DNA from: a virus | Direction: 5' to 3' (one strand) | DNA: 54,607 bases | IMG/VR virus record: IMGVR_UViG_3300001450_000001 | Span: 1 to 54,607 of that record | The notes under the pieces: model-generated | Databases searched by the model: none | What the model was told of the DNA's origin: nothing | What the model saw: only the letters and a program-made list of their open reading frames with translations | Shown: positions 1-54,607 of the stretch, in pieces | How the letters are laid out: each line of letters starts with the position of its first letter | Position numbering within the stretch: position 1 is the first letter of the stretch | Program-made: the position numbers and the translations under genes

Positions 1-183
1 AGAGACTTTACAAACGAACATCTATTAGAATTTTGGAAGAAAAACAAGTCTGCAATCAAGAAGAACGAAGCAGGTGCCAAAGCAGCATTAGATAAAGAAG
101 CTAAAGCACAATCAGACTATTACGGAAGTAAAGCTGATACAGGTAGAATAGGATACGGACTATCATCTCAACCTAGAAGATAA
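1..183 (+). CDS. 3' end of an unidentified protein (partial)
   Basis: An open frame enters from the left edge and stops at a TAA at 181-183, giving the last 60 residues of a longer protein. The visible tail is lysine/alanine-rich and hydrophilic, ending in G-L-S-S-Q-P-R-R. There is no recognisable domain. It sits 7 bases upstream of the packaged-effector cluster and is probably part of the same head-gene transcript. Function cannot be assigned from this fragment. Confidence 0.7.
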   Translation, partial: RDFTNEHLLEFWKKNKSAIKKNEAGAKAALDKEAKAQSDYYGSKADTGRIGYGLSSQPRR

Positions 184-190
184 CAATAAG

Positions 191-721
191 ATGATTAGAC
201 TAACAGACATATTAAATGAAGATATTTCAAAAGAAATTGAAATGTTAAAGAAGTACATGAAAGCTGGTGGTGAAAGGTCAACCAATATAGATAGTACAAT
301 CATGTCTCTATATAAAAAAAAGTCAGATTATCCTAAAGAATTAAAACCAAAGAGTGGTGAAGTATACAGAGGTACAGTTGTTGATACAAAAATGTTGAAG
401 AAAATGAAACCTTCAAAGGTGGAAGAAAGATATTTGTATTATAAAATACCATATAAATCTAGAAGAGGAGTTCAATCATTCACTTATGATGAGTTTATAG
501 CTAGGAAGTTTTCACAATTTAATGCATCATCACAGAATAAGACACCTGCAATTATCGTAGCTAAAGTTGATAATAGTTTCGTTGGAAATCCCAACTGGTT
601 GTATAAGGTTGGTAAGGAAGTTGGTTTAAGTAAGAATGAAAAAGAAACATTTCACGTTGGTAATAAAATAAATGCTATATTAAGAGTAGATGATTTGATG
701 GGAGTAATATATCCAAGATGA
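191..721 (+). CDS. Alt-like ADP-ribosyltransferase with capsid-targeting leader
   Basis: 176 residues. Residues 1-10 (MIRLTDILNE) match the leader shared by several neighbours and end in I-L-N-E, fitting the (I/L)-x-E cleavage rule of T4 gp21 protease. The body carries R-S-ExE mono-ADP-ribosyltransferase hallmarks: E-V-Y-R60-G on a first strand, Q-S96-F-T followed by a helix (the STS-type motif), and E150-K-E152-T-F-H-V-G (ExE plus the usual glycine turn). T4 Alt is also an internal head protein with a cleaved leader that modifies host RNA polymerase on entry. The inference is an injected ART that modifies a host target. Its stop overlaps the next start (ATGA at 718). The family assignment is by motif only, and the protein is far shorter than T4 Alt. 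Confidence 0.7.
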   Translation: MIRLTDILNEDISKEIEMLKKYMKAGGERSTNIDSTIMSLYKKKSDYPKELKPKSGEVYRGTVVDTKMLKKMKPSKVEERYLYYKIPYKSRRGVQSFTYDEFIARKFSQFNASSQNKTPAIIVAKVDNSFVGNPNWLYKVGKEVGLSKNEKETFHVGNKINAILRVDDLMGVIYPR

Positions 722-1140
722 TTAAGCTAAAAAGCATATTATCAGAAAGAATGACAACAAAAGATATTATTGGTGTTGTTAATAGTGTGTATCCTTATAT
801 AGTAAGATCTTTAGGCGGCAGGGAGTTAAAAGTTGAAGTACATAATAATATCTATAAAAGACTAGGTGCAGTTGCAATTGATGACTTAATGAAAGATAAT
901 AATCCTTATGCACAATATGACTGGGACTTAAAGAAGATATATTTATATGGTTCGGCTATAAAAAATATTGAGGAGGTAATAAGGTCTCTTTTACATGAGC
1001 ATACGCATTCATTACAAAATAAAAAAAAGTTTGAGGATGGATATGATTCAGGTAAATATACATACGCAACACATCCTTACGAAAAAGCAGCAACAAGTGC
1101 AGAAAAGAATTGGAAAAAGTACATGAGGTATATAAAATGA
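718..1140 (+). CDS. HExxH zinc metallopeptidase-like protein with capsid-targeting leader
   Basis: 140 residues beginning MIKLKSILSE, the shared leader ending in I-L-S-E. The body has H93-E-H-T-H97 within L-L-H-E-H-T-H-S-L-Q, a HExxH zinc-binding and catalytic motif, and a downstream H-P-Y-E-K-A-A segment whose glutamate could be the third ligand (gluzincin-like spacing). The start is fixed by ATGA overlap with the upstream stop and by the leader. By analogy with T4 internal proteins it would be packaged and injected. Whether it cleaves host proteins or acts in the head is unknown. The proteolytic assignment rests on this motif alone. Confidence 0.6.
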   Translation: MIKLKSILSERMTTKDIIGVVNSVYPYIVRSLGGRELKVEVHNNIYKRLGAVAIDDLMKDNNPYAQYDWDLKKIYLYGSAIKNIEEVIRSLLHEHTHSLQNKKKFEDGYDSGKYTYATHPYEKAATSAEKNWKKYMRYIK

Positions 1141-1328
1141 AGATATTAGAACACTCAAAGCAATTGCATAGAATTAGTGAAGGTGTCAAGGATAATATGC
1201 TTAAAGCAATCCCTGATAACTATTCATACAAGAATCTTGCAGCAGATGTTGCAACAATAATAAAAGATGAGTATGGCTCTCATAATATAAAACCGTTTAT
1301 CAAAGAGCTCATTAATAAGTTAAAATGA
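1137..1328 (+). CDS. Small internal-protein candidate with leader-like N terminus
   Basis: 63 residues starting at the ATG that overlaps the upstream TGA (ATGA at 1137). An in-frame ATG at 1110 would lie inside the previous gene and is less likely. The N terminus MKILEHSKQLHRISEG differs from the neighbours' leader but still ends in an (I/L)-x-E|G-like site, I-S-E|G. The remainder is a small, charged, helical protein with no known domain. It is followed by another ATGA overlap at 1325. The size and context fit the small basic internal proteins of T4-like heads, but that is inference. Confidence 0.6.
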   Translation: MKILEHSKQLHRISEGVKDNMLKAIPDNYSYKNLAADVATIIKDEYGSHNIKPFIKELINKLK

Positions 1329-2026
1329 TTAAGTTAACTGACATATTAAGCGAAGGTGTATACGATCCAGGTATATTTAAGGCAGTATTTACTGCTGGAG
1401 GCCCTGGTAGTGGAAAGTCATATGCAGCATCTACACTTTTTGGTATGCCAGAAAAGATGCCCTATGTTTCATCACAAGGATTAAAAGGTGTAAACTCTGA
1501 TCAGGCATTTGAGGCATATATGAAAAAAGCAAAAATGCCACTGGATCTTGAAAAGCTTACAAAAGATCAGCATGCAGATGCAATGAACTTAAGAGGCAAG
1601 GCAAAATCAGTCACAGCTAAGAGAATGCAGGGCTTTATCAATAGTAGGCTAGGAATGTTAATTGATGGTACAGGTAAGAATTATAATAAGATACAAAAAA
1701 TGAAAGGCATGCTACAATCTCAAGGCTATGACTGCTATATGGTATATGTAAATACAGATCTTAAGGTTGCATTAAAAAGAAATGCAGAAAGAGAAAGAAC
1801 TGTACCAGAAGATTTAGTTAAAAAGTCCTGGCAAGAAGTTAACCAGAACTTAGGTAAATTCCAGTCTCTATTTGGTGCAAGTAATATACTTGTTGTTGAC
1901 AATAGTGAATATAAAGAATTTGCAAACATAGTAAAAGCAAAAGCAAGGGAATTTGTTAAAAGGCCAATTCAAAACTATATTGCCAAAAAATGGATTAAAA
2001 AAGAATTAGAGATAAGGAGAAAATAG
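1325..2026 (+). CDS. P-loop kinase (zeta-toxin/PNK-like) with capsid-targeting leader
   Basis: 233 residues. MIKLTDILSE (1-10) is the shared leader, followed directly by G-V-Y-D-P-G-I-F-K-A-V-F and a Walker A G25-G-P-G-S-G-K31-S. Later features fit a small-molecule or nucleic-acid kinase of the zeta-toxin/polynucleotide-kinase type: a V-N-S-D-Q-A-F-E segment, an arginine-rich lid (K-R-N-A-E-R-E-R), and a C-terminal I-L-V-V-D-N strand. From memory, similar P-loop proteins with leader-like N termini occur in marine T4-like phages. The start overlaps the upstream TGA (ATGA). If packaged, it would act immediately after injection. The substrate is unknown. Confidence 0.7.
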   Translation: MIKLTDILSEGVYDPGIFKAVFTAGGPGSGKSYAASTLFGMPEKMPYVSSQGLKGVNSDQAFEAYMKKAKMPLDLEKLTKDQHADAMNLRGKAKSVTAKRMQGFINSRLGMLIDGTGKNYNKIQKMKGMLQSQGYDCYMVYVNTDLKVALKRNAERERTVPEDLVKKSWQEVNQNLGKFQSLFGASNILVVDNSEYKEFANIVKAKAREFVKRPIQNYIAKKWIKKELEIRRK

Positions 2027-3339
2027 TGAAACTACCAGGAAATATAAAACAAGGCCAAGTATTTACAGGATACGGCAAGGCATTTAAGATGACCGAGGTT
2101 AAACTTAAAAAGGGTGACCACATAGAATCAATGGGTGAGATTGGTGTGGTAAATAAAGTAAAAGGCCAGGTTGCATATGTTAAGTTTGGCTCAAACCCTA
2201 AGAGTTTTCATCCTATATTAGTATCTACAGTTAAGTATAAAGGCAAACATAAAGGTAAAGATTTATACACAGAAAGTATTAATGAGGCAAAAGCAAAAAA
2301 AGTCACAAAGAATATGTGGAAGAAGATGAGCGATGATGAAAAATATGATGCTCTACTTACTGTTGTTAAAGACCCAGATGATGCAGAAGAATACATTGAA
2401 TCTAAGTGGAATAACTTACCTAGTGGATTTGAAAGAGACATGTATACTGAAGCTGAACTACCTGATGAAGGGTTTTCTGATCCAGATCAAATGAGAGAAG
2501 CTAAATTCTATGTAACGTATAATAAGGGTAGAGGTCAAGGTAAAGGTATACTTAAGTCATCTGGGTCAAATTGGAAAAAGCCTCAAGTATTCAAAAGCTA
2601 TAAAGATGCTGAAAAATATATAGGGCCAAAATCATCTCACGGAATGACTGCTTACTGGGTATCAGATATCAATATGAATAGAGTTAATAAATACGGCGAG
2701 GTTGAAGAATCAGTAAACGAAGGCCAACCAATGTTTCAAGATACACCCAATGAGTTTGCATATTTAGACTTTAAGAAATGGGTATATAAAAATAGAAAGG
2801 CTGTAAAGAATATAATATTAAAGTCTGTAGGGAATGGTAGAGATCCTGGTACTGATACATTCCTTGCACTAAGGCAGATATGGTTAGCATGGGCTAATAA
2901 AAGTGCAAAAGAATATAGCAGAATTCCTAATAAAGGACCTCAAGGAAAAGACTTTGGTAGGGCTTTGGCAATAATGATGAAAAAGGATAACTTAATTATC
3001 AAAAAGTCAGGCAATAAGCTAATTGATCTTAATGAAGCTAAATTAGAAGAAGGCAAAAGTTTTATAGGAAAGCTTAAGGAAGCTACATCTCTATGGAAGC
3101 ACTTTGATAAGCTACAGAATCTGAGAATGGATAGTATGGACCTTGAAGATGATATGAGAAGTATTGCTAAAGATTTATCACAAACTCATAAGGATATGGA
3201 GCAGGAAGCTGAACCAGAAGGTGGTAAGGTTGCTGATAAATATGGTAAGGAAATAGCTAAATTAGAAAAAGAATATAAAAAGAAAAAAGCCGAGTTTAAG
3301 AAGTTAATGGCTAAAATAGATAAATTGGATAGATTCTAG
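2026..3339 (+). CDS. Multi-module prohead/internal protein with repeated protease-like sites
   Basis: 437 residues, with a GTG start overlapping the upstream TAG (TAGTG at 2024-2028). It lacks the MIKL leader but contains several candidate prohead-protease sites: E-S-I-N-E|A near residue 85, E-S-V-N-E|G near 232, and D-L-N-E|A near 340. These separate a basic N-terminal module, a K-K-M-S-D-D-E-K-Y-D-A-L-L domain rich in acidic residues, a basic aromatic module, and a C-terminal coiled coil (about residues 355-437, heavily K/E). It looks like a core or scaffold-type polyprotein trimmed during head maturation. That reading is inference; no enzymatic motif is visible. Confidence 0.55.
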   Translation: MKLPGNIKQGQVFTGYGKAFKMTEVKLKKGDHIESMGEIGVVNKVKGQVAYVKFGSNPKSFHPILVSTVKYKGKHKGKDLYTESINEAKAKKVTKNMWKKMSDDEKYDALLTVVKDPDDAEEYIESKWNNLPSGFERDMYTEAELPDEGFSDPDQMREAKFYVTYNKGRGQGKGILKSSGSNWKKPQVFKSYKDAEKYIGPKSSHGMTAYWVSDINMNRVNKYGEVEESVNEGQPMFQDTPNEFAYLDFKKWVYKNRKAVKNIILKSVGNGRDPGTDTFLALRQIWLAWANKSAKEYSRIPNKGPQGKDFGRALAIMMKKDNLIIKKSGNKLIDLNEAKLEEGKSFIGKLKEATSLWKHFDKLQNLRMDSMDLEDDMRSIAKDLSQTHKDMEQEAEPEGGKVADKYGKEIAKLEKEYKKKKAEFKKLMAKIDKLDRF

Positions 3340-3348
3340 GAGGCAACA

Positions 3349-3924
3349 ATGAAGTTAAAAAAGATATTAAAAGAAAAAAAGAACAAAGGCTTATGGGCAA
3401 ACATACATGCTAAGAGAAAGCGTGGTGAAAAACCTGCAAAACCTGGAGACAAGGACTACCCAAAGACTCTAGATATTGAAGGTAAAATAAAAGGCGCTGA
3501 TGGAAAAGCATGTTGGGATGGATATAGATACGCTGGTACAAAAAATGGTAAAGATAAGTGTGTTAAGATAAAGGAAAATGAGGAACTAGTAAGGGAATCT
3601 GAAATGGAGTGCTTCATGGAATATCTTACAGCAATGCACAAAGCAACAAATGAAGGTCCCATTCTTGAGGCTGAGTATGAAGGTCGTAAGGTTAAGTTAA
3701 ACAAACCTATGGCTGGTGATGTTGGAAAGTTTAAGGTTTATGTTGCATCAGGCAAAAAGAATGCTGATGGCTCTATGGGTGTTAAGAAGGTGAACTTTGG
3801 ACAGAAGGGTGCAAGAATAAAAAAGGACAATCCTGAAGCTAGAAGATCATTTAGGGCTAGACATAAGTGTGATCAAAAGAAAGATAAAACATCAGCAGGC
3901 TATTGGTCTTGTAAAAAGTGGTAA
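3349..3924 (+). CDS. Internal/head-associated protein with leader and basic Cys C terminus
   Basis: 191 residues with a strong AGGAGG ribosome site at 3339-3344. The N terminus MKLKKILKE is a lysine-rich version of the shared leader, and a second possible cleavage site (P-I-L-E|A) lies near residue 107. The C-terminal part is very basic (K-V-N-F-G-Q-K-G-A-R-I-K-K-D-N-P-E-A-R-R-S-F-R-A-R) and ends with cysteines in H-K-C-D and Y-W-S-C-K-K-W. From memory, this C-terminal block recurs in T4-like marine phages, so nucleic-acid binding inside the head is plausible. No catalytic residues are recognised. Confidence 0.6.
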   Translation: MKLKKILKEKKNKGLWANIHAKRKRGEKPAKPGDKDYPKTLDIEGKIKGADGKACWDGYRYAGTKNGKDKCVKIKENEELVRESEMECFMEYLTAMHKATNEGPILEAEYEGRKVKLNKPMAGDVGKFKVYVASGKKNADGSMGVKKVNFGQKGARIKKDNPEARRSFRARHKCDQKKDKTSAGYWSCKKW

Positions 3925-4457
3925 TGATTAAGCTTGTCAACATATTAGGTGAAGATTATGATCTAAATAATCATCCAAAAAAGAAGTGGATAACACAGAA
4001 GCTTTCTACTATAGATAGCAAGATATTGGATAATATATTTAAGGATTATAAAGCAGTATATCAAGCACAAGGCATGCAACTATCAGCATTTTCAGCTGCA
4101 GAATTAAAGTCTGGGTATGAATTGGTAATGTTAATAGATGTAGATAAAGACCCAATGCCAGATGCATTTATATTTACAAGAGGTAGAAGGGTTAAGCTAT
4201 TAGCAACAGATGGAGGCTCACTAAGTAAGTCTCTTGTTGTAAAGAAGGTTGTTAAAATGGTAAAGACTGGATACTCTCTTGAAGGCAGTAAGAAGATGGA
4301 TCAGATTATGTCATCTAAGGGTGCACCAGTTGTCTTGGATAAAAAGAAGATTGAAAAGATGGTGGGCCCTAAATTTATTAAGCACTTAGAAGATGGATAT
4401 TATGAAAGAAAGCTAAAGAAAGGCGGTAATGTCGTAAAGCGCATGTATGGGTCATAA
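3924..4457 (+). CDS. Acetyltransferase-sized unknown with capsid-targeting leader
   Basis: 177 residues. The start chosen is the ATG that overlaps the upstream TAA (TAATG at 3922-3926), because it restores the leader MIKLVNILGE. A GTG six bases upstream would add two residues and break the pattern. The body has alternating strands and helices (E-L-V-M-L-I-D-V-D, D-A-F-I-F-T-R-G) and a basic C terminus. I do not recognise a family with confidence. It is the last gene of the leader-bearing series, so packaging into the head is inferred. Confidence 0.6.
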   Translation: MIKLVNILGEDYDLNNHPKKKWITQKLSTIDSKILDNIFKDYKAVYQAQGMQLSAFSAAELKSGYELVMLIDVDKDPMPDAFIFTRGRRVKLLATDGGSLSKSLVVKKVVKMVKTGYSLEGSKKMDQIMSSKGAPVVLDKKKIEKMVGPKFIKHLEDGYYERKLKKGGNVVKRMYGS

Positions 4458-4635
4458 GGTATTTATAAGGCATACATTTATCTACCAGTGTAGTAATGAA
4501 AAGTGTAAGGAAGAGTGGAAGATAAACGAAGCAAAGAACTTGGATAAGCTAAGATGCCCACATTGTGGCCACCATGATTCAGTACAATATGTCCTACAAG
4601 ACCAAAGAGATAAATACAATAGGCAGTGGGAATAA
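4447..4635 (+). CDS. Small zinc-ribbon protein
   Basis: 62 residues overlapping the previous gene by 11 bases. It contains Y-Q-C-S-N-E-K-C and C-P-H-C-G-H-H, a four-cysteine zinc ribbon spanning most of the protein, with a short basic N terminus and a hydrophilic tail ending R-Q-W-E. Small phage zinc ribbons often bind nucleic acid or a protein partner, but nothing here identifies the partner. Confidence 0.6.
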   Translation: MGHKVFIRHTFIYQCSNEKCKEEWKINEAKNLDKLRCPHCGHHDSVQYVLQDQRDKYNRQWE

Positions 4636-4653
4636 AATTAAAAGGTTATAAAA

Positions 4654-5088
4654 ATGAAGGAATGGAGTTATATACAGTCACCAATTGATGGTAGGCTAAT
4701 ATGTAAGTATGATAAAACATTTTATCTAGAATACTTACCAGATTCACACATATTTGTTAAAAATAAATTTGGTTGCACACACTATGCAGGCTTTTGCAGG
4801 CAGATATGGCTTAATATAGATCTCATTAAAAAGTTTGGTTCTTGGATTGAACCATATATTATTGGACATGAAAGGGCTCACATAATACACTATAATGGAA
4901 TGCACCAAGCAGTACAGGCTAGGAGGGATGAAGCCTATTACGATCATGAAATATTTATGGAAAATAAAGCCATAGAATACGTTAAGTATTATTATGAGGA
5001 TGATATTTATAACAAATGCCTAAACTTCTACATCGATAGATTAGAGGAATTAAAACAAAAAAGGGAAGAATATGTTAATAGAAATTAA
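4654..5088 (+). CDS. HExxH-containing protein, probable metallopeptidase
   Basis: 144 residues. The central segment I-I-G-H72-E-R-A-H76-I-I-H is a HExxH zinc motif with an extra histidine three residues on; tyrosines and acidic residues downstream (Y-Y-D-H-E-I-F-M-E-N-K-A) could supply a third ligand. The rest is rich in aromatic and lysine residues, and the C terminus is a charged helix. Unlike the protein at 718-1140 it has no capsid-targeting leader, so it should act in the infected cell. The substrate is unknown, and a structural metal site is possible instead. Confidence 0.5.
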   Translation: MKEWSYIQSPIDGRLICKYDKTFYLEYLPDSHIFVKNKFGCTHYAGFCRQIWLNIDLIKKFGSWIEPYIIGHERAHIIHYNGMHQAVQARRDEAYYDHEIFMENKAIEYVKYYYEDDIYNKCLNFYIDRLEELKQKREEYVNRN

Positions 5089-5254
5089 AGAGCTACAAAC
5101 AGGCGAACATATTGCGTACCTAAAAGATGATACAGGTAATAATCTTATTGCAGATGTCTCAGATTCACTTGATGACACAATAAAGGCTGCAAGAAAAATC
5201 AAGGAAAAATATTGTAATAAACAAGATGTCGCTATAGTAATAAAAATTGACTAA
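5072..5254 (+). CDS. Small hypothetical protein
   Basis: 60 residues overlapping the previous gene by 17 bases in another frame, preceded by a purine-rich stretch (AAAAAAGGGAAGAA). It has an alternating strand/helix pattern (I-E-I-K-E-L ... A-Y-L-K-D-D-T-G ... V-A-I-V-I-K-I-D), compatible with a small alpha/beta fold. No family recognised. It ends just before the promoter-like region at 5255. Confidence 0.5.
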   Translation: MLIEIKELQTGEHIAYLKDDTGNNLIADVSDSLDDTIKAARKIKEKYCNKQDVAIVIKID

Positions 5255-5255
5255 A

Positions 5256-5290
5256 ATTTTTTTTTATCAATTATTTTTATTATATTAGAT
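5256..5290 (+). promoter_or_regulatory. Promoter-like A/T element upstream of the outer-membrane protein
   Basis: A run AAAATTTTTTTTT is followed by ATTTTTATTATATTAGATAA, a TATATTA box resembling the other family A promoter-like sites here and the Bacteroidota -7 element. It lies about 110 bases before the gene at 5394, so the transcript would carry a structured leader. Confidence 0.45.
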
Positions 5291-5294
5291 AACT

Positions 5295-5365
5295 TAAAGG
5301 AATTGCACACTTTCGTGTGGAATAAGTTGGAGAGCTCCTTTATAAGGTAATTAGCCAATTTTGGC
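5295..5365 (+). promoter_or_regulatory. Structured 5' leader of the outer-membrane protein gene
   Basis: The sequence allows three pairings: TAAAGGA (5295-5301) with TCCTTTA (5336-5342), CACAC (5306-5310) with GTGTG (5315-5319) around a TTTC loop, and GCCA (5354-5357) with TGGC (5362-5365). GAGCTC lies at 5332-5337. The next gene's leader repeats GAGCTC and a TGGCA/TGCCA hairpin, suggesting a shared RNA element. The function (stability, translation control or processing) is not shown. Confidence 0.45.
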
Positions 5366-5393
5366 ATAATAGAATAAATAAGGAGATAATTAT

Positions 5394-5801
5394 ATGAGAA
5401 ATTTAATTTTAACATTAGCATTAGTATGTGGTTTTACTGCAGCAAATGCACAAACAACTGGCGACTGGTATGTAGGTACTGGTGACGTTGCAAATGTGGC
5501 ATGGACTGAATGGTCTGTATCACCAACAATTGGCTATGGTGTAACTGATAAACTTATGGTAGGTGCATCTGTTTCACAAGCTGACTCTACTGTCGATATG
5601 GCAGTGGACTTTCATGCAAGATATTTTGTAAAAGGATATTTTGCTTATTTAGCAACAGACGGTCTTAGCACAGATGGAATGGTAATCGGTGCTGGGAAGT
5701 TGTTCACATTAAGAGGTAATATCTATGTGGACCCAAAAATCGTTTATAATACAGGAGAAAAAACTACGAATCTTACTTTAGGATTCGGGTTTAGATTCTA
5801 A
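5394..5801 (+). CDS. Phage-encoded outer-membrane beta-barrel-like protein
   Basis: 135 residues with a clear Sec signal peptide: M-R-N, a hydrophobic core L-I-L-T-L-A-L-V-C-G-F, then A-N-A|Q near residues 19/20. The mature part alternates polar and hydrophobic residues in short strands (W-S-V-S-P-T-I-G-Y-G-V, L-M-V-G-A-S-V-S, A-R-Y-F-V) and ends in L-G-F-G-F-R-F. A C-terminal phenylalanine is the typical BAM recognition signal of outer-membrane barrels. The size allows a barrel of about eight strands. The ribosome site is AAGGAGATAATTAT. It would be exported by the host to its outer membrane. Receptor masking or superinfection exclusion is a reasonable but unproven role. Confidence 0.65.
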   Translation: MRNLILTLALVCGFTAANAQTTGDWYVGTGDVANVAWTEWSVSPTIGYGVTDKLMVGASVSQADSTVDMAVDFHARYFVKGYFAYLATDGLSTDGMVIGAGKLFTLRGNIYVDPKIVYNTGEKTTNLTLGFGFRF

Positions 5802-5811
5802 TAATATAAGC

Positions 5812-5837
5812 GAGCTCTCTAACTGGCAATTTTGCCA
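5812..5837 (+). promoter_or_regulatory. Leader hairpin before the two-helix membrane protein
   Basis: GAGCTC (5812-5817) is followed by TGGCA (5824-5828) paired with TGCCA (5833-5837) around ATTTT. Both elements also occur in the leader at 5332-5365. The hairpin has no long U run, so it looks more like an RNA processing or stability element than a terminator. Confidence 0.35.
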
Positions 5838-5870
5838 AATAACCATTAATAAAAGAAAAGAGGAAAACAA

Positions 5871-6095
5871 ATGGATTCAGTAATCAAATACGTAACAGGG
5901 TTTTTTGGTGGGCTATTATCAATTATGATAGCAGTTTTACCAGTAACTATCCTTTGGACTGTCTTAACAGGCGGAACAGTATTCGGAATGGATGTAATTG
6001 CTAACTTATCTGCTCTTGTAAGCTCACTTGGAGAAGGTGGATTTGTAGGATTGATTGTATTAGTAATTGTAATGTCATTTTTCGTGAAGAAATAG
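5871..6095 (+). CDS. Two-helix small membrane protein (holin- or immunity-like size)
   Basis: 74 residues with two membrane segments: about residues 10-33 (glycine-rich, with L-S-I-M-I-A-V-L-P-V-T-I-L-W) and 55-72 (F-V-G-L-I-V-L-V-I-V-M-S-F-F), ending V-K-K. The ribosome site is AGAGG nine bases upstream of the ATG. The size and topology suit a holin or a small inner-membrane immunity protein; nothing distinguishes these. It follows the outer-membrane protein gene and shares its leader elements, so an envelope-modifying pair is also possible. Confidence 0.6.
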   Translation: MDSVIKYVTGFFGGLLSIMIAVLPVTILWTVLTGGTVFGMDVIANLSALVSSLGEGGFVGLIVLVIVMSFFVKK

Positions 6096-6114
6096 TTTTA
6101 ACTAATAATTAATT

Positions 6115-6181
6115 GGAGGGGACTGAGAATAGGTAGCTTAAACTAGTCTTACTAGCAGTAGCTTAATGTCCCCTCCTTTTT
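6115..6181 (+). terminator. Terminator-like stem-loop (or structured small RNA)
   Basis: GGAGGGGAC (6115-6123) pairs perfectly over 9 bp with GTCCCCTCC (6168-6176), followed by TTTTTCTTTT. The 44-base interior has its own small hairpin CTAGT-CTT-ACTAG and two copies of GTAGCTTA. A GC-rich stem with a U tract is the layout of an intrinsic terminator. The long interior could instead be a small stable RNA or attenuator, since the next gene starts only 16 bases after the T run. Confidence 0.65.
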
Positions 6182-6196
6182 CTTTTGGAGAATAAA

Positions 6197-6367
6197 ATGG
6201 AAATGAAAGCATACAATAAAGGAATGGATATAATTAAAAGTTGTAAAACACTTCCTCAACTACGTACAGCATACAATTGGGTATGGTTATATAAAAAGAA
6301 ATACGGTGAAACAAACTTATGGGAATCACTATTAAGCTATTGCAGCAAAAGGAGAAACTGTTTATGA
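6197..6367 (+). CDS. Small hypothetical protein
   Basis: 56 residues from the ATG at 6197, chosen because GGAG (6187-6190) lies 6 bases upstream; an in-frame TTG at 6185 would place the ribosome site inside the gene. The protein is basic and aromatic (Y-N-W-V-W-L-Y-K-K-K-Y-G) and predicted helical. No family recognised. Its TGA overlaps the next ATG (ATGA at 6364). Confidence 0.5.
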   Translation: MEMKAYNKGMDIIKSCKTLPQLRTAYNWVWLYKKKYGETNLWESLLSYCSKRRNCL

Positions 6368-6432
6368 AATACTGGACAACAACTACAACTTGGGGTGACA
6401 TAGAAGTCATCTATGAAAACGTCAAGAACTAG
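6364..6432 (+). CDS. Very short ORF (22 codons)
   Basis: The ATG overlaps the previous stop (ATGA), with GGAG ten bases upstream, encoding M-K-Y-W-T-T-T-T-T-W-G-D-I-E-V-I-Y-E-N-V and two more residues. The coupling is the only support. It may be a genuine micropeptide or a chance frame. Confidence 0.3.
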   Translation: MKYWTTTTTWGDIEVIYENVKN

Positions 6433-6436
6433 ATAT

Positions 6437-6637
6437 ATGGGATTTAATAAAAGATATTTAGATGATGAACGAATAATTAATACGTATAGACAAGAAGGTA
6501 TAGAAGGTCTAAAGGGGTTATGCAATAAAGTAGATGCATTCGTAGGGTCTGGGAAATACGTAGATCTTGTATTAGATGCGTTTTATGGTGATACTTCTTG
6601 GAAGGAAGTAGAAAATAGTTTGAAAATAGTTCGTTAG
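6437..6637 (+). CDS. Small hypothetical protein
   Basis: 66 residues if started at the ATG at 6437, four bases after the 22-codon ORF; an in-frame ATG at 6413 would add eight residues but overlap that ORF. It is a charged, helical protein with E-G-I-E-G-L-K-G-L and a repeated Y-x-D pattern. No ribosome site is convincing and no family is recognised. The next 190 bases are a regulatory region. Confidence 0.45.
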   Translation: MGFNKRYLDDERIINTYRQEGIEGLKGLCNKVDAFVGSGKYVDLVLDAFYGDTSWKEVENSLKIVR

Positions 6638-6685
6638 AAATTTTTTTTCTTGCGAGAAATTGATTATATTTAACTATAAATACTT
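6636..6685 (+). promoter_or_regulatory. Family A promoter-like element, copy 1
   Basis: AGAAA, eight Ts, CTTGCGAGAAA, then TTGATTATATTTA followed by ACTATAAATA. Positions 6636-6672 are identical to 21652-21688. The TATATTTA box (6665-6672) matches the Bacteroidota -7 consensus TAnnTTT, while TTGCG sits closer than the usual -33 distance. It probably drives the VWA gene at 6831 together with the element at 6786. Confidence 0.6.
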
Positions 6686-6720
6686 CAAAATGAAACCGCA
6701 AGGAACTCGAATAAAAGACA

Positions 6721-6755
6721 TTGTTAATAACTTTGGTAAAATTGTTAATAACTTT
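6721..6755 (+). promoter_or_regulatory. Tandem TTGTTAATAACTTT operator-like repeats
   Basis: Two exact copies of TTGTTAATAACTTT at 6721-6734 and 6742-6755, 21 bases apart (two helical turns), each containing the palindromic core GTTA-A-TAAC. They lie between two promoter-like elements upstream of the VWA gene. Related copies lie at 15072-15104, 21241-21265 and 21622-21635. The spacing and recurrence suggest a protein-binding site. Confidence 0.55.
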
Positions 6756-6785
6756 ACGTTAAAATATTTAAGTCCTACGTTAATT

Positions 6786-6823
6786 TTGATTATATTTATA
6801 TATAAATAAATAACTAATATTAA
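6786..6823 (+). promoter_or_regulatory. Family A promoter-like element, copy 2 (38-bp repeat)
   Basis: These 38 bases are identical to 21676-21713 and contain TGATTATATTTATA followed by TATAAATAAATAA. The element ends 7 bases before the VWA start codon at 6831. It is therefore either the proximal promoter with a very short leader or a conserved translation-initiation region. Confidence 0.55.
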
Positions 6824-6830
6824 TTCATAT

Positions 6831-8939
6831 ATGAAAAACACAAACAACAACTCATCATTCTGGCTCAACACTGAGGACGATTATGATGTTCTAACAGGTG
6901 AAAAACTAACAATTGGTAAGGACCTACACAAACTATCAGGTATCCGTAGGGCTATATCAAACTTTGTTAATATCACAACTGGTGACTCAATCCCAGTTAA
7001 ATTCTCTTCTGGAAATGACTCTTACACTGATGGCAAATCAGTAGTCATATCAAGTAATATCAAGGACAAGGACTTTGATTCAACTGTTGGTCTTGCACTA
7101 CATGAAGGTAGTCACATTAAGCTAACAGACTTCAGTGTTCTTCCAAGAATAACTGAAATTATACAGGATAAAGAAAACAAAAGAATTGATCTACAATCCA
7201 TAATGGATAAATATGACATGGATGAATGGTCAGCAACTCATAAAGTTCAAGGTATTGTTTCACAGCTCCTTAACATTGTGGAAGACAGAAGAATTGACTA
7301 TCACATATTTACAAATGCACCAGGCTATAAAGGCTACTATCACTCTATGTATGACAAATACTTTAATGCTTCTATTATTGATAAGGCATTAAAACAAGGT
7401 GCCAAAAACGATCCAACAAAATGGGATGACTACTTATTCCATATTTGTAATTTTGCAAATCCAAACAGAAATCTAAATACTCTTCCAGCTCTTAGGGATG
7501 CATGGAATATCATTAACCTATCAGATATCAAAAGGTTAAGACATACTACAGATGCTCTTAATGTTGCAATTACAATGTTTAACACTATCGAGGCTACAAT
7601 ACCAAAACCAGGAAATTGTTCTGGAAAAGGTAAGGAAGGTAAAAAACAAGGCAAACAAGGTACTTGTAATGGAAATGGTCAACAAGGTACTTGTAATGGA
7701 AATGGTCAACAAGGCCAACAACCTAAACAAGGCCCTTCTGGTGGTGCTACGGATGATGGTTCAAAAGCAAAAGGTACAGATGTTAAGGACAACACACCAA
7801 ACCTTGATAATACACCAAAAGGTGGCCAACAAACAGGTGGAAATAATTCATCTTCAACACCAGTTAAACCACTTACACCTCAACAGGAAAGGTCTTTGGA
7901 TAAGCAAATTCAAAAGCAAAAAGACTTCAATAATGCAGATGTTAAAAAGTCAAAGCTTTCTAAAAAGGATGCAAAAAAAGTTGATGCAATGGATGCATCT
8001 GGATCTGAAATGGTTAATGCAGGTGCAGGTAACTATGACCACCCATGGGGAGGTACAAAAAACTATAAAGGTTTTAATACATTAGTTATTAAAAATCTAA
8101 CTAAAGGTTTAATTGATTCAGATATTTATTCAGATCTATTTACTGAATGGAGGCAGGAAAGGTACCAAGATAGTGTTAACAGAGGTATCAAGCTTGGTAT
8201 TATGCTTGGAAAAAAGCTACAAGTTAGAAATGAATCAACATCACTTAAAAATTCTAGGCTTAATAAAGGTAGAATTGACAAAAGGTTGTTGGCTTCACTA
8301 GGATTTGGAAATGAAAATGTATTTGAACAAACATTTGTAACCAATTTTAATGATGCTCATGTTCATCTATCAATAGATGCTTCTGGTTCTATGTCTGGTA
8401 ATAGGTTTGATAAGGCTACAATTTCTTGTGTTGCAATCGCTAAGGCGGCCTCAATGATTCAAGGATTAGATGTGGTAATATCATACAGAACAACAACAAA
8501 TGTTGGAAATGAACACACACCATGTGTCTTAATTGCTTATGATTCTAGAAAAGATAAGTTTACAAAAATTAAAAATTTATTCAAATATATTGATTGTAAT
8601 GGTACAACACCGGAAGGCTTATGCTTCGAGGCTATCCAAAAGGAAATGGTTGAAGGAAATAGCAAAATGGATAGCTACTTTATTAACTTCTCTGATGGTG
8701 AACCTTGGTTTAATGGACAGGGGATGGAATACTATGGTAACTATGCAATTGATCACACCAGGGGAATGGTTAACAAAATGAGAGATAGAGGTATCAAAAT
8801 ACTTAGCTACATGATTGATGCATCCAAAAATGGTACTGAAACATTCAAAAAAATGTACGGAAAGGATGCTGAAGGAATCAATGTATCTCAATTACTTCCA
8901 TTAGCTAAAACACTTAATTTAATGTTCTTAAAAAAATAA
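6831..8939 (+). CDS. VWA-domain protein with N-terminal HExxH (CobT/MoxR-partner type)
   Basis: 702 residues in three parts. The N-terminal region has H91-E-G-S-H95, a metallopeptidase-like motif. The middle (about 260-400) is low-complexity, rich in Q, G, N and K, with a duplicated 27-bp unit (7656-7682, 7683-7709). The C-terminal VWA domain has the MIDAS signature D516-A-S518-G-S520-M-S-G, T592/T593 and S621-D622-G-E. Proteins with this metallopeptidase-plus-VWA layout pair with MoxR-type AAA+ ATPases, as CobT does with CobS. A CobS/MoxR-like gene lies at 15209 behind the same repeated upstream motifs. A chelatase-like or protein-remodelling role is inferred; a true cobalamin role is unlikely without the other subunit or pathway genes. 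Confidence 0.75.
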   Translation: MKNTNNNSSFWLNTEDDYDVLTGEKLTIGKDLHKLSGIRRAISNFVNITTGDSIPVKFSSGNDSYTDGKSVVISSNIKDKDFDSTVGLALHEGSHIKLTDFSVLPRITEIIQDKENKRIDLQSIMDKYDMDEWSATHKVQGIVSQLLNIVEDRRIDYHIFTNAPGYKGYYHSMYDKYFNASIIDKALKQGAKNDPTKWDDYLFHICNFANPNRNLNTLPALRDAWNIINLSDIKRLRHTTDALNVAITMFNTIEATIPKPGNCSGKGKEGKKQGKQGTCNGNGQQGTCNGNGQQGQQPKQGPSGGATDDGSKAKGTDVKDNTPNLDNTPKGGQQTGGNNSSSTPVKPLTPQQERSLDKQIQKQKDFNNADVKKSKLSKKDAKKVDAMDASGSEMVNAGAGNYDHPWGGTKNYKGFNTLVIKNLTKGLIDSDIYSDLFTEWRQERYQDSVNRGIKLGIMLGKKLQVRNESTSLKNSRLNKGRIDKRLLASLGFGNENVFEQTFVTNFNDAHVHLSIDASGSMSGNRFDKATISCVAIAKAASMIQGLDVVISYRTTTNVGNEHTPCVLIAYDSRKDKFTKIKNLFKYIDCNGTTPEGLCFEAIQKEMVEGNSKMDSYFINFSDGEPWFNGQGMEYYGNYAIDHTRGMVNKMRDRGIKILSYMIDASKNGTETFKKMYGKDAEGINVSQLLPLAKTLNLMFLKK

Positions 8940-8941
8940 AT

Positions 8942-9076
8942 ATGTTAGAATTTCTAAAACATGCAACAGGAATGTGTGGTGAACCTCATCCTAGTTTGTT
9001 AACACTATTATATGGTACACCAGTAGTAGGATATGTAATGTACAAAATAAAAAGTTATGGTAAAAATGAAAAGTAA
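8942..9076 (+). CDS. Small single-helix membrane protein
   Basis: 44 residues starting 3 bases after the VWA stop: M-L-E-F-L-K-H-A-T-G-M-C-G-E-P-H-P-S, then a hydrophobic stretch T-L-L-Y-G-T-P-V-V-G-Y-V-M-Y and a basic tail. It looks like a one-pass membrane peptide with a cytoplasmic basic end. It overlaps the next gene by 11 or 20 bases depending on that gene's start. Confidence 0.5.
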   Translation: MLEFLKHATGMCGEPHPSLLTLLYGTPVVGYVMYKIKSYGKNEK

Positions 9077-9449
9077 ATACGAAAGAAGAAGAGCTATTGA
9101 TTGTGAGCTTCTTGAAAAGTCAAAAACTCACAAAGGATATTGTAAGTATATGATTACGATTGCGGAAAAGGACGGAACAATCCATAAGCAACCAGCCTAT
9201 GGTACAGATATGCAAGATGCATTATCTAGATTAATCAATACAGAAAGAACTGTTAAGGTAGAAAAGAAGTTAGAGAGAAATCCTTTGCTATTCTTTATTG
9301 CATGGATGGCACTTATGGCAACACCAGTTATATGGCATGGTGATATAACATATACTCCTTGGTTTGTATTGTATATGTTTGTTAGCTTTACTGCTATATT
9401 CTTAACAGCAGGTTGGTGGCAAAGTTATTTAGAAAAAGGTAAAAAATAA
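9057..9449 (+). CDS. Membrane protein with two C-terminal helices
   Basis: 130 residues (ATG at 9057; an in-frame ATG at 9066 is also possible). The soluble N-terminal half is basic and mixed alpha/beta. Two hydrophobic helices follow, near residues 75-92 (L-L-F-F-I-A-W-M-A-L-M-A-T-P-V-I-W) and 101-121 (W-F-V-L-Y-M-F-V-S-F-T-A-I-F-L). It ends in E-K-G-K-K. No family recognised. Its position after the VWA gene and the 44-residue membrane peptide suggests one transcript. Confidence 0.6.
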   Translation: MVKMKSKYERRRAIDCELLEKSKTHKGYCKYMITIAEKDGTIHKQPAYGTDMQDALSRLINTERTVKVEKKLERNPLLFFIAWMALMATPVIWHGDITYTPWFVLYMFVSFTAIFLTAGWWQSYLEKGKK

Positions 9450-9453
9450 AATT

Positions 9454-9885
9454 ATGGGAAGAAGAAAGATTCAAATTGACTGGAGAGAAATCAATCCAGA
9501 AAACTTTCAACTGGTAAAACAAACAGTAAGAAGGTTAAAAAGATATAAAGGTGCAATTACCAGAAGAGCTCCAAATGGACAATACTATTTAGGTGACCAG
9601 TTTGGTAATAATCTTATGCCAAAACAGTATGCAGATATAAGACTATCAGATACTGTTTGGGGTGCATGGAAAAATGCATTTATAACTAATCATTGGCTAC
9701 AAACAGAAAGTAGAAATATTAAAGGAACAGCAAGAGATATTTCAAATGCTGTAGGTAATACAAAGAACATACCAGTTAATGATGCAAAGGCGGATATCAG
9801 AAAGAAGATGCCACAAACAAAGGATGGTCAGTCATTTGATCATGAAGCATACAAAAGTGATTTGTATGAAAGTTTAATGGACTAA
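9454..9885 (+). CDS. Hypothetical basic protein
   Basis: 143 residues, starting 4 bases after the upstream stop. The N-terminal third is basic (R-R-L-K-R-Y-K, R-R-A-P-N-G-Q-Y-Y-L-G-D), then helical, ending in the acidic L-Y-E-S-L-M-D. No catalytic motif or known family is visible. The charge pattern would allow nucleic-acid binding, without further support. Confidence 0.5.
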   Translation: MGRRKIQIDWREINPENFQLVKQTVRRLKRYKGAITRRAPNGQYYLGDQFGNNLMPKQYADIRLSDTVWGAWKNAFITNHWLQTESRNIKGTARDISNAVGNTKNIPVNDAKADIRKKMPQTKDGQSFDHEAYKSDLYESLMD

Positions 9886-9898
9886 ATAGGAGGTGATT

Positions 9899-10075
9899 AT
9901 GTCTTGGGATGATTTATATATGGAAATTTATTATGAAATGAAGGAGCTAGGACTCAAAGAGGAGTTTGATTCAAAACTTAAAAAAATGGATAGCCAAGAG
10001 AAACATAGATATAAGGATACAAGAGAAAGATGGAGATATGCATCTGAAAAGGTTAAGAAAGAGAATAAAAAATGA
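9899..10075 (+). CDS. Small hypothetical charged protein
   Basis: 58 residues. The start at 9899 is set by AGGAGG at 9889-9894; the GTG at 9893 in the same frame lies inside that ribosome site. It is highly charged and helical (E-M-K-E-L-G-L-K-E-E, then K-K-E-N-K-K). The last codons overlap the next ATG at 10072. No family recognised. Confidence 0.5.
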   Translation: MSWDDLYMEIYYEMKELGLKEEFDSKLKKMDSQEKHRYKDTRERWRYASEKVKKENKK

Positions 10076-10386
10076 AAGTATATATTTGGATACATAAAAG
10101 TGATGCAATTTCAGGAACAGTAACAGACTATAAATTAACTAGACCTTATCATGACAGAAATGATGAATGGGTGCAAGTATCTATATCAACAGATGATTTT
10201 GCACAATTAGAGGACTTTAGTAAGCCAGAGGAAAATCTGTTTAAGGATGAGGAGAAATTTGCTCGTGACTCTCATAATTGGCTAATAGAACAATATAACA
10301 GAAATAGAGAACATACTGAACAAATTGAGGACATTGATGATATAACTGGTGATGTACCACAAGACAATCAACCATTTGGAGACTAA
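10072..10386 (+). CDS. Hypothetical acidic protein
   Basis: 104 residues, translationally coupled to the upstream gene (4-base overlap). It starts with a strand M-K-V-Y-I-W-I-H and ends in an acidic tail (I-E-D-I-D-D-I-T-G-D-V-P-Q-D). No known domain. Acidic small proteins are common phage host-takeover candidates, but nothing specific supports that here. Confidence 0.5.
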   Translation: MKVYIWIHKSDAISGTVTDYKLTRPYHDRNDEWVQVSISTDDFAQLEDFSKPEENLFKDEEKFARDSHNWLIEQYNRNREHTEQIEDIDDITGDVPQDNQPFGD

Positions 10387-10387
10387 T

Positions 10388-10597
10388 ATGGACTTAAAAT
10401 CATCATCACAAACAATGTTAGGTAGTAAATACGTAACACAGGTAATACACTTCATAGGAGGTGAAAAGAGGACTTTTCATGGTATTGACTCAACATCAAT
10501 AAAGCAAGGTCAGTTTACAAAGTTTAAAGATAAGGATAATAGAGTTATCATGATAAATGATAAAAATGTCCTACTTATAGAGATATTTTCAGAATGA
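10388..10597 (+). CDS. Small hypothetical protein
   Basis: 69 residues from the ATG immediately after the previous TAA (10384-10386); an upstream in-frame ATG at 10349 would overlap 38 bases of that gene and is less likely. It has a strand-rich pattern (Y-V-T-Q-V-I-H-F-I-G-G-E-K-R-T-F-H-G) ending N-V-L-L-I-E-I-F-S-E, suggesting a small beta-barrel or SH3-like fold. It overlaps the glycosyltransferase start (ATGA). Confidence 0.5.
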   Translation: MDLKSSSQTMLGSKYVTQVIHFIGGEKRTFHGIDSTSIKQGQFTKFKDKDNRVIMINDKNVLLIEIFSE

Positions 10598-11361
10598 AAA
10601 AACCAAAAATCACATTAATAACGTGCTCATATTTTAGACCAGATCTACTTAGAAGAGCAATACAATCAGCACAAAGACAGACATTAGAAGACTTTGAACA
10701 TCTTATTATCTCAGATCATGACCCATTTACAGAGCTTGTATGTAATGACTTTAAAGATGATAGTAGAATAAAATTTATAGAAAATAAAGACCCTTACGTC
10801 TATAATTTAGGTGCAGTATCATTTAATCTAGGTATAAAATTGGCAAAAGGTGAGATGATTTGCTATCTACTTGATGATGATATACTATATCCTAACCACC
10901 TCGAGTCACACTATGCTATGGGCACATCACAACCAAACATATTGAATTACGATAGTGTACTATTGGGGGAACCAGATAATACTGTAAAGAATATTTGTAG
11001 TAAAACATTTGATGATTTATATAATATGAGAAGGCAAAATAATCCTTGGTCTGATGTAGGCTCAATATCTCACATTAGAAGTATAGGGTCAACCTGGCCA
11101 CTACAATCTGAATTAGATAGTATGTCAGGCGGCTGGGAGGATAATGTATTTATGTCAAATATTGGAATTCCATCTGGAGGTGCTACAAATCTTGAAAAGA
11201 CATGGATGAAAATGTGTTGGGGTGGTGCAAATAGAAAAGACACAAAAGGTCTAGACAAGGAATACTATGACTTATTACATAGTAAGCTAGATAAAAGCGG
11301 AAAACTTATAGATTCAAATCCTTATGTATATGAAAGCCTTAAAGATAAACTATATGAATAA
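10594..11361 (+). CDS. GT-A fold (family 2-like) glycosyltransferase
   Basis: 255 residues. The N terminus K-I-T-L-I-T-C-S-Y-F-R-P-D-L-L-R-R-A-I-Q-S-A is the usual family 2 opening, followed by Q-T-L-E-D-F-E-H-L-I-I-S-D and the D-x-D-type motif L-L-D94-D-D96-I. These residues bind the nucleotide-sugar diphosphate through a divalent metal. The C-terminal half is less typical. It is directly coupled to a sugar-nucleotide reductase-like gene, so the two may glycosylate a phage component, DNA base or host surface. The acceptor is unknown. Confidence 0.75.
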   Translation: MKKPKITLITCSYFRPDLLRRAIQSAQRQTLEDFEHLIISDHDPFTELVCNDFKDDSRIKFIENKDPYVYNLGAVSFNLGIKLAKGEMICYLLDDDILYPNHLESHYAMGTSQPNILNYDSVLLGEPDNTVKNICSKTFDDLYNMRRQNNPWSDVGSISHIRSIGSTWPLQSELDSMSGGWEDNVFMSNIGIPSGGATNLEKTWMKMCWGGANRKDTKGLDKEYYDLLHSKLDKSGKLIDSNPYVYESLKDKLYE

Positions 11362-12031
11362 TATTATGCTACTTGGAGGGTCTGGACACTTAGGAAGTAA
11401 TATACTTTCTAATCTAGATTGTATAGCACCAACTAGAAAACAGCTTGATATAACATGCTTACCAGAATTAAGACTAAAGGTACCAAAAAACATAAAAACA
11501 ATAATACATTCAGCAGGCTATATAGATACAAAAGGTTGTGAAGACAATCCTCAAAAGTGTTTAGATATTAATGTTGGAGGAACGCAAAATATTGTTAGCT
11601 TTTGTAGAACTAGAAACATAAAATTGGTCTATATATCAAGTGAATATGTATTTGATTATGATGGTAAGATTAGTGAAAGTACACCTATGAATCCAAAAAA
11701 TGTATATGGAGTATCAAAAGCTTGTAGTGAGCTTATTGTAGGTACATTAAGTAATCATCTAATCATAAGAGCTCCATTTATAAGAACAAAAACATTTGAA
11801 TATGATAATGCATTTGATGATCAATTTACAGTTAGGCAATATGTTGATAAAGCTGCATCTGATATAGTGAAATGTATAAAGCAAGACAAGACAGGTATAC
11901 AGCATATAGTTGGAAAATACCAAAGTGTTTATGATTTGGCAAAAGAAACAAATCAAAATGTAGGTAGAATAAAAACACCAGATGGTCTTAAGAAAATACT
12001 ACCAATGAAGACAAATTTAATAAAAGAATGA
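11354..12031 (+). CDS. NAD(P)-dependent sugar epimerase/reductase (RmlD-like)
   Basis: 225 residues from the ATG overlapping the glycosyltransferase end (8 bases). The Rossmann motif L-L-G8-G-S-G-H-L-G14 is at the start, I-I-H-S-A-G-Y is the typical fourth strand, and V-Y-G-V-S-K supplies the catalytic YxxxK. This layout is the extended short-chain dehydrogenase family, closest by eye to dTDP-4-dehydrorhamnose reductases. At 225 residues it is short for the family (usually about 280-300) and lacks some substrate-binding C terminus. With the neighbouring glycosyltransferase it suggests a deoxysugar modification step. Confidence 0.75.
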   Translation: MNNIMLLGGSGHLGSNILSNLDCIAPTRKQLDITCLPELRLKVPKNIKTIIHSAGYIDTKGCEDNPQKCLDINVGGTQNIVSFCRTRNIKLVYISSEYVFDYDGKISESTPMNPKNVYGVSKACSELIVGTLSNHLIIRAPFIRTKTFEYDNAFDDQFTVRQYVDKAASDIVKCIKQDKTGIQHIVGKYQSVYDLAKETNQNVGRIKTPDGLKKILPMKTNLIKE

Positions 12032-12042
12032 TATTTATATTA
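12030..12042 (+). promoter_or_regulatory. Family B promoter-like box (Hsp20)
   Basis: GATATTTATATTA, 60 bases upstream of the Hsp20 start. The same 13-base sequence is at 43088-43100 and close variants precede three other structural genes. It is a candidate late-promoter box for a gp55-type sigma factor. Confidence 0.5.
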
Positions 12043-12053
12043 AAGGTTATAAC

Positions 12054-12067
12054 AAGTGTACTGAGTA
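12054..12067 (+). repeat. Inverted repeat, left arm, flanking hsp20
   Basis: AAGTGTACTGAGTA is the exact reverse complement of 12549-12562, on the far side of the Hsp20 gene. The core TACTGAGTA is itself palindromic around its middle base, so each arm may be an operator rather than half of a long stem. Confidence 0.6.
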
Positions 12068-12101
12068 GGCACAAAATTAAAATTATCTAAGGAGATTAAA
12101 T

Positions 12102-12539
12102 ATGGGAAATTTACAATTTTTACATGAACGTCTGTTACCAACAGACCTATTTTTCAAAAACTTTTTTGACACAACATCTGAATTTCAGTCTTTTGCTGAT
12201 GTTAAGCCAGGGTATCCATGTGATATTAAGGTTAACGAGGCAGGACTGTTTTTTGATATAGCTTGTGTTGGATTAAACAAAAATGATATTAAGCTTGATA
12301 TTGCTGATAACACCTTACGGGTTATCTATGAAAGGCCTAGTATTGAATCAAATCCATCAGATGAGGATGCTGGACATTATATACATAGAGGTATTGTAAG
12401 GAAAGCATTTAATATGGGGTGGAAAATTAATCCAAAGTATGATACTAATGCTATTAGTGCTACTATGGAAAATGGATTGTTAAGTATTACAATTCCAGTG
12501 GCTGAGGAAGCAAAGCCAAAAACAATTACAATTAAGTAA
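12102..12539 (+). CDS. Hsp20 / alpha-crystallin small heat-shock protein
   Basis: 145 residues with a good ribosome site (AAGGAG, 9 bases upstream). The alpha-crystallin domain runs from C-D-I-K-V-N-E-A-G-L-F-F-D-I-A to M-E-N-G-L-L-S-I-T-I-P, including the A-x-x-x-N-G-L-L-x-I-x-I-P signature and a final K-T-I-T-I-K resembling the I-x-I tail motif. Such ATP-independent holdases are common in T4-like marine phages and may help virion assembly under stress. A family B promoter box and an exact inverted repeat flank the gene, implying its own regulation. Confidence 0.9.
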   Translation: MGNLQFLHERLLPTDLFFKNFFDTTSEFQSFADVKPGYPCDIKVNEAGLFFDIACVGLNKNDIKLDIADNTLRVIYERPSIESNPSDEDAGHYIHRGIVRKAFNMGWKINPKYDTNAISATMENGLLSITIPVAEEAKPKTITIK

Positions 12540-12548
12540 ATAGTGTTA

Positions 12549-12562
12549 TACTCAGTACACTT
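12549..12562 (+). repeat. Inverted repeat, right arm, flanking hsp20
   Basis: TACTCAGTACACTT, the exact reverse complement of 12054-12067. It lies between the Hsp20 stop and the next start, 13 bases before the ATG at 12575, so a bound protein could also affect that gene. Confidence 0.6.
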
Positions 12563-12574
12563 TAATAAAGGTTT

Positions 12575-13282
12575 ATGTCAAGAAGAATTATCATATTAGA
12601 AGCAAACGTTAGAGAGGCTATGAAGTATACCAAATCTAACAAACAAGCTGCAAGATATTGTAAGGTATCATACCCTACTTATAAGAAGTGGGCCAAACTA
12701 TATATAGATCAGGAAACAGGTAAGACACTATTTGATATTCATCTTAATGAATATGGTAGAGGTATACCTAAATATGCAGCAAGAGGCAGAAAGAATAAAG
12801 GCGGCGTGATCTACTCTCTTCAAGACATTTTCAATGGAGGCGCGGGTAGGTACTCTCTTAGAAAACTCCATCACCGGATGGTTAAGGCGGGTCTCCTAGA
12901 TGAGGTTTGTAAGCAGTGTGGATTCGAAGAACGTAGAATATCGGATGGAACAGCTCCGTTAATACTAGGTCAAATCGATGGTAATCCACTTAACTATTCA
13001 CAAGACAATTTAGAATTAGTATGCTATAATTGCTACTATAATCAATATGGTAATTTATGGGGTAGACACAAATACCAAAAGAATGCCGGAAACTCTATGG
13101 ATGATATGAGAAAGAAAGATATGATAGAAGGAGTTGAGGTTGATGAAGATGGTTTACCAACAAATTTAGATACTATTAATCAAGTAACTATGAATGAAAG
13201 TGAACTTGATATTAAAGATACAGAGATAAGTAATGAAGACATTAAAAAGTATATACAAGAAAATTTTACAGAGGATGAATAA
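12575..13282 (+). CDS. HNH-like zinc protein lacking the catalytic histidines, with N-terminal HTH
   Basis: 235 residues. Residues 10-45 resemble a helix-turn-helix (A-A-R-Y-C-K-V-S-Y-P-T-Y-K-K-W). The zinc module has C112-x-x-C115 and C150-x-x-C153 with G-Q-I-D-G-N-P-L-N-Y and N-L-E-L-V-C-Y-N-C-Y between. In HNH nucleases these positions read H-x-D-G and N-C-H. Here Q replaces the metal/catalytic His and Y replaces the final His, so cleavage is unlikely. The acidic tail (180-235) could bind a partner. DNA binding or transcription control is inferred. Bases 12800-12965 are visibly richer in G+C than their surroundings. Confidence 0.65.
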   Translation: MSRRIIILEANVREAMKYTKSNKQAARYCKVSYPTYKKWAKLYIDQETGKTLFDIHLNEYGRGIPKYAARGRKNKGGVIYSLQDIFNGGAGRYSLRKLHHRMVKAGLLDEVCKQCGFEERRISDGTAPLILGQIDGNPLNYSQDNLELVCYNCYYNQYGNLWGRHKYQKNAGNSMDDMRKKDMIEGVEVDEDGLPTNLDTINQVTMNESELDIKDTEISNEDIKKYIQENFTEDE

Positions 13283-13337
13283 GTTTTGGAAGGACCATAT
13301 AATAGATGAGGTACATCCAAATGATCCTAACTTTTAA
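13275..13337 (+). CDS. Very short ORF (20 codons)
   Basis: M-N-K-F-W-K-D-H-I-I-D-E-V-H-P-N-D-P-N-F, starting 8 bases inside the previous gene and ending 4 bases before the next start. It fills the gap exactly, which is weak support. It may be chance. Confidence 0.25.
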   Translation: MNKFWKDHIIDEVHPNDPNF

Positions 13338-13341
13338 TTAG

Positions 13342-13545
13342 ATGAGTTTAACAACATACATATTTATAGGTTTAGTATTTGGCTTTATATGTAACCTTGC
13401 ATTAGATAAGATGCCAAATAGGTTTAAGAAGCCACCACAAATTCTAGAAGAATTTGGATGGGTAGATAACCTTATATTGATACTATTATGGCCACTATGT
13501 ATTTGCATAATCTCATACAGCTTTATAAAAGAGATAACAAAATGA
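13342..13545 (+). CDS. Two-helix small membrane protein
   Basis: 67 residues with two hydrophobic segments: residues 4-21 (T-T-Y-I-F-I-G-L-V-F-G-F-I-C-N-L-A-L) and 43-60 (L-I-L-I-L-L-W-P-L-C-I-C-I-I-S-Y), separated by a basic loop with K-M-P-N-R-F-K-K-P-P. No family recognised. It is coupled to the glutaredoxin gene by ATGA overlap. Confidence 0.55.
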   Translation: MSLTTYIFIGLVFGFICNLALDKMPNRFKKPPQILEEFGWVDNLILILLWPLCICIISYSFIKEITK

Positions 13546-13796
13546 AACTAAAACATATATTACTAATAAAGAAAGAAGGTTGTGAATTTTGTGATAGAGT
13601 AACAGAACCTACTATTAAGCTTGCTAATGAAAGAGGTATGCATTGCGATATAAAAATGAAACATGAAGTACCAAAGCATATGATTAAAGGAGTTTATCCT
13701 TTTTGGTGGTTAAGTGATGGAAAAAATGTTTGGGGCTTTCATGCAGACATGGAAGGTAGTATAGAACAATTTATAGATAGCATAGAAAATCAATGA
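13542..13796 (+). CDS. Glutaredoxin/thioredoxin-fold protein
   Basis: 84 residues from the ATG overlapping the upstream TGA; an in-frame ATG at 13488 would read through the previous gene. The redox motif G-C14-E-F-C17-D follows the first strand, and V-Y-P53-F-W-W supplies the cis-proline before the third strand, with W-G-F-H following. This is the glutaredoxin layout used by T4-like phages to reduce ribonucleotide reductase, though no reductase gene lies in this window. The C-E-F-C pair is not the commonest active site. Confidence 0.75.
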   Translation: MKLKHILLIKKEGCEFCDRVTEPTIKLANERGMHCDIKMKHEVPKHMIKGVYPFWWLSDGKNVWGFHADMEGSIEQFIDSIENQ

Positions 13797-13969
13797 AGCT
13801 TAGAAAAAACAAATATAAAGAATTAGATAAACCGGTGACACTTAAGGTTTATACTAAATGTCCTAGCAAATGGACTTTAATAGATAATGAAACTAACCAA
13901 ACATATACAGGTATGGAAGTTATACCGGATAAGCACAATGGTTGGAAATTAAATAACAAAAACAAATAA
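13793..13969 (+). CDS. Small basic hypothetical protein
   Basis: 58 residues, coupled to the glutaredoxin gene by ATGA at 13793-13796 and ending 3 bases before the transglycosylase start. It is lysine-rich at both ends with a strand-rich middle (V-T-L-K-V-Y-T-K-C-P, W-T-L-I-D-N-E-T). No family recognised. Its precise fit between two genes argues that it is real. Confidence 0.5.
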   Translation: MKLRKNKYKELDKPVTLKVYTKCPSKWTLIDNETNQTYTGMEVIPDKHNGWKLNNKNK

Positions 13970-13972
13970 ATT

Positions 13973-14752
13973 ATGGAAAATCAAGGAAAGACACCAAGAC
14001 AATTAAGAGATAGTATAGTATTATTTTCAATAGCAGCTATAGCAATCTTTGGATTAATGTTTACTATTACAATTAAAGATGCTTATTATTTTTACTTTGA
14101 TGATACACCGGAAGAAATAACTATAGATAGCTATTTAGATGGAACAGAAGAAAGTGTACTAGATACTATGAGAAGTATAATGCCTAATGGAAAAGGAGTT
14201 ATCCAGTATCCGGATGGCACATCAGATTCGATTAGATGGTTTAAAGAAAGCTCATTAAAGCTTCGCTATAATGATACAGTTAGTATAGACGCTATTGTAA
14301 AAAGATTTGTAATAGAAGAAGATGGTATTAGATGGTATACTATAGATACAATATGGAGTGAAACAATAAGCTTTGGGGAACAAGATATTATTAATGCTAT
14401 TATACAAGTAGAGTCAACAGGTAATGATAATGCTTATTGTGAACCAGAAGATGCTGTAGGTTGTTTACAAATTAGAAAGTGTATGGTTGATGATGTTAAC
14501 CGTATATTAGGTAGGCAAGGAGTAACAGATAACTTATATAGTTATAGTGATAGGTGGGATAGAGTACACTCAATACAAATGTTAAAGATCTATTGTAGCC
14601 ACTATAACTTACAGACTGCTGAAGATATAGCTCGTTGTTGGAATGGAGGCCCAAGAGGTGGCTCAAAGCTTCAAACACTTAGCTACTGGTATAAAGTACA
14701 ACAAGAACTAAATGACTATGCACAAAATGATACTTCAGAAACTAATGTGTAA
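13973..14752 (+). CDS. Membrane-anchored lytic transglycosylase-like endolysin
   Basis: 259 residues. An N-terminal hydrophobic helix (about 14-34, I-V-L-F-S-I-A-A-I-A-I-F-G-L-M-F) follows a short basic end, so the protein is anchored with its domain outside the inner membrane. A linker region (45-130) precedes an SLT/lysozyme-like domain: I-I-Q-V-E147-S-T-G with the probable catalytic glutamate, A-V-G-C-L-Q-I-R, and A-R-C-W-N-G-G-P. It would cleave peptidoglycan glycan strands during lysis. The signal-anchor layout resembles SAR endolysins. No spanin pair is recognised nearby. Confidence 0.7.
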   Translation: MENQGKTPRQLRDSIVLFSIAAIAIFGLMFTITIKDAYYFYFDDTPEEITIDSYLDGTEESVLDTMRSIMPNGKGVIQYPDGTSDSIRWFKESSLKLRYNDTVSIDAIVKRFVIEEDGIRWYTIDTIWSETISFGEQDIINAIIQVESTGNDNAYCEPEDAVGCLQIRKCMVDDVNRILGRQGVTDNLYSYSDRWDRVHSIQMLKIYCSHYNLQTAEDIARCWNGGPRGGSKLQTLSYWYKVQQELNDYAQNDTSETNV

Positions 14753-14798
14753 AGTGTATAATGTTTTATATCTTTATATTAGTATATATGTATATAGT

Positions 14799-14978
14799 AT
14801 GATGATAAGTGTATCAGATATACTATTCGACCATACACACTCGTTCCGTGCTACGATTCTCTTAGCTGCTGATACGTTATCTAGAGAGGCTGTATGTATA
14901 CAAAGTAATGCGTTCGAAGTGACTGGAGCGACTACTGTAAAGGCAGGGTACGATGACACATTGTCATACAAAACCTGA
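14799..14978 (+). CDS. Doubtful small ORF in the regulatory gap
   Basis: 59 residues from the ATG at 14799 (the frame is open further upstream, inside the transglycosylase gene). The codon choice is less A/T-rich than its neighbours and the last codons run into the first TGACA-TGTCA palindrome. There is no ribosome site and no domain. It could be a real small gene or an open frame within a non-coding regulatory stretch. Confidence 0.25.
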   Translation: MMISVSDILFDHTHSFRATILLAADTLSREAVCIQSNAFEVTGATTVKAGYDDTLSYKT

Positions 14979-14991
14979 CACATTGTCATAC
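14954..14991 (+). promoter_or_regulatory. Tandem TGACACATTGTCATAC operator-like palindromes
   Basis: Two exact copies of TGACACATTGTCATAC at 14954-14969 and 14976-14991, 22 bases apart. Each contains TGACA-N3-TGTCA, a perfect dyad. They sit just upstream of a T-tract promoter-like element. Spacing on the same helix face is typical of repressor or activator sites. I saw no other copy in the window. Confidence 0.6.
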
Positions 14992-15045
14992 GAGAAATTT
15001 TTTTATATGGGTTTTTTTTATTATATTTATACTATATTCAACCAT
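14992..15045 (+). promoter_or_regulatory. Family A-like promoter element upstream of the AAA+ gene (distal)
   Basis: GAGAAATTTTTTTATATGGG followed by a second T run and ATTATATTTATACTATA. It resembles the elements at 6636 and 21281 but lacks the TTGCG part. It lies directly after the paired palindromes at 14954-14991, which could control it. Confidence 0.45.
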
Positions 15046-15071
15046 CAACCATACTACCATGAACTGTATAA

Positions 15072-15104
15072 TGTTAATAACTTATGTTAATTGTTAATAA
15101 CTTT
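15072..15104 (+). promoter_or_regulatory. Tandem GTTAATAAC operator-like repeats (AAA+ gene)
   Basis: TGTTAATAACTT (15072-15083) and TTGTTAATAACTTT (15091-15104), 20 bases apart, followed by ACGTTAAAA and TTTAAGT as in the VWA gene's upstream region (6755-6772). This repeats the arrangement seen before the VWA gene. Confidence 0.55.
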
Positions 15105-15130
15105 ACGTTAAAAAGTTTAAGTATATGGCA

Positions 15131-15158
15131 GAAATTGATTATATTTATATATAAATAA
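15131..15158 (+). promoter_or_regulatory. Family A promoter-like element, proximal to the AAA+ gene
   Basis: AGAAATTGATTATATTTATA followed by TATAAATAAA, matching 6786-6810 and 21672-21700. It lies about 50 bases upstream of the ATG at 15209, with ACGAGGGGAC between. Confidence 0.5.
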
Positions 15159-15208
15159 ACAACAAACGTCCCACGAGGGGACACAAACTAACAAATAAAT
15201 AATAAAAA

Positions 15209-16390
15209 ATGCAAAACACAACATTTTATCTTGCTCCACTGGACACTAATACTCTCCAGGACAGCAAAGGCAACGTATTTAACGATGCTAAATCAACTAA
15301 ACTTAACAAAGCTACTATTCAGAAAGCTATCCGTGAAGGAAAGGCTATTAAATGCGTAGTAGAGGACGATTCTATTAAGATGACTACTACCCAACAGGTG
15401 GAAGTTAACCTTAAAGGATGCGCTCCATTACCTATTGACTATCAAGTTGCAACTGTTCCTTCGGATATACCAAAGGCACAACAAGAGTTAATGGCTTTTA
15501 TAAATAAGGCTCCAGATCTTAAACCAACTCTAATGAAAATGGGTGATCTTAAATGGAAGTATCTTATAAGGTCAGCAGTTCGTGGTAAAAATATTATGAT
15601 GACTGGTGCTGCAGGTTGTGGAAAAACAATGGCTGCCAAATCACTGGTTAATGCATTGGATAGGCCAGAATTTTATTTCAACTTAGGTGCTACTCAGGAC
15701 CCAAGATCTACACTAATAGGTAATACACACTTTAACAAAGCTGATGGAACATACTTCTCAGAATCTACCTTTGTTAAAGCTATCCAAACCAAGGATGCAG
15801 TGATCTTATTAGATGAATTATCAAGGGCTCATCCAGATGCTTGGAACATCCTTATGACGGTTCTAGATCAAGGCCAAAGGTATTTACGATTGGATGAGGC
15901 AGAAGGCTCTCCAACCATATCAGTCGCACCAGGGGTATGCTTTGTAGCTACCGCCAATATAGGTAACGAATATACATCAACAAGAGTAATGGATAAAGCT
16001 CTAATGGACAGATTCATTATAGTGGAAATGGACTTACTGGAAAAGCAAGATGAGGTTGAGCTGTTAAAAGAATTATATCCTAACTTAGATATACAACTAA
16101 TAGATAACATTGCTAGTATTGCGGAAGCATCAAGAAAGGAAATGGCTACTGATACTCCAAGAATTAGCTCATCTATTAGTACTAGAACTACAGTGGAAAT
16201 GGCATCTATTATGTATGATGGATTTGAATTACAGGATGCAGCCACAGTAACCGTCTACCCACAATATGATTCAAGTGGTGGGGTGGACAGTGAAAGGACG
16301 TTTATCAAGCAAATAGTTCAAAAGTTTGTGGACGATGGATCAGACGAGGACTTATTCAACAGTGAAGAGGTTGGCGATGAAAACGAATAA
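15209..16390 (+). CDS. MoxR/CobS-type AAA+ ATPase
   Basis: 393 residues. After an N-terminal domain of about 110 residues comes Walker A G133-A-A-G-C-G-K-T140, Walker B V-I-L-L-D202-E203, sensor 1 in V-A-T-A-N-I-G-N-E-Y, and an arginine finger region in A-L-M-D-R-F. The sequence style resembles CobS and phage 'cobS' proteins of marine myoviruses. These ATPases work with VWA-domain partners. The matching protein is encoded at 6831-8939 under similar repeats, suggesting one ATPase-VWA machine made at the same time. No cobaltochelatase large subunit is visible. Confidence 0.8.
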   Translation: MQNTTFYLAPLDTNTLQDSKGNVFNDAKSTKLNKATIQKAIREGKAIKCVVEDDSIKMTTTQQVEVNLKGCAPLPIDYQVATVPSDIPKAQQELMAFINKAPDLKPTLMKMGDLKWKYLIRSAVRGKNIMMTGAAGCGKTMAAKSLVNALDRPEFYFNLGATQDPRSTLIGNTHFNKADGTYFSESTFVKAIQTKDAVILLDELSRAHPDAWNILMTVLDQGQRYLRLDEAEGSPTISVAPGVCFVATANIGNEYTSTRVMDKALMDRFIIVEMDLLEKQDEVELLKELYPNLDIQLIDNIASIAEASRKEMATDTPRISSSISTRTTVEMASIMYDGFELQDAATVTVYPQYDSSGGVDSERTFIKQIVQKFVDDGSDEDLFNSEEVGDENE

Positions 16391-16410
16391 TTAGTTGTTA
16401 GTTGTAAGAG

Positions 16411-16509
16411 GTGGCTCCGGTGTTGTGGCCGGGGCTGCTAATTACTTGTAACCGGCAAGAAAAAAACTTTTTATAAACTCGCTTCGGGCGACATATATAT
16501 CATCGAAGC
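16411..16509 (+). ncRNA. GC-rich structured region after the AAA+ gene
   Basis: GCTCCGG (16414-16420) can pair with CCGGGGC (16429-16435), and GCTTCG (16481-16486) with CGAAGC (16504-16509), with a T run between them. The G+C content stands out from the surrounding DNA. It could be a terminator, a stable small RNA, or both. The first stem lacks an immediate U run. It contains no gene that I can support. Confidence 0.35.
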
Positions 16510-16577
16510 AGAACGCACTGTAGGAACGTTTAATACTAACATATGTATACACATATAAAAACAAAGACAATAGCAAT

Positions 16578-16706
16578 ATGACAAAGAACATGAATGACTA
16601 CCAATTGGTAGAGGTGTACAACCAAGGACAATGGAATACTGTATGGATAAAGAAAACTCATACAGAGAAAAAACAGGAAAAACTAGAAAAAGTAAAAAAT
16701 AACTAG
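16578..16706 (+). CDS. Small lysine-rich hypothetical protein
   Basis: 42 residues: M-T-K-N-M-N-D-Y-Q-L-V-E-V-Y-N-Q-G-Q-W-N, then a run ending in K-K-Q-E-K-L-E-K-V-K-N-N. It starts as a strand pair and ends as a charged helix. It has only weak ribosome-site support but fills the space before the next promoter-like element. Confidence 0.4.
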   Translation: MTKNMNDYQLVEVYNQGQWNTVWIKKTHTEKKQEKLEKVKNN

Positions 16707-16745
16707 AGAAAATTTTTTTATCTGGGGAAAAATGATTATATTAAC
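16706..16745 (+). promoter_or_regulatory. Family A-like promoter element
   Basis: GAGAAAATTTTTTTATCTGG, then TGATTATATTAACTAATAAC. It has the T tract and TGATTATATTA box of the other family A elements, without TTGCG. It lies 25-60 bases upstream of the gene at 16769. Confidence 0.5.
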
Positions 16746-16768
16746 TAATAACAAATAAATAAATAGAT

Positions 16769-17152
16769 ATGGCAAAAGTAAAAAGAGGTGACAGAGTAGT
16801 AGTAGATGTATGGTGTTTAGAAACACCTATGTTAGACAAGGAAGGTAATCCAAGAAGTTCCTGGAAAGGACCACTTATGAAGTTTGGGTATACTAAAAAG
16901 GCAGGAGTAATCAAAGGATTTGGTAACCAGCTATTTGGTAACGAACAAGCTATTATGGTTAGGTTTGATGGAATAAGATATGACTATAAACTTAAACCAG
17001 ATGAGGTAGCAGGAAGTTGTGCACACACCCACCGGGCAGGTAGTATTAAACTAGAAACAGAACAAGATATCTGTGATATGGCTCAAATACCTGGGCCTGA
17101 AGTAGAAGATAGTACAAAATTAGATTATGAATGGTATTACAGCAGTATATAA
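16769..17152 (+). CDS. Hypothetical protein with SH3-like N terminus
   Basis: 127 residues beginning K-V-K-R-G-D-R-V-V-V-D-V-W, a pattern typical of small beta-barrel (SH3/KOW-like) starts, with further strands at A-G-V-I-K-G-F-G and A-I-M-V-R-F-D-G. The C terminus is acidic. No enzyme motif is seen. It is the first gene after a promoter-like element, followed at 3 bases by another unknown. Confidence 0.5.
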   Translation: MAKVKRGDRVVVDVWCLETPMLDKEGNPRSSWKGPLMKFGYTKKAGVIKGFGNQLFGNEQAIMVRFDGIRYDYKLKPDEVAGSCAHTHRAGSIKLETEQDICDMAQIPGPEVEDSTKLDYEWYYSSI

Positions 17153-17155
17153 GTT

Positions 17156-17410
17156 ATGAAAAAGAATAAGTATATAAGTAGACTATACAGTCTAAGAGAT
17201 CTAATAGAAACTGTATGTTCAAATAGTAATATGGATGACATATGTGGTGACCCTGGTAGTTCAGATGCCACTTATGATACTGTATTATCTGATCTAACTG
17301 AATGTATTAAACATTGTATTGCTGATTATGACTATACTCCACCTGCCTATTACCTTAAGCAGTTAAATAGCCTGTATAAATTTTATAAAAGCAAGACCTA
17401 TGCCAGCTAA
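17156..17410 (+). CDS. Hypothetical helical protein
   Basis: 84 residues, mostly helical, with six cysteines or paired C/D clusters (T-V-C-S-N-S, D-I-C-G-D, T-E-C-I-K-H-C-I). No ordered zinc motif is evident. It overlaps the dCMP deaminase start by 11 bases, indicating coupling. Confidence 0.5.
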   Translation: MKKNKYISRLYSLRDLIETVCSNSNMDDICGDPGSSDATYDTVLSDLTECIKHCIADYDYTPPAYYLKQLNSLYKFYKSKTYAS

Positions 17411-17855
17411 ACAGTGGAGATATGATAAGGCTTATATGAGAATGGCTCTTGAATGGGCCAAACTTTCTCATTGTAATAGAGCTAAGGTAGGTTGTCTTAT
17501 TGTTAAAGGTAAGATGATTATTAGCGATGGGTACAATGGTATGCCTAGTGGTATGGATAATAGATGTGAAGTTATAACTCCAATAGATGGCATTGAAGGT
17601 GCAGGAGAAGAAAAAACAGATTGGAGAGTAATACACGCGGAAGCTAATGCCATACTTAAGTGTGCTAGACATGGTACTAGCTGTGAAGGTGCAACACTAT
17701 ATGTAACACTTGCACCTTGTAAAGAATGTGCCAAGCTTATACTGCAAGCAGGAATTACTCGCGTTGTATACTTGCACAACAAAATGGCTAGAGACTTATC
17801 TGGCTTAGAAATATTAAACAATATAGTATTAATGAAAAAAGAAGATTTATTATGA
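17400..17855 (+). CDS. dCMP deaminase (ComEB-like)
   Basis: 151 residues. The zinc and catalytic motif V-I-H79-A-E81-A-N-A and the P-C107-x-x-C110 motif (L-A-P-C-K-E-C-A-K) are intact, with the N-terminal R-A-K-V-G-C-L-I-V strand typical of deoxycytidylate deaminases. The enzyme converts dCMP to dUMP for thymidylate synthesis and matches T4 gene cd in role. It sits with MazG-like and deoxyribonucleotidase genes, a phage nucleotide-pool group. Confidence 0.9.
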   Translation: MPAKQWRYDKAYMRMALEWAKLSHCNRAKVGCLIVKGKMIISDGYNGMPSGMDNRCEVITPIDGIEGAGEEKTDWRVIHAEANAILKCARHGTSCEGATLYVTLAPCKECAKLILQAGITRVVYLHNKMARDLSGLEILNNIVLMKKEDLL

Positions 17856-17968
17856 TAGACGCATTTGCATTATTAGTAATGTTTGGTACCGGCTTTGCTG
17901 CTGGCATGTACATTACAACACAACTTGAAGGTTGGATTGAAAATAAAATAAATAAAAAAGATAAGTAA
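17852..17968 (+). CDS. Small one-helix membrane protein
   Basis: 38 residues, ATGA-coupled to the deaminase. The hydrophobic segment F-A-L-L-V-M-F-G-T-G-F-A-A-G-M-Y-I is followed by a lysine-rich tail. It overlaps the next gene at TAATG. Confidence 0.5.
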   Translation: MIDAFALLVMFGTGFAAGMYITTQLEGWIENKINKKDK

Positions 17969-18105
17969 TGTATATACTTATTGCTACAATTTTAGCTATA
18001 TATCTATTAGGTAGATATGCTATTAAAGAAGGACAAAGAGTAGAAAGGCATAAAAAGTTTATGTCGGATATGAATAATTTTAACAAAAGGAAAAAGAATG
18101 GATGA
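17968..18105 (+). CDS. Small one-helix membrane protein
   Basis: 45 residues starting at the TAATG overlap. The N terminus Y-I-L-I-A-T-I-L-A-I-Y-L-L-G is membrane-spanning; the rest is basic (R-V-E-R-H-K-K-F, N-K-R-K-K-N-G). Together with the preceding 38-residue peptide it could form a small membrane pair. It overlaps the MazG-like start by 8 bases. Confidence 0.5.
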   Translation: MYILIATILAIYLLGRYAIKEGQRVERHKKFMSDMNNFNKRKKNG

Positions 18106-18397
18106 ATTAATTGAAAACGTGCAATATTGGGCCGAACAAAAAGGGCTTCTAGAAAAAGGAAACAGTCAAGCACAAATGTTAAAAGTTATAGAAGAGGTTG
18201 GGGAGACAGCTGGAGCTATGCTTAAACAAAATCACTCTGAATTAGTAGATGGACTAGGCGATAGCTTTGTAACTCTAATAGTTCTTTGCTACCAACTAGG
18301 ATTGGAGCCAAAAGACTGCTTACAAGCAGCATGGGACGAAATTAAAGATCGTAAAGGAAAAACTGTTAACGGAACTTTTATAAGAGAAAAATCATGA
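18098..18397 (+). CDS. MazG-like nucleotide pyrophosphohydrolase
   Basis: 99 residues. Metal-binding helices are visible as K-V-I-E-E-V-G-E-T and later E-L-V-D-G-L-G-D, the E-E-x-x-E plus E-x-x-D arrangement of the all-alpha NTP pyrophosphohydrolase family. Such enzymes hydrolyse (d)NTPs or alarmones; phage versions are thought to adjust nucleotide pools. The length fits a single MazG domain. The neighbouring dCMP deaminase supports a nucleotide role. Confidence 0.8.
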   Translation: MDELIENVQYWAEQKGLLEKGNSQAQMLKVIEEVGETAGAMLKQNHSELVDGLGDSFVTLIVLCYQLGLEPKDCLQAAWDEIKDRKGKTVNGTFIREKS

Positions 18398-18645
18398 GTA
18401 AATCAAAAGAAAGAAAAGCATATACATGCGCACCAAAATATAGAAATGAAAGAAGCCAAGAAATGGTTCACAAAGGAATTGGAAAAACTGTTGTTGTAGA
18501 ATATACTAATAGAACAATAGAATATCCTGGAGTATTTGCACCAAAAGCATACATGCAAAAAGTTGTAGACTTTAACAAAGGAAATGTAATAGCTACTTGG
18601 GTTAAAGATGATATGGACAACACTATAATAAGATTAGCTCGATGA
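18394..18645 (+). CDS. Hypothetical basic protein
   Basis: 83 residues, coupled by ATGA at 18394. It is basic at the N terminus (M-S-K-S-K-E-R-K-A-Y) with strands I-G-K-T-V-V-V-E-Y and N-V-I-A-T-W-V-K-D. No family recognised. It ends with ATGA overlap to the next gene. Confidence 0.5.
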   Translation: MSKSKERKAYTCAPKYRNERSQEMVHKGIGKTVVVEYTNRTIEYPGVFAPKAYMQKVVDFNKGNVIATWVKDDMDNTIIRLAR

Positions 18646-18860
18646 TTAATAGCGGACGTGAATGGGACTTTATGAGTGATGAACAAGCAATAGAAGAAAT
18701 ATTAGAAGAAGCTAATGCTTATGGTTTACGTGAACAAGTAAAAGAATGGGCTGAAAATTATATGATTGCTAACCCTGAACAATATACTCGACTTGAGGTA
18801 TATTCACATGCTTATGATAAATGGATAAAAAATCGCCATACGCGCCAGTTAGAGGGATGA
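18642..18860 (+). CDS. Small acidic hypothetical protein
   Basis: 72 residues from the ATGA overlap; an in-frame ATG at 18672 is also possible. It is helical and acidic (E-Q-A-I-E-E-I-L-E-E-A-N-A-Y-G) and ends 22 bases before the tRNA. No family recognised. Confidence 0.45.
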   Translation: MINSGREWDFMSDEQAIEEILEEANAYGLREQVKEWAENYMIANPEQYTRLEVYSHAYDKWIKNRHTRQLEG

Positions 18861-18882
18861 GAGAGTAATACCGCCGCCGAAT

Positions 18883-18956
18883 GGACCAGTAGCTCAGCTG
18901 GATAGAGCAACAGCCTTCTAAGCTGTAGGTCATAGGTTCGACTCCTATCTGGTTCA
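18883..18956 (+). tRNA. tRNA-Arg (anticodon UCU)
   Basis: 74 bases fold as a cloverleaf. The acceptor stem pairs GGACCAG with CTGGTTC (one G-U) and the discriminator is A. The D arm is AGCTCAGCTGGATAGAGC. The anticodon stem is ACAGC/GCTGT with loop CTTCTAA, giving anticodon TCT at 18917-18919. The T arm is ATAGGTTCGACTCCTAT. CCA is not encoded. It reads AGA, the arginine codon most used by the surrounding genes, so it probably supplements host decoding. Confidence 0.92.
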
Positions 18957-18994
18957 CAATCATTACTAATCTTACAAAAAAAATCAGGAATACA

Positions 18995-19963
18995 ATGCGA
19001 AAGCTAATTTACTTACTAGCCCTATGGGCTCCGGCAACCTCTGCACAATGTGATGCAGTTATTACTAACTTTAATTGGGAAACATATACAGCAACTATTG
19101 ATGTAGATTGCGAAGAAGGACTTACAGATATATGCTTATACTTAGGCAATGCAGAACTAGATGATATACCACCATGTGGTAACTTCTCACAAAATATAAA
19201 TTGGCCTGAATACACATTTACTTTCTTTGACTTTCCAATGGTCACACAAGGTACAATTGAATTAAATATATTTGACGCATGGAATAACAGTGTTGCTAAT
19301 CCATATACAATTGCAGAATGTTGGGTACAATACTATGAGGAAGGATTCTTCTGCGAAGGTGAAGTAGGTATATGGCAAATTAACATTGGAGGTAATCTAC
19401 TAGGATATAGTTCAATTGAATTTGGAGGACCATGTCCCGGAGATTGTGATCCTATTATAGAATATGTAGATGTTATTGAATATCTTACAGATACTATTAC
19501 CATTATAGAAACGGACACTATAACAATATATGAACTAGATACAATTACTATAACTGAGTTTATTACTGATACCATCTATAATGAAAGTTTAGTCTATGAA
19601 TATATTTATCAAGTTGACACAATTACAGAATATCATACTCTAACTCAATATATAGATTGCATTACTGGGCTGCCTTGTTCTCAAAGTGAATGTGATGAAA
19701 CGTCTATTTATGCACCAAATGCAGTAACACCAAATGGAGATGGATGGAATGATACATGGCAAGTGCTAGCAGATAACTGCTGGGATGAGTGGGAGGTTAG
19801 AATATATAATAGGTGGGGTGGACTAGTATGGATAAGTGCTAGTTCATTAGATGAGTGGGATGGAGATGTTGCAACCGGAGTCTATGTATATACTATCAAG
19901 GCTATTAAATACAATCCTACTGAGGTATATGAAGTGAATGGATATGTTACAGTCTTTTATTAA
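18995..19963 (+). CDS. Secreted protein with T9SS type B / gliding-motility C-terminal domain
   Basis: 322 residues. There is a signal peptide (cleavage near T-S-A|Q, residue 17), a cysteine-containing beta-rich region (20-155), a low-complexity linker of repeated D-T-I-T-I units (about 163-195), and a C-terminal domain (237-322). That domain has the gliding-motility pattern Y-A-P-N-A-V-T-P-N-G-D-G-W-N-D-T-W, V-R-I-Y-N-R-W-G, E-W-D-G and G-V-Y-V-Y. In Bacteroidota this domain directs export through the type IX secretion system and attachment or release at the surface. A phage copy implies decoration or modification of the infected cell surface. The N-terminal region has no known enzyme motif. 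Confidence 0.8.
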   Translation: MRKLIYLLALWAPATSAQCDAVITNFNWETYTATIDVDCEEGLTDICLYLGNAELDDIPPCGNFSQNINWPEYTFTFFDFPMVTQGTIELNIFDAWNNSVANPYTIAECWVQYYEEGFFCEGEVGIWQINIGGNLLGYSSIEFGGPCPGDCDPIIEYVDVIEYLTDTITIIETDTITIYELDTITITEFITDTIYNESLVYEYIYQVDTITEYHTLTQYIDCITGLPCSQSECDETSIYAPNAVTPNGDGWNDTWQVLADNCWDEWEVRIYNRWGGLVWISASSLDEWDGDVATGVYVYTIKAIKYNPTEVYEVNGYVTVFY

Positions 19964-19971
19964 TAAAAGTT

Positions 19972-20010
19972 TTCATATGTCAATAAAATTTGTTATATTA
20001 TAACTATAAA
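19972..20010 (+). promoter_or_regulatory. Promoter-like element before a run of small genes
   Basis: TTTTCATATGTCAATAAAAT followed by TTGTTATATTATAACTATAA. A TATATTA box lies 20-25 bases before the ATG at 20021. It is similar to the element at 46950-46975. Confidence 0.4.
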
Positions 20011-20020
20011 ATAAAATGGA

Positions 20021-20155
20021 ATGAAAAATAAAAAACTAGAATGGGTCATTGTGACTTGGAATGATATATTGGAGGCAATGAAAGTGCCAACACCAATTAG
20101 AAACAAAAAGAAGTATAGACGTAAGACCAAACATAAAGGGAAGCAATATGAGTAG
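20021..20155 (+). CDS. Small basic hypothetical protein
   Basis: 44 residues: M-K-N-K-K-L-E-W-V-I-V-T-W-N-D-I-L-E-A-M, then a strongly basic tail (R-N-K-K-K-Y-R-R-K-T-K-H-K). It overlaps the next gene by 8 bases. The basic tail could contact nucleic acid. Confidence 0.45.
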   Translation: MKNKKLEWVIVTWNDILEAMKVPTPIRNKKKYRRKTKHKGKQYE

Positions 20156-20258
20156 ACTAATATATGACCTATACTATCAAGACAAGATAACTGCTGAGGT
20201 TTGCCAATTGTTATTGGAGCAACTTAGTAGAAGTAAAGAACGAAGAAGATATTATTAA
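20148..20258 (+). CDS. Small hypothetical protein
   Basis: 36 residues, helical (L-L-L-E-Q-L-S-R-S-K-E-R-R-R-Y-Y). The support is the close packing with the genes on either side. No family recognised. Confidence 0.4.
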   Translation: MSRLIYDLYYQDKITAEVCQLLLEQLSRSKERRRYY

Positions 20259-20268
20259 GAGAGAAATT

Positions 20269-20418
20269 ATGTTTGAATTAGAAACAACAATAAAAAGTGC
20301 AGAAATAGTTAACGCACTAGAAGGTATAGAAGAAACTCTATACTTGTTCACGATGGTTGCAGCATTTGCAATTATCTATTTTGTAATGAAGGACGTCTTT
20401 AATTGGATGTCTAGATAA
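20269..20418 (+). CDS. Small one-helix membrane protein
   Basis: 49 residues with a GAGAG purine run upstream. An acidic amphipathic N-terminal half is followed by a membrane helix (L-F-T-M-V-A-A-F-A-I-I-Y-F-V-M) and a short K-D-V-F-N-W tail. The layout recalls small phage membrane effectors. No family recognised. Confidence 0.5.
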   Translation: MFELETTIKSAEIVNALEGIEETLYLFTMVAAFAIIYFVMKDVFNWMSR

Positions 20419-20428
20419 AAGAGAGACT

Positions 20429-20881
20429 ATGAAAAGTTTATTATTTTTAGTATTGTCAACCTCATTAATAACAGCTCAAATACCAGAGACTAGTGATTCT
20501 ATATATTACTCACCAAAGTATTGTGATACAGCAGATTCAATAGAACAAGCAATGGATAGCTGGATATTCAGTGGTATCATTCAAGATTGTATTAACCCTA
20601 GTGAAGGAATGTTAAATGCATTATGGCCTAATATAGCTATTAAAGATACCTATGATTGCTGCTGTAAAGTAGCTTCAACTCCAGGCTTACCAGGTGCATA
20701 TAATTATTTTGAAGGTAGTGCTTGTGAGGCATATTTAGATATGATAGGGTTTGTTTCACTAGATGAATTACAACAAAGTTCATTTAATAAAATATACACT
20801 GACATATATGGAAGACAATATATAGACCAACCAATTGGGTTGTCAATAATGAATAGAAAGAAGTTTTATAAATTTAATTAA
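20429..20881 (+). CDS. Secreted cysteine-containing protein, possible short T9SS-like tail
   Basis: 150 residues with a signal peptide (M-K-S-L-L-F-L-V-L-S-T-S-L-I-T-A|Q). The mature part has seven cysteines including C-C-C in the middle, suggesting disulphides outside the cytoplasm. The last 30 residues (I-Y-T-D-I-Y-G-R-Q ... K-K-F-Y-K-F-N) resemble the D-x-x-G-R ... G-x-Y-I ... K-K pattern at the end of type A T9SS sorting domains, though abbreviated. Follows the T9SS type B protein by a few small genes, so both may reach the host surface. The tail match is tentative. Confidence 0.55.
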   Translation: MKSLLFLVLSTSLITAQIPETSDSIYYSPKYCDTADSIEQAMDSWIFSGIIQDCINPSEGMLNALWPNIAIKDTYDCCCKVASTPGLPGAYNYFEGSACEAYLDMIGFVSLDELQQSSFNKIYTDIYGRQYIDQPIGLSIMNRKKFYKFN

Positions 20882-20893
20882 AAGGAGAATATT

Positions 20894-21085
20894 ATGTATT
20901 ATTTAGCAAAAGTAAAGATTGCAACTGACACTGGTAAAGGTGTCAAGTGGATCAGAGAAGTTTATCTAGTAGAAGGTGTATCAGTAACAGATGCAGAAGC
21001 TATTATCAATGAAGAGTTTAAAGATGACTCTACAGAGTTTGAGGTAACTGAAGTTAAGAAGTCTGAAGTAATTAAAGTACTTTAA
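20894..21085 (+). CDS. Small hypothetical protein, DUF4494-like
   Basis: 63 residues, ribosome site AAAGGAG. The pattern Y-L-A-K-V-K-I ... V-Y-L-V-E-G-V-S-V-T-D-A-E-A ... V-T-E-V-K-K-S resembles, from memory, a small family common in Bacteroidota and their phages (DUF4494). Function unknown. Confidence 0.6.
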   Translation: MYYLAKVKIATDTGKGVKWIREVYLVEGVSVTDAEAIINEEFKDDSTEFEVTEVKKSEVIKVL

Positions 21086-21155
21086 TTTAACAAACTATTA
21101 ACACAAAATTAATATAGGAACTAAGCACCAAAAATCATTACTGTTATTTATTAAT

Positions 21156-21239
21156 ATGGAAGGAAAACAAATAGACATAACACCAGCAATATATGTAGTA
21201 GTAATGATTGCTGTGTTCTTGCTTGGAACCAATTTATAA
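21156..21239 (+). CDS. Very short membrane peptide
   Basis: 27 residues, M-E-G-K-Q-I-D-I-T-P then a hydrophobic stretch A-I-Y-V-V-V-M-I-A-V-F-L-L-G. Its stop lies 1 base before an operator-like repeat. Plausible as a membrane micropeptide but weakly supported. Confidence 0.35.
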   Translation: MEGKQIDITPAIYVVVMIAVFLLGTNL

Positions 21240-21240
21240 C

Positions 21241-21265
21241 TGTTAATAACTTTGTTAATAACTTT
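21241..21265 (+). promoter_or_regulatory. Paired GTTAATAACTTT repeats before the SWIM gene
   Basis: TGTTAATAACTTT (21241-21253) and TTGTTAATAACTTT (21252-21265) lie 12 bases apart, closer than at the VWA and AAA+ genes. A family A promoter-like element follows at 21281. Confidence 0.5.
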
Positions 21266-21280
21266 TTAGATTCGTACGTA

Positions 21281-21322
21281 AGAAATTTTTTTTCTTGCGT
21301 TATTTTGATTATATTTATACTA
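21281..21322 (+). promoter_or_regulatory. Family A promoter-like element (SWIM gene)
   Basis: AGAAA, eight Ts, CTTGCGTTATTTTGATTATA then TTTATACTATAAATAA. It has the T tract, TTGCG and TGATTATATTTATA of the family and ends about 15 bases before the ATG at 21337. Confidence 0.6.
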
Positions 21323-21336
21323 TAAATAACTAATCA

Positions 21337-21639
21337 ATGAATAAGAAATATAAATTAGTCCACATCTACCCACCTTGCTTTGCAACAATAAACAACCAAA
21401 GATATCTTATGCCTGGCTGGACACCAGTAGAGGATCACATTACAATAGATGATGTGGAACATATCAACCCCTATGCACACATAAAAACAGAAACATATAA
21501 TGTTATAGGCTCAAGAGGTGATAAATATACTATTACAAAGAGGGGCAATGAACTAAGCTGTGATTGTCCTGGTGGTAGATTCAGGGGTAATTGTAAACAT
21601 TCAAAAAAGATTCAAGAAGAATTGTTAATAACTTTTTGA
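21337..21639 (+). CDS. SWIM-type zinc-finger protein
   Basis: 100 residues. The C-terminal half reads Y-T-I-T-K-R-G-N-E-L-S-C75-D-C77-P-G-G-R-F-R-G-N-C86-K-H88, the C-x-C...C-x-H signature of SWIM domains, which bind DNA or proteins. The N-terminal half has H-I-Y-P-P-C and P-G-W-T-P. The final codons and the TGA lie within another TTGTTAATAACTTT repeat (21622-21635), so the gene end and the next gene's control region overlap. Confidence 0.75.
   Translation: MNKKYKLVHIYPPCFATINNQRYLMPGWTPVEDHITIDDVEHINPYAHIKTETYNVIGSRGDKYTITKRGNELSCDCPGGRFRGNCKHSKKIQEELLITF
21622..21635 (+). promoter_or_regulatory. TTGTTAATAACTTT repeat overlapping the SWIM gene end
   Basis: An exact TTGTTAATAACTTT, here translated in a different frame from the chance ORF near 6690. 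That favours selection on the DNA site rather than on a peptide. Confidence 0.5.
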
Positions 21640-21651
21640 AAATAACGCGTG

Positions 21652-21713
21652 AGAAATTTTTTTTCTTGCGAGAAATTGATTATATTTATATATAAATAAA
21701 TAACTAATATTAA
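21652..21713 (+). promoter_or_regulatory. Family A promoter-like element (most complete copy)
   Basis: Its first 37 bases are identical to 6636-6672, and 21676-21713 is identical to 6786-6823, so this copy joins the two halves found separately before the VWA gene. It includes the T tract, TTGCGAGAAATTGATTATAT and a TATAAATAAATAA tail, ending 16 bases before the ATG at 21729. Confidence 0.65.
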
Positions 21714-21728
21714 CTAAATAACTAACAA

Positions 21729-22214
21729 ATGGCTAAAAAGACTAAAAAATCAAATCCAATTCACTTTGGTATCGAGGTCACTAAACCTCACTCAAAACAA
21801 ATGTATGACCACAACGATCTAGTTGCTGAAGAGATGAAACAAAATATCCTTCAAGCTTGGAAAAATGAACTAGCTAAAATCAAAGAATTCAATGATGTCA
21901 ATGCAATGGCCGATGATTGGAATGAATATGATATTAAGGTTGGGGCTCCTAAACTTCTTAAAATTCAAAGAGGCATTTGTTCTTTTGGATATGGTGAAGG
22001 CTATACTATAGATATGGTCAATGAAGAATTCTTAAAAGAATTAGATATGATGGCTAATTGGCAACTACATGAAAGTTATAGTTATATGTCATTTGAAAGA
22101 TTAGTTCCAAGGACAAGGTTTATGATGCTTGGATTTGATTGGGAAAAACATGACTATAGTTACTGTACCAATAAAGATTTATCACCAGTAGCTACACAAC
22201 TACAAAATTCATAA
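21729..22214 (+). CDS. Hypothetical protein under a strong promoter-like element
   Basis: 161 residues, basic N terminus (A-K-K-T-K-K-S-N), then a mixed helical protein with F-G-Y-G-E-G-Y-T-I-D and several aromatic clusters. No family recognised. It heads a tight group leading into the deoxyribonucleotidase and DNA ligase genes, so a replication or nucleotide role is possible by context only. Confidence 0.55.
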   Translation: MAKKTKKSNPIHFGIEVTKPHSKQMYDHNDLVAEEMKQNILQAWKNELAKIKEFNDVNAMADDWNEYDIKVGAPKLLKIQRGICSFGYGEGYTIDMVNEEFLKELDMMANWQLHESYSYMSFERLVPRTRFMMLGFDWEKHDYSYCTNKDLSPVATQLQNS

Positions 22215-22215
22215 T

Positions 22216-22458
22216 ATGAGAATAGACTTTTCAATACTAAAACAAATAGATAAAGCTTTCGGCCCAATGGAGGTCGGTAGTTCATTCGAAAAAGATTCAA
22301 TCACACTACGCTTCGGTTACTGGAAGCAGATTGATTTGGAAAAATTAACATCACTGCTACCTCACTACATGCAAGCTATAGAAAATCTTGTAGATGAAGA
22401 TGATGATTGTGGTGAGTTATGGAACTACATTATTAAACGAGCTCACATTAAAATATAA
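22216..22458 (+). CDS. Small acidic hypothetical protein
   Basis: 80 residues, starting 1 base after the previous stop. Predicted strands F-E-K-D-S-I-T-L-R-F-G-Y-W lie between helices, with a very acidic patch V-D-E-D-D-D-C-G-E. No family recognised. Followed at 3 bases by the deoxyribonucleotidase. Confidence 0.5.
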   Translation: MRIDFSILKQIDKAFGPMEVGSSFEKDSITLRFGYWKQIDLEKLTSLLPHYMQAIENLVDEDDDCGELWNYIIKRAHIKI

Positions 22459-22461
22459 AAT

Positions 22462-22929
22462 ATGGAAAATACAAAAGACAAGTTAACAATATTTATAGAT
22501 ATGGATGGTGTCCTTGCCAACTTCGAAAAGGCAGCTGAAACACTACAACCTGGAACTGCTAGGCCAGATCTAAAACTAGACTTTTCAACATTTGAACCAA
22601 TGCCAGGAGCAAAGGATGCAGTTGCAACATTTATAGAAGCTGGTCATGAAGTCTTTATTGCTACTACACCTCCCTGGAATAATCCAGATGCTTGGGGACA
22701 AAAAAGAAACTGGGTTGAGGAACACTTTCCTGCCCTTAAGAGAAGAATGTTTTTAACTCATAGAAAAGATCTTCTTATGGGAGATATTCTTATTGATGAT
22801 ACAACATACAGAGGTCAAAAAGACTTTAAAGGTGCATTCTTCCACTTCGGTAAAAACGGCATGGATTGGAAAATGGTTAAAGAAATATTAACAACAGTTG
22901 CTGCTGTTCAAGACATAAAAAATAAATAA
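22462..22929 (+). CDS. 5'(3')-deoxyribonucleotidase (HAD family)
   Basis: 155 residues. HAD motif I is F-I-D13-M-D15-G-V-L-A, followed by F-E-P-M-P-G-A-K-D-A and the substrate-loop-like I-A-T-T-P-P-W-N-N-P. The later D-I-L-I-D-D motif supplies the acidic metal ligands. This arrangement fits the phage and bacterial 5'(3')-deoxyribonucleotidases that dephosphorylate deoxynucleoside monophosphates. The genes for dCMP deaminase and MazG-like protein upstream support a nucleotide-pool function. Confidence 0.85.
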   Translation: MENTKDKLTIFIDMDGVLANFEKAAETLQPGTARPDLKLDFSTFEPMPGAKDAVATFIEAGHEVFIATTPPWNNPDAWGQKRNWVEEHFPALKRRMFLTHRKDLLMGDILIDDTTYRGQKDFKGAFFHFGKNGMDWKMVKEILTTVAAVQDIKNK

Positions 22930-22930
22930 T

Positions 22931-24214
22931 ATGACTATATTAAAAATGATATCTGAGTTTCAACAAGAGATGCAGTCTACTACTAGTGGTAATGAAAAGA
23001 AAAAGATACTTGCAATGTATAAAGATTCATCTGCAATTCAGCTCGCACTACATTATACATACAGTCCTTTTAAGCAGTTTGGTGTCTCTGCAAAGCAATG
23101 TGCAAAAAGGCCAGACCTTTGGATGGAACACAAATTTGACATTATAGATGTATTAGAGATGCTAGCATCTAGAAAAGCTACTGGCCATGAAGCTATAAAG
23201 CTAGTTAATGGACTTGTACTAAGAGGGGATGAAGATAGTGCAAGAATAATTTATTGCATGATTGATAAGGACTTAAAGCTTAGGGCTAATACAAAAACAA
23301 TTAATAAGGTTATTCCAAATTGTATTCCTACATTTGATGTTGCATTGGCAGAGAAATATGAACCTGGTATATGTGACTTTATAGCTGATAGTTGGTATTC
23401 ATCTAGAAAATTAGATGGTGTTAGGTGCCTAATTAGAAAGGAAGGTGATACCATTACTGCTTTTTCTAGACAAGGTAAGGAGTTTGAAACACTACAAAAT
23501 ATTATTGATGAGGTTGCAATCTTTGATGGTGATTTTGTTCTTGATGGAGAGGTTTGTATGATGGATGAAAATGGTAATGAAGACTTCCAAGGCATTATGA
23601 AGCAAATAAGAAGGAAAAATCATACTATTGAAAATCCACAATTTGTTATATTTGATTGTGTATCAACAAATGAATTTGACAAACAAGTTGGAACAAGAAC
23701 TCTTACTGAAAGATTAGAAGATGTGTCAATTGACTTTCATCACAATACATTCAAATACCTATCATTGTTAGAACAAATAACAGTAAGGGGTGAGGAACAT
23801 ATGTTAAAAATGGCTAAAGATGCAGATGATGCTGGCTATGAAGGTATTATGCTTCGAAAAAATACTACGTATAACGGTAAAAGATCAAAGGATATACTAA
23901 AGGTGAAAAAGATGCACGACGCAGAATATGTAGTTACAGGTGCGACTAATGGTAATATTAGGATTGTAGAGGAAGGTGTTGAAAAAACTATTAATTGTCT
24001 AAGTAATATTGCTATTGAACATAAAGGTAATCTTGTTGGTGTTGGTTCTGGCTTTTCACTTGATCAAAGAAAAGAGTTTGGAGATGACCATAGCAAAATT
24101 ATAGGCAAGACAATTACAGTACAATACTTTGAGGAAAGCAAAAACAAGGAAGGAAAATACTCACTAAGATTCCCAGTAATTAAACATGTATTTAATAATG
24201 GTCGTGACGTATAA
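22931..24214 (+). CDS. ATP-dependent DNA ligase
   Basis: 427 residues. The adenylated lysine lies in S-R-K-L-D-G-V-R (K160-L-D-G). Other ligase motifs follow: F-V-L-D-G-E-V-C-M, F-V-I-F-D-C-V, Y-E-G-I-M-L-R-K and L-K-V-K-K-M-H-D. The N-terminal 140 residues form a helical domain like that of T4 ligase, and a C-terminal OB-fold follows. It seals nicks in replication and repair. Length is close to T4 gp30 (487) but shorter. It ends near a promoter-like element. Confidence 0.93.
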   Translation: MTILKMISEFQQEMQSTTSGNEKKKILAMYKDSSAIQLALHYTYSPFKQFGVSAKQCAKRPDLWMEHKFDIIDVLEMLASRKATGHEAIKLVNGLVLRGDEDSARIIYCMIDKDLKLRANTKTINKVIPNCIPTFDVALAEKYEPGICDFIADSWYSSRKLDGVRCLIRKEGDTITAFSRQGKEFETLQNIIDEVAIFDGDFVLDGEVCMMDENGNEDFQGIMKQIRRKNHTIENPQFVIFDCVSTNEFDKQVGTRTLTERLEDVSIDFHHNTFKYLSLLEQITVRGEEHMLKMAKDADDAGYEGIMLRKNTTYNGKRSKDILKVKKMHDAEYVVTGATNGNIRIVEEGVEKTINCLSNIAIEHKGNLVGVGSGFSLDQRKEFGDDHSKIIGKTITVQYFEESKNKEGKYSLRFPVIKHVFNNGRDV

Positions 24215-24227
24215 CAAAAATAATTAA

Positions 24228-24265
24228 CAATAAATTTTTTTATTAAGCAGAAATTTATTATATTA
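24228..24265 (+). promoter_or_regulatory. Promoter-like A/T element
   Basis: AATAAATTTTTTTATTAAGC followed by AGAAATTTATTATATTAAAA. A T tract and TATATTA box lie 25-60 bases before the ATG at 24288. Confidence 0.45.
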
Positions 24266-24287
24266 AAATAACATTAAAAAATAACAA

Positions 24288-24677
24288 ATGGCAAAAAAGA
24301 AATTACATACTTACAAAATTGGACAAACTGTTAAATTCAAATTCTTTGATGGTAGTGTTCACAAAGGCACAATAGCTGAATTAAACTATATGGGCGATAA
24401 GGTATCAGATAAGATATATTATGATTGCCCTCAATATACAATTCATGTACCTAGTGATAGATACCCAAGAGGTTATATGATCTACGGATCTATGACAGAT
24501 GAAAGGATTAAGGAGGCAATGGAAGGCAAACAAACATTTAACAATACGGAAAGTGAAAGACCAGCCAACGTAAGTAAAAGCGGTTCATATACAATGACAA
24601 ACAAACAACAAAAAAAGTCCGTATCAGAATTAGATATGGCAATTCAAAAACAAAAAGAATTTATTAATAATCATTAA
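24288..24677 (+). CDS. Hypothetical protein with small beta-barrel start
   Basis: 129 residues. The N terminus Y-K-I-G-Q-T-V-K-F-K-F-F-D-G-S-V-H-K-G-T and later strands suggest an SH3-like fold of about 75 residues. A disordered, charged C-terminal tail follows. No family recognised. Basic residues could allow nucleic-acid binding. Confidence 0.5.
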   Translation: MAKKKLHTYKIGQTVKFKFFDGSVHKGTIAELNYMGDKVSDKIYYDCPQYTIHVPSDRYPRGYMIYGSMTDERIKEAMEGKQTFNNTESERPANVSKSGSYTMTNKQQKKSVSELDMAIQKQKEFINNH

Positions 24678-24705
24678 CAGCTTGTGGCTTAACCACTAAA
24701 ACAAA

Positions 24706-25017
24706 ATGGCAAGAAATTATAAAAAGTTTCAAAAAAGCAGACCAACTATTCACAATCAAAAGAAAGAGTTTAATGGAGACAAATACGGAAAACTATGGAC
24801 AAGTATTGGATTCAGATTAACGGATAATGAATATGTACAAGAACCTCAAACACAAACTACTATTGGGTGGCTAATGATTGATGGCAAGAGACATGACATT
24901 ACATTTACAGAGGCAAACAAAATTATTGAAACACTAAGTGATGCGAAACATCAATTTAATGTTGCTTCTAGATTAGGTATGATTGGTAAAAATGTCGGAA
25001 CATATTACGGCGATTAA
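24706..25017 (+). CDS. Hypothetical basic protein
   Basis: 103 residues with a basic N terminus (A-R-N-Y-K-K-F-Q-K-S-R) followed by W-T-S-I-G-F-R-L-T and T-I-G-W-L-M-I-D-G-K-R-H-D-I. The alternation suggests a single alpha/beta domain. No family recognised. A CAGCTTGTGGCTTAACCA stretch precedes it. Confidence 0.5.
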   Translation: MARNYKKFQKSRPTIHNQKKEFNGDKYGKLWTSIGFRLTDNEYVQEPQTQTTIGWLMIDGKRHDITFTEANKIIETLSDAKHQFNVASRLGMIGKNVGTYYGD

Positions 25018-25035
25018 AAGAAAGGAGGTAGATAA

Positions 25036-25299
25036 ATGGAAATATTAAACGGAGTATTATTTGTTCTAGCATTAGGAATTTACACTGCACTTCACTTAAG
25101 AAGTGAAAAGAGGATTGCTAATCTAGAGCAACTTCTTCGGACAAGTCAGATTAAAAACAGACTTTTGTCAGAGGAATCTAAGAAAACAAAAAATGGACAA
25201 AGAGGTAAGAAAAAAGTTAGCTCAAATGGCAAATGGTCTAGTAAAAAAGGACCATCAAAACCAAAAGCTAAAAAAGTTAGGGAAGACATCAAATCTTGA
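25036..25299 (+). CDS. One-helix membrane protein with basic tail
   Basis: 87 residues with an excellent ribosome site (AAAGGAGG). An N-terminal membrane helix (G-V-L-F-V-L-A-L-G-I-Y-T-A-L), a short coiled segment and a very basic tail (K-K-G-P-S-K-P-K-A-K-K-V-R) follow. Its last 107 bases overlap the next gene in a different frame. Confidence 0.6.
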   Translation: MEILNGVLFVLALGIYTALHLRSEKRIANLEQLLRTSQIKNRLLSEESKKTKNGQRGKKKVSSNGKWSSKKGPSKPKAKKVREDIKS

Positions 25300-25600
25300 T
25301 ATAACAAAGATCTTTGATAATATACAATCAGCCTTAGACTCTAGTGCCGGCCAGAGTAAAGATGATAGTATAATAAAGAAAATAGATAAGGTCTTAGACT
25401 TAATTAAGATTAATACTAAGTTAGCAAATGGACATGCAAACTTTGATACTAAAGAGTACGTAAATGAAAAGAACATTGTGTTTAACATAAAATCAAAATA
25501 TCAATCAACAGGTATTAAGCCGGCAGCTAATTCCTTGAAAGAAGTCAATAAGATTTACAGTAAACATAAAAGAGTTAGTAAGCTATTAACTAATAAGTAA
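25193..25600 (+). CDS. Hypothetical helical protein overlapping the previous gene
   Basis: 135 residues if started at 25193 (an in-frame ATG at 25229 is possible). Both starts leave a long out-of-frame overlap with the gene at 25036-25299. The protein is helical and basic, with a regular I-K-K-I-D-K-V-L-D-L-I-K-I-N heptad-like stretch. No family recognised. The unique part (25300-25600) is open and coding-like, so at least that portion is real. Confidence 0.5.
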   Translation: MDKEVRKKLAQMANGLVKKDHQNQKLKKLGKTSNLDITKIFDNIQSALDSSAGQSKDDSIIKKIDKVLDLIKINTKLANGHANFDTKEYVNEKNIVFNIKSKYQSTGIKPAANSLKEVNKIYSKHKRVSKLLTNK

Positions 25601-25608
25601 TATATATT

Positions 25609-25635
25609 AATATTTATTATAAATAGTATTAAGTA
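25609..25635 (+). promoter_or_regulatory. Promoter-like AATATTTATTATAAATA element
   Basis: AATATTTATTATAAATA contains both a TATTTAT core similar to family B and a TATAAATA sequence identical to the T4 late-promoter box. It lies 25-40 bases before the ATG at 25651. Confidence 0.4.
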
Positions 25636-25650
25636 AATAAAATCAAAGAT

Positions 25651-25944
25651 ATGGAAAAAGGTATGGAAAATTTTTTTAAGGATGACAAATTTGAGACTGA
25701 TGAAGTTGAATTAGTTGATGATGCAATGGATAATGCATTTAATATTCTTACTGGAAAGTTTAAGTATAAAACATTGTTTGTTGAAAATGCTGATAGGATA
25801 CCTTTACCATTTGATCCATACAATAAGAACATTGACTTTAATGAAGTCATTGATTTATTAATAGAACATTATACAGCATATGAATGGTATGAGAGGTGTG
25901 CTGTATTAGTTAAATTAAAGGAGGAGGTATGGAACGAAAAATAA
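25651..25944 (+). CDS. Hypothetical acidic protein
   Basis: 97 residues, acidic N-terminal half (F-F-K-D-D-K-F-E-T-D-E-V-E-L-V-D-D), helical C terminus with Y-T-A-Y-E-W-Y-E-R. A second in-frame ATG at 25663 is possible. Overlaps the next gene by 16 bases. No family recognised. Confidence 0.5.
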   Translation: MEKGMENFFKDDKFETDEVELVDDAMDNAFNILTGKFKYKTLFVENADRIPLPFDPYNKNIDFNEVIDLLIEHYTAYEWYERCAVLVKLKEEVWNEK

Positions 25945-26570
25945 AATTATATGTAATGTCCTTAAAGGATATGACTAATTGTGTACCTTTTATTAAAGAT
26001 AGAAGGCTAAGTGATTGTATGTATAAATTTACAAACAGTATTAATAAAGATAAACCTATGGATTGGGAATCATGGAATAATACTAGTAGTTTTGTACCTG
26101 ATAATGGAGATTATAGTGATGGGTCTTATAACCCTAAGTCTATGCCTTTTAGTGAAACATATCAGGATTATATAATTAATCAAAGGTTTGAAGATGTATT
26201 AGATGACTTTATTTCAGGCTTATTAGATATGAATTCAGATCAAAAGTCAGACTTTCTAAAGACATTAGAAAATATGATGGCTCCACTAAAGCCAAAAGGT
26301 ACTAAAAAAGATCTAGATAATATATATAATATAGTTAATAAGATCTACTATGAACATTCAGAGAATGATATATTTAATTCTATTAAGGTATCCTTTTTAG
26401 AAAAGACAAAAACAGTTGCTCTAAGTTCATATAATCTTAGTAGCATTGAAAATATAAAATTAAAATTAATCAAGGAAGGTATTGGAAATATAAGATACAG
26501 AATTATCGAAAATCCATACAATAATAAACAAATTCATACTATAATGTATGAAAGACTAGGAGAGAAATAG
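25929..26570 (+). CDS. Hypothetical protein
   Basis: 213 residues, ribosome site AAAGGAGGAGG upstream. Mixed composition with a D/S/N-rich middle (P-D-N-G-D-Y-S-D-G-S) and a helical C-terminal half ending R-L-G-E-K. No motif recognised. It is followed at 2 bases by a coiled-coil gene and the membrane protein at 26777; the three are probably co-transcribed. Confidence 0.5.
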   Translation: MERKIKLYVMSLKDMTNCVPFIKDRRLSDCMYKFTNSINKDKPMDWESWNNTSSFVPDNGDYSDGSYNPKSMPFSETYQDYIINQRFEDVLDDFISGLLDMNSDQKSDFLKTLENMMAPLKPKGTKKDLDNIYNIVNKIYYEHSENDIFNSIKVSFLEKTKTVALSSYNLSSIENIKLKLIKEGIGNIRYRIIENPYNNKQIHTIMYERLGEK

Positions 26571-26572
26571 TT

Positions 26573-26776
26573 ATGGGACAAGTTTGGACAGCAATGAAGT
26601 TTAAAGAGGAAGTAGAGCAACTTTCACAAAATTTAGAATTTCAAGTAAAGAAAGTAGAAGAAATGATGTTAAAATCAGCAACTGATAATATTCATGTAAG
26701 TGAGATTAGAAGAGAGCTTAATGTTATTCATAAAATAAATGAAAAGATAAGATATTATATTAGCTTAGAAAGATAA
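26573..26776 (+). CDS. Small coiled-coil protein
   Basis: 67 residues, nearly all predicted helix, with heptad-like spacing in F-K-E-E-V-E-Q-L-S-Q-N-L-E-F-Q-V-K-K-V-E-E-M. Likely oligomeric or a partner of a neighbouring protein. No family recognised. The next gene starts immediately after its stop. Confidence 0.55.
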   Translation: MGQVWTAMKFKEEVEQLSQNLEFQVKKVEEMMLKSATDNIHVSEIRRELNVIHKINEKIRYYISLER

Positions 26777-27739
26777 ATGAGAAAGAGACTATTTCCTTTT
26801 ATAATAGCAATATCAGCACTTTCAGTGTCTGCTTCTGCAGCATTTTACTCAGTATTTGGACTAAGTAAGCTATTTGCAGGTGCAAGTACTGAAGTTATAA
26901 TAATGGCTGGTACACTTGAAGTTGCAAAGCTAATTGTTGCTTCTTTGCTATATCAATATTGGGAGGTAGTCAATAAATGGTTAAGATCATATCTAATACT
27001 TGCAGTATTTATATTAATGATAATTACATCAGGTGGTATATATGGATTCTTATCTGGAGCATTCCAAGAAACAAATACACAATCAGAGTTCTTAGATAAG
27101 CAAGTACAAATTTTAGATGCAAAAAATATCAGATTTATTGAGTCTAGAGATGACTATAAGCTAACAGTAAAAGAGTTAACAACTGCACTAGCAAATCCAA
27201 CAATGATTCAATATGTTGACGAGCAGACTGGACAATTAGTAACTACAACCTCATCAAGAGTTAGAAAACTAAAACAATCAGAACTATTAGAAGCCAAGTT
27301 AAATCTAACATCAGTAACAGATTCAATAGCATTATATGATGTAAAGATACTGGAAATGCAAATAGGTAATGAGTCTGCTAGAGAATTAGGCCCACTAAAG
27401 TATATGGCTGATCTAACAGGCCAACCTATGGGAAATATTGTAAATTGGTTTATGATATTAATTATATTTGTATTTGACCCATTAGCTATTGCAATGGTAA
27501 TAGCTGCAAACATGGCATTCGCACAATTAAAGCCTAATATAGACTTTGATGATCAAGTTAAGATGTCTAAGCCAGACGGCTTGGAATTCAACACACCATA
27601 TACAATAGATGAAGTTATTGCTGCTTTTCCCGAAGAAAAAACTTCTAATAGTGATATATATGGAGAAAAGGGTCTTAAGGACCTACAAATTGAAAGGGAT
27701 AAATTAACTAAAAAAATTAAGAACTATGAAAAAAGATAG
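26777..27739 (+). CDS. Multi-pass membrane protein with coiled-coil domain
   Basis: 320 residues. Three N-terminal membrane helices are at about 7-30, 38-60 and 70-93 (including L-I-L-A-V-F-I-L-M-I-I-T-S-G-G-I-Y-G). A long soluble, helical segment (100-210) follows, with a fourth helix at 218-245 (W-F-M-I-L-I-I-F-V-F-D-P-L-A-I-A-M-V-I-A-A). The C-terminal tail is soluble. Comparable proteins recur in large phages, but I cannot name a function. The topology suggests a membrane scaffold. Confidence 0.6.
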   Translation: MRKRLFPFIIAISALSVSASAAFYSVFGLSKLFAGASTEVIIMAGTLEVAKLIVASLLYQYWEVVNKWLRSYLILAVFILMIITSGGIYGFLSGAFQETNTQSEFLDKQVQILDAKNIRFIESRDDYKLTVKELTTALANPTMIQYVDEQTGQLVTTTSSRVRKLKQSELLEAKLNLTSVTDSIALYDVKILEMQIGNESARELGPLKYMADLTGQPMGNIVNWFMILIIFVFDPLAIAMVIAANMAFAQLKPNIDFDDQVKMSKPDGLEFNTPYTIDEVIAAFPEEKTSNSDIYGEKGLKDLQIERDKLTKKIKNYEKR

Positions 27740-28277
27740 TGATATAGAATATTGTGTAGAATATAGACCTGGCACAGCTTGGAATCAAAGAAAGGGTGCT
27801 ATGTATAGATATATGGAATGTAAAGTTTGTGGCCAATTTACTCCAGTATCTGGTGATACACAATCAACTACATGCTCCACATGTGTGTCAGATGGATATA
27901 AAGAACAGTTTGGTGATATTGACCAACAAACAAGTAAACCTACAGGCTTCCATAGAGGTTGGAGATGGATGAAGGAATTTGTTCATAAGGATGGTAGAGT
28001 ATTTCATAAAGGTGAGGAGCAACCAAAACTAAAAGGCACACTACCAGCAACGAAGGTCAAAGAAAGATTAAAGCTTAAGTCTAAGCAAAAAGAAGATCTA
28101 AAAAGAATTTCAGGTGTTAACTTACATAAATTAAAAAAGACTCTAGATAAAACAAGGTGGAAAAAAGATAAGAAGCCTATTATGAAAGAAATAAGATATT
28201 TTACTAGATTATTAAAAGGTAAGTTTTCTCAAGAAGATATACAAAAATACCTCGATGGAAATTTTCATTCTTCATAA
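27726..28277 (+). CDS. Zinc-finger hypothetical protein
   Basis: 183 residues overlapping the membrane protein by 14 bases. A four-cysteine module C-K-V-C-G ... T-C-S-T-C lies near residues 33-58. A W-R-W-M-K-E-F-V-H-K-D-G-R-V-F-H segment and a very basic middle (K-V-K-E-R-L-K-L-K-S-K-Q-K) follow. DNA or RNA binding is plausible. No family recognised. Confidence 0.55.
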   Translation: MKKDSDIEYCVEYRPGTAWNQRKGAMYRYMECKVCGQFTPVSGDTQSTTCSTCVSDGYKEQFGDIDQQTSKPTGFHRGWRWMKEFVHKDGRVFHKGEEQPKLKGTLPATKVKERLKLKSKQKEDLKRISGVNLHKLKKTLDKTRWKKDKKPIMKEIRYFTRLLKGKFSQEDIQKYLDGNFHSS

Positions 28278-28303
28278 ATTTTTATTATATTACTATAATT
28301 ACT
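28270..28303 (+). promoter_or_regulatory. Promoter-like A/T element
   Basis: TTCATAAATTTTTATTATATTACTATAATT contains a TATATTA box 45 bases before the ATG at 28327, overlapping the end of the preceding gene. Confidence 0.4.
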
Positions 28304-28326
28304 AATAACTCAAGAAGGAGAACAAA

Positions 28327-28548
28327 ATGGATAAGCTAACTTATGTTAGGGGTATTTCAACTAAAGAACCTTCTAAAATCGAATTAGAATTTAGCAATGG
28401 ACTAACTGCATTCGAGTTTAGAAATATATGTGTAAGAATGGCTAAGTCATTAGGTTATGCAGACACAAGTGTTGAGTGTGCTTTCCCTAAACCAAAGAAT
28501 AATGAACACGAAGCTGATAAAGCACAATTAAAACTTTTATTTGATTAA
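28327..28548 (+). CDS. Small hypothetical protein
   Basis: 73 residues with a good ribosome site (AAGGAG). Strand-helix pattern (I-E-L-E-F-S-N-G-L-T-A-F-E-F), acidic C terminus. No family recognised. It ends 1 base before the ClpP-like start. Confidence 0.5.
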   Translation: MDKLTYVRGISTKEPSKIELEFSNGLTAFEFRNICVRMAKSLGYADTSVECAFPKPKNNEHEADKAQLKLLFD

Positions 28549-28549
28549 T

Positions 28550-29164
28550 ATGAAAAAAATTTACGGTGATAAGACAGAGGTGTCTATAGATAGTAATAAA
28601 CCTAATATAGAAACACCTACAGATAAATTCACAGAAATCATACATGGAATTAACATTGATGATAGCATAGTTTACCTTATAGGTGAAATAGAGGAGTACA
28701 CTTTCTATGATCTTTGTACAAAGTGTAGGACACTATTAAGGGAGAGACCTGAAGAGAAATCAAGTGAACCTATTACAATTGTTGTTAACTCATCTGGAGG
28801 CTGTATGTTTGAGATGTTTGCTATTATTGATTATATAAAATCACTAAAGGTTAAAGTAAATATTATTGTTAGAGGTCAGGCAATGTCTGCAGCTGCAATG
28901 CTTTTAGCTTGTGCAACAGGTTCAAGAATATGTAGTAAACATTCAACAATAATGTTGCACCAGGCATCTGGAGGAAGATACGGAAAGAATTCTGATATAC
29001 AGGCATCTGCTAAGCAATATAAGAAGATGGAAGAAGACTCTTTGGTGCTATTGTCTGAGTCTACAAATAAGGATGTTGAATGGTGGAGAGAGAATACTAG
29101 AACAGATATGTTTTTATCTTCCGAAGAGGCATTGGAATTAGGCTTAATAGATTTAATAGGATAA
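28550..29164 (+). CDS. clpP: ClpP-like serine protease
   Basis: 204 residues from the ATG directly after the previous stop. The oxyanion motif S81-S-G-G, catalytic serine in G-Q-A-M-S113-A-A-A, histidine in M-L-H137-Q-A-S-G, and an aspartate in T-D186-M-F-L-S are in ClpP order and spacing. ClpP forms a barrel that degrades substrates delivered by Clp ATPases. Phage copies may redirect host proteolysis or mature phage proteins. The prohead-type leader peptides at the window start would need a gp21-type enzyme, and this protein is not obviously that. Confidence 0.85.
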   Translation: MKKIYGDKTEVSIDSNKPNIETPTDKFTEIIHGINIDDSIVYLIGEIEEYTFYDLCTKCRTLLRERPEEKSSEPITIVVNSSGGCMFEMFAIIDYIKSLKVKVNIIVRGQAMSAAAMLLACATGSRICSKHSTIMLHQASGGRYGKNSDIQASAKQYKKMEEDSLVLLSESTNKDVEWWRENTRTDMFLSSEEALELGLIDLIG

Positions 29165-29165
29165 T

Positions 29166-29762
29166 ATGGAATTAATAGTTGATAATGGATGGCTTAAGGT
29201 TTATGATAGCGTCCTAACAGACAAAGAATGTTTTGAATTAATAAACTTTTCAGTAAAGCCGTTTACTAATCAACCACTTCAAGGTGATGCAAAAGGCTAT
29301 AGGACAAGTAATCAGAGGTGGTTAGATAAAAACTCTGAGCTAGAAAATAAATTAAATTCTGTAACAGAAAAGCTAACAAAAATACCTTCAACTAATTATG
29401 AACTAACATCACTAATAAGATATAAAAGGACAGAACAATATAAGCCACACTATGACTTCTTTCATAGAGAATCTGAACTATATGATTCAGCAATATTAAA
29501 TGGCGGAAATAGAATTGCAACTGCACTTTATTATCTTAATGACAATTTTGAAGGTGGTGAAACAGAGTTTCTTAACTATGAAAATCTAAAGATAATGCCT
29601 AAAATAGGTAGGTGTGTAATATGGTCAAACCTGGTAGGCTTAAGTAATTTTGGAAATACAAAATACGATGAAAATAATCTATCATACCATTGTGGTAGGC
29701 CAGTAATAAGTGGTGAAAAGTTTATAGCAACAAAGTGGATAAGACAAGGAGAATTCAAATGA
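29166..29762 (+). CDS. 2-oxoglutarate/Fe(II) dioxygenase (prolyl 4-hydroxylase-like)
   Basis: 198 residues. The iron ligands fit H95-Y-D97 and H175, with K185 in G-E-K-F-I-A-T-K-W-I for 2-oxoglutarate. The N-E-G-G-E-T-E-F-type segment (F-E-G-G-E-T-E-F) is typical of prolyl 4-hydroxylases. The enzyme would hydroxylate a protein or peptide side chain. Such genes are frequent in marine T4-like phages, with unknown substrates. It is packed between ClpP and the HD protein with overlap at 29759. Confidence 0.85.
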   Translation: MELIVDNGWLKVYDSVLTDKECFELINFSVKPFTNQPLQGDAKGYRTSNQRWLDKNSELENKLNSVTEKLTKIPSTNYELTSLIRYKRTEQYKPHYDFFHRESELYDSAILNGGNRIATALYYLNDNFEGGETEFLNYENLKIMPKIGRCVIWSNLVGLSNFGNTKYDENNLSYHCGRPVISGEKFIATKWIRQGEFK

Positions 29763-30481
29763 TACCAAAAAACAGTAAAGATTTATCAGCAGAATTACTA
29801 ACAAGTAATTGGAATGATTTAACAAAAAATATTAAAGATAATTTTAGTGGGGAAAGGCAGGAAGCTTTACTAGACTTATATACAAAGATGCAAGACCAAA
29901 TTATGATGGCTCCTGCATCTGGAATAGAACATTTTCATAATTCATTTATAGGTGGATATGTTTCGCATGTATTAAATGTAATGAAGTGTGCAGAGCAATT
30001 ATATAATATGTGGAGACAAATGGGTGCATACATGGATAACTATACACGAGAGGAGCTAATGTTTGTAGCTCTTAACCATGACTTAGGTAAGGTAGGAGAC
30101 ATTGATAACGAATACTATATACCAAATCCAAGTGAATGGCACAGAAAAAATCAAGGAAAGATTTATACAAATAATCCAGATATAACACATATGTCTGTAC
30201 CCCACAGAAGTCTTTGGCTATTACAGGAGTTTGGGATTAAGGTATCACAAAATGAAATGATTGGTATACTTACACATGATGGAGTATATGATGGTTCAAA
30301 TGATACATACTTAAAGTCCTATCTACCAGAAAGAAGTCTTCGTGCAAACTTACCAATAGTAATGCACCATGCAGATCACATGGCATCTAGAATAGAATTT
30401 GAAAATTGGAAATATAGAAAGTCTAGTAAACCTAAAAATGACAAGTCAAAATTATTTGATGAGCTATTTGGAGATAAATAA
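29759..30481 (+). CDS. HD-domain phosphohydrolase
   Basis: 240 residues from the ATGA overlap. The first metal ligand is in G-Y-V-S-H70-V-L, the HD pair in A-L-N-H107-D108-L-G-K, and later histidines (M-S-V-P-H-R-S, L-T-H-D-G-V, M-H-H-A-D-H) complete the pattern. HD enzymes hydrolyse phosphoesters of nucleotides or RNA. The substrate is unknown here. Context (ClpP, oxygenase, sigma factor) does not narrow the role. Confidence 0.8.
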   Translation: MIPKNSKDLSAELLTSNWNDLTKNIKDNFSGERQEALLDLYTKMQDQIMMAPASGIEHFHNSFIGGYVSHVLNVMKCAEQLYNMWRQMGAYMDNYTREELMFVALNHDLGKVGDIDNEYYIPNPSEWHRKNQGKIYTNNPDITHMSVPHRSLWLLQEFGIKVSQNEMIGILTHDGVYDGSNDTYLKSYLPERSLRANLPIVMHHADHMASRIEFENWKYRKSSKPKNDKSKLFDELFGDK

Positions 30482-30756
30482 TGGATATACATATATACAT
30501 ATATATAGCACTATCAATTACAATTATAGTTTTATCATTTGTAACTTGGAATATTCTAAGAAAGTATGAAGGTATTGTTGATCAAATTTTAGAATCAGAA
30601 GATAGAATTATTGAGCTTGAAAGTGCAATAAAAGATTCTTATGATAAGATGCAAGAGATAGATTCAAAAGACATCTTTGAGACAGATGATGAGGTTGGCC
30701 AAACATTTAAACAACTTAATGATGTAATTAAAAACTTAAGAGGAGATGATAATTGA
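30481..30756 (+). CDS. Membrane-anchored coiled-coil protein
   Basis: 91 residues. An N-terminal membrane helix (H-I-Y-I-Y-I-A-L-S-I-T-I-I-V-L-S-F-V) is followed by a charged coiled coil (I-L-E-S-E-D-R-I-I-E-L-E-S-A-I-K-D). It starts at the last base of the HD gene (TAATG-type overlap) and overlaps the sigma gene. Function unknown. Confidence 0.55.
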   Translation: MDIHIYIYIALSITIIVLSFVTWNILRKYEGIVDQILESEDRIIELESAIKDSYDKMQEIDSKDIFETDDEVGQTFKQLNDVIKNLRGDDN

Positions 30757-31529
30757 AAAGCTCAGTAGATCAATTCTATATAGACCTTCAAGCAAAAAAA
30801 GTAGAGGAAGCAAGACTAGCAGCACTAGGCCCACAAAAAAGAAAGAGAGGAAGACCTAGATCAAAAAAGCAATACTTTACAGAAGATACACAAGCTGCAA
30901 TTATAGCATATAATAACGAACCAGATCCGATAAAAAGAAATAGGGTATATGCAGAGCATATAAATTATCCTTTTATGAAATTGACTGAAAATTTAATTCA
31001 TAGATTTAAGTTTTATTATTTTGACTACCCAACTAGAGAAGTTCAACACGAAGTAATTGTTCACCTATTAGAAAAGCTAAATAAATTTACTGCAGACAAA
31101 GGTAAGGCATTTTCATACTTTTCTATAGTTGCAAAAAATTGGTTAATACTACATAATAACAATAACTACAAAAAGATGTGTGCACGTAGAAGTGTTGACC
31201 TAATTGATAAGACAAGAAATGTCACAAATGAAATAATAAAGGATAAGGAGCAGTCTGAACTTTCAGAATTTATGGATCAGTTTACAAGCTGGATGGAAAG
31301 AAATCCAACAAAGGTTGTGACAAAGGATAGAGATATAAAAATACTTCATTCAATTATTGAAATATTTAAGAGGCGTGAAGACATTGAGAACTTTAATAAG
31401 AAAGCAATATATATTATGATAAGAGAAATGTCTGATGTAAAGACTCAATATATAACAAGAGTTGTTAATGCAATTAAAGTCCACTTCATTGAAAAGTATA
31501 ACAACTATCAAAACTCTGGTAGGTTTTAG
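30753..31529 (+). CDS. 55: gp55-like late sigma factor
   Basis: 258 residues with a TTG start overlapping the upstream TGA (ATTGA), the only start that keeps the N terminus. An AT-hook-like basic stretch (R-K-R-G-R-P-R-S-K-K, about 27-36) precedes a sigma region 2-like segment: A-A-I-I-A-Y-N-N, H-R-F-K-F-Y-Y-F-D-Y, V-H-L-L-E-K-L-N-K-F, K-G-K-A-F-S-Y-F-S-I-V-A-K-N. This matches the conserved core of T4 gp55, which directs host RNA polymerase to late promoters. Family B boxes start directly downstream at 31537, in keeping with that role. The C-terminal half is helical and unassigned. Confidence 0.8.
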   Translation: MKSSVDQFYIDLQAKKVEEARLAALGPQKRKRGRPRSKKQYFTEDTQAAIIAYNNEPDPIKRNRVYAEHINYPFMKLTENLIHRFKFYYFDYPTREVQHEVIVHLLEKLNKFTADKGKAFSYFSIVAKNWLILHNNNNYKKMCARRSVDLIDKTRNVTNEIIKDKEQSELSEFMDQFTSWMERNPTKVVTKDRDIKILHSIIEIFKRREDIENFNKKAIYIMIREMSDVKTQYITRVVNAIKVHFIEKYNNYQNSGRF

Positions 31530-31536
31530 ACTTACT

Positions 31537-31549
31537 GATATTTATTATT
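31537..31549 (+). promoter_or_regulatory. Family B promoter-like box (baseplate operon)
   Basis: GATATTTATTATT, only 3 bases before the ATG at 31553. If this is a -10 box, the transcript would be leaderless or start within the gene. It opens the structural-gene block. Confidence 0.5.
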
Positions 31550-31552
31550 GAT

Positions 31553-31909
31553 ATGGATGGAAATTTAGAACTATTTAAGGGAAAGACTTTTTCAGGTCTA
31601 TTAGAAGACATTTATTTGAATTCTAAGTCAAAGGATAGACAAATAAAGCTGCTAATAGCAGATCTTCAACCTCTAATAAAAAACTCTGGTGATGCTACAC
31701 TTATAGTACCTCTAATAAAAGAATACCTAGAAGCTTCAGTAAAAAATGATGAACACCTTGTTAAGATGGCTGCAATTGTGCAAAGAGCTATGGCAAGACC
31801 AGAAAATAAAAATAATGATTCACCACTACTCACAGATGATGAGAAAAAACAGCTATTAGCAGCTGCAGAAGATATGGTGAAATCTGATAAGGATAAGAAA
31901 AATGTCTAA
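31553..31909 (+). CDS. Hypothetical virion or assembly protein
   Basis: 118 residues, helical and charged (I-K-L-L-I-A-D-L-Q-P-L-I-K, D-E-K-K-Q-L-L-A-A-A-E-D-M-V-K). It lies between the sigma factor and the spike gene and overlaps the latter by 8 bases. In related phages a small protein in this position belongs to the baseplate block. No family recognised by eye. Confidence 0.55.
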   Translation: MDGNLELFKGKTFSGLLEDIYLNSKSKDRQIKLLIADLQPLIKNSGDATLIVPLIKEYLEASVKNDEHLVKMAAIVQRAMARPENKNNDSPLLTDDEKKQLLAAAEDMVKSDKDKKNV

Positions 31910-32894
31910 GTATAAAACTGGAGCAACAAGGTCTAAATTTTTTTCATCTACAACTAATGAAAATAAAGGTGCGAAAGCAGATGAAACAGTATTTATTGCA
32001 AGTGTCTCAGCTGCAGCTGGAAAAAGAGAGAAGAAGGATTTCGAAGGTGCAGATTCTATAAGGCTATCAGCAGTTGATGGATTAAATATGGGTAATCCAG
32101 GAACACCTAAGTCATTTACGGCAACTCCTTTAAACCCATATTTCAGATCAGTCCCTCTTGCAGGAGAACAAGTATTAGTTGTAAAAGGTAATAATGACAA
32201 ATACTATTACTCAGATATAATTAATGCAAACGGAAAGCTAGGTGATAATATACCACCCAAGGAAGCCTCTTTAACTTCAGATGCAACAGAATTCTTTTTT
32301 GGCTTATTTGCAAAACCAAGACCAGCAAAGAGAATGGACCCAACTGAAGGTGATGTTATTATTGAAGGTCGAGGTGGACAGACAATTAGACTATCTTCAA
32401 CATCTGAGGAAAGCTTTTTTGGAAAACTTTTTGGTGGAAAGTCTGAGAATAAACCAGTGATAATGATAACATGTCACACCGATGAAGAGGAAGGTTTAGG
32501 CAATGAAGATATAATAGGTGATGATAATTCAATTTATTTATGCTCTGAGACACCAATTTCAACATTAAAGCTAGAATCAAACCTAGATAAAGACTATGAA
32601 AAGGTAGATAGGTACGCAGGCAATCAGATAATAATAAGATCAGATAGATTAATATTAAGTTCAAGAAAAGATTCTATCTTATTATCATCAGGGGACAAGA
32701 TAGGAATATCAACAAAAAAATGGAAGGTTGATATAGATAAGTTAATGGATATAATTGAAGGTATGGGTAATGAGCTAAAAGCTCTTACTAGTGCCACTGC
32801 AACATTTAACACTGGGGTAGGCCCTACATTCCCGGCAACAAACGCATCAAAGGTTGTTAGTTTAACAACAGATGTTGCTAAGTTGAAACAATAA
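31902..32894 (+). CDS. gp5-like baseplate hub/spike protein
   Basis: 330 residues. A central OB-fold-like region (P-Y-F-R-S-V-P-L-A-G-E-Q-V-L-V-V-K) is followed by short repeated strands typical of a spike beta-helix: G-D-V-I-I-E-G-R-G-G-Q-T-I-R-L-S and N-Q-I-I-I-R-S-D-R-L-I-L-S-S-R-K-D-S, I-L-L-S-S-G-D-K-I-G-I. A helical C terminus follows. This is the layout of myovirus tail spikes (T4 gp5 / VgrG type) without the lysozyme domain of T4 gp5. Its place upstream of gp25 and gp6 fits. Confidence 0.7.
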   Translation: MSKYKTGATRSKFFSSTTNENKGAKADETVFIASVSAAAGKREKKDFEGADSIRLSAVDGLNMGNPGTPKSFTATPLNPYFRSVPLAGEQVLVVKGNNDKYYYSDIINANGKLGDNIPPKEASLTSDATEFFFGLFAKPRPAKRMDPTEGDVIIEGRGGQTIRLSSTSEESFFGKLFGGKSENKPVIMITCHTDEEEGLGNEDIIGDDNSIYLCSETPISTLKLESNLDKDYEKVDRYAGNQIIIRSDRLILSSRKDSILLSSGDKIGISTKKWKVDIDKLMDIIEGMGNELKALTSATATFNTGVGPTFPATNASKVVSLTTDVAKLKQ

Positions 32895-32906
32895 AACAAT
32901 ATATTA

Positions 32907-32920
32907 GATATTTATATATA
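32907..32920 (+). promoter_or_regulatory. Family B promoter-like box
   Basis: GATATTTATATATA, 16 bases before the ATG at 32937, with GATAGGAG as ribosome site between them. Confidence 0.5.
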
Positions 32921-32936
32921 GATAGGAGTTAATAAT

Positions 32937-33353
32937 ATGGCAAATGCTAAGAACAAATTATCAAAGGTTATAAGAGAGATAGTACAACAAGAGGTTGAGA
33001 AACAGCTTGTTTCAATTTTTGGTGATAAAAATAAGAAAAGTGCACAGGATGCTCAAAATGAGATGATGGAGAGTTTTGGTACTACACAAACTAATTATTC
33101 AAAGAATACATCTCTTAATGCTGCATTAAATGAAACAGCAAATGATGGTTATAAAACAATGAAGGCATATGACTCTCAAGATGCTAGGGCTGGATTTGCA
33201 TCCATGCAAGATATGATGAGTGGTGGTAAGCCAACTGTAGCTCAGATGGTACCAAAAGATATGCAAGGTAGAGAGGTTGCTCCCGAAGTAGGAAAAGCAC
33301 TAACAAGAGACTATACTGAATTAGTAAAGGCAATGACTAAAAAGAAGAAGTAA
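32937..33353 (+). CDS. Hypothetical baseplate-region protein
   Basis: 138 residues. Helical N terminus (V-I-R-E-I-V-Q-Q-E-V-E-K-Q-L) suited to coiled-coil assembly, a glutamine/asparagine-rich middle, and a basic C terminus. It is between the spike and gp25 genes and has its own family B box. No family recognised. Confidence 0.55.
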   Translation: MANAKNKLSKVIREIVQQEVEKQLVSIFGDKNKKSAQDAQNEMMESFGTTQTNYSKNTSLNAALNETANDGYKTMKAYDSQDARAGFASMQDMMSGGKPTVAQMVPKDMQGREVAPEVGKALTRDYTELVKAMTKKKK

Positions 33354-33359
33354 TAAGAA

Positions 33360-33926
33360 ATGGCAAGAACACCGCAACTTAAAGAATATACAGGAAGGAC
33401 ATCTGTAAATGCTAGATTCTCAAATAGAACAGCAATTCCAGATACAACCTTAATAAACCCTGCAGACTTAGATGAAAGTAAGGCAATTGGAATATTACTG
33501 CCTTTTGGTTCAGAGAATAATTCTAAGTCTGGATATTCTGATGCGGAAACTAGTACATCAGGCATGCAACTAGATGCAACTGACCCAGTTAAGCAAGGCT
33601 CATCACTATTTAAGTTGTCATATCTTACAAAGGATCAAGTTATAAGTAATGTAAGAAATTTAATACTTACTAATAAGGGTGAAAGGTTAATGAACCCAGA
33701 CTTCGGAACAGACATATATAGTTTGCTATTTGAAAATAATATTCCAGAATTAGATGAAACAATAAGAGCAAATGTTAGAGATGCATTTGATAGATATATG
33801 CCATTAGCAAGAATAGAGAAGCTAGAGGTTGAGCAAAAAGAACATAAGATACATATAGTATTAGGCTTCTCAGTAAAGGAATATAATATAAATGAAGTCT
33901 TAGAAATAACAAGTGGAGTTGCATAA
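33360..33926 (+). CDS. 25: gp25-like baseplate wedge protein
   Basis: 188 residues. The C-terminal domain carries the gp25 pattern: V-I-S-N-V-R-N-L-I-L-T-N-K-G-E-R-L-M-N-P then D-F-G-T-D-I-Y-S-L-L-F-E-N. It ends with strands as in the gp25/lysozyme-like wedge family. The N-terminal 80 residues are an extension beyond the T4 protein (132). It links the sheath initiator and gp6 ring. It is followed with a 1-base overlap by the gp6 homolog, the expected order. Confidence 0.9.
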   Translation: MARTPQLKEYTGRTSVNARFSNRTAIPDTTLINPADLDESKAIGILLPFGSENNSKSGYSDAETSTSGMQLDATDPVKQGSSLFKLSYLTKDQVISNVRNLILTNKGERLMNPDFGTDIYSLLFENNIPELDETIRANVRDAFDRYMPLARIEKLEVEQKEHKIHIVLGFSVKEYNINEVLEITSGVA

Positions 33927-35791
33927 TGGCACAAAAAAATGTAAATTATTTAACTAAAGATTTTGATGACTATAAAAAGTCACTAATAGAGTATGCTAAA
34001 ACATACTTTCCAAATACTTATAATGACTTTAGTGAGGCATCTCCAGGAATGATGTTTATTGAGATGGCTGCATATGTAGGTGATGTATTGTCTATGTATA
34101 CTGACTATTCAATGAAGGAGACTCTATTAGATAGAGCTCAAGAATCAAAAAATGTTTATTCAATAGCTCAAACATTTGGCTATAAACCTAGAGTTACTAC
34201 ACCTTCAACAGCAAGAGTAGCAATATACCAATTAATACCAGCAATAAATACTGGTGCTTCTTCTAGGCCAGACTTTGCATATTGTATGTTAATAAACTCA
34301 GATGCAGTACTAAAGACTGCAGGAGGTGTATCCTTCCAGACAATGGAACAAGTAGACTTTGCAGCTTCTAGCTCTGCAAATCCAACAAATGTAAGTGTAT
34401 ATCAAATCAACCAAACAACAGGTACTCCAGAATACTATTTATTAAAAAAGTATGTTGATGTAGAACACGGTGAGAGAAAGTCTCAAGATGTAAGCTTTGG
34501 AACAGGCGTTGCTAATGACTCTTTTACAATAACTGAAGAGAATATAATATCAATAGATAGTGTGGTTGACTCAGATGGAAATGAATGGTATGAAGTTGAT
34601 AATTTAGCACAAGATACAGTATTTAAGGAAGATGTTAATTCATTTGAATTTGATCCTCAATTATCTGATCATAAAACTCAAACACCAAAAATACTTAGTA
34701 TGCTAACAACACCAAGAAGATTTAAGACAACAATCACTGAGCAAAACAGACATAAGCTTCATTTTGGCTCAGGTATATCATCATATAGTGATGAAAAGAT
34801 TCTACCAAATGCAGACAATCTTGCAACTGGGCTACCAGGAGAGAAAAATAAAATTGACAGGGCATTTGACCCATCAAATTTTTTATACTCAAGAACATAC
34901 GGTTTGGCTCCAGCAAACACAACACTAACAGTAACATATAGAGTTGGCACTGGTGTTGGAAGTAATGTTGGCTCAAAGGAGATTGTTACTGTAGATTCAA
35001 TAACAAAGCAGTTAGATGATCAAGGCCTAACTACTAGTGTTGTTGACATTGTAAAAGCTTCTGTTGCAGTAATAAATGAAGAACCAGCAACTGGAGGTGC
35101 AGGAGCAGAATCAATTGATGATGTAAAAAGAAATGCACTTGCATACTTTTCTGCTCAAAAAAGAATAGTGACTAAAGATGATTATATGCTCAGAGCAATG
35201 TCTCTACCTCAAAGGTTTGGTCATATATCAAAAGCATATGTAATCCAAGACCAACAATTAAATGCCCAGTCTGTAGAGGAGATAAAAAATCCACTAGCAA
35301 TAAACCTATATACATTAGGTGAAGACTCAAGAGGAAATCTTACAACAATAAATAGTGCAACAAAACTTAACCTTAGAAATTATCTATCACAATATAGAAT
35401 GCTAACTGATGCAGTAAATATAAAAGATGGGTTTATTATTAATTTTGGTATATTCTTTGACATTGTTGTACTACCTTCATTTAACTCCAATGAAGTATTG
35501 CTTAGGGCAATTGAAAAGATAAAGGAAAGATTTGATACAACAAAACAACACTTTGGTAAGCCTATTATTAAGAAGGATGTTATACTAGACCTTGCTAATA
35601 TTGAAGGTGTTCAATCAGTTATTGATGTTAGATATCAAAATAAATGGAGGGCATCTGATGGATATTCAGGTAACAAATATGATATGGACGAAGCAACTAG
35701 ACAAGATATGATATACCCATCACTTGACCCTAGTATATTTGAGATAAAATATCCTGAAAAAGATATTATAGGAAGAGTTGTTAACTACTAG
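33926..35791 (+). CDS. 6: gp6-like baseplate wedge protein (baseplate J family)
   Basis: 621 residues. The N terminus N-V-N-Y-L-T-K-D-F-D-D-Y-K-K-S-L and E-A-S-P-G-M-M-F-I-E-M-A-A-Y-V-G-D-V-L are diagnostic of T4-like gp6. The C-terminal baseplate J region includes D-D-V-K-R-N-A-L-A-Y-F-S-A-Q-K-R-I-V-T-K-D-D-Y and L-D-L-A-N-I-E-G-V-Q-S-V. The protein forms the inner iris ring of the baseplate that changes shape on contraction. Length is near T4 gp6 (660). Confidence 0.92.
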   Translation: MAQKNVNYLTKDFDDYKKSLIEYAKTYFPNTYNDFSEASPGMMFIEMAAYVGDVLSMYTDYSMKETLLDRAQESKNVYSIAQTFGYKPRVTTPSTARVAIYQLIPAINTGASSRPDFAYCMLINSDAVLKTAGGVSFQTMEQVDFAASSSANPTNVSVYQINQTTGTPEYYLLKKYVDVEHGERKSQDVSFGTGVANDSFTITEENIISIDSVVDSDGNEWYEVDNLAQDTVFKEDVNSFEFDPQLSDHKTQTPKILSMLTTPRRFKTTITEQNRHKLHFGSGISSYSDEKILPNADNLATGLPGEKNKIDRAFDPSNFLYSRTYGLAPANTTLTVTYRVGTGVGSNVGSKEIVTVDSITKQLDDQGLTTSVVDIVKASVAVINEEPATGGAGAESIDDVKRNALAYFSAQKRIVTKDDYMLRAMSLPQRFGHISKAYVIQDQQLNAQSVEEIKNPLAINLYTLGEDSRGNLTTINSATKLNLRNYLSQYRMLTDAVNIKDGFIINFGIFFDIVVLPSFNSNEVLLRAIEKIKERFDTTKQHFGKPIIKKDVILDLANIEGVQSVIDVRYQNKWRASDGYSGNKYDMDEATRQDMIYPSLDPSIFEIKYPEKDIIGRVVNY

Positions 35792-35800
35792 GGATAAATT

Positions 35801-36937
35801 ATGATAACTATAAAAAAAATAGAAAGGGCAACCTCAATTTATGAGTGGAATGAACATCTAAATTCTGGTGCTGATCCAATATTGGAGTTAGGTGTTAGAA
35901 ATAAAGATAATTGGGGCATGGCTACAAACCAAGCTTCAAGGATACTAATAGATATCCGACCACACACAGATAACTACAATAGTGCAAGTTTAAAGCTTTT
36001 TGCTGCAAATGTAGAAGATGAATCTAATAGATCCTCAGCTGTAACAATTCAGGCTAATAGATTATATGAGTCTTGGACTGAAGGTACAGAAAAGTATTTT
36101 GATAGCCCACAAAAAACAAACCAAACAACTGGAGTTACTTGGAAGAGTAGAGCAGTTGCAATAACTCATAATATATTTGGAACATCAGAAGCAACATTAA
36201 GGGCTGCTGGTTTAACACAAAGCTATCAATACCAAGAAAGCTCAAAAGGCCCAGTCTATTATACAGGTAGTAATAGTGGTAGTGCTGAATCAGGTTACCC
36301 AAGCAATATATATTATCATGATGCCGATCAATATGATATGACATTTGATATAACTACATATTATGGTTTGGTAACTGAATCTTCTGGAACTAATATGAAT
36401 GGCTTAATGATTATGCATACTCCGAATGATGAAGAACATGGAGCCATATTTGTAGGTTCAAAAAAGTTTTTCTCAAATGACACACATACAGTATACCAAC
36501 CAAGACTTGAGCTTAAATATGATGACTATAGTTGGAGTTCAACAAATAAAGTTATTGGAACAGACCAGGCAACAGTTTATTATAGAGGTAACTCTGGAAA
36601 GTATGATAGTAGATCTACAGTAAGATTTAGACCTGTTGTAAGAGAATCATTCCCAACAGCATCTTATTCGACTTCTCCACAGGCAGATACAATAAAGACA
36701 TTTACATCCGCAAGATCATACTACTCAATTGTTGATGTGAGAACAGATGAAGAGATATTAGGATATGATGATATATTTACTAAGGTATGTGCAGATTCAG
36801 AAGGTATGTACTTTGATGTACCACTTGAAGGCTTCCCAAAAGATAGAATATATAAACCAGTAATCAAAGTAGTAGATAGAATTGCAGAAGGTGGAGTTGA
36901 ATATTTTGACTCCAAAGATCACTTCGAGGTAGTATAA
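35801..36937 (+). CDS. Structural protein with DNRLRE-like domain
   Basis: 378 residues. The segment from about residue 40 has D-P-I-L-E-L-G, A-S-R-I-L-I-D-I, a strand-rich stretch, then Y-E-S-W-T-E-G-T and T-G-V-T-W-K-S-R. This order (W-x-E-G ... G-V-T-W) resembles DNRLRE-type beta-sandwich domains. The rest is strand-rich with no catalytic motif. It follows gp6 directly, so it is probably a baseplate or proximal fibre component. Confidence 0.6.
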   Translation: MITIKKIERATSIYEWNEHLNSGADPILELGVRNKDNWGMATNQASRILIDIRPHTDNYNSASLKLFAANVEDESNRSSAVTIQANRLYESWTEGTEKYFDSPQKTNQTTGVTWKSRAVAITHNIFGTSEATLRAAGLTQSYQYQESSKGPVYYTGSNSGSAESGYPSNIYYHDADQYDMTFDITTYYGLVTESSGTNMNGLMIMHTPNDEEHGAIFVGSKKFFSNDTHTVYQPRLELKYDDYSWSSTNKVIGTDQATVYYRGNSGKYDSRSTVRFRPVVRESFPTASYSTSPQADTIKTFTSARSYYSIVDVRTDEEILGYDDIFTKVCADSEGMYFDVPLEGFPKDRIYKPVIKVVDRIAEGGVEYFDSKDHFEVV

Positions 36938-36938
36938 T

Positions 36939-38375
36939 ATGAGAAGAATAGAGAAACCAGAAGACAAACCAAAAGCAACTGGAAGGTGGGTACTCACATC
37001 AACAGATGAGAATAAGTTAGCTTCTGCAATTGCAGACATTGAGAAAAATGAGAAGCTAGTAAAAAGTCTTAATGTTAAAGGTAAAAGTGTAAGAGATGCA
37101 GCACAAGAGGCAATTGAAACTGAAATCTCAGATATGCCACAATTTACTAACCAGGCTGGATTTGGAAATATACCTTCAATATTTGAAGATGAATCTGATG
37201 CATTATATAAATTTGACAATCAAGGAAGATTCTTAATTGACAAAGAGGCTGATGGATATCCAATTATAGAAATACCACCTAATAATATTCAGTTTGAATC
37301 GCAAACATTTAGAGATAAAATAGACTGCGAGATAACAGATGAGTTACTAGCAGCTAATCCTTTACCAAATGCTGCACCAATACAAATAAAATTAGGTGCA
37401 AGAAACTTTAGAGATGTCACAGATCAATCTGGCCAGAAGGTGCCTGACTCCAATTGGTGGGTATTTCCAGACTCTCCATCTCCAGAATCAGAAAATTTAA
37501 CAGACTATGTATATCAATTCTCAGAAGACAGCCATGCACTATTCTTCATCTTTGATGCAGTAAACTATATTGACTTAGACACAAAGAAGGGAATAGATAA
37601 AGGTTTAAAGTATAAGTTCTATCATGATGGTGAAGTTATAAAGGAAGGGCTCTATGGTGGCAATGAATATATTCAATTATTTAATGTAGGTGAAAAAGAC
37701 AATACAATACAAACTATAACTGCAGAAGTATATAATGACTTTGGAAGTGCTACAATAAGTAGAAAGTTTCAAGTAAGTAATAAATATGGTTCATATAGGC
37801 AGCAAAACCAGACATATTGGGCTTGGGATGACTTAATGACTAGGCCAAAATCAAGGCATGGAGGTTTATTTGCAGTAGATAAATCAAAGACAAATAGTAC
37901 TGGTTTGAATTCTGGATATTGGGCACACCACAGATTTATGTTGCACTTTACATGTGAAGATTATGAAACAATACCAGAATACTATAAGGATAATTGGAAG
38001 ATTGAGGTAGATCTTTTTGCTTCCAAATTTGGGCAAACAACAAAGAACAAAAATGCAAAATTTGGATTTAAGAGAGACTCGGAAGGGCAAACCTATAGGC
38101 CTAGAAAAACAGTATATACAATAAGAGAGCTACACGAAAGAGATTTTTTTAGTTGGGCAAAAGTTGACTTTCAACCAACACTTGAGCTATCAAAGTTAGG
38201 AAGACTTTCTGCAGGAATACAAACTCCAAATTACACAACTGGCCCAAAAGCTTTTAGGATAGAAAATAAAAAAACAATACGAAAGGTTCACATTAGATTT
38301 AAGGTCTATGAAAATGAAATTGAGTATATATATGATGGAAATAATTTTGATGACTACAAGGAGATAAGTTTATGA
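36939..38375 (+). CDS. Baseplate or fibre-associated structural protein
   Basis: 478 residues. The N terminus is charged and helical; the rest is strand-rich with repeated aromatic segments (Y-Q-F-S-E-D-S-H-A-L-F-F-I-F-D-A-V, G-S-Y-R-Q-Q-N-Q-T-Y-W-A-W). It overlaps the next gene by 4 bases. By position it could correspond to a gp7/gp8-type wedge component, but the sequence does not show this clearly. Confidence 0.55.
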   Translation: MRRIEKPEDKPKATGRWVLTSTDENKLASAIADIEKNEKLVKSLNVKGKSVRDAAQEAIETEISDMPQFTNQAGFGNIPSIFEDESDALYKFDNQGRFLIDKEADGYPIIEIPPNNIQFESQTFRDKIDCEITDELLAANPLPNAAPIQIKLGARNFRDVTDQSGQKVPDSNWWVFPDSPSPESENLTDYVYQFSEDSHALFFIFDAVNYIDLDTKKGIDKGLKYKFYHDGEVIKEGLYGGNEYIQLFNVGEKDNTIQTITAEVYNDFGSATISRKFQVSNKYGSYRQQNQTYWAWDDLMTRPKSRHGGLFAVDKSKTNSTGLNSGYWAHHRFMLHFTCEDYETIPEYYKDNWKIEVDLFASKFGQTTKNKNAKFGFKRDSEGQTYRPRKTVYTIRELHERDFFSWAKVDFQPTLELSKLGRLSAGIQTPNYTTGPKAFRIENKKTIRKVHIRFKVYENEIEYIYDGNNFDDYKEISL

Positions 38376-41300
38376 AGCTATTCTTAGATAACGGTCAGAA
38401 AGACCCAAAGTATACAATAGGTGAGAGAATAATATCTTTGCCACATCAGGTATGGCATCGAACGTTGTCTAGATTCACAGATGAGTCACTTATACTAGGC
38501 CCAAATACAGAAGACTTCTTTATATTAAAGTTCTATCAAGATAATGAAATACAATTTATATATACAGGAGACTCAGAAGAGCAATACACTTCGTTCTCAG
38601 AAAACAAATTTAAGATTGACCTTTATGGCTTAGTTGCAGATGAATTTCAGATAACTCATGGTGAGTTTATGTTAATAGGTAATTTCTATCAAAGAATATT
38701 TAACACTGATGCAACATTTATAGTACCAGAAATTTCTGCAGACAGAAGAGAGATAAGGGTTGAGCTAGCATATACTGATGATGAAGCCTCTGTTGGTAAA
38801 TTTAGACAGTGGTCTGATGCAGGTGAAGCTTCTCAAGGAGATATAATACAACAAACTGCAGTTGCATGGTTTAATGCAACATATGAATGTATGGTTGTTT
38901 CTTGGGCAAGAGATAAATACGGAAAGTCAAACTCTACAATATTAAGATTAGCACAACCATTACCAGATGAAATTAATGAAGGTGATATACTAAATCTATA
39001 CCACCAAAAGCTACTACCTTTTACAACAACAATAAATGTACAGCTACAAGATGAACAAGAAGAGGAACACAATAGGCTTAGACAACCTGCATTTAGATAT
39101 AGCTATAATGAGCTACCTCAAGCAGGAACAGTAGAATATAGAAGTCAAGATCAGCTGCTTAATGCAACCGGTAGTGTTACTCAAAGTATAAAAAATCTTG
39201 TATTAAGTTCTAGTAATATTAATTCAACGCTTAATGTAGACTATAGAGATTATAATAACTTTGTATGCTTTAGTTCTGCAACTGAGAGATTAAATAACTT
39301 TAAGTTAAAAGTTAAGCAAATAGAATATTATAATAGCCAAGTAGATTTTGTAACTTCACAGCTTGATGGCTTATTACATGGAGGTGCAACAGGTTCTGTA
39401 GAGTTCTTAGAGAATAAAGCAATATATGAGTCAAAGCTAAATGATATAAAGGTAAGTTTTGATGGCTATGAAAAGTATCTATATTACTCATCACACTCTG
39501 CAGGTGAGGACAGAAACAGACTAGATATAGAAGACTTTAAGACAGATATAAACTATGTATCATATTATAACTCAACTTGGCCTAAAACAAATTCATCTAA
39601 ACCCTACACATTGGCTTCTGCAGAAAGCGTAGAAGCAACAGACTGGTTTACAAGACAGTTGGCAACTGCAAGCTATCATGATACAAATAATCCTCACACA
39701 CTTAAGGAGCAAGTGCCAGACCATATTAAGCTTGATAGTAGTAATTCTGACTATCTATTATTTGTAGATATGATAGGACACCACTTTGATTCAATATATA
39801 CATATATAAAGCATATTGCAAAAATAAATAATAGAGACGAAAGCCTTTATGAAGGTATATCTAAAGACCTAATCTATGAAGCAGCTAAGAGTATGGGCTG
39901 GACATTACAACCTGGTTTTGATCTTGCCGAACTTTGGGATTATGTAAATGGAACAGATGCAAGTGGTAGCTATGTACCTGGAAATGAAGTTGAATCATAT
40001 TATGATGACTTATTATTAAGGGTAGGATATGAAAATAAAGACGGAAACTTCACACTTGCAGATACAAGTAAGTATAATAGAACATATGTTGCAAGAACAA
40101 TTGATGGCTCAGGTGATACAGTATATAACCAAGAAGCAATTGAAAACTTTAGCACAGAAGTTGGTGCATTTGGGAATGCAGGTGTCTATTCAACACCAAG
40201 TGGGTCTATGTCAACATATGCTGCAGGAGAAAGTGACTGGATAAATTCAGGTAGCTTTTCAGTATCGTTTTGGGCAAAATTTGACTCAACAGCATGGACT
40301 TTTGAGAGTAGTAGACTGTATACAATATTGGATGCAAGATCATATGGTGATAATGATGAGGACGGTGTTGTAGAACAAGGCCCTGGATTCGGCATCTTTA
40401 ATAGTCTGAGTTCAGGAATAGGGGTATTATTTGCTGACAAGAACGGAGGTCTATCTGCCACCAATGTAACTATAACAAATAGCGAGGCAACAGGTTCACT
40501 TACCCACTACGTAATGAATGTTGATAGAAATGAAGTTGTTGACTTCTTTGTTAATGGGCAGCATAGGTTAAAAGACACAAGTGCTCAAACTGGACTAGAT
40601 GCAAGTTATAATTTCCCATCCTCATCAGTTTCATATGGAACACAACATGGCCAAACATTTGAAAGACAAGGTATATCTATAGGTGGTAAATCAGAGACTA
40701 CCCCATTCTCAGATGACAACATGTTCACAGGAAGTTTGGATGATGTAAGAGTATATGGTAGGTTAATGACAACACAGTCAGTTCAAGACTTATATACACA
40801 ACCAGAAAGATATAGAGGCTCAGTCTCATATATACCAGGAAAAGAAACTCCAAGCTTTGAAGATGTCGATAAGCAGATCTGGAAAAGAATTCTAAATAAT
40901 CTACCTCAACTGCTAAAAAGTAAAGGTACAAAAAGAAGTATAAATACATTCTTATCTTGCTATGGCATACCTAAAACTCTTATGAATGTTCAGGAGTTTG
41001 GAGGAAGTGCACCAATTGATGGAGCTGACTTTCAAGAAATAACTAAGCATAATTATGGTATACATATAAGTGAAAGTGCATGTATAGGCTTAGGTAGATC
41101 ATCACACAATTCATCAAATATTAATGGTCTTGATGTCAACGCTTTTCCTCAAACTATCCAACTAAGATTTAAGTCATATAGTCAGTCTTCACAACTAACT
41201 CCACAATCACTAATACTAGGCTCAAATAGATGGGGAATACTTCTACAACCTATAGGCGGTGGGACTGGAAGTGTTGGTGCGGTTAAGTTTTATATAGGAG

Positions 41301-43060
41301 AAACAGATTCAGACCCTATTGTTTCTGCTTCAATAGAACTACCTATATTTGATGGCGACTGGTGGAATTTACAGCTATCAACAGATGTACCATTAGTATC
41401 AAGTGGTGTAAATGTAGTTTATACACTAAGGTGTGCTAAGTCTGGCGATCATGAGGACAACCAGATAACACATAGTGGAACTGCACAATTAACAGTAAAT
41501 GGTTCTGGTGGAGGACTTGCTGCAGATTATAATGACCAGTTTAAGACTGTACTAAGTAATACCCAATATAAGCTAGGATATTCCTCGCTATTCCTTCCAT
41601 CATACACCAGTAATTGGGCCCAACACTTTACAACTGGTAGCGGTTGGAGCTATAGTACAGATGCTCCGGATATGAACTTTTCAGGTTCATTACAAGAATA
41701 TAGAGAATATGCAGAAGAAATAAGCGAAGAAACATTCCATAAGCATACTATGGCACCAACAGCATACTTTGGTAATCATTATACAAGTTCATATGATACA
41801 CTAGTAAGAAGGTTTACGCTAGGATCTGATGGTGTTGTATATAATCATAATGAAATAGAAGGCGAGATACATGTTAGCTCAAGTCATCCAAATCAAAGTC
41901 AACCTTCAAGTTATTTTTATAATGGCACCACAGTAAAAGATTGGGCACTATTTCAGAATTTTAGAAATGAAACAGATACAGATGGAAATTATAAAGAGCA
42001 AATAGAAGAACACTATATATCTGTACCTAACTCTATAGGTAATAAAAGAAGTGATAGAAAGATAAGAAACTTAGAAACATATAGTGATGGATTCTTATCT
42101 CCAAATAAGACTCATGATAGTAGCTCACTAGACTTTATAGGAAAAGACTCAAATATAGTTCAGGTTGCACTATCACCAACAGATAATACAGACTTAGATA
42201 TAGCATATCAATTTGGTGAAAATAGAGTTGATGACTTTGTAGGTGACCCAAGGGATAGATATAAAACTCACTATCCACAGCTTAAAGAGTTAAGAGATGA
42301 ATACTTTAAGAAATATTCTAAAGCAGGCAATCCGTTTGAATTTGCAAAAATTCTAAACTATTTTAATAAAGGGTTCTTTAGACAGCTTGAAAACTTATTA
42401 CCTGCAAGAGCAGTAAAGAGGGTAGGTCTAATTATAAAGCCTCACTCTCTAGAAAGGTCAAAGGTTCAAGGTCAACCAAGTGTATTATATGATGCTACAA
42501 GTCCTTCATTACAAAGTTTTGACTCATCAGGAGTAAGGCAAAGAGATGAATACAGAGAAAACTTTACATTTGAAGGTGTAGTAACTGATATGACTGCTAG
42601 CTTTATAAATGCAATAGGCACAGATAAGTTGTTTGACCCTGCTCTTTCAAGAGATGGAGACTACTCTAATGCAGATACATATGTTGCATTAGTAGATATG
42701 TCGGGTGAAGGTATGTATTCAAATGGGTTGTGGGTATCACAATCATCATGGCAGCTAGGTACAACATCAAGTCTGGAAAACTTTACTTGGATGGATTCAA
42801 GGGCAATTACTGCTGGTCATGGAGTTAGAGACTTCGCACCAACAGAAAGCAGTCTAAGGCATAGGCTGCCAAGATTTGAAAAACTAAATCAAGGTTTACA
42901 AAACTTATACTATCTAGGTAGTAAACAAAGAGCTGACGGATTCAACACAAATACAGATGATACTGTTGATGGTGGACCTTTGGTGTCATTTATATTAATT
43001 AAAACAAACCAGCTTATTGTTAGGGAAAATACAAGAGGTGGAAAATTAAACGTAACATAG
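38372..43060 (+). CDS. Large tail/fibre protein with LamG-like domain
   Basis: 1562 residues. A laminin-G/concanavalin-like domain is visible near residues 620-810: S-F-S-V-S-F-W-A-K-F-D, H-Y-V-M-N-V-D-R-N-E, F-T-G-S-L-D-D-V-R-V-Y-G-R. It is followed by L-L-K-S-K-G-T-K-R-S-I-N-T-F and C-Y-G-I-P, a block seen (from memory) in large T4-like marine baseplate/fibre proteins. A second lectin-like stretch and a helical segment lie in the C-terminal half. The domains suggest glycan binding at the host surface. It probably attaches to the baseplate. Confidence 0.7.
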   Translation: MKLFLDNGQKDPKYTIGERIISLPHQVWHRTLSRFTDESLILGPNTEDFFILKFYQDNEIQFIYTGDSEEQYTSFSENKFKIDLYGLVADEFQITHGEFMLIGNFYQRIFNTDATFIVPEISADRREIRVELAYTDDEASVGKFRQWSDAGEASQGDIIQQTAVAWFNATYECMVVSWARDKYGKSNSTILRLAQPLPDEINEGDILNLYHQKLLPFTTTINVQLQDEQEEEHNRLRQPAFRYSYNELPQAGTVEYRSQDQLLNATGSVTQSIKNLVLSSSNINSTLNVDYRDYNNFVCFSSATERLNNFKLKVKQIEYYNSQVDFVTSQLDGLLHGGATGSVEFLENKAIYESKLNDIKVSFDGYEKYLYYSSHSAGEDRNRLDIEDFKTDINYVSYYNSTWPKTNSSKPYTLASAESVEATDWFTRQLATASYHDTNNPHTLKEQVPDHIKLDSSNSDYLLFVDMIGHHFDSIYTYIKHIAKINNRDESLYEGISKDLIYEAAKSMGWTLQPGFDLAELWDYVNGTDASGSYVPGNEVESYYDDLLLRVGYENKDGNFTLADTSKYNRTYVARTIDGSGDTVYNQEAIENFSTEVGAFGNAGVYSTPSGSMSTYAAGESDWINSGSFSVSFWAKFDSTAWTFESSRLYTILDARSYGDNDEDGVVEQGPGFGIFNSLSSGIGVLFADKNGGLSATNVTITNSEATGSLTHYVMNVDRNEVVDFFVNGQHRLKDTSAQTGLDASYNFPSSSVSYGTQHGQTFERQGISIGGKSETTPFSDDNMFTGSLDDVRVYGRLMTTQSVQDLYTQPERYRGSVSYIPGKETPSFEDVDKQIWKRILNNLPQLLKSKGTKRSINTFLSCYGIPKTLMNVQEFGGSAPIDGADFQEITKHNYGIHISESACIGLGRSSHNSSNINGLDVNAFPQTIQLRFKSYSQSSQLTPQSLILGSNRWGILLQPIGGGTGSVGAVKFYIGETDSDPIVSASIELPIFDGDWWNLQLSTDVPLVSSGVNVVYTLRCAKSGDHEDNQITHSGTAQLTVNGSGGGLAADYNDQFKTVLSNTQYKLGYSSLFLPSYTSNWAQHFTTGSGWSYSTDAPDMNFSGSLQEYREYAEEISEETFHKHTMAPTAYFGNHYTSSYDTLVRRFTLGSDGVVYNHNEIEGEIHVSSSHPNQSQPSSYFYNGTTVKDWALFQNFRNETDTDGNYKEQIEEHYISVPNSIGNKRSDRKIRNLETYSDGFLSPNKTHDSSSLDFIGKDSNIVQVALSPTDNTDLDIAYQFGENRVDDFVGDPRDRYKTHYPQLKELRDEYFKKYSKAGNPFEFAKILNYFNKGFFRQLENLLPARAVKRVGLIIKPHSLERSKVQGQPSVLYDATSPSLQSFDSSGVRQRDEYRENFTFEGVVTDMTASFINAIGTDKLFDPALSRDGDYSNADTYVALVDMSGEGMYSNGLWVSQSSWQLGTTSSLENFTWMDSRAITAGHGVRDFAPTESSLRHRLPRFEKLNQGLQNLYYLGSKQRADGFNTNTDDTVDGGPLVSFILIKTNQLIVRENTRGGKLNVT

Positions 43061-43087
43061 TAATACGTAACAAAAAATATACTAAAA

Positions 43088-43100
43088 GATATTTATATTA
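43088..43100 (+). promoter_or_regulatory. Family B promoter-like box
   Basis: GATATTTATATTA, identical to 12030-12042, lying 27 bases before the ATG at 43128, with CGGGAG as ribosome site. Confidence 0.55.
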
Positions 43101-43127
43101 AATACAATACAACTCGGGAGAAACAAT

Positions 43128-43766
43128 ATGGGATATTTAGATAATACAAGTTTAACAGTAGATGCAATTCTTACAAAGAAGGGCAGAGAGCTGTTGGCTA
43201 AAGGTGAGCTAGAAATTACAAAATTTGCATTAGCAGATGATGAAATAGACTACAGGCTCTGGGACACAGGACATGATCAAGGATCAGATAAGTATGGTGA
43301 GGCAATAGAGTCTCTACCAATGCTAGAGGCTTTCCCATTAGAAACTCAAATGATGAAATACAAGCTTATCTCTTTGGGTAAAAATACATTAAGACTTCCA
43401 GTATTAGAAACTGGATTATCTTCAATAACACTACAAAGACCTGGAAGTAGACAAGTAATTACACCAACTACTGCAAATATATCAAATGGTAATTCTGTAT
43501 TAGGCTACACCGCAACACTTGGAAATAGTGACTATGCAATACTAAGGGTGGCACAAGGTGGTTCAATAGGATCTGCTACTACATCTGATGTATTAGGTGA
43601 TGATGCTAAGTCTCTTTCTGTTACTGGTCTAAGGTTTGAGTTGGTAGCAAAACAATTAACAGTAGATAGTACAACAACAATAACAATAACTGCAAATGAA
43701 ACAGGTGGTAGTGTAGACATTCCAGTGACAATTAAAAAGGATGCATCACTAGATATATTAGCATAA
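43128..43766 (+). CDS. Virion structural protein with Ig-like C terminus
   Basis: 212 residues. The N terminus M-G-Y-L-D-N-T-S-L-T-V-D-A-I-L-T-K-K-G-R and F-A-L-A-D-D-E-I-D-Y belong to a structural family that recurs, from memory, in T4-like marine phages. The C-terminal 80 residues have strands ending T-I-T-A-N-E-T-G-G-S-V-D-I-P-V-T-I, like a bacterial Ig-type domain. It is likely a tail or fibre connector. Confidence 0.65.
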   Translation: MGYLDNTSLTVDAILTKKGRELLAKGELEITKFALADDEIDYRLWDTGHDQGSDKYGEAIESLPMLEAFPLETQMMKYKLISLGKNTLRLPVLETGLSSITLQRPGSRQVITPTTANISNGNSVLGYTATLGNSDYAILRVAQGGSIGSATTSDVLGDDAKSLSVTGLRFELVAKQLTVDSTTTITITANETGGSVDIPVTIKKDASLDILA

Positions 43767-43778
43767 CGGGATAATTAA

Positions 43779-44876
43779 ATGGCAAGAAGAATATCAAAAT
43801 TAAATAGAAGAGCTATCCAACAACAAAAGGTAGTTAAAAGAAGACAACAGATTCAAGCTAAGGTCTTTCAAGACTTTGAGTCTGAAGATGTCATTGAATC
43901 AAATACTAAAATAGCAGTAACTGACGGAATGTGGACTGCTGGAACAACAGGCTCATTAAAGGCTGCAGCTTTCTTCACATCTTCTGCAACTCATAATAAC
44001 TATTATGTTCAAAGCTTCTCCGATTCTGCTAGGACACAACCAGAATTTACTGTTGCATACGGAAATTATTTTGGAAGTAGTTCTGCTTCTGGTTCTGGTG
44101 CATCACAAGGTATGACACCTTCAAAAGCAATATACACACAGTATGCAAATATATTACTTGATGCTACTGATGATATATTTACTGTTAATGGTACTGATGA
44201 CCATGAGTTTTTTGCAATAACAATTGACAGAAGAAACTATAAGGAACAAATGAATCCAGGAAACTGGGCCTTGACTTTATCATCTGGGTCTCACGTTCTT
44301 ACATTATGTGATGATAGCAAATCAAACTCACCACTTACAAAAGGTGGAAAGTCTGTCTATAATATAGTTAGTGGCTCTGATACTTCTATATCTGATTCAA
44401 CTCATATATATGGTCTGTTTTACCCTGAAGCTGCTACAATGATTCTCTCAAAGAGATTAATATCACCAACTACAACAGCCGCAACCAATGTATATACTGG
44501 AGGCACATTCCCTGCATTTACATTACATCAATATACATCATCAGCAAATACAGATTTATTACACCATCATTCAATATGGAGAAATATAAATACTGGTTCT
44601 TCATTTGTTGCAAGGAGTCAAGAGGATATTACATCTGCACACTATTTCTGCAGAATTAAAAATGGTGACTACAACTTTAGTACAAACCCAACATTTACAT
44701 TGCCAGACTCAGGTCAAATAAGACATGCAACTATGGTAAGAGATCCACAAGTATATGTGACAACTGTAGGTATGTTTAATGATGAAAATGAATTGGTAGC
44801 TACTGCAAAGTTAAGCAAACCATTATTAAAAAACTTTACTAGAGAGGCATTAATTAAGGTTAAGCTAGAATACTAA
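43779..44876 (+). CDS. Tail structural protein, paralog 1
   Basis: 365 residues. Basic N terminus (A-R-R-I-S-K-L-N-R-R-A), strand-rich body, and a C-terminal block H-Y-F-C-R-I-K-N-G-D-Y-N-F-S-T-N-P-T and Y-V-T-T-V-G-M-F-N-D-E-N-E-L-V-A-T-A-K-L. The same block ends the next protein, so the two are paralogous at least in this module. Likely fibre or baseplate-attached subunit. Confidence 0.65.
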   Translation: MARRISKLNRRAIQQQKVVKRRQQIQAKVFQDFESEDVIESNTKIAVTDGMWTAGTTGSLKAAAFFTSSATHNNYYVQSFSDSARTQPEFTVAYGNYFGSSSASGSGASQGMTPSKAIYTQYANILLDATDDIFTVNGTDDHEFFAITIDRRNYKEQMNPGNWALTLSSGSHVLTLCDDSKSNSPLTKGGKSVYNIVSGSDTSISDSTHIYGLFYPEAATMILSKRLISPTTTAATNVYTGGTFPAFTLHQYTSSANTDLLHHHSIWRNINTGSSFVARSQEDITSAHYFCRIKNGDYNFSTNPTFTLPDSGQIRHATMVRDPQVYVTTVGMFNDENELVATAKLSKPLLKNFTREALIKVKLEY

Positions 44877-44888
44877 AGGAGATAAGCA

Positions 44889-45854
44889 ATGTCAATTACT
44901 TATAAGGATTTACTTCCTGATGACATCTCCATACAAGACTTTAAATCACACAAAGAGTGGAATATTCATCACACAGATCTTACCACACTTGGATTCAAAT
45001 ACGGTAAGTATAAGAGACATAGTGGATATGGAGCATACTATAGTGCAAGCCAATTTTTCGGTGATGACGAAGGTATAGCTTCAATACAAAGTAGTACTGG
45101 TAGCACAACAACTGGACCATTATATGACAGACTAGTATACTCAAGTCTACTACATACGTTTTACAGAACAGGTTCAATAAGCCAGTCTTTTGTTGATGGT
45201 GTGTCTGAACATACAAGCCAGAATGCACATGAATACAATAGACTAAGAAACACAAATAGCTTCTATAACCCTGCTGCATCTTTTACAACAGGATCAATTT
45301 GGCAATTGCCTACAAATGTAATAGGTGAAGGTATAAAGCCTGGATCATTGGTAGTATCACACTCTGGTGGCATTGGCTTCAGCTTGATAGACGATGGCAA
45401 TGGAAATATTACTAACCCTGCCGGATTCCATAAAGGAAATATATTCTATGGCTCAGGAATTATAGTTATACAGGGAGCTGGGGCAGATCTTCTTTATTCA
45501 GAAATGGAGAATGAAAATGGTAATGCATTTGCTGGAACAAGGAATATATACTTTAAAAGTACTCTTTCAATGACTGAACATGAATACTATTGCACAATAC
45601 AGGATGGCGAATATAATCAATCAGTTAATCCAACAATATTAAGTGGCTCAAACAATGGAGTTGCTGCAGGAGCCGAAGGAACAGGTAGCTATATATTAAG
45701 AAGTGTTGTGACATCAAGTGCATTTTCTCCATATATAACTACTGTAGGTTTATATAATGATAGTGGAGATCTTTGTGCAACTGGTAAGCTTGCAAGACCA
45801 CTAAAAAATTCAAATGATTATGACATAAGTATTGTTGTAAGATTTGATGCTTAA
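44889..45854 (+). CDS. Tail structural protein, paralog 2
   Basis: 321 residues, ribosome site AAAGGAG. The C-terminal block H-E-Y-Y-C-T-I-Q-D-G-E-Y-N-Q-S-V-N-P-T and Y-I-T-T-V-G-L-Y-N-D-S-G-D-L-C-A-T-G-K-L aligns with that of the preceding protein. The N-terminal part (I-T-Y-K-D-L-L-P-D-D-I-S-I-Q-D-F-K) is distinct. The shared module probably mediates the same contact, with different N-terminal attachments. Confidence 0.65.
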   Translation: MSITYKDLLPDDISIQDFKSHKEWNIHHTDLTTLGFKYGKYKRHSGYGAYYSASQFFGDDEGIASIQSSTGSTTTGPLYDRLVYSSLLHTFYRTGSISQSFVDGVSEHTSQNAHEYNRLRNTNSFYNPAASFTTGSIWQLPTNVIGEGIKPGSLVVSHSGGIGFSLIDDGNGNITNPAGFHKGNIFYGSGIIVIQGAGADLLYSEMENENGNAFAGTRNIYFKSTLSMTEHEYYCTIQDGEYNQSVNPTILSGSNNGVAAGAEGTGSYILRSVVTSSAFSPYITTVGLYNDSGDLCATGKLARPLKNSNDYDISIVVRFDA

Positions 45855-45874
45855 AAAATAAAGGGAGTCACATT

Positions 45875-46540
45875 TTGACTAAAGCAAATATTGATAAAAA
45901 AGCACCAAAAGGTGCAGTAAGGTTTTCATTAAGTCTATCTGCAGAGCAAAAAGCAGCAAAGGCAGAGATATTAAAACACCCATTTAATTTTATTGTAGGT
46001 AAGGCAGGTAGTGGAAAAACTTTACTAGCTGTACAAGTTGCACTAGACCAATTTTTCAAGAGACAATGTAATAAGATAATAATTACAAGGCCAACTATTG
46101 CAACTGAAGACAATGGTTTTTTGCCTGGCTCAGAAAAAGAAAAGATGGAGCCGTGGCTTGTACCAATTAGATCAAACATGAGAAAGATCTATAATAAACC
46201 AGAAATTTTAGATAGGATGGAGCTAGCTGAACAAATTGAACTAGTATCCCTTGCACACTTTAGAGGTAGGACATTTGATAGATCAATTGTTATTGTTGAT
46301 GAGTTTCAAAACTTAACTAGAAGTCAATTGGCAATGGCAATTGGAAGGTTAGGAAAAGACTCAACAATGATATTTTGTGGAGACTCATATCAAATGGATC
46401 TAAAAGATAAAAACTACTCAGCCTATCATGACATGGCAAAATTAATTAATTCAAAATATGTATATAAAACAGTTCTAACAGATAATCATAGACATGCTGC
46501 AATAGATGACCTATTAGAACTATTAAATGGTTATCATTAA
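45875..46540 (+). CDS. phoH: PhoH-like ATPase
   Basis: 221 residues. The TTG start is supported by GGGAG 9 bases upstream and by the absence of an earlier ATG. Walker A is V-G42-K-A-G-S-G-K-T49, R-P-T-I-A-T-E-D-N-G-F-L-P-G follows, and Walker B is I-V-I-V-D-E-F-Q-N. The P-G-x-x-x-E-K pattern is typical of PhoH. Common in marine phages; the biochemical role is unsettled (RNA helicase/ATPase ideas). Located between tail and replication genes. Confidence 0.88.
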   Translation: MTKANIDKKAPKGAVRFSLSLSAEQKAAKAEILKHPFNFIVGKAGSGKTLLAVQVALDQFFKRQCNKIIITRPTIATEDNGFLPGSEKEKMEPWLVPIRSNMRKIYNKPEILDRMELAEQIELVSLAHFRGRTFDRSIVIVDEFQNLTRSQLAMAIGRLGKDSTMIFCGDSYQMDLKDKNYSAYHDMAKLINSKYVYKTVLTDNHRHAAIDDLLELLNGYH

Positions 46541-46542
46541 AT

Positions 46543-46941
46543 ATGGCAAGAAAATCAAACAAAAGAAAGATTGCAATCAAAAACGGTTATAAGAGTGGAT
46601 TTGAATATGACACAGCTCTACAGCTTGAAAGCAAAAAGATAAAATTTAAGTATGAATCTGAAAAGGTATCATTTACAGTACCTGAAAAGAAGAGAACATA
46701 CACCCCAGACTTCTTTTTACCAAATGGTGTAATAATAGAAACTAAAGGTAGATGGACACTAGAAGATAGAAAGAAGCATCTACTGATAAAAGATCAAAAC
46801 CCAAACTTAGATATAAGAATTGTGTTTCAAAATGAAAATCAAAAAATAAGAAAAGGTTCAAAAACTTCATACGCAGACTTCTGTACAAAGCATGAAATAC
46901 TTTTTGCTAGTAAAGAAATTCCTGAAGATTGGTTAAGATAA
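46543..46941 (+). CDS. T7 endonuclease I-like Holliday-junction resolvase
   Basis: 132 residues. The catalytic set of the family is present in order: G-F-E21, Y-T-P-D56-F-F-L-P-N-G, I-I-E66-T-K68-G-R-W. This mirrors T7 endonuclease I (E20, D55, E65, K67) with a one-residue shift. The remainder, D-R-K-K-H-L-L-I-K and D-I-R-I-V-F-Q-N, also fits. It would resolve branched DNA before packaging, a role filled in T4 by the unrelated gp49. It sits 2 bases after PhoH. Confidence 0.9.
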   Translation: MARKSNKRKIAIKNGYKSGFEYDTALQLESKKIKFKYESEKVSFTVPEKKRTYTPDFFLPNGVIIETKGRWTLEDRKKHLLIKDQNPNLDIRIVFQNENQKIRKGSKTSYADFCTKHEILFASKEIPEDWLR

Positions 46942-46944
46942 ATT

Positions 46945-46978
46945 TAAGTAATTCACAAAATTTTGTTATATTAACACT
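46945..46978 (+). promoter_or_regulatory. Promoter-like element with immediate start codon
   Basis: TTTAAGTAATTCACAAAATT followed by TTGTTATATTAACACT; the ATG of the primase gene follows at 46979. A TATATTA box so close to the start suggests a leaderless or very short-leader transcript. Confidence 0.4.
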
Positions 46979-47890
46979 ATGTCAAATTTTCGAGTAATAA
47001 GCTTATTAGAAGGTATCTTAGGAAATGGCCACGTTAATAATGACGAGGTATCATTTAAGTGCCCTTATTGTAGCCATCATAAGAAGAAGCTAAGTATAAA
47101 CATAATAAGCCAAAAATGGCAATGCTGGGTTTGTGGCAAAAAAGGTAGAAAGCTATACTCTATATTTAAGAAGGTAGGTGCATCTCAAGACAAGATAAAA
47201 AAATACTATAATTTGGTTGGCGATGCAATCCCAACAGCAAAGCAGACAGCATCTACAATAGTAGGTTTACCAAATGAATATATTCCAATAATTGAAGGTA
47301 ATAGAAATAGCCCAGACTTTAGAAATGCATTTAGATATATTATGAAAAGAGGCTTTAGTAAATATGATATATTAAGATATAACATAGGCTATTGTGAAGA
47401 TGGACCATACTCAGGCATGATTATAATACCAAGCTACGATCACAATGGCGAATTAAACTACTTTACAGGAAGATCCTTTTATGATACAAGTTTTAAGCAT
47501 AAAAATCCACAAGTGTCTAAGGACATTATAGGATTTGAACTATTAGTTGATTGGTCATCACCACTAACAATAGTTGAAGGCCCAATAGATGCTATGACAG
47601 TTAATAACAATGCAATACCACTTTTTGGGAAGCTAATATCTAATGAGCTAAGAAAGAAAATTATAGAAAAGAATGTTAAAAAAATAAATATAGTATTAGA
47701 TGATGATGCTAAGGTTGACGCAATAAGGCATGCAGAATATTTTATGGGCTGTGGGGTTGATGTTAGGCTAGTAGAAATGCCAGGAAAAGATCCAAACGAA
47801 CTTGGTAGAAAAAAAATAAATGAAATAATAGAGAATACAGATTCTCTAACTTTCGCGAAGATTATGGAGTATAAATTATATGAAAATTAA
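46979..47890 (+). CDS. 61: DnaG-type primase (gp61 role)
   Basis: 303 residues. A CHC2-like zinc module has C28-P-Y-C31 and C49-W-V-C52. A central helical region follows, then a TOPRIM core: L-T-I-V-E-G-P-I-D-A-M with the catalytic glutamate, and I-V-L-D-D-D-A-K. T4 gp61 has the same role, making primers at the fork with gp41. The protein is close to T4 gp61 in length (342). Its end overlaps the nuclease gene by 11 bases. Confidence 0.88.
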   Translation: MSNFRVISLLEGILGNGHVNNDEVSFKCPYCSHHKKKLSINIISQKWQCWVCGKKGRKLYSIFKKVGASQDKIKKYYNLVGDAIPTAKQTASTIVGLPNEYIPIIEGNRNSPDFRNAFRYIMKRGFSKYDILRYNIGYCEDGPYSGMIIIPSYDHNGELNYFTGRSFYDTSFKHKNPQVSKDIIGFELLVDWSSPLTIVEGPIDAMTVNNNAIPLFGKLISNELRKKIIEKNVKKINIVLDDDAKVDAIRHAEYFMGCGVDVRLVEMPGKDPNELGRKKINEIIENTDSLTFAKIMEYKLYEN

Positions 47891-50800
47891 TGTAGGCTTT
47901 GATAAGCTAGAAAGTATATTACACATTGCAGATATCCACATAAGAAACTACCAAAGGCATAAAGAATATAGACACATATTTAGAAAGTTATATAAAGCAG
48001 TATCTGAGCTACCGGAGAATGCAATTGTATATGTAGGTGGGGATATTGTACATAATAAGACAGATATATCACCTGAATTAATTGACCTAACATCTGAGTT
48101 CTTTAAGAAGCTAGCAGACAAAAGGCACACAATTGTAATTACAGGAAATCATGATACAAATCTAAATAACAGCAGTAGGATGGATTCATTGTCTCCTATA
48201 ATAGACAATCTTAATCACCCACAACTTCACTACTTAAAAGATTCTGGTGTATATGAGATTGCAGACACACACTTTGCAGTCTTTAGTGTCTTTGATGAAC
48301 CACACACATTTATAAAAGCTGATTCATTTAATGCAAAGACAAAGATAGCTTTGTTCCATGGACCAGTAAACAGTTCAACTACAGATATTGGGTTTAAAGT
48401 GTCAAATGATGATCTAAAAGTATCTATGTTTTCTGGATATGACCTTGCACTATTAGGTGATATACATAAACACCAGTTTTTAGATAAAAAGAAGAGAATT
48501 CACTATGTAGGTTCACTAATACAGCAAAACTTTGGAGAAGCATTTAACGGTCACGGCTATTCACTATGGGATGTAGAAAAGAGAAAACATAAATTCTTTC
48601 AGTTAGATAATGACTATGGATATTATACAATAGATGTAGTAGGTGGTGCAAAGCCTGATATAAGTGATATTCCAAAATATCCAAGGGTAAGGCTAAGAAC
48701 AGAGAATACAACACAGGCTGAGTTAAAAAAGATAATAGCGCAGATTAAAAGAAAATGCAAGACATCTGACATAGTCACAATTAAGAAAGATAATATATTA
48801 AATACAGGAGAGAATCGTAAAGCTCGTTCATTAACGAAGGATACTAGAGATGTCAATTATCAGAACAGATTGATTGATGACTATTTAACTAGAAATTTTT
48901 CAATCGAGACAGACGTCTTAAACCGAATAAAGAACATAAATAGAGCACTTAACCAAAGCCTATCCAATATTGCTGTATCTAGACATATAAATTGGAAGCC
49001 TAAGCTATTTAAGTTTTCAAATATGTTTAGTTATGGTACTGGTAATAGTATTGACTTTTCAAAAACAAAAGGTGTCGTAGGCTTATTTGCAAAAAATCAT
49101 ATGGGTAAATCTGCTCTATTAGATGCATTATCATATTGTATATTTGACAAATGCTCTAGAACAAAGTCTGCAGGAGATGTATTAAACAACCAAAGGTCAA
49201 ATTTTGATTGCTATTTTAATTTTGAAATAGATGGTGTCAATTATTACATTGAAAGAAAAGGTAAGAAAGAAAAGAATGGCCATGTAAAAGTAGTGGTAGA
49301 CTTTTGGATGGATGGCGAAGGTGGCGAAAAGATATCACTTAATGGTGAGCAAAGAGTATACACAAACCAAAACATTCAAGGATACCTAGGGACATATGAT
49401 GACTTTATTCTAACTGCAATGTCTGTACAAAATAATAATACAGGCTTTATAGATAAAACTCAGCTTGAAAAGAAAGATCTATTGGCACAATTCTTAGATA
49501 TAACAGTATTTGAAGAGCTATACCAAATAGCCAATGAGGAGATAAGGGATGTACAGGCACTATTAAAAGACTTTAAGAAGACAGACTATTCACAGGAGCT
49601 GGTAGATGCAGAAGATGATTGTGACAAAGCAAAGCTTATTTGGGAAAAAGAAGACTCTGAATTAAAAGTTATTAAAAAAGAAATAGCAAATATAAATGTT
49701 AAAATAAGGTCTCTGTCAAAGACTCTCAGTAGAATAGATGACACATTGGACATTAATAAGCTAGAATCAAGAAAGGTATCTGTAGAGAACTCAATTAATG
49801 AACATAATAAAAAGCTGCAGAAATATAAAAACTATACTGAAGAAAATAAAAAGTCATATAGGCAAATAGCAAAAGACTTAGCATCAATAGACTTAGACTT
49901 GGCAAATAAGACTAAGAAGATATATGATACTGCAGAGGTTGATTATAGAAAGATAAAGCAAAATATTGAGCTTATAAAAGTGTCAGTAAAAAATAAATTA
50001 GATTTAATATCAAAGCTTGACACACACAAATACGACCCCAATTGTAATTTTTGTTGTGACAATGAGTTTGTAAAGTCTGCATATAAGGCAAAAGAAGATA
50101 TAGTAAAATTAAAGAGTGATGTAAGGAGCCTACTAGACAAAAAGATATTACTAGAAGAAACTATGGTAAAAAACTCTAATTTTACAGATATACAGCTACA
50201 CACAGACTTAGAAAGAGAGGTATCAACAATAAAGCAATACCAATCAGAAATAAAAGCAAAAACGGCAAATAGAGAATCTGATATAAGTACACTAAAGTCT
50301 GACCTAAGAATAATTAATAGAGATATTAAACGATATAATAAGAATGAACAAGCAATAGCTGATAATAAAACAATAAATTCTGAGATAGAAGTTTTGGATA
50401 AGCAAAAAGCAAACTTAGATATAGAACTTGTAGGTGCCGAAGGTGTCACAACAAGTGCCTTTAGTGATATTAAGCTGGCAGAAAATAAGATAAAATCAAT
50501 AAATGACTTAATAGAAAAAGCTCATGATCTTGAAAGCAAACAGAAAGCATATGAGTATTACTTAACTGCACTTAAGAGAGATGGGATACCTTATGACATT
50601 ATAACAAATGTCTTACCTTATATACAAGAAGAAGTTAATAATATACTTTCACAGATAGTTGAGTTCTCAATAACATTTAGTGTTGATGGCAAAAATATAC
50701 TTGCAAATATAGTATATGATGATATTAATACTTGGCCACTAGAGCTAACATCAGGTATGGAAAAGTTTATAGCATCTCTAGCAATAAGAGTTGCATTAAT

Positions 50801-51020
50801 AAATGTGTCAAACCTGCCAAGGCCTAATTTCCTAGCTGTAGATGAAGGCTTTGGTAACTTAGATTCAACTAACCTTAGTTCAATGACAACATTGCTTGAA
50901 TACTTAAAAACAGAATTTGAATTTATTTTTATAATATCCCACATTGATGTTATGAAGGACATGAGTGATGAATCTATTGAAATAACCAAACAGTCAGGAT
51001 TCAGTAATATCATCTATTGA
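47880..51020 (+). CDS. Single-chain Mre11-Rad50 (gp47-gp46 fusion)
   Basis: 1046 residues joining two functions that are separate genes in T4. Residues 1-280 are a metallophosphatase nuclease: A-D18-I-H20, V-G-G-D55, G-N90-H-D92, L-G-D-I-H-K-H. From about 385 the SMC-like ATPase begins: F-K-F-S-N-M-F-S-Y-G, Walker A G401-L-F-A-K-N-H-M-G-K410-S. Long coiled coils flank a C722-N-F-C725 zinc hook (C726 follows), and the C-terminal Walker B is L-A-V-D988-E989-G-F-G. The complex processes DNA ends for recombination-dependent replication. I see no stop or frameshift across the junction (about 300-385). Confidence 0.92.
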   Translation: MKINVGFDKLESILHIADIHIRNYQRHKEYRHIFRKLYKAVSELPENAIVYVGGDIVHNKTDISPELIDLTSEFFKKLADKRHTIVITGNHDTNLNNSSRMDSLSPIIDNLNHPQLHYLKDSGVYEIADTHFAVFSVFDEPHTFIKADSFNAKTKIALFHGPVNSSTTDIGFKVSNDDLKVSMFSGYDLALLGDIHKHQFLDKKKRIHYVGSLIQQNFGEAFNGHGYSLWDVEKRKHKFFQLDNDYGYYTIDVVGGAKPDISDIPKYPRVRLRTENTTQAELKKIIAQIKRKCKTSDIVTIKKDNILNTGENRKARSLTKDTRDVNYQNRLIDDYLTRNFSIETDVLNRIKNINRALNQSLSNIAVSRHINWKPKLFKFSNMFSYGTGNSIDFSKTKGVVGLFAKNHMGKSALLDALSYCIFDKCSRTKSAGDVLNNQRSNFDCYFNFEIDGVNYYIERKGKKEKNGHVKVVVDFWMDGEGGEKISLNGEQRVYTNQNIQGYLGTYDDFILTAMSVQNNNTGFIDKTQLEKKDLLAQFLDITVFEELYQIANEEIRDVQALLKDFKKTDYSQELVDAEDDCDKAKLIWEKEDSELKVIKKEIANINVKIRSLSKTLSRIDDTLDINKLESRKVSVENSINEHNKKLQKYKNYTEENKKSYRQIAKDLASIDLDLANKTKKIYDTAEVDYRKIKQNIELIKVSVKNKLDLISKLDTHKYDPNCNFCCDNEFVKSAYKAKEDIVKLKSDVRSLLDKKILLEETMVKNSNFTDIQLHTDLEREVSTIKQYQSEIKAKTANRESDISTLKSDLRIINRDIKRYNKNEQAIADNKTINSEIEVLDKQKANLDIELVGAEGVTTSAFSDIKLAENKIKSINDLIEKAHDLESKQKAYEYYLTALKRDGIPYDIITNVLPYIQEEVNNILSQIVEFSITFSVDGKNILANIVYDDINTWPLELTSGMEKFIASLAIRVALINVSNLPRPNFLAVDEGFGNLDSTNLSSMTTLLEYLKTEFEFIFIISHIDVMKDMSDESIEITKQSGFSNIIY

Positions 51021-51032
51021 TATTTATTATTA
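51019..51032 (+). promoter_or_regulatory. Family B promoter-like box
   Basis: GATATTTATTATTA overlaps the last base pair of the recombinase gene and is followed by AAAGGAG and the ATG at 51046, a tight promoter, ribosome-site and start arrangement. Confidence 0.55.
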
Positions 51033-51045
51033 AAAGGAGCTAACT

Positions 51046-54000
51046 ATGCCAAATAGTATCGAAACAGGTATTGATATATACGGAGACAGTTTTATTGCCG
51101 GAAGGCAAAATATTGAATACTGGGATCTTTTAGATAAAGATATTCTCATAGAGGATACTAGTGCAATGAGCTCACAATACTTTAAGGTAATTCAGTCTCC
51201 AGTACAATTTGAAGGTGGAAAGAATGCTATATTCTTATTAGGTGATGATGTATTCCTAGAGAAAGATACTGAAATTCTTATTGAAGTTTTAGATTCAAAT
51301 GGTGATAATATATTTGTAGAAGTTACAGAATACGGAATAGATAGATTATGGTCTAATTTGAATAACAATACAATTCTTGATGCAAAAGGTGGAAAAAGAT
51401 GTTTAGCAGTTTGGGTACAAGAGGACGCAGCTCCAGGTATAGGAAAGCTAGTAATGGCAGGTGTTGCAGCAAGAACACCAGATGGAGCACTTATTCAAAA
51501 TAATCCAGACCCTGATGTAGCGAAATATTATGGGCAAATAAATGTTAGGTGGTCAAAGGATATAGTAATTGAACCTTTTAGACCAAATAGTAGTGAATTA
51601 ATATTTTTAGATTACGACAGGACAAAATATAACACAGAACAAGAAGGTTCTACATACCAGCTTTCTGCATCTGTATCTGAGGCTACATTTTCATATAACT
51701 ATTTAACTAGTGATAATCTTGAAACAATGGATACTCATATCTATTATTCAATGTCTGCAATGTACAGCACATATCACTCAGAATTGGAACCAAATGGTGA
51801 AATTAATCCAGTTGCAGGGACAAGAATACCAGGTTGGCATGAATATTTCAACACTTCAACAAATGAAAATGTAATAAAAATTGGAGTTCAAACAGGTAGT
51901 GGTAGACAACAAGGGTATCAAGACCCAGGTATTGTTCACGTATGGGGAGGAGCAAACTTTGCAGGCTCCAGAAATATATCTCAATCGTTACCTTCAGTCT
52001 ATGCAACCTTGCAAGGAGGTGGGGGAGGCCCGTATGCCAATGGAGCAGGAATAAATGTTCAGTGTATGGACATAGACAGCTTAACATTTCAAGGAATTGA
52101 ATCTGCATACGGATTCTCAATTAGCGGATATGATATGTGGAGGCTGCTAGCATCACACTCATTCTGGGCTCCTAATGAGTCACACTCTGTGGGTGAAGGT
52201 TTAGTCCATGCTTTATATAACTCAAATACTGCAAATCAAGGTGACACATACCACACAGATGCTGGCGCAACTTCGGGAAATTATTTTAGTATTGGGACAC
52301 CAAACTTCCCAGATGGAGTTTACGACTTTGGCCCAATATCTACTGCAAATATAACATCATCAATAAGATCAAATACAGGCTGGACAGACCATGTAGAACC
52401 TTCATATTATTCTGCAATAAGTACATTAGACCCAGATGGTGGCGGAAGTGGTAATACAGCTGGCTGGGTTGAAAATGGGGATGATGCTCTAGGTAATCCT
52501 GTAGGGGCAGGTGTATATACAATAGGTACGGAAGGTGGCGATGGATATGTAGACTTTGGATTCCAGTATGAAGACGGTGGGATGGGGACAGATGCATTTT
52601 ATATGGCAGGTGTATTCCATGAATTCTTTGGAAATGATATGACAGGTAGATCTAGTGCAGGTATATGGACAAGGTTTGATGCCCTTAGAGACAACACAAA
52701 TGCAACCACAGAATTTGAAGATAATGAGTGGGATACCTTTATTACATCAATGTCGGGTGAACCACCAACAGACACTGTAGTTGATGGTGCAACTTATCAT
52801 CCAAGGTTTTTAGACTCTAGATATGGGTTTAAACTTATTAAGCTTGGACAACAAGCATTTGAGTCATTAGGTGGTAGTGGGTATGGCTCTTCATACGGAG
52901 GCGCAAGTGGGTGGGAGTTCTTTTCACCTACACAAAAAGTCAGCTATGGTGCATTTGAATATAATCACCAAGGAACAAATACACCTACAAATATACACCT
53001 AATAAATGAAGCTTCAAATGACGGAGGTATAACTCCTGGGTGGAATCAGTATGGACAGAATCCTAATGAGCACCACCAAAAGTATATGTTATGGTATAAG
53101 CCACAATATGCAGGTCAGACAATTCCTTTTAGGGCTACAATACACCCTGGTACTGGAGGCCACAATCAAAATCAAGTAACAATTCAACCTAAGCCGTGGT
53201 CGTTTGTATTTACTAGAAGTGCAATGGTACATTCAGATCAGTTTACAGATCAGTATACAAATGCAATAGAAACTGATACGATAACATTTACTCCTGGTGG
53301 TGGTATGCCATATTTCGATGGAGAGATGGCTTATGATGGAAAAGCACAAGGATTAACAATAGATGGAAAGGTAGACTTAGGAGGTGGAGGTATAGGATTT
53401 GATGATTGGTGGCCGCCATTCCCTCCTTTTCCACCACCACCTCCTCCACCCCCAACTGGAGGGCAGTCTACTCCTAAGATTGATCTACCTAGATTCTTAA
53501 CTATGATATATTATGATAATCCTACTACAGCTTCAACAATAAAAAATAACTTTTGGGCAGGAGGCACTATCCAAGATTATACATCACCTGTAGTTCATGA
53601 CATAGACACAAACCTTTGGTCGGCAAATCCAACTAGTCCTACTTATGGTAATATTATAAAAACAAACTTTTTTAATGAGTGGGTTAATCAAGGCATAAAG
53701 TGCTCTATGTCTTATGCTCAACAGCCACAACAATTTCAAGTAAATAATATAGTATCATATCTTAACTTTAGAATACAAAATATGCAACCAATTACAGGAG
53801 ATGTATATAAGGTAAAAGTATTTAGAAGACCTCAGGCCGGAGTTAAGTCTTGGGAGTTTATGGATGAGCAAATAGTAGAAAGAATTGAACTATTAATATC
53901 AGAAAGTTCCAATAGACCTATATCAAGCATTGGCTTCTTTGATAGTTTCGAAACAATAGATAATAACTGGTACACAGGTTCTGGTACTTATCTAACTCAC

Positions 54001-54607
54001 CACTTTCCAGATACAGATGCAGGAGGTAACTCAGCTGCAGTATCTACATCATTAGCTGAATATAACATTGAGTGGGGCGGTGTAGGAGGGACTATATATG
54101 CAAATGAGTCTAATCCAAATGGTAATTATCCTCCATACCCAACTGCATCAATTAGTGACGCAATCATATTAGGCTCAATTGTTTGTGGTTTAGGAAATGA
54201 TCTGGTAAGTCAATCTTGGGATAATGCAACTGCAGATAATATGCAACAGAATGGAAATGGCTTACTATATTTACCACCTGGATATTCAAGTTTTTCTGCA
54301 CCTCTTAATGGTGTGAATTTGCAACCTGGAAAGGCAAGGTCATTCTATGATATAAAAACAACAACAGGAATAAAACTTAGCTCAGCAACACCTTATGAGC
54401 TGTCTTTTGTGTTAAATGCAAAACAATACGCTGCATTTACAACTGGTAGTGATGGTGCACCAACTGGCCATAATCCTCCTTGCTTGCATGTTTATATGAC
54501 AGGATCTGCATTCCCAGTACAAGAAGCTGATGACCCATTATACGAACACAATTTTGGAAAATATGTAAGGACATACTTTATACATCCAGATCAAGCTGCA
54601 GGAGGTG
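51046..54607 (+). CDS. Giant virion protein, 3' end outside the window
   Basis: Open from the ATG at 51046 (ribosome site AAAGGAG) to the window edge, at least 1187 residues, with no in-frame stop found on reading through. The N terminus is M-P-N-S-I-E-T-G-I-D-I-Y-G. The body is rich in G, S, T, N and aromatics, strand-like, with no catalytic motif. A polyproline stretch (W-P-P-F-P-P-F-P-P-P-P-P) lies at 53410-53456, a probable rigid hinge between two halves. The composition and family B promoter suggest a tail fibre or large baseplate protein. Confidence 0.7.
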   Translation, partial: MPNSIETGIDIYGDSFIAGRQNIEYWDLLDKDILIEDTSAMSSQYFKVIQSPVQFEGGKNAIFLLGDDVFLEKDTEILIEVLDSNGDNIFVEVTEYGIDRLWSNLNNNTILDAKGGKRCLAVWVQEDAAPGIGKLVMAGVAARTPDGALIQNNPDPDVAKYYGQINVRWSKDIVIEPFRPNSSELIFLDYDRTKYNTEQEGSTYQLSASVSEATFSYNYLTSDNLETMDTHIYYSMSAMYSTYHSELEPNGEINPVAGTRIPGWHEYFNTSTNENVIKIGVQTGSGRQQGYQDPGIVHVWGGANFAGSRNISQSLPSVYATLQGGGGGPYANGAGINVQCMDIDSLTFQGIESAYGFSISGYDMWRLLASHSFWAPNESHSVGEGLVHALYNSNTANQGDTYHTDAGATSGNYFSIGTPNFPDGVYDFGPISTANITSSIRSNTGWTDHVEPSYYSAISTLDPDGGGSGNTAGWVENGDDALGNPVGAGVYTIGTEGGDGYVDFGFQYEDGGMGTDAFYMAGVFHEFFGNDMTGRSSAGIWTRFDALRDNTNATTEFEDNEWDTFITSMSGEPPTDTVVDGATYHPRFLDSRYGFKLIKLGQQAFESLGGSGYGSSYGGASGWEFFSPTQKVSYGAFEYNHQGTNTPTNIHLINEASNDGGITPGWNQYGQNPNEHHQKYMLWYKPQYAGQTIPFRATIHPGTGGHNQNQVTIQPKPWSFVFTRSAMVHSDQFTDQYTNAIETDTITFTPGGGMPYFDGEMAYDGKAQGLTIDGKVDLGGGGIGFDDWWPPFPPFPPPPPPPPTGGQSTPKIDLPRFLTMIYYDNPTTASTIKNNFWAGGTIQDYTSPVVHDIDTNLWSANPTSPTYGNIIKTNFFNEWVNQGIKCSMSYAQQPQQFQVNNIVSYLNFRIQNMQPITGDVYKVKVFRRPQAGVKSWEFMDEQIVERIELLISESSNRPISSIGFFDSFETIDNNWYTGSGTYLTHHFPDTDAGGNSAAVSTSLAEYNIEWGGVGGTIYANESNPNGNYPPYPTASISDAIILGSIVCGLGNDLVSQSWDNATADNMQQNGNGLLYLPPGYSSFSAPLNGVNLQPGKARSFYDIKTTTGIKLSSATPYELSFVLNAKQYAAFTTGSDGAPTGHNPPCLHVYMTGSAFPVQEADDPLYEHNFGKYVRTYFIHPDQAAGG

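What the first reader, a model, noticed from the sequence alone, without database searches (positions are those of the whole stretch)
191..4457. Cluster of probable packaged effectors sharing a prohead-protease leader
Four genes start with a near-identical decapeptide (MIRLTDILNE, MIKLKSILSE, MIKLTDILSE, MIKLVNILGE) and one with MKLKKILKE; a sixth has MKILEHSKQLHRISEG. Each ends in (I/L)-x-E, the cleavage rule of T4 gp21 protease, and T4 internal proteins and Alt carry similar cleaved capsid-targeting leaders. The bodies behind the leader are unrelated: ART-like, HExxH, P-loop kinase, basic proteins. That is the pattern of a cargo system in which one leader sends different enzymes into the head for injection. 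The leader is seen in the sequence; packaging is inferred.
Basis: partly seen in the sequence, partly recalled or inferred. Interest (0 to 1): 0.88.

Follow-up and report, generated by a model that had tools for sequence, protein, structure and literature searches.

The report
Address tag for phage-head cargo proteins
A ten-residue tag at the start of a run of otherwise unrelated phage proteins looks like the shipping label that phage T4 uses to load proteins into its head for injection; the same label recurs on at least 60 unrelated protein families in related viruses, so it may let us read from sequence which proteins a phage injects.

Summary
Five genes at 191-4457 begin MI(K/R)LxxILxE or MKLKKILKE, and a sixth carries a diverged version. 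A further leader gene (MIKLKDILNE) runs across the ends of the circular 145,344-bp genome into window position 183; another lies in the head module at 75,661. One gene in the range (2026-3339) has no leader.

The phage is T4-like, encodes a gp21-type head protease, and its capsid protein carries a matching LIQE|A site.

In other viruses the leader MIKLxDILxE opens real genes in 149 of 150 matches, in front of 63 non-homologous bodies. A permuted control pattern gave 8 hits.

Leader positions 4, 7, 8 and 10 are the constrained ones; T4 mutagenesis assigned targeting to 4 and 7 and processing to 8 and 10.

The same bodies occur behind an N-terminal leader or behind an internal (I/L)xE site in longer proteins, which places the boundary at the predicted cut. 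The operon shares a promoter-like box with virion genes, and its bodies are all basic.

Best reading: a dialect of the T4 capsid-targeting sequence with a greatly expanded, partly enzymatic cargo. Packaging, cleavage and injection are inferred; no virion data were available.

The parts
1..183 (+). C-terminal part of the first leader gene (176 aa); its start and leader MIKLKDILNE lie at 144,997 of the circular record, outside the window
   Evidence: 97-bp terminal repeat and wrapped ORF
191..721 (+). Leader gene, 176 aa, leader MIRLTDILNE (191-220); tentative ADP-ribosyltransferase
   Evidence: four relatives L213-L217 keep a leader ending (I/L)xE and invariant R60, S96-F-T, E150-x-E152; AF2 pLDDT 57.5 and no significant PDB match
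718..1140 (+). Leader gene, 140 aa, leader MIKLKSILSE (718-747); HExxH (LLHEHTH) metalloprotease-like
   Evidence: Pfam DUF3920 E=0.001, below the curated cut-off
1137..1328 (+). Small basic protein, 63 aa, diverged leader MKILEHSKQLHRISE (1137-1181)
   Evidence: homologue in L173 carries canonical MIKLKDILNE
1325..2026 (+). Leader gene, 233 aa, leader MIKLTDILSE (1325-1354); P-loop kinase of AAA_33/Zeta type
   Evidence: about 80 IMG/VR relatives and named phages keep (I/L)xE or similar before the G-V/L/N-D body start
2026..3339 (+). Leaderless protein, 437 aa (416 aa from ATG 2089), with internal leader-type sites: E codons at 2284, 2497, 2719, 3034, 3049, 3079; modules match free-standing leader genes elsewhere
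   Evidence: Site counts; module matches in L057, L112, L060, L064
3349..3924 (+). Leader gene, 191 aa, leader MKLKKILKE (3349-3375); basic protein of two modules joined at an ILE|AEY site
   Evidence: the modules are separate genes in HTVC008M and the first begins MKLADIISE|KNKGLW in L057
3924..4457 (+). Leader gene, 177 aa, leader MIKLVNILGE (3924-3953); probable GNAT-fold protein
   Evidence: AF2 pLDDT 84.8, pTM 0.80; all 50 listed PDB matches are acyltransferases of GNAT type, best E 2.7e-3; internal-leader homologues in L056 and L060

Best explanation
The decapeptide is a capsid-targeting sequence (CTS) of the T4 kind in a different dialect. During head assembly the leader (hydrophobic residues 4 and 7) docks each new protein onto the prohead core. 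The gp21-type protease then cuts after the glutamate of (I/L)-x-E, removes the leader and frees the basic body among the packaged DNA. On infection the bodies enter the host with the DNA and act at once, as T4 Ip1-3 and Alt do. Because the signal is only ten residues, unrelated bodies (kinase, GNAT-like, probable ART, HExxH, small basic proteins) can be swapped behind it, and bodies can also be strung into longer proteins with the same kind of cut site between them. Shown here: the leader, its spread, its constraint pattern, the body boundaries, the protease gene, the basic bodies and the shared promoter-like box. Inferred: docking, cleavage, packaging, injection and the function of each body.
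For: gp21-type protease (phrog_207, 1e-53), T4-type capsid protein and portal in the same genome; capsid site LIQE|A. Leader in 150 matches, 149 opening frames of 40 codons or more, 63 body families; permuted control 8 hits; in cellular genomes 44 matches, 17 of them in short frames. Kinase relatives fetched by body: I7, E10 and G11 invariant, 4 L/F, 8 L/I, 5 and 9 free, synonymous codons vary; in T4, residues 4 and 7 target and 8 and 10 are processed (PMC9026906); T4 IPII/IPIII MKTYQEFIAE, gp24 MAKINELLRE. Same bodies behind N-terminal leaders or internal (I/L)xE sites. Basic bodies, pI 9.0-9.8, P=9e-5. GATATTTAT box shared with virion genes.
Against: No virion or cleavage data. P1' residues in the own cluster (D, D, R, G, K, D) are not mainly A/G/S as in the T4 sites read here; virus-wide A/G/S is only moderately over-represented at P1' (22 of 63 against about 11.5 expected). 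The protease co-occurrence test does not discriminate: 7 of 7 large leader contigs but also 2 of 3 large controls have it. One gene of the run lacks a leader. The letters differ from T4's CTS.
Confidence: 0.8

Rival explanations
2. The leader is an uncut N-terminal docking helix for some other partner (host membrane, RNA polymerase or a phage protein complex), and the E at position 10 is part of the helix.
For: Only residues 4-8 are predicted helical in the model and no cleavage was shown.
Against: Body starts coincide with the (I/L)xE boundary whether the segment is N-terminal or internal; E10 is invariant while residue 9 is free, which fits a protease rule and the T4 data.
Confidence: 0.05
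3. The shared N-terminus reflects duplication of one gene or a shared translation-start sequence, not a peptide signal.
For: The genes are adjacent and overlapping.
Against: Bodies are unrelated; codons of the leader vary synonymously while residues are kept; lineages use different letters for the same positions.
Confidence: 0.02
4. Chance similarity of short N-termini.
For: Ten residues is short and the motif was defined after seeing the data.
Against: 8 strict matches against 0.04 expected; at least 119 contigs against 8 for a permuted pattern.
Confidence: 0.01

Closest known systems
T4 capsid-targeting sequence and internal proteins IPI/IPII/IPIII (PMC9026906, PMC3012670, PMC12373910)
   Same: Ten-residue N-terminal leader ending (I/L)-x-E, hydrophobic residues at 4 and 7-8, gp21-family protease, unrelated basic bodies sharing only the leader.
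   Different: Letters differ (MIKLxDILxE against MKTYQEFIAE); cargo here is far more varied and partly enzymatic, lies in one operon, and also occurs as modules in longer proteins.
T4 Alt (injected ADP-ribosyltransferase with a 7-residue propeptide, PMC9026906)
   Same: An ART-type enzyme as leader-bearing head cargo; the first body here is a tentative ART.
   Different: ART assignment of gene 191 is not secured and no homology to Alt was shown.
T4 gp24 vertex protein propeptide
   Same: MAKINELLRE is the T4 head propeptide most like MIKLxDILxE in pattern.
   Different: gp24 is a shell protein, not cargo.
P1 DarB signal (PMC9024508) and giant-phage SPN3US ejection-protein propeptides (PMC5694885)
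   Same: N-terminal signals that send injected proteins into phage heads.
   Different: P1: no consensus among Dar proteins, signal longer than 9 residues. SPN3US: several propeptides longer than 100 residues. Here: a uniform ten-residue leader.

Membership tests
T4-type capsid-targeting sequence / internal-protein system | N-terminal propeptide of 10-19 residues ending (I/L)-x-E | tested here: met
   9-15 residues in all seven leader genes of the run
T4-type capsid-targeting sequence / internal-protein system | Constraint at residues 4 and 7 (targeting) and 8 and 10 (processing) | tested here: met
   58 kinase relatives fetched by body against T4 mutagenesis (PMC9026906)
T4-type capsid-targeting sequence / internal-protein system | gp21-family head protease in the same genome | tested here: met
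   phrog_207 E=1e-53 at 73,830-74,495
T4-type capsid-targeting sequence / internal-protein system | Bodies unrelated to each other and basic | tested here: met
   pI 9.0-9.8
T4-type capsid-targeting sequence / internal-protein system | Leader letters like MKTYQEFIAE | tested here: not met
   Same positions, different letters; intermediate MKQFKSIIQE in relatives. Not a requirement for function, but it makes this a dialect.
T4-type capsid-targeting sequence / internal-protein system | Leader removed and body present in mature virions, then injected | not testable with these tools
   Needs virion proteomics and infection experiments
ADP-ribosyltransferase (gene 191-721) | R-S-E catalytic motifs | tested here: inconclusive
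   R60, S96-F-T and E150-x-E152 invariant in four sequences, but all four are 56-60% or more identical, so this is weak
ADP-ribosyltransferase (gene 191-721) | ART fold | tested here: inconclusive
   AF2 pLDDT 57.5; best PDB match a KptA chain at E=0.2, probability 0.41
GNAT acetyltransferase (gene 3924-4457) | GNAT fold | tested here: inconclusive
   All 50 listed matches are GNAT-type but none below E=1e-3, TM about 0.4-0.5; no sequence match in PDB
P-loop kinase, AAA_33/Zeta-toxin type (gene 1325-2026) | Walker A motif and Pfam score above the curated cut-off | tested here: met
   AAA_33 43.5 bits against 27; Zeta_toxin 40.4 against 22.3; GGPGSGKS present

The most novel reading that the evidence does not exclude
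The leader is a general, evolvable address code for head cargo across T4-like phages. Each lineage has its own dialect matched to its prohead core and protease, and bodies move between free-standing leader genes and head-to-tail polyproteins in which leader-type sites act as internal separators, so that the head protease releases several effectors from one polypeptide inside the head.
Probability: 0.45. Interest if true: 0.85.

Novelty: new variant of a known kind. Interest (0 to 1): 0.72.

Why it matters
T4 is known to inject a handful of leader-tagged proteins, and three of them inhibit restriction enzymes (PMC12373910). If this dialect works the same way, a ten-residue tag lets one list, from metagenomes alone, the proteins that uncultured T4-like phages deliver on entry. 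Even a capped scan gave 63 sequence families with one dialect and 51 with the T4-type one, most of unknown function and many enzymatic. That makes the open question of what phages inject directly testable.

Tried and rejected
A sigma-70 scan of the operon start found fewer sites than shuffles. The T4 late box TATAAATA is not enriched before leader genes; TATTTAT/ATATTTAT is, but with all genes of the same loci as control the strict leader genes are only marginally above background (9% against 7%), the looser leader class clearer (20%); the own-genome box is the stronger evidence. ART assignment by structure failed for want of a confident model. PDB sequence searches gave nothing for the kinase and nothing convincing for the other two. 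No paper held prints the leader strings searched, and none of the four papers found for immuto (titles and abstracts only) appeared to report its virion proteome. One malformed report was returned unsubmitted.
Full report
Setting. The window is the first 54,607 bases of a 145,441-base virus record with a 97-bp terminal repeat, so a circular genome of 145,344 bp. Nearly all genes lie on the plus strand. The head module lies outside the window: terminase 68,910, portal 70,503, gp21-type protease 73,830-74,495 (phrog_207, 1e-53), acidic scaffold-like protein 77,367, capsid protein 78,344 (phrog_138, 7e-67), tail sheath 83,062. The capsid protein is closest to Microcystis phage Mel-JY01 (54%), Flavobacterium phage immuto (52%) and Rhodothermus phage RM378 (37%). 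Several own proteins have signal-peptide-like N-termini ending in -AQ, which by general knowledge suggests a Bacteroidota host; this is inference.

The observation. All six N-termini are as reported. The run is longer than reported: the gene before it, MIKLKDILNE, starts at 144,997 and ends at window position 183. Counting it, seven of eight consecutive genes carry a leader, and gene 2026-3339 is the exception. A leader gene also sits in the head module (75,661, MKLKDILKE). The strict motif occurs at 8 of 183 starts against 0.04 expected, but it was defined after seeing the data; a looser rule gives 15 against 5.0, P=1.6e-4.

Is it a signal beyond this phage? Of these, 149 open a frame of at least 40 codons (median 145), and the bodies fall into 63 blastp families. 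A pattern of the same residues in another order found 8 stretches in the whole collection, half of them in frames under 40 codons. In the cellular-genome collection (257 Gb) the leader pattern gave 44 matches, 17 in frames under 40 codons, and several of the rest look like phage contigs. In an alignment of 62 family representatives only M1 I2 K3 L4 D6 I7 L8 E10 are invariant; most of these positions were imposed by the search, so the point is the lack of any other similarity. Pfam finds NUDIX, RNase_T, M23, lysozyme-like, ATP-grasp, P-loop kinase, 2'-5' RNA ligase and others among them. Families are counted by sequence, so some may share a fold; the count is both capped and approximate.

What the leader is constrained to do. 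Kinase relatives were fetched by body (one of six search peptides, VYDPGIFK, lies just after the leader, none inside it). In the 58 with a 12-residue N-terminal segment, residues 7 (I), 10 (E) and 11 (G) never change, 4 is L or F, 8 is L or I, and 5 and 9 vary; codons for Leu4 and Asp6 vary synonymously, so the peptide is selected. In T4 IPIII, amber-suppressor mutagenesis placed capsid targeting mainly at residues 4 and 7 and processing at residues 8 and 10 (PMC9026906). T4 IPII and IPIII begin MKTYQEFIAE|A and gp24 begins MAKINELLRE|S. The match in length, hydrophobic positions and final Glu is position by position, although the letters differ.

Where the bodies begin. The same body follows an E at the predicted cut in every architecture seen. 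Kinase: ILSE|GVYD here, ILKE|GLYD in HTVC008M, ELQE|GVYD in Melnitz, and inside a fused protein EVTE|GVND in Atu_ph07. GNAT-like body: MIKLVNILGE|DYDL here, internal KLTLKNLLSE|NYDL and KLSLKNLLPE|NYDL behind another domain in L056 and L060, MIRLTEILNE| in L112. The leaderless gene 2026-3339 reads as a string of such modules: ESVNE|GQPMFQ against the N-terminal leader MIHLKNILSE|GRPMFQ in L057, MRE|AKFYVTYN against MRLKDALNE|RKYYVTYN in L112, KLKE|ATSLW against KLTE|ATSLW in L060. The head-module gene at 67,884 has SINE|DVFKSF where relatives have KLNE|DVFKSF. The small gene at 1137, whose own leader is diverged, has a homologue in L173 with MIKLKDILNE. This interchange between free-standing and fused positions is hard to explain without cleavage at these sites.

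Dialects. In another marine clade the same kinase starts MKQFKSIIQE|GV or MKVNSFIQHLAE|GV, and neighbouring genes start MYSFKQYLNE, MKSFRDFIFE, MRFKDFLKE. Leaders thus tend to agree within a lineage and differ between lineages on the same body. A small protease tree separates the MIKL group from the HTVC008M-like group, but twelve sequences cannot tell co-evolution from shared descent.

Other lines. All eight proteins of the run have pI 9.0-9.8 against a genome median of 6.1 (P=9e-5), and the 63 representatives are more basic than neighbouring genes (8.0 against 6.2, P=1e-3). T4 internal proteins are basic, and Ip1-3 inhibit restriction enzymes (PMC9026906, PMC12373910). A box GATATTTAT occurs 27 times forward and once in reverse (2.4 to 2.7 expected), about 19 times within 75 nt upstream of a called gene start, mostly of virion-module genes, and once at 144,575 at the head of this operon. 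That suggests, without proving it, that the run is expressed with the virion genes. Leader contigs of at least 130 kb from the pattern scan (7 of 7), the four named relatives, and 6 of 7 kinase-leader contigs of 105 kb or more have the gp21-type protease; two of three controls of that size do too, so this is a necessary condition met, not proof.

Bodies. Kinase: firm. Gene 3924: GNAT-like fold, pLDDT 85, best PDB E 2.7e-3. Gene 191: ART suggested by invariant R60, S96-F-T and E150-x-E152, but the model is poor and the matches are not significant. Gene 718: HExxH, DUF3920 at 0.001. What each does in the host is unknown; counter-defence or host takeover is the default guess from T4.

Verdict. 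A capsid-targeting leader of T4 type in a new dialect, with an unusually large and partly enzymatic cargo set and module shuffling through internal sites. The kind is known; the dialect, its extent and the polyprotein arrangement were not found described in the papers searched. Packaging, cleavage and injection remain to be shown.

Noticed in passing
record 144,575 and 26 other places; in the window e.g. 31,537, 32,907, 43,088, 51,019: Strand-specific box GATATTTAT (27 forward, 1 reverse), often 12-75 nt upstream of gene starts in the virion module: a probable phage promoter element.
   Followed up: partly
L012:432-6611 (Agrobacterium phage Atu_ph07): Five tandem genes that look ART-like by eye (YRGM...), each starting M(K/R)W(E/N)(Q/D)L(T/N)E, the last fused to the leader-associated kinase: a parallel leader cluster in a jumbo phage with a gp21-type protease.
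   Followed up: partly
record 66,876-68,444; L034, L053, L058, L107, L119: A second N-terminal type, M(N/K)xxx(L/I)(I)(K/R)EE, on genes around the head module; it may be another targeting signal.
   Followed up: no
4654-5088: Second HExxH-like gene (HERAHIIH) right after the cluster, without a leader; no PHROG match and a weak YgjP-like Pfam match.
   Followed up: no
record 63,127-65,394 and relatives L014-L061: 755-aa protein with a nucleotidyltransferase-like N-terminal part (weak Pfam CTP_transf_like) kept directly after the kinase in many relatives; starts MKLDKWLVENILAED or MSLGKWLAEQII.E, also leader-like.
   Followed up: partly
6831-8939: 702-aa protein with a VWA-like DASGSMSG motif and a low-complexity Gly/Gln-rich middle, by eye; possible metal-dependent adhesion-type protein.
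   Followed up: no
38372-43060: 1562-aa protein in the virion module with no PHROG match.
   Followed up: no
L056:8042-9268 and L060:7286-8536: A domain resembling PAP2-type phosphatases by eye (PSGHATQ...KVHYPSD in L056) fused to the GNAT-like module through an internal leader; in L057 a similar N-terminal domain is a separate gene.
   Followed up: partly
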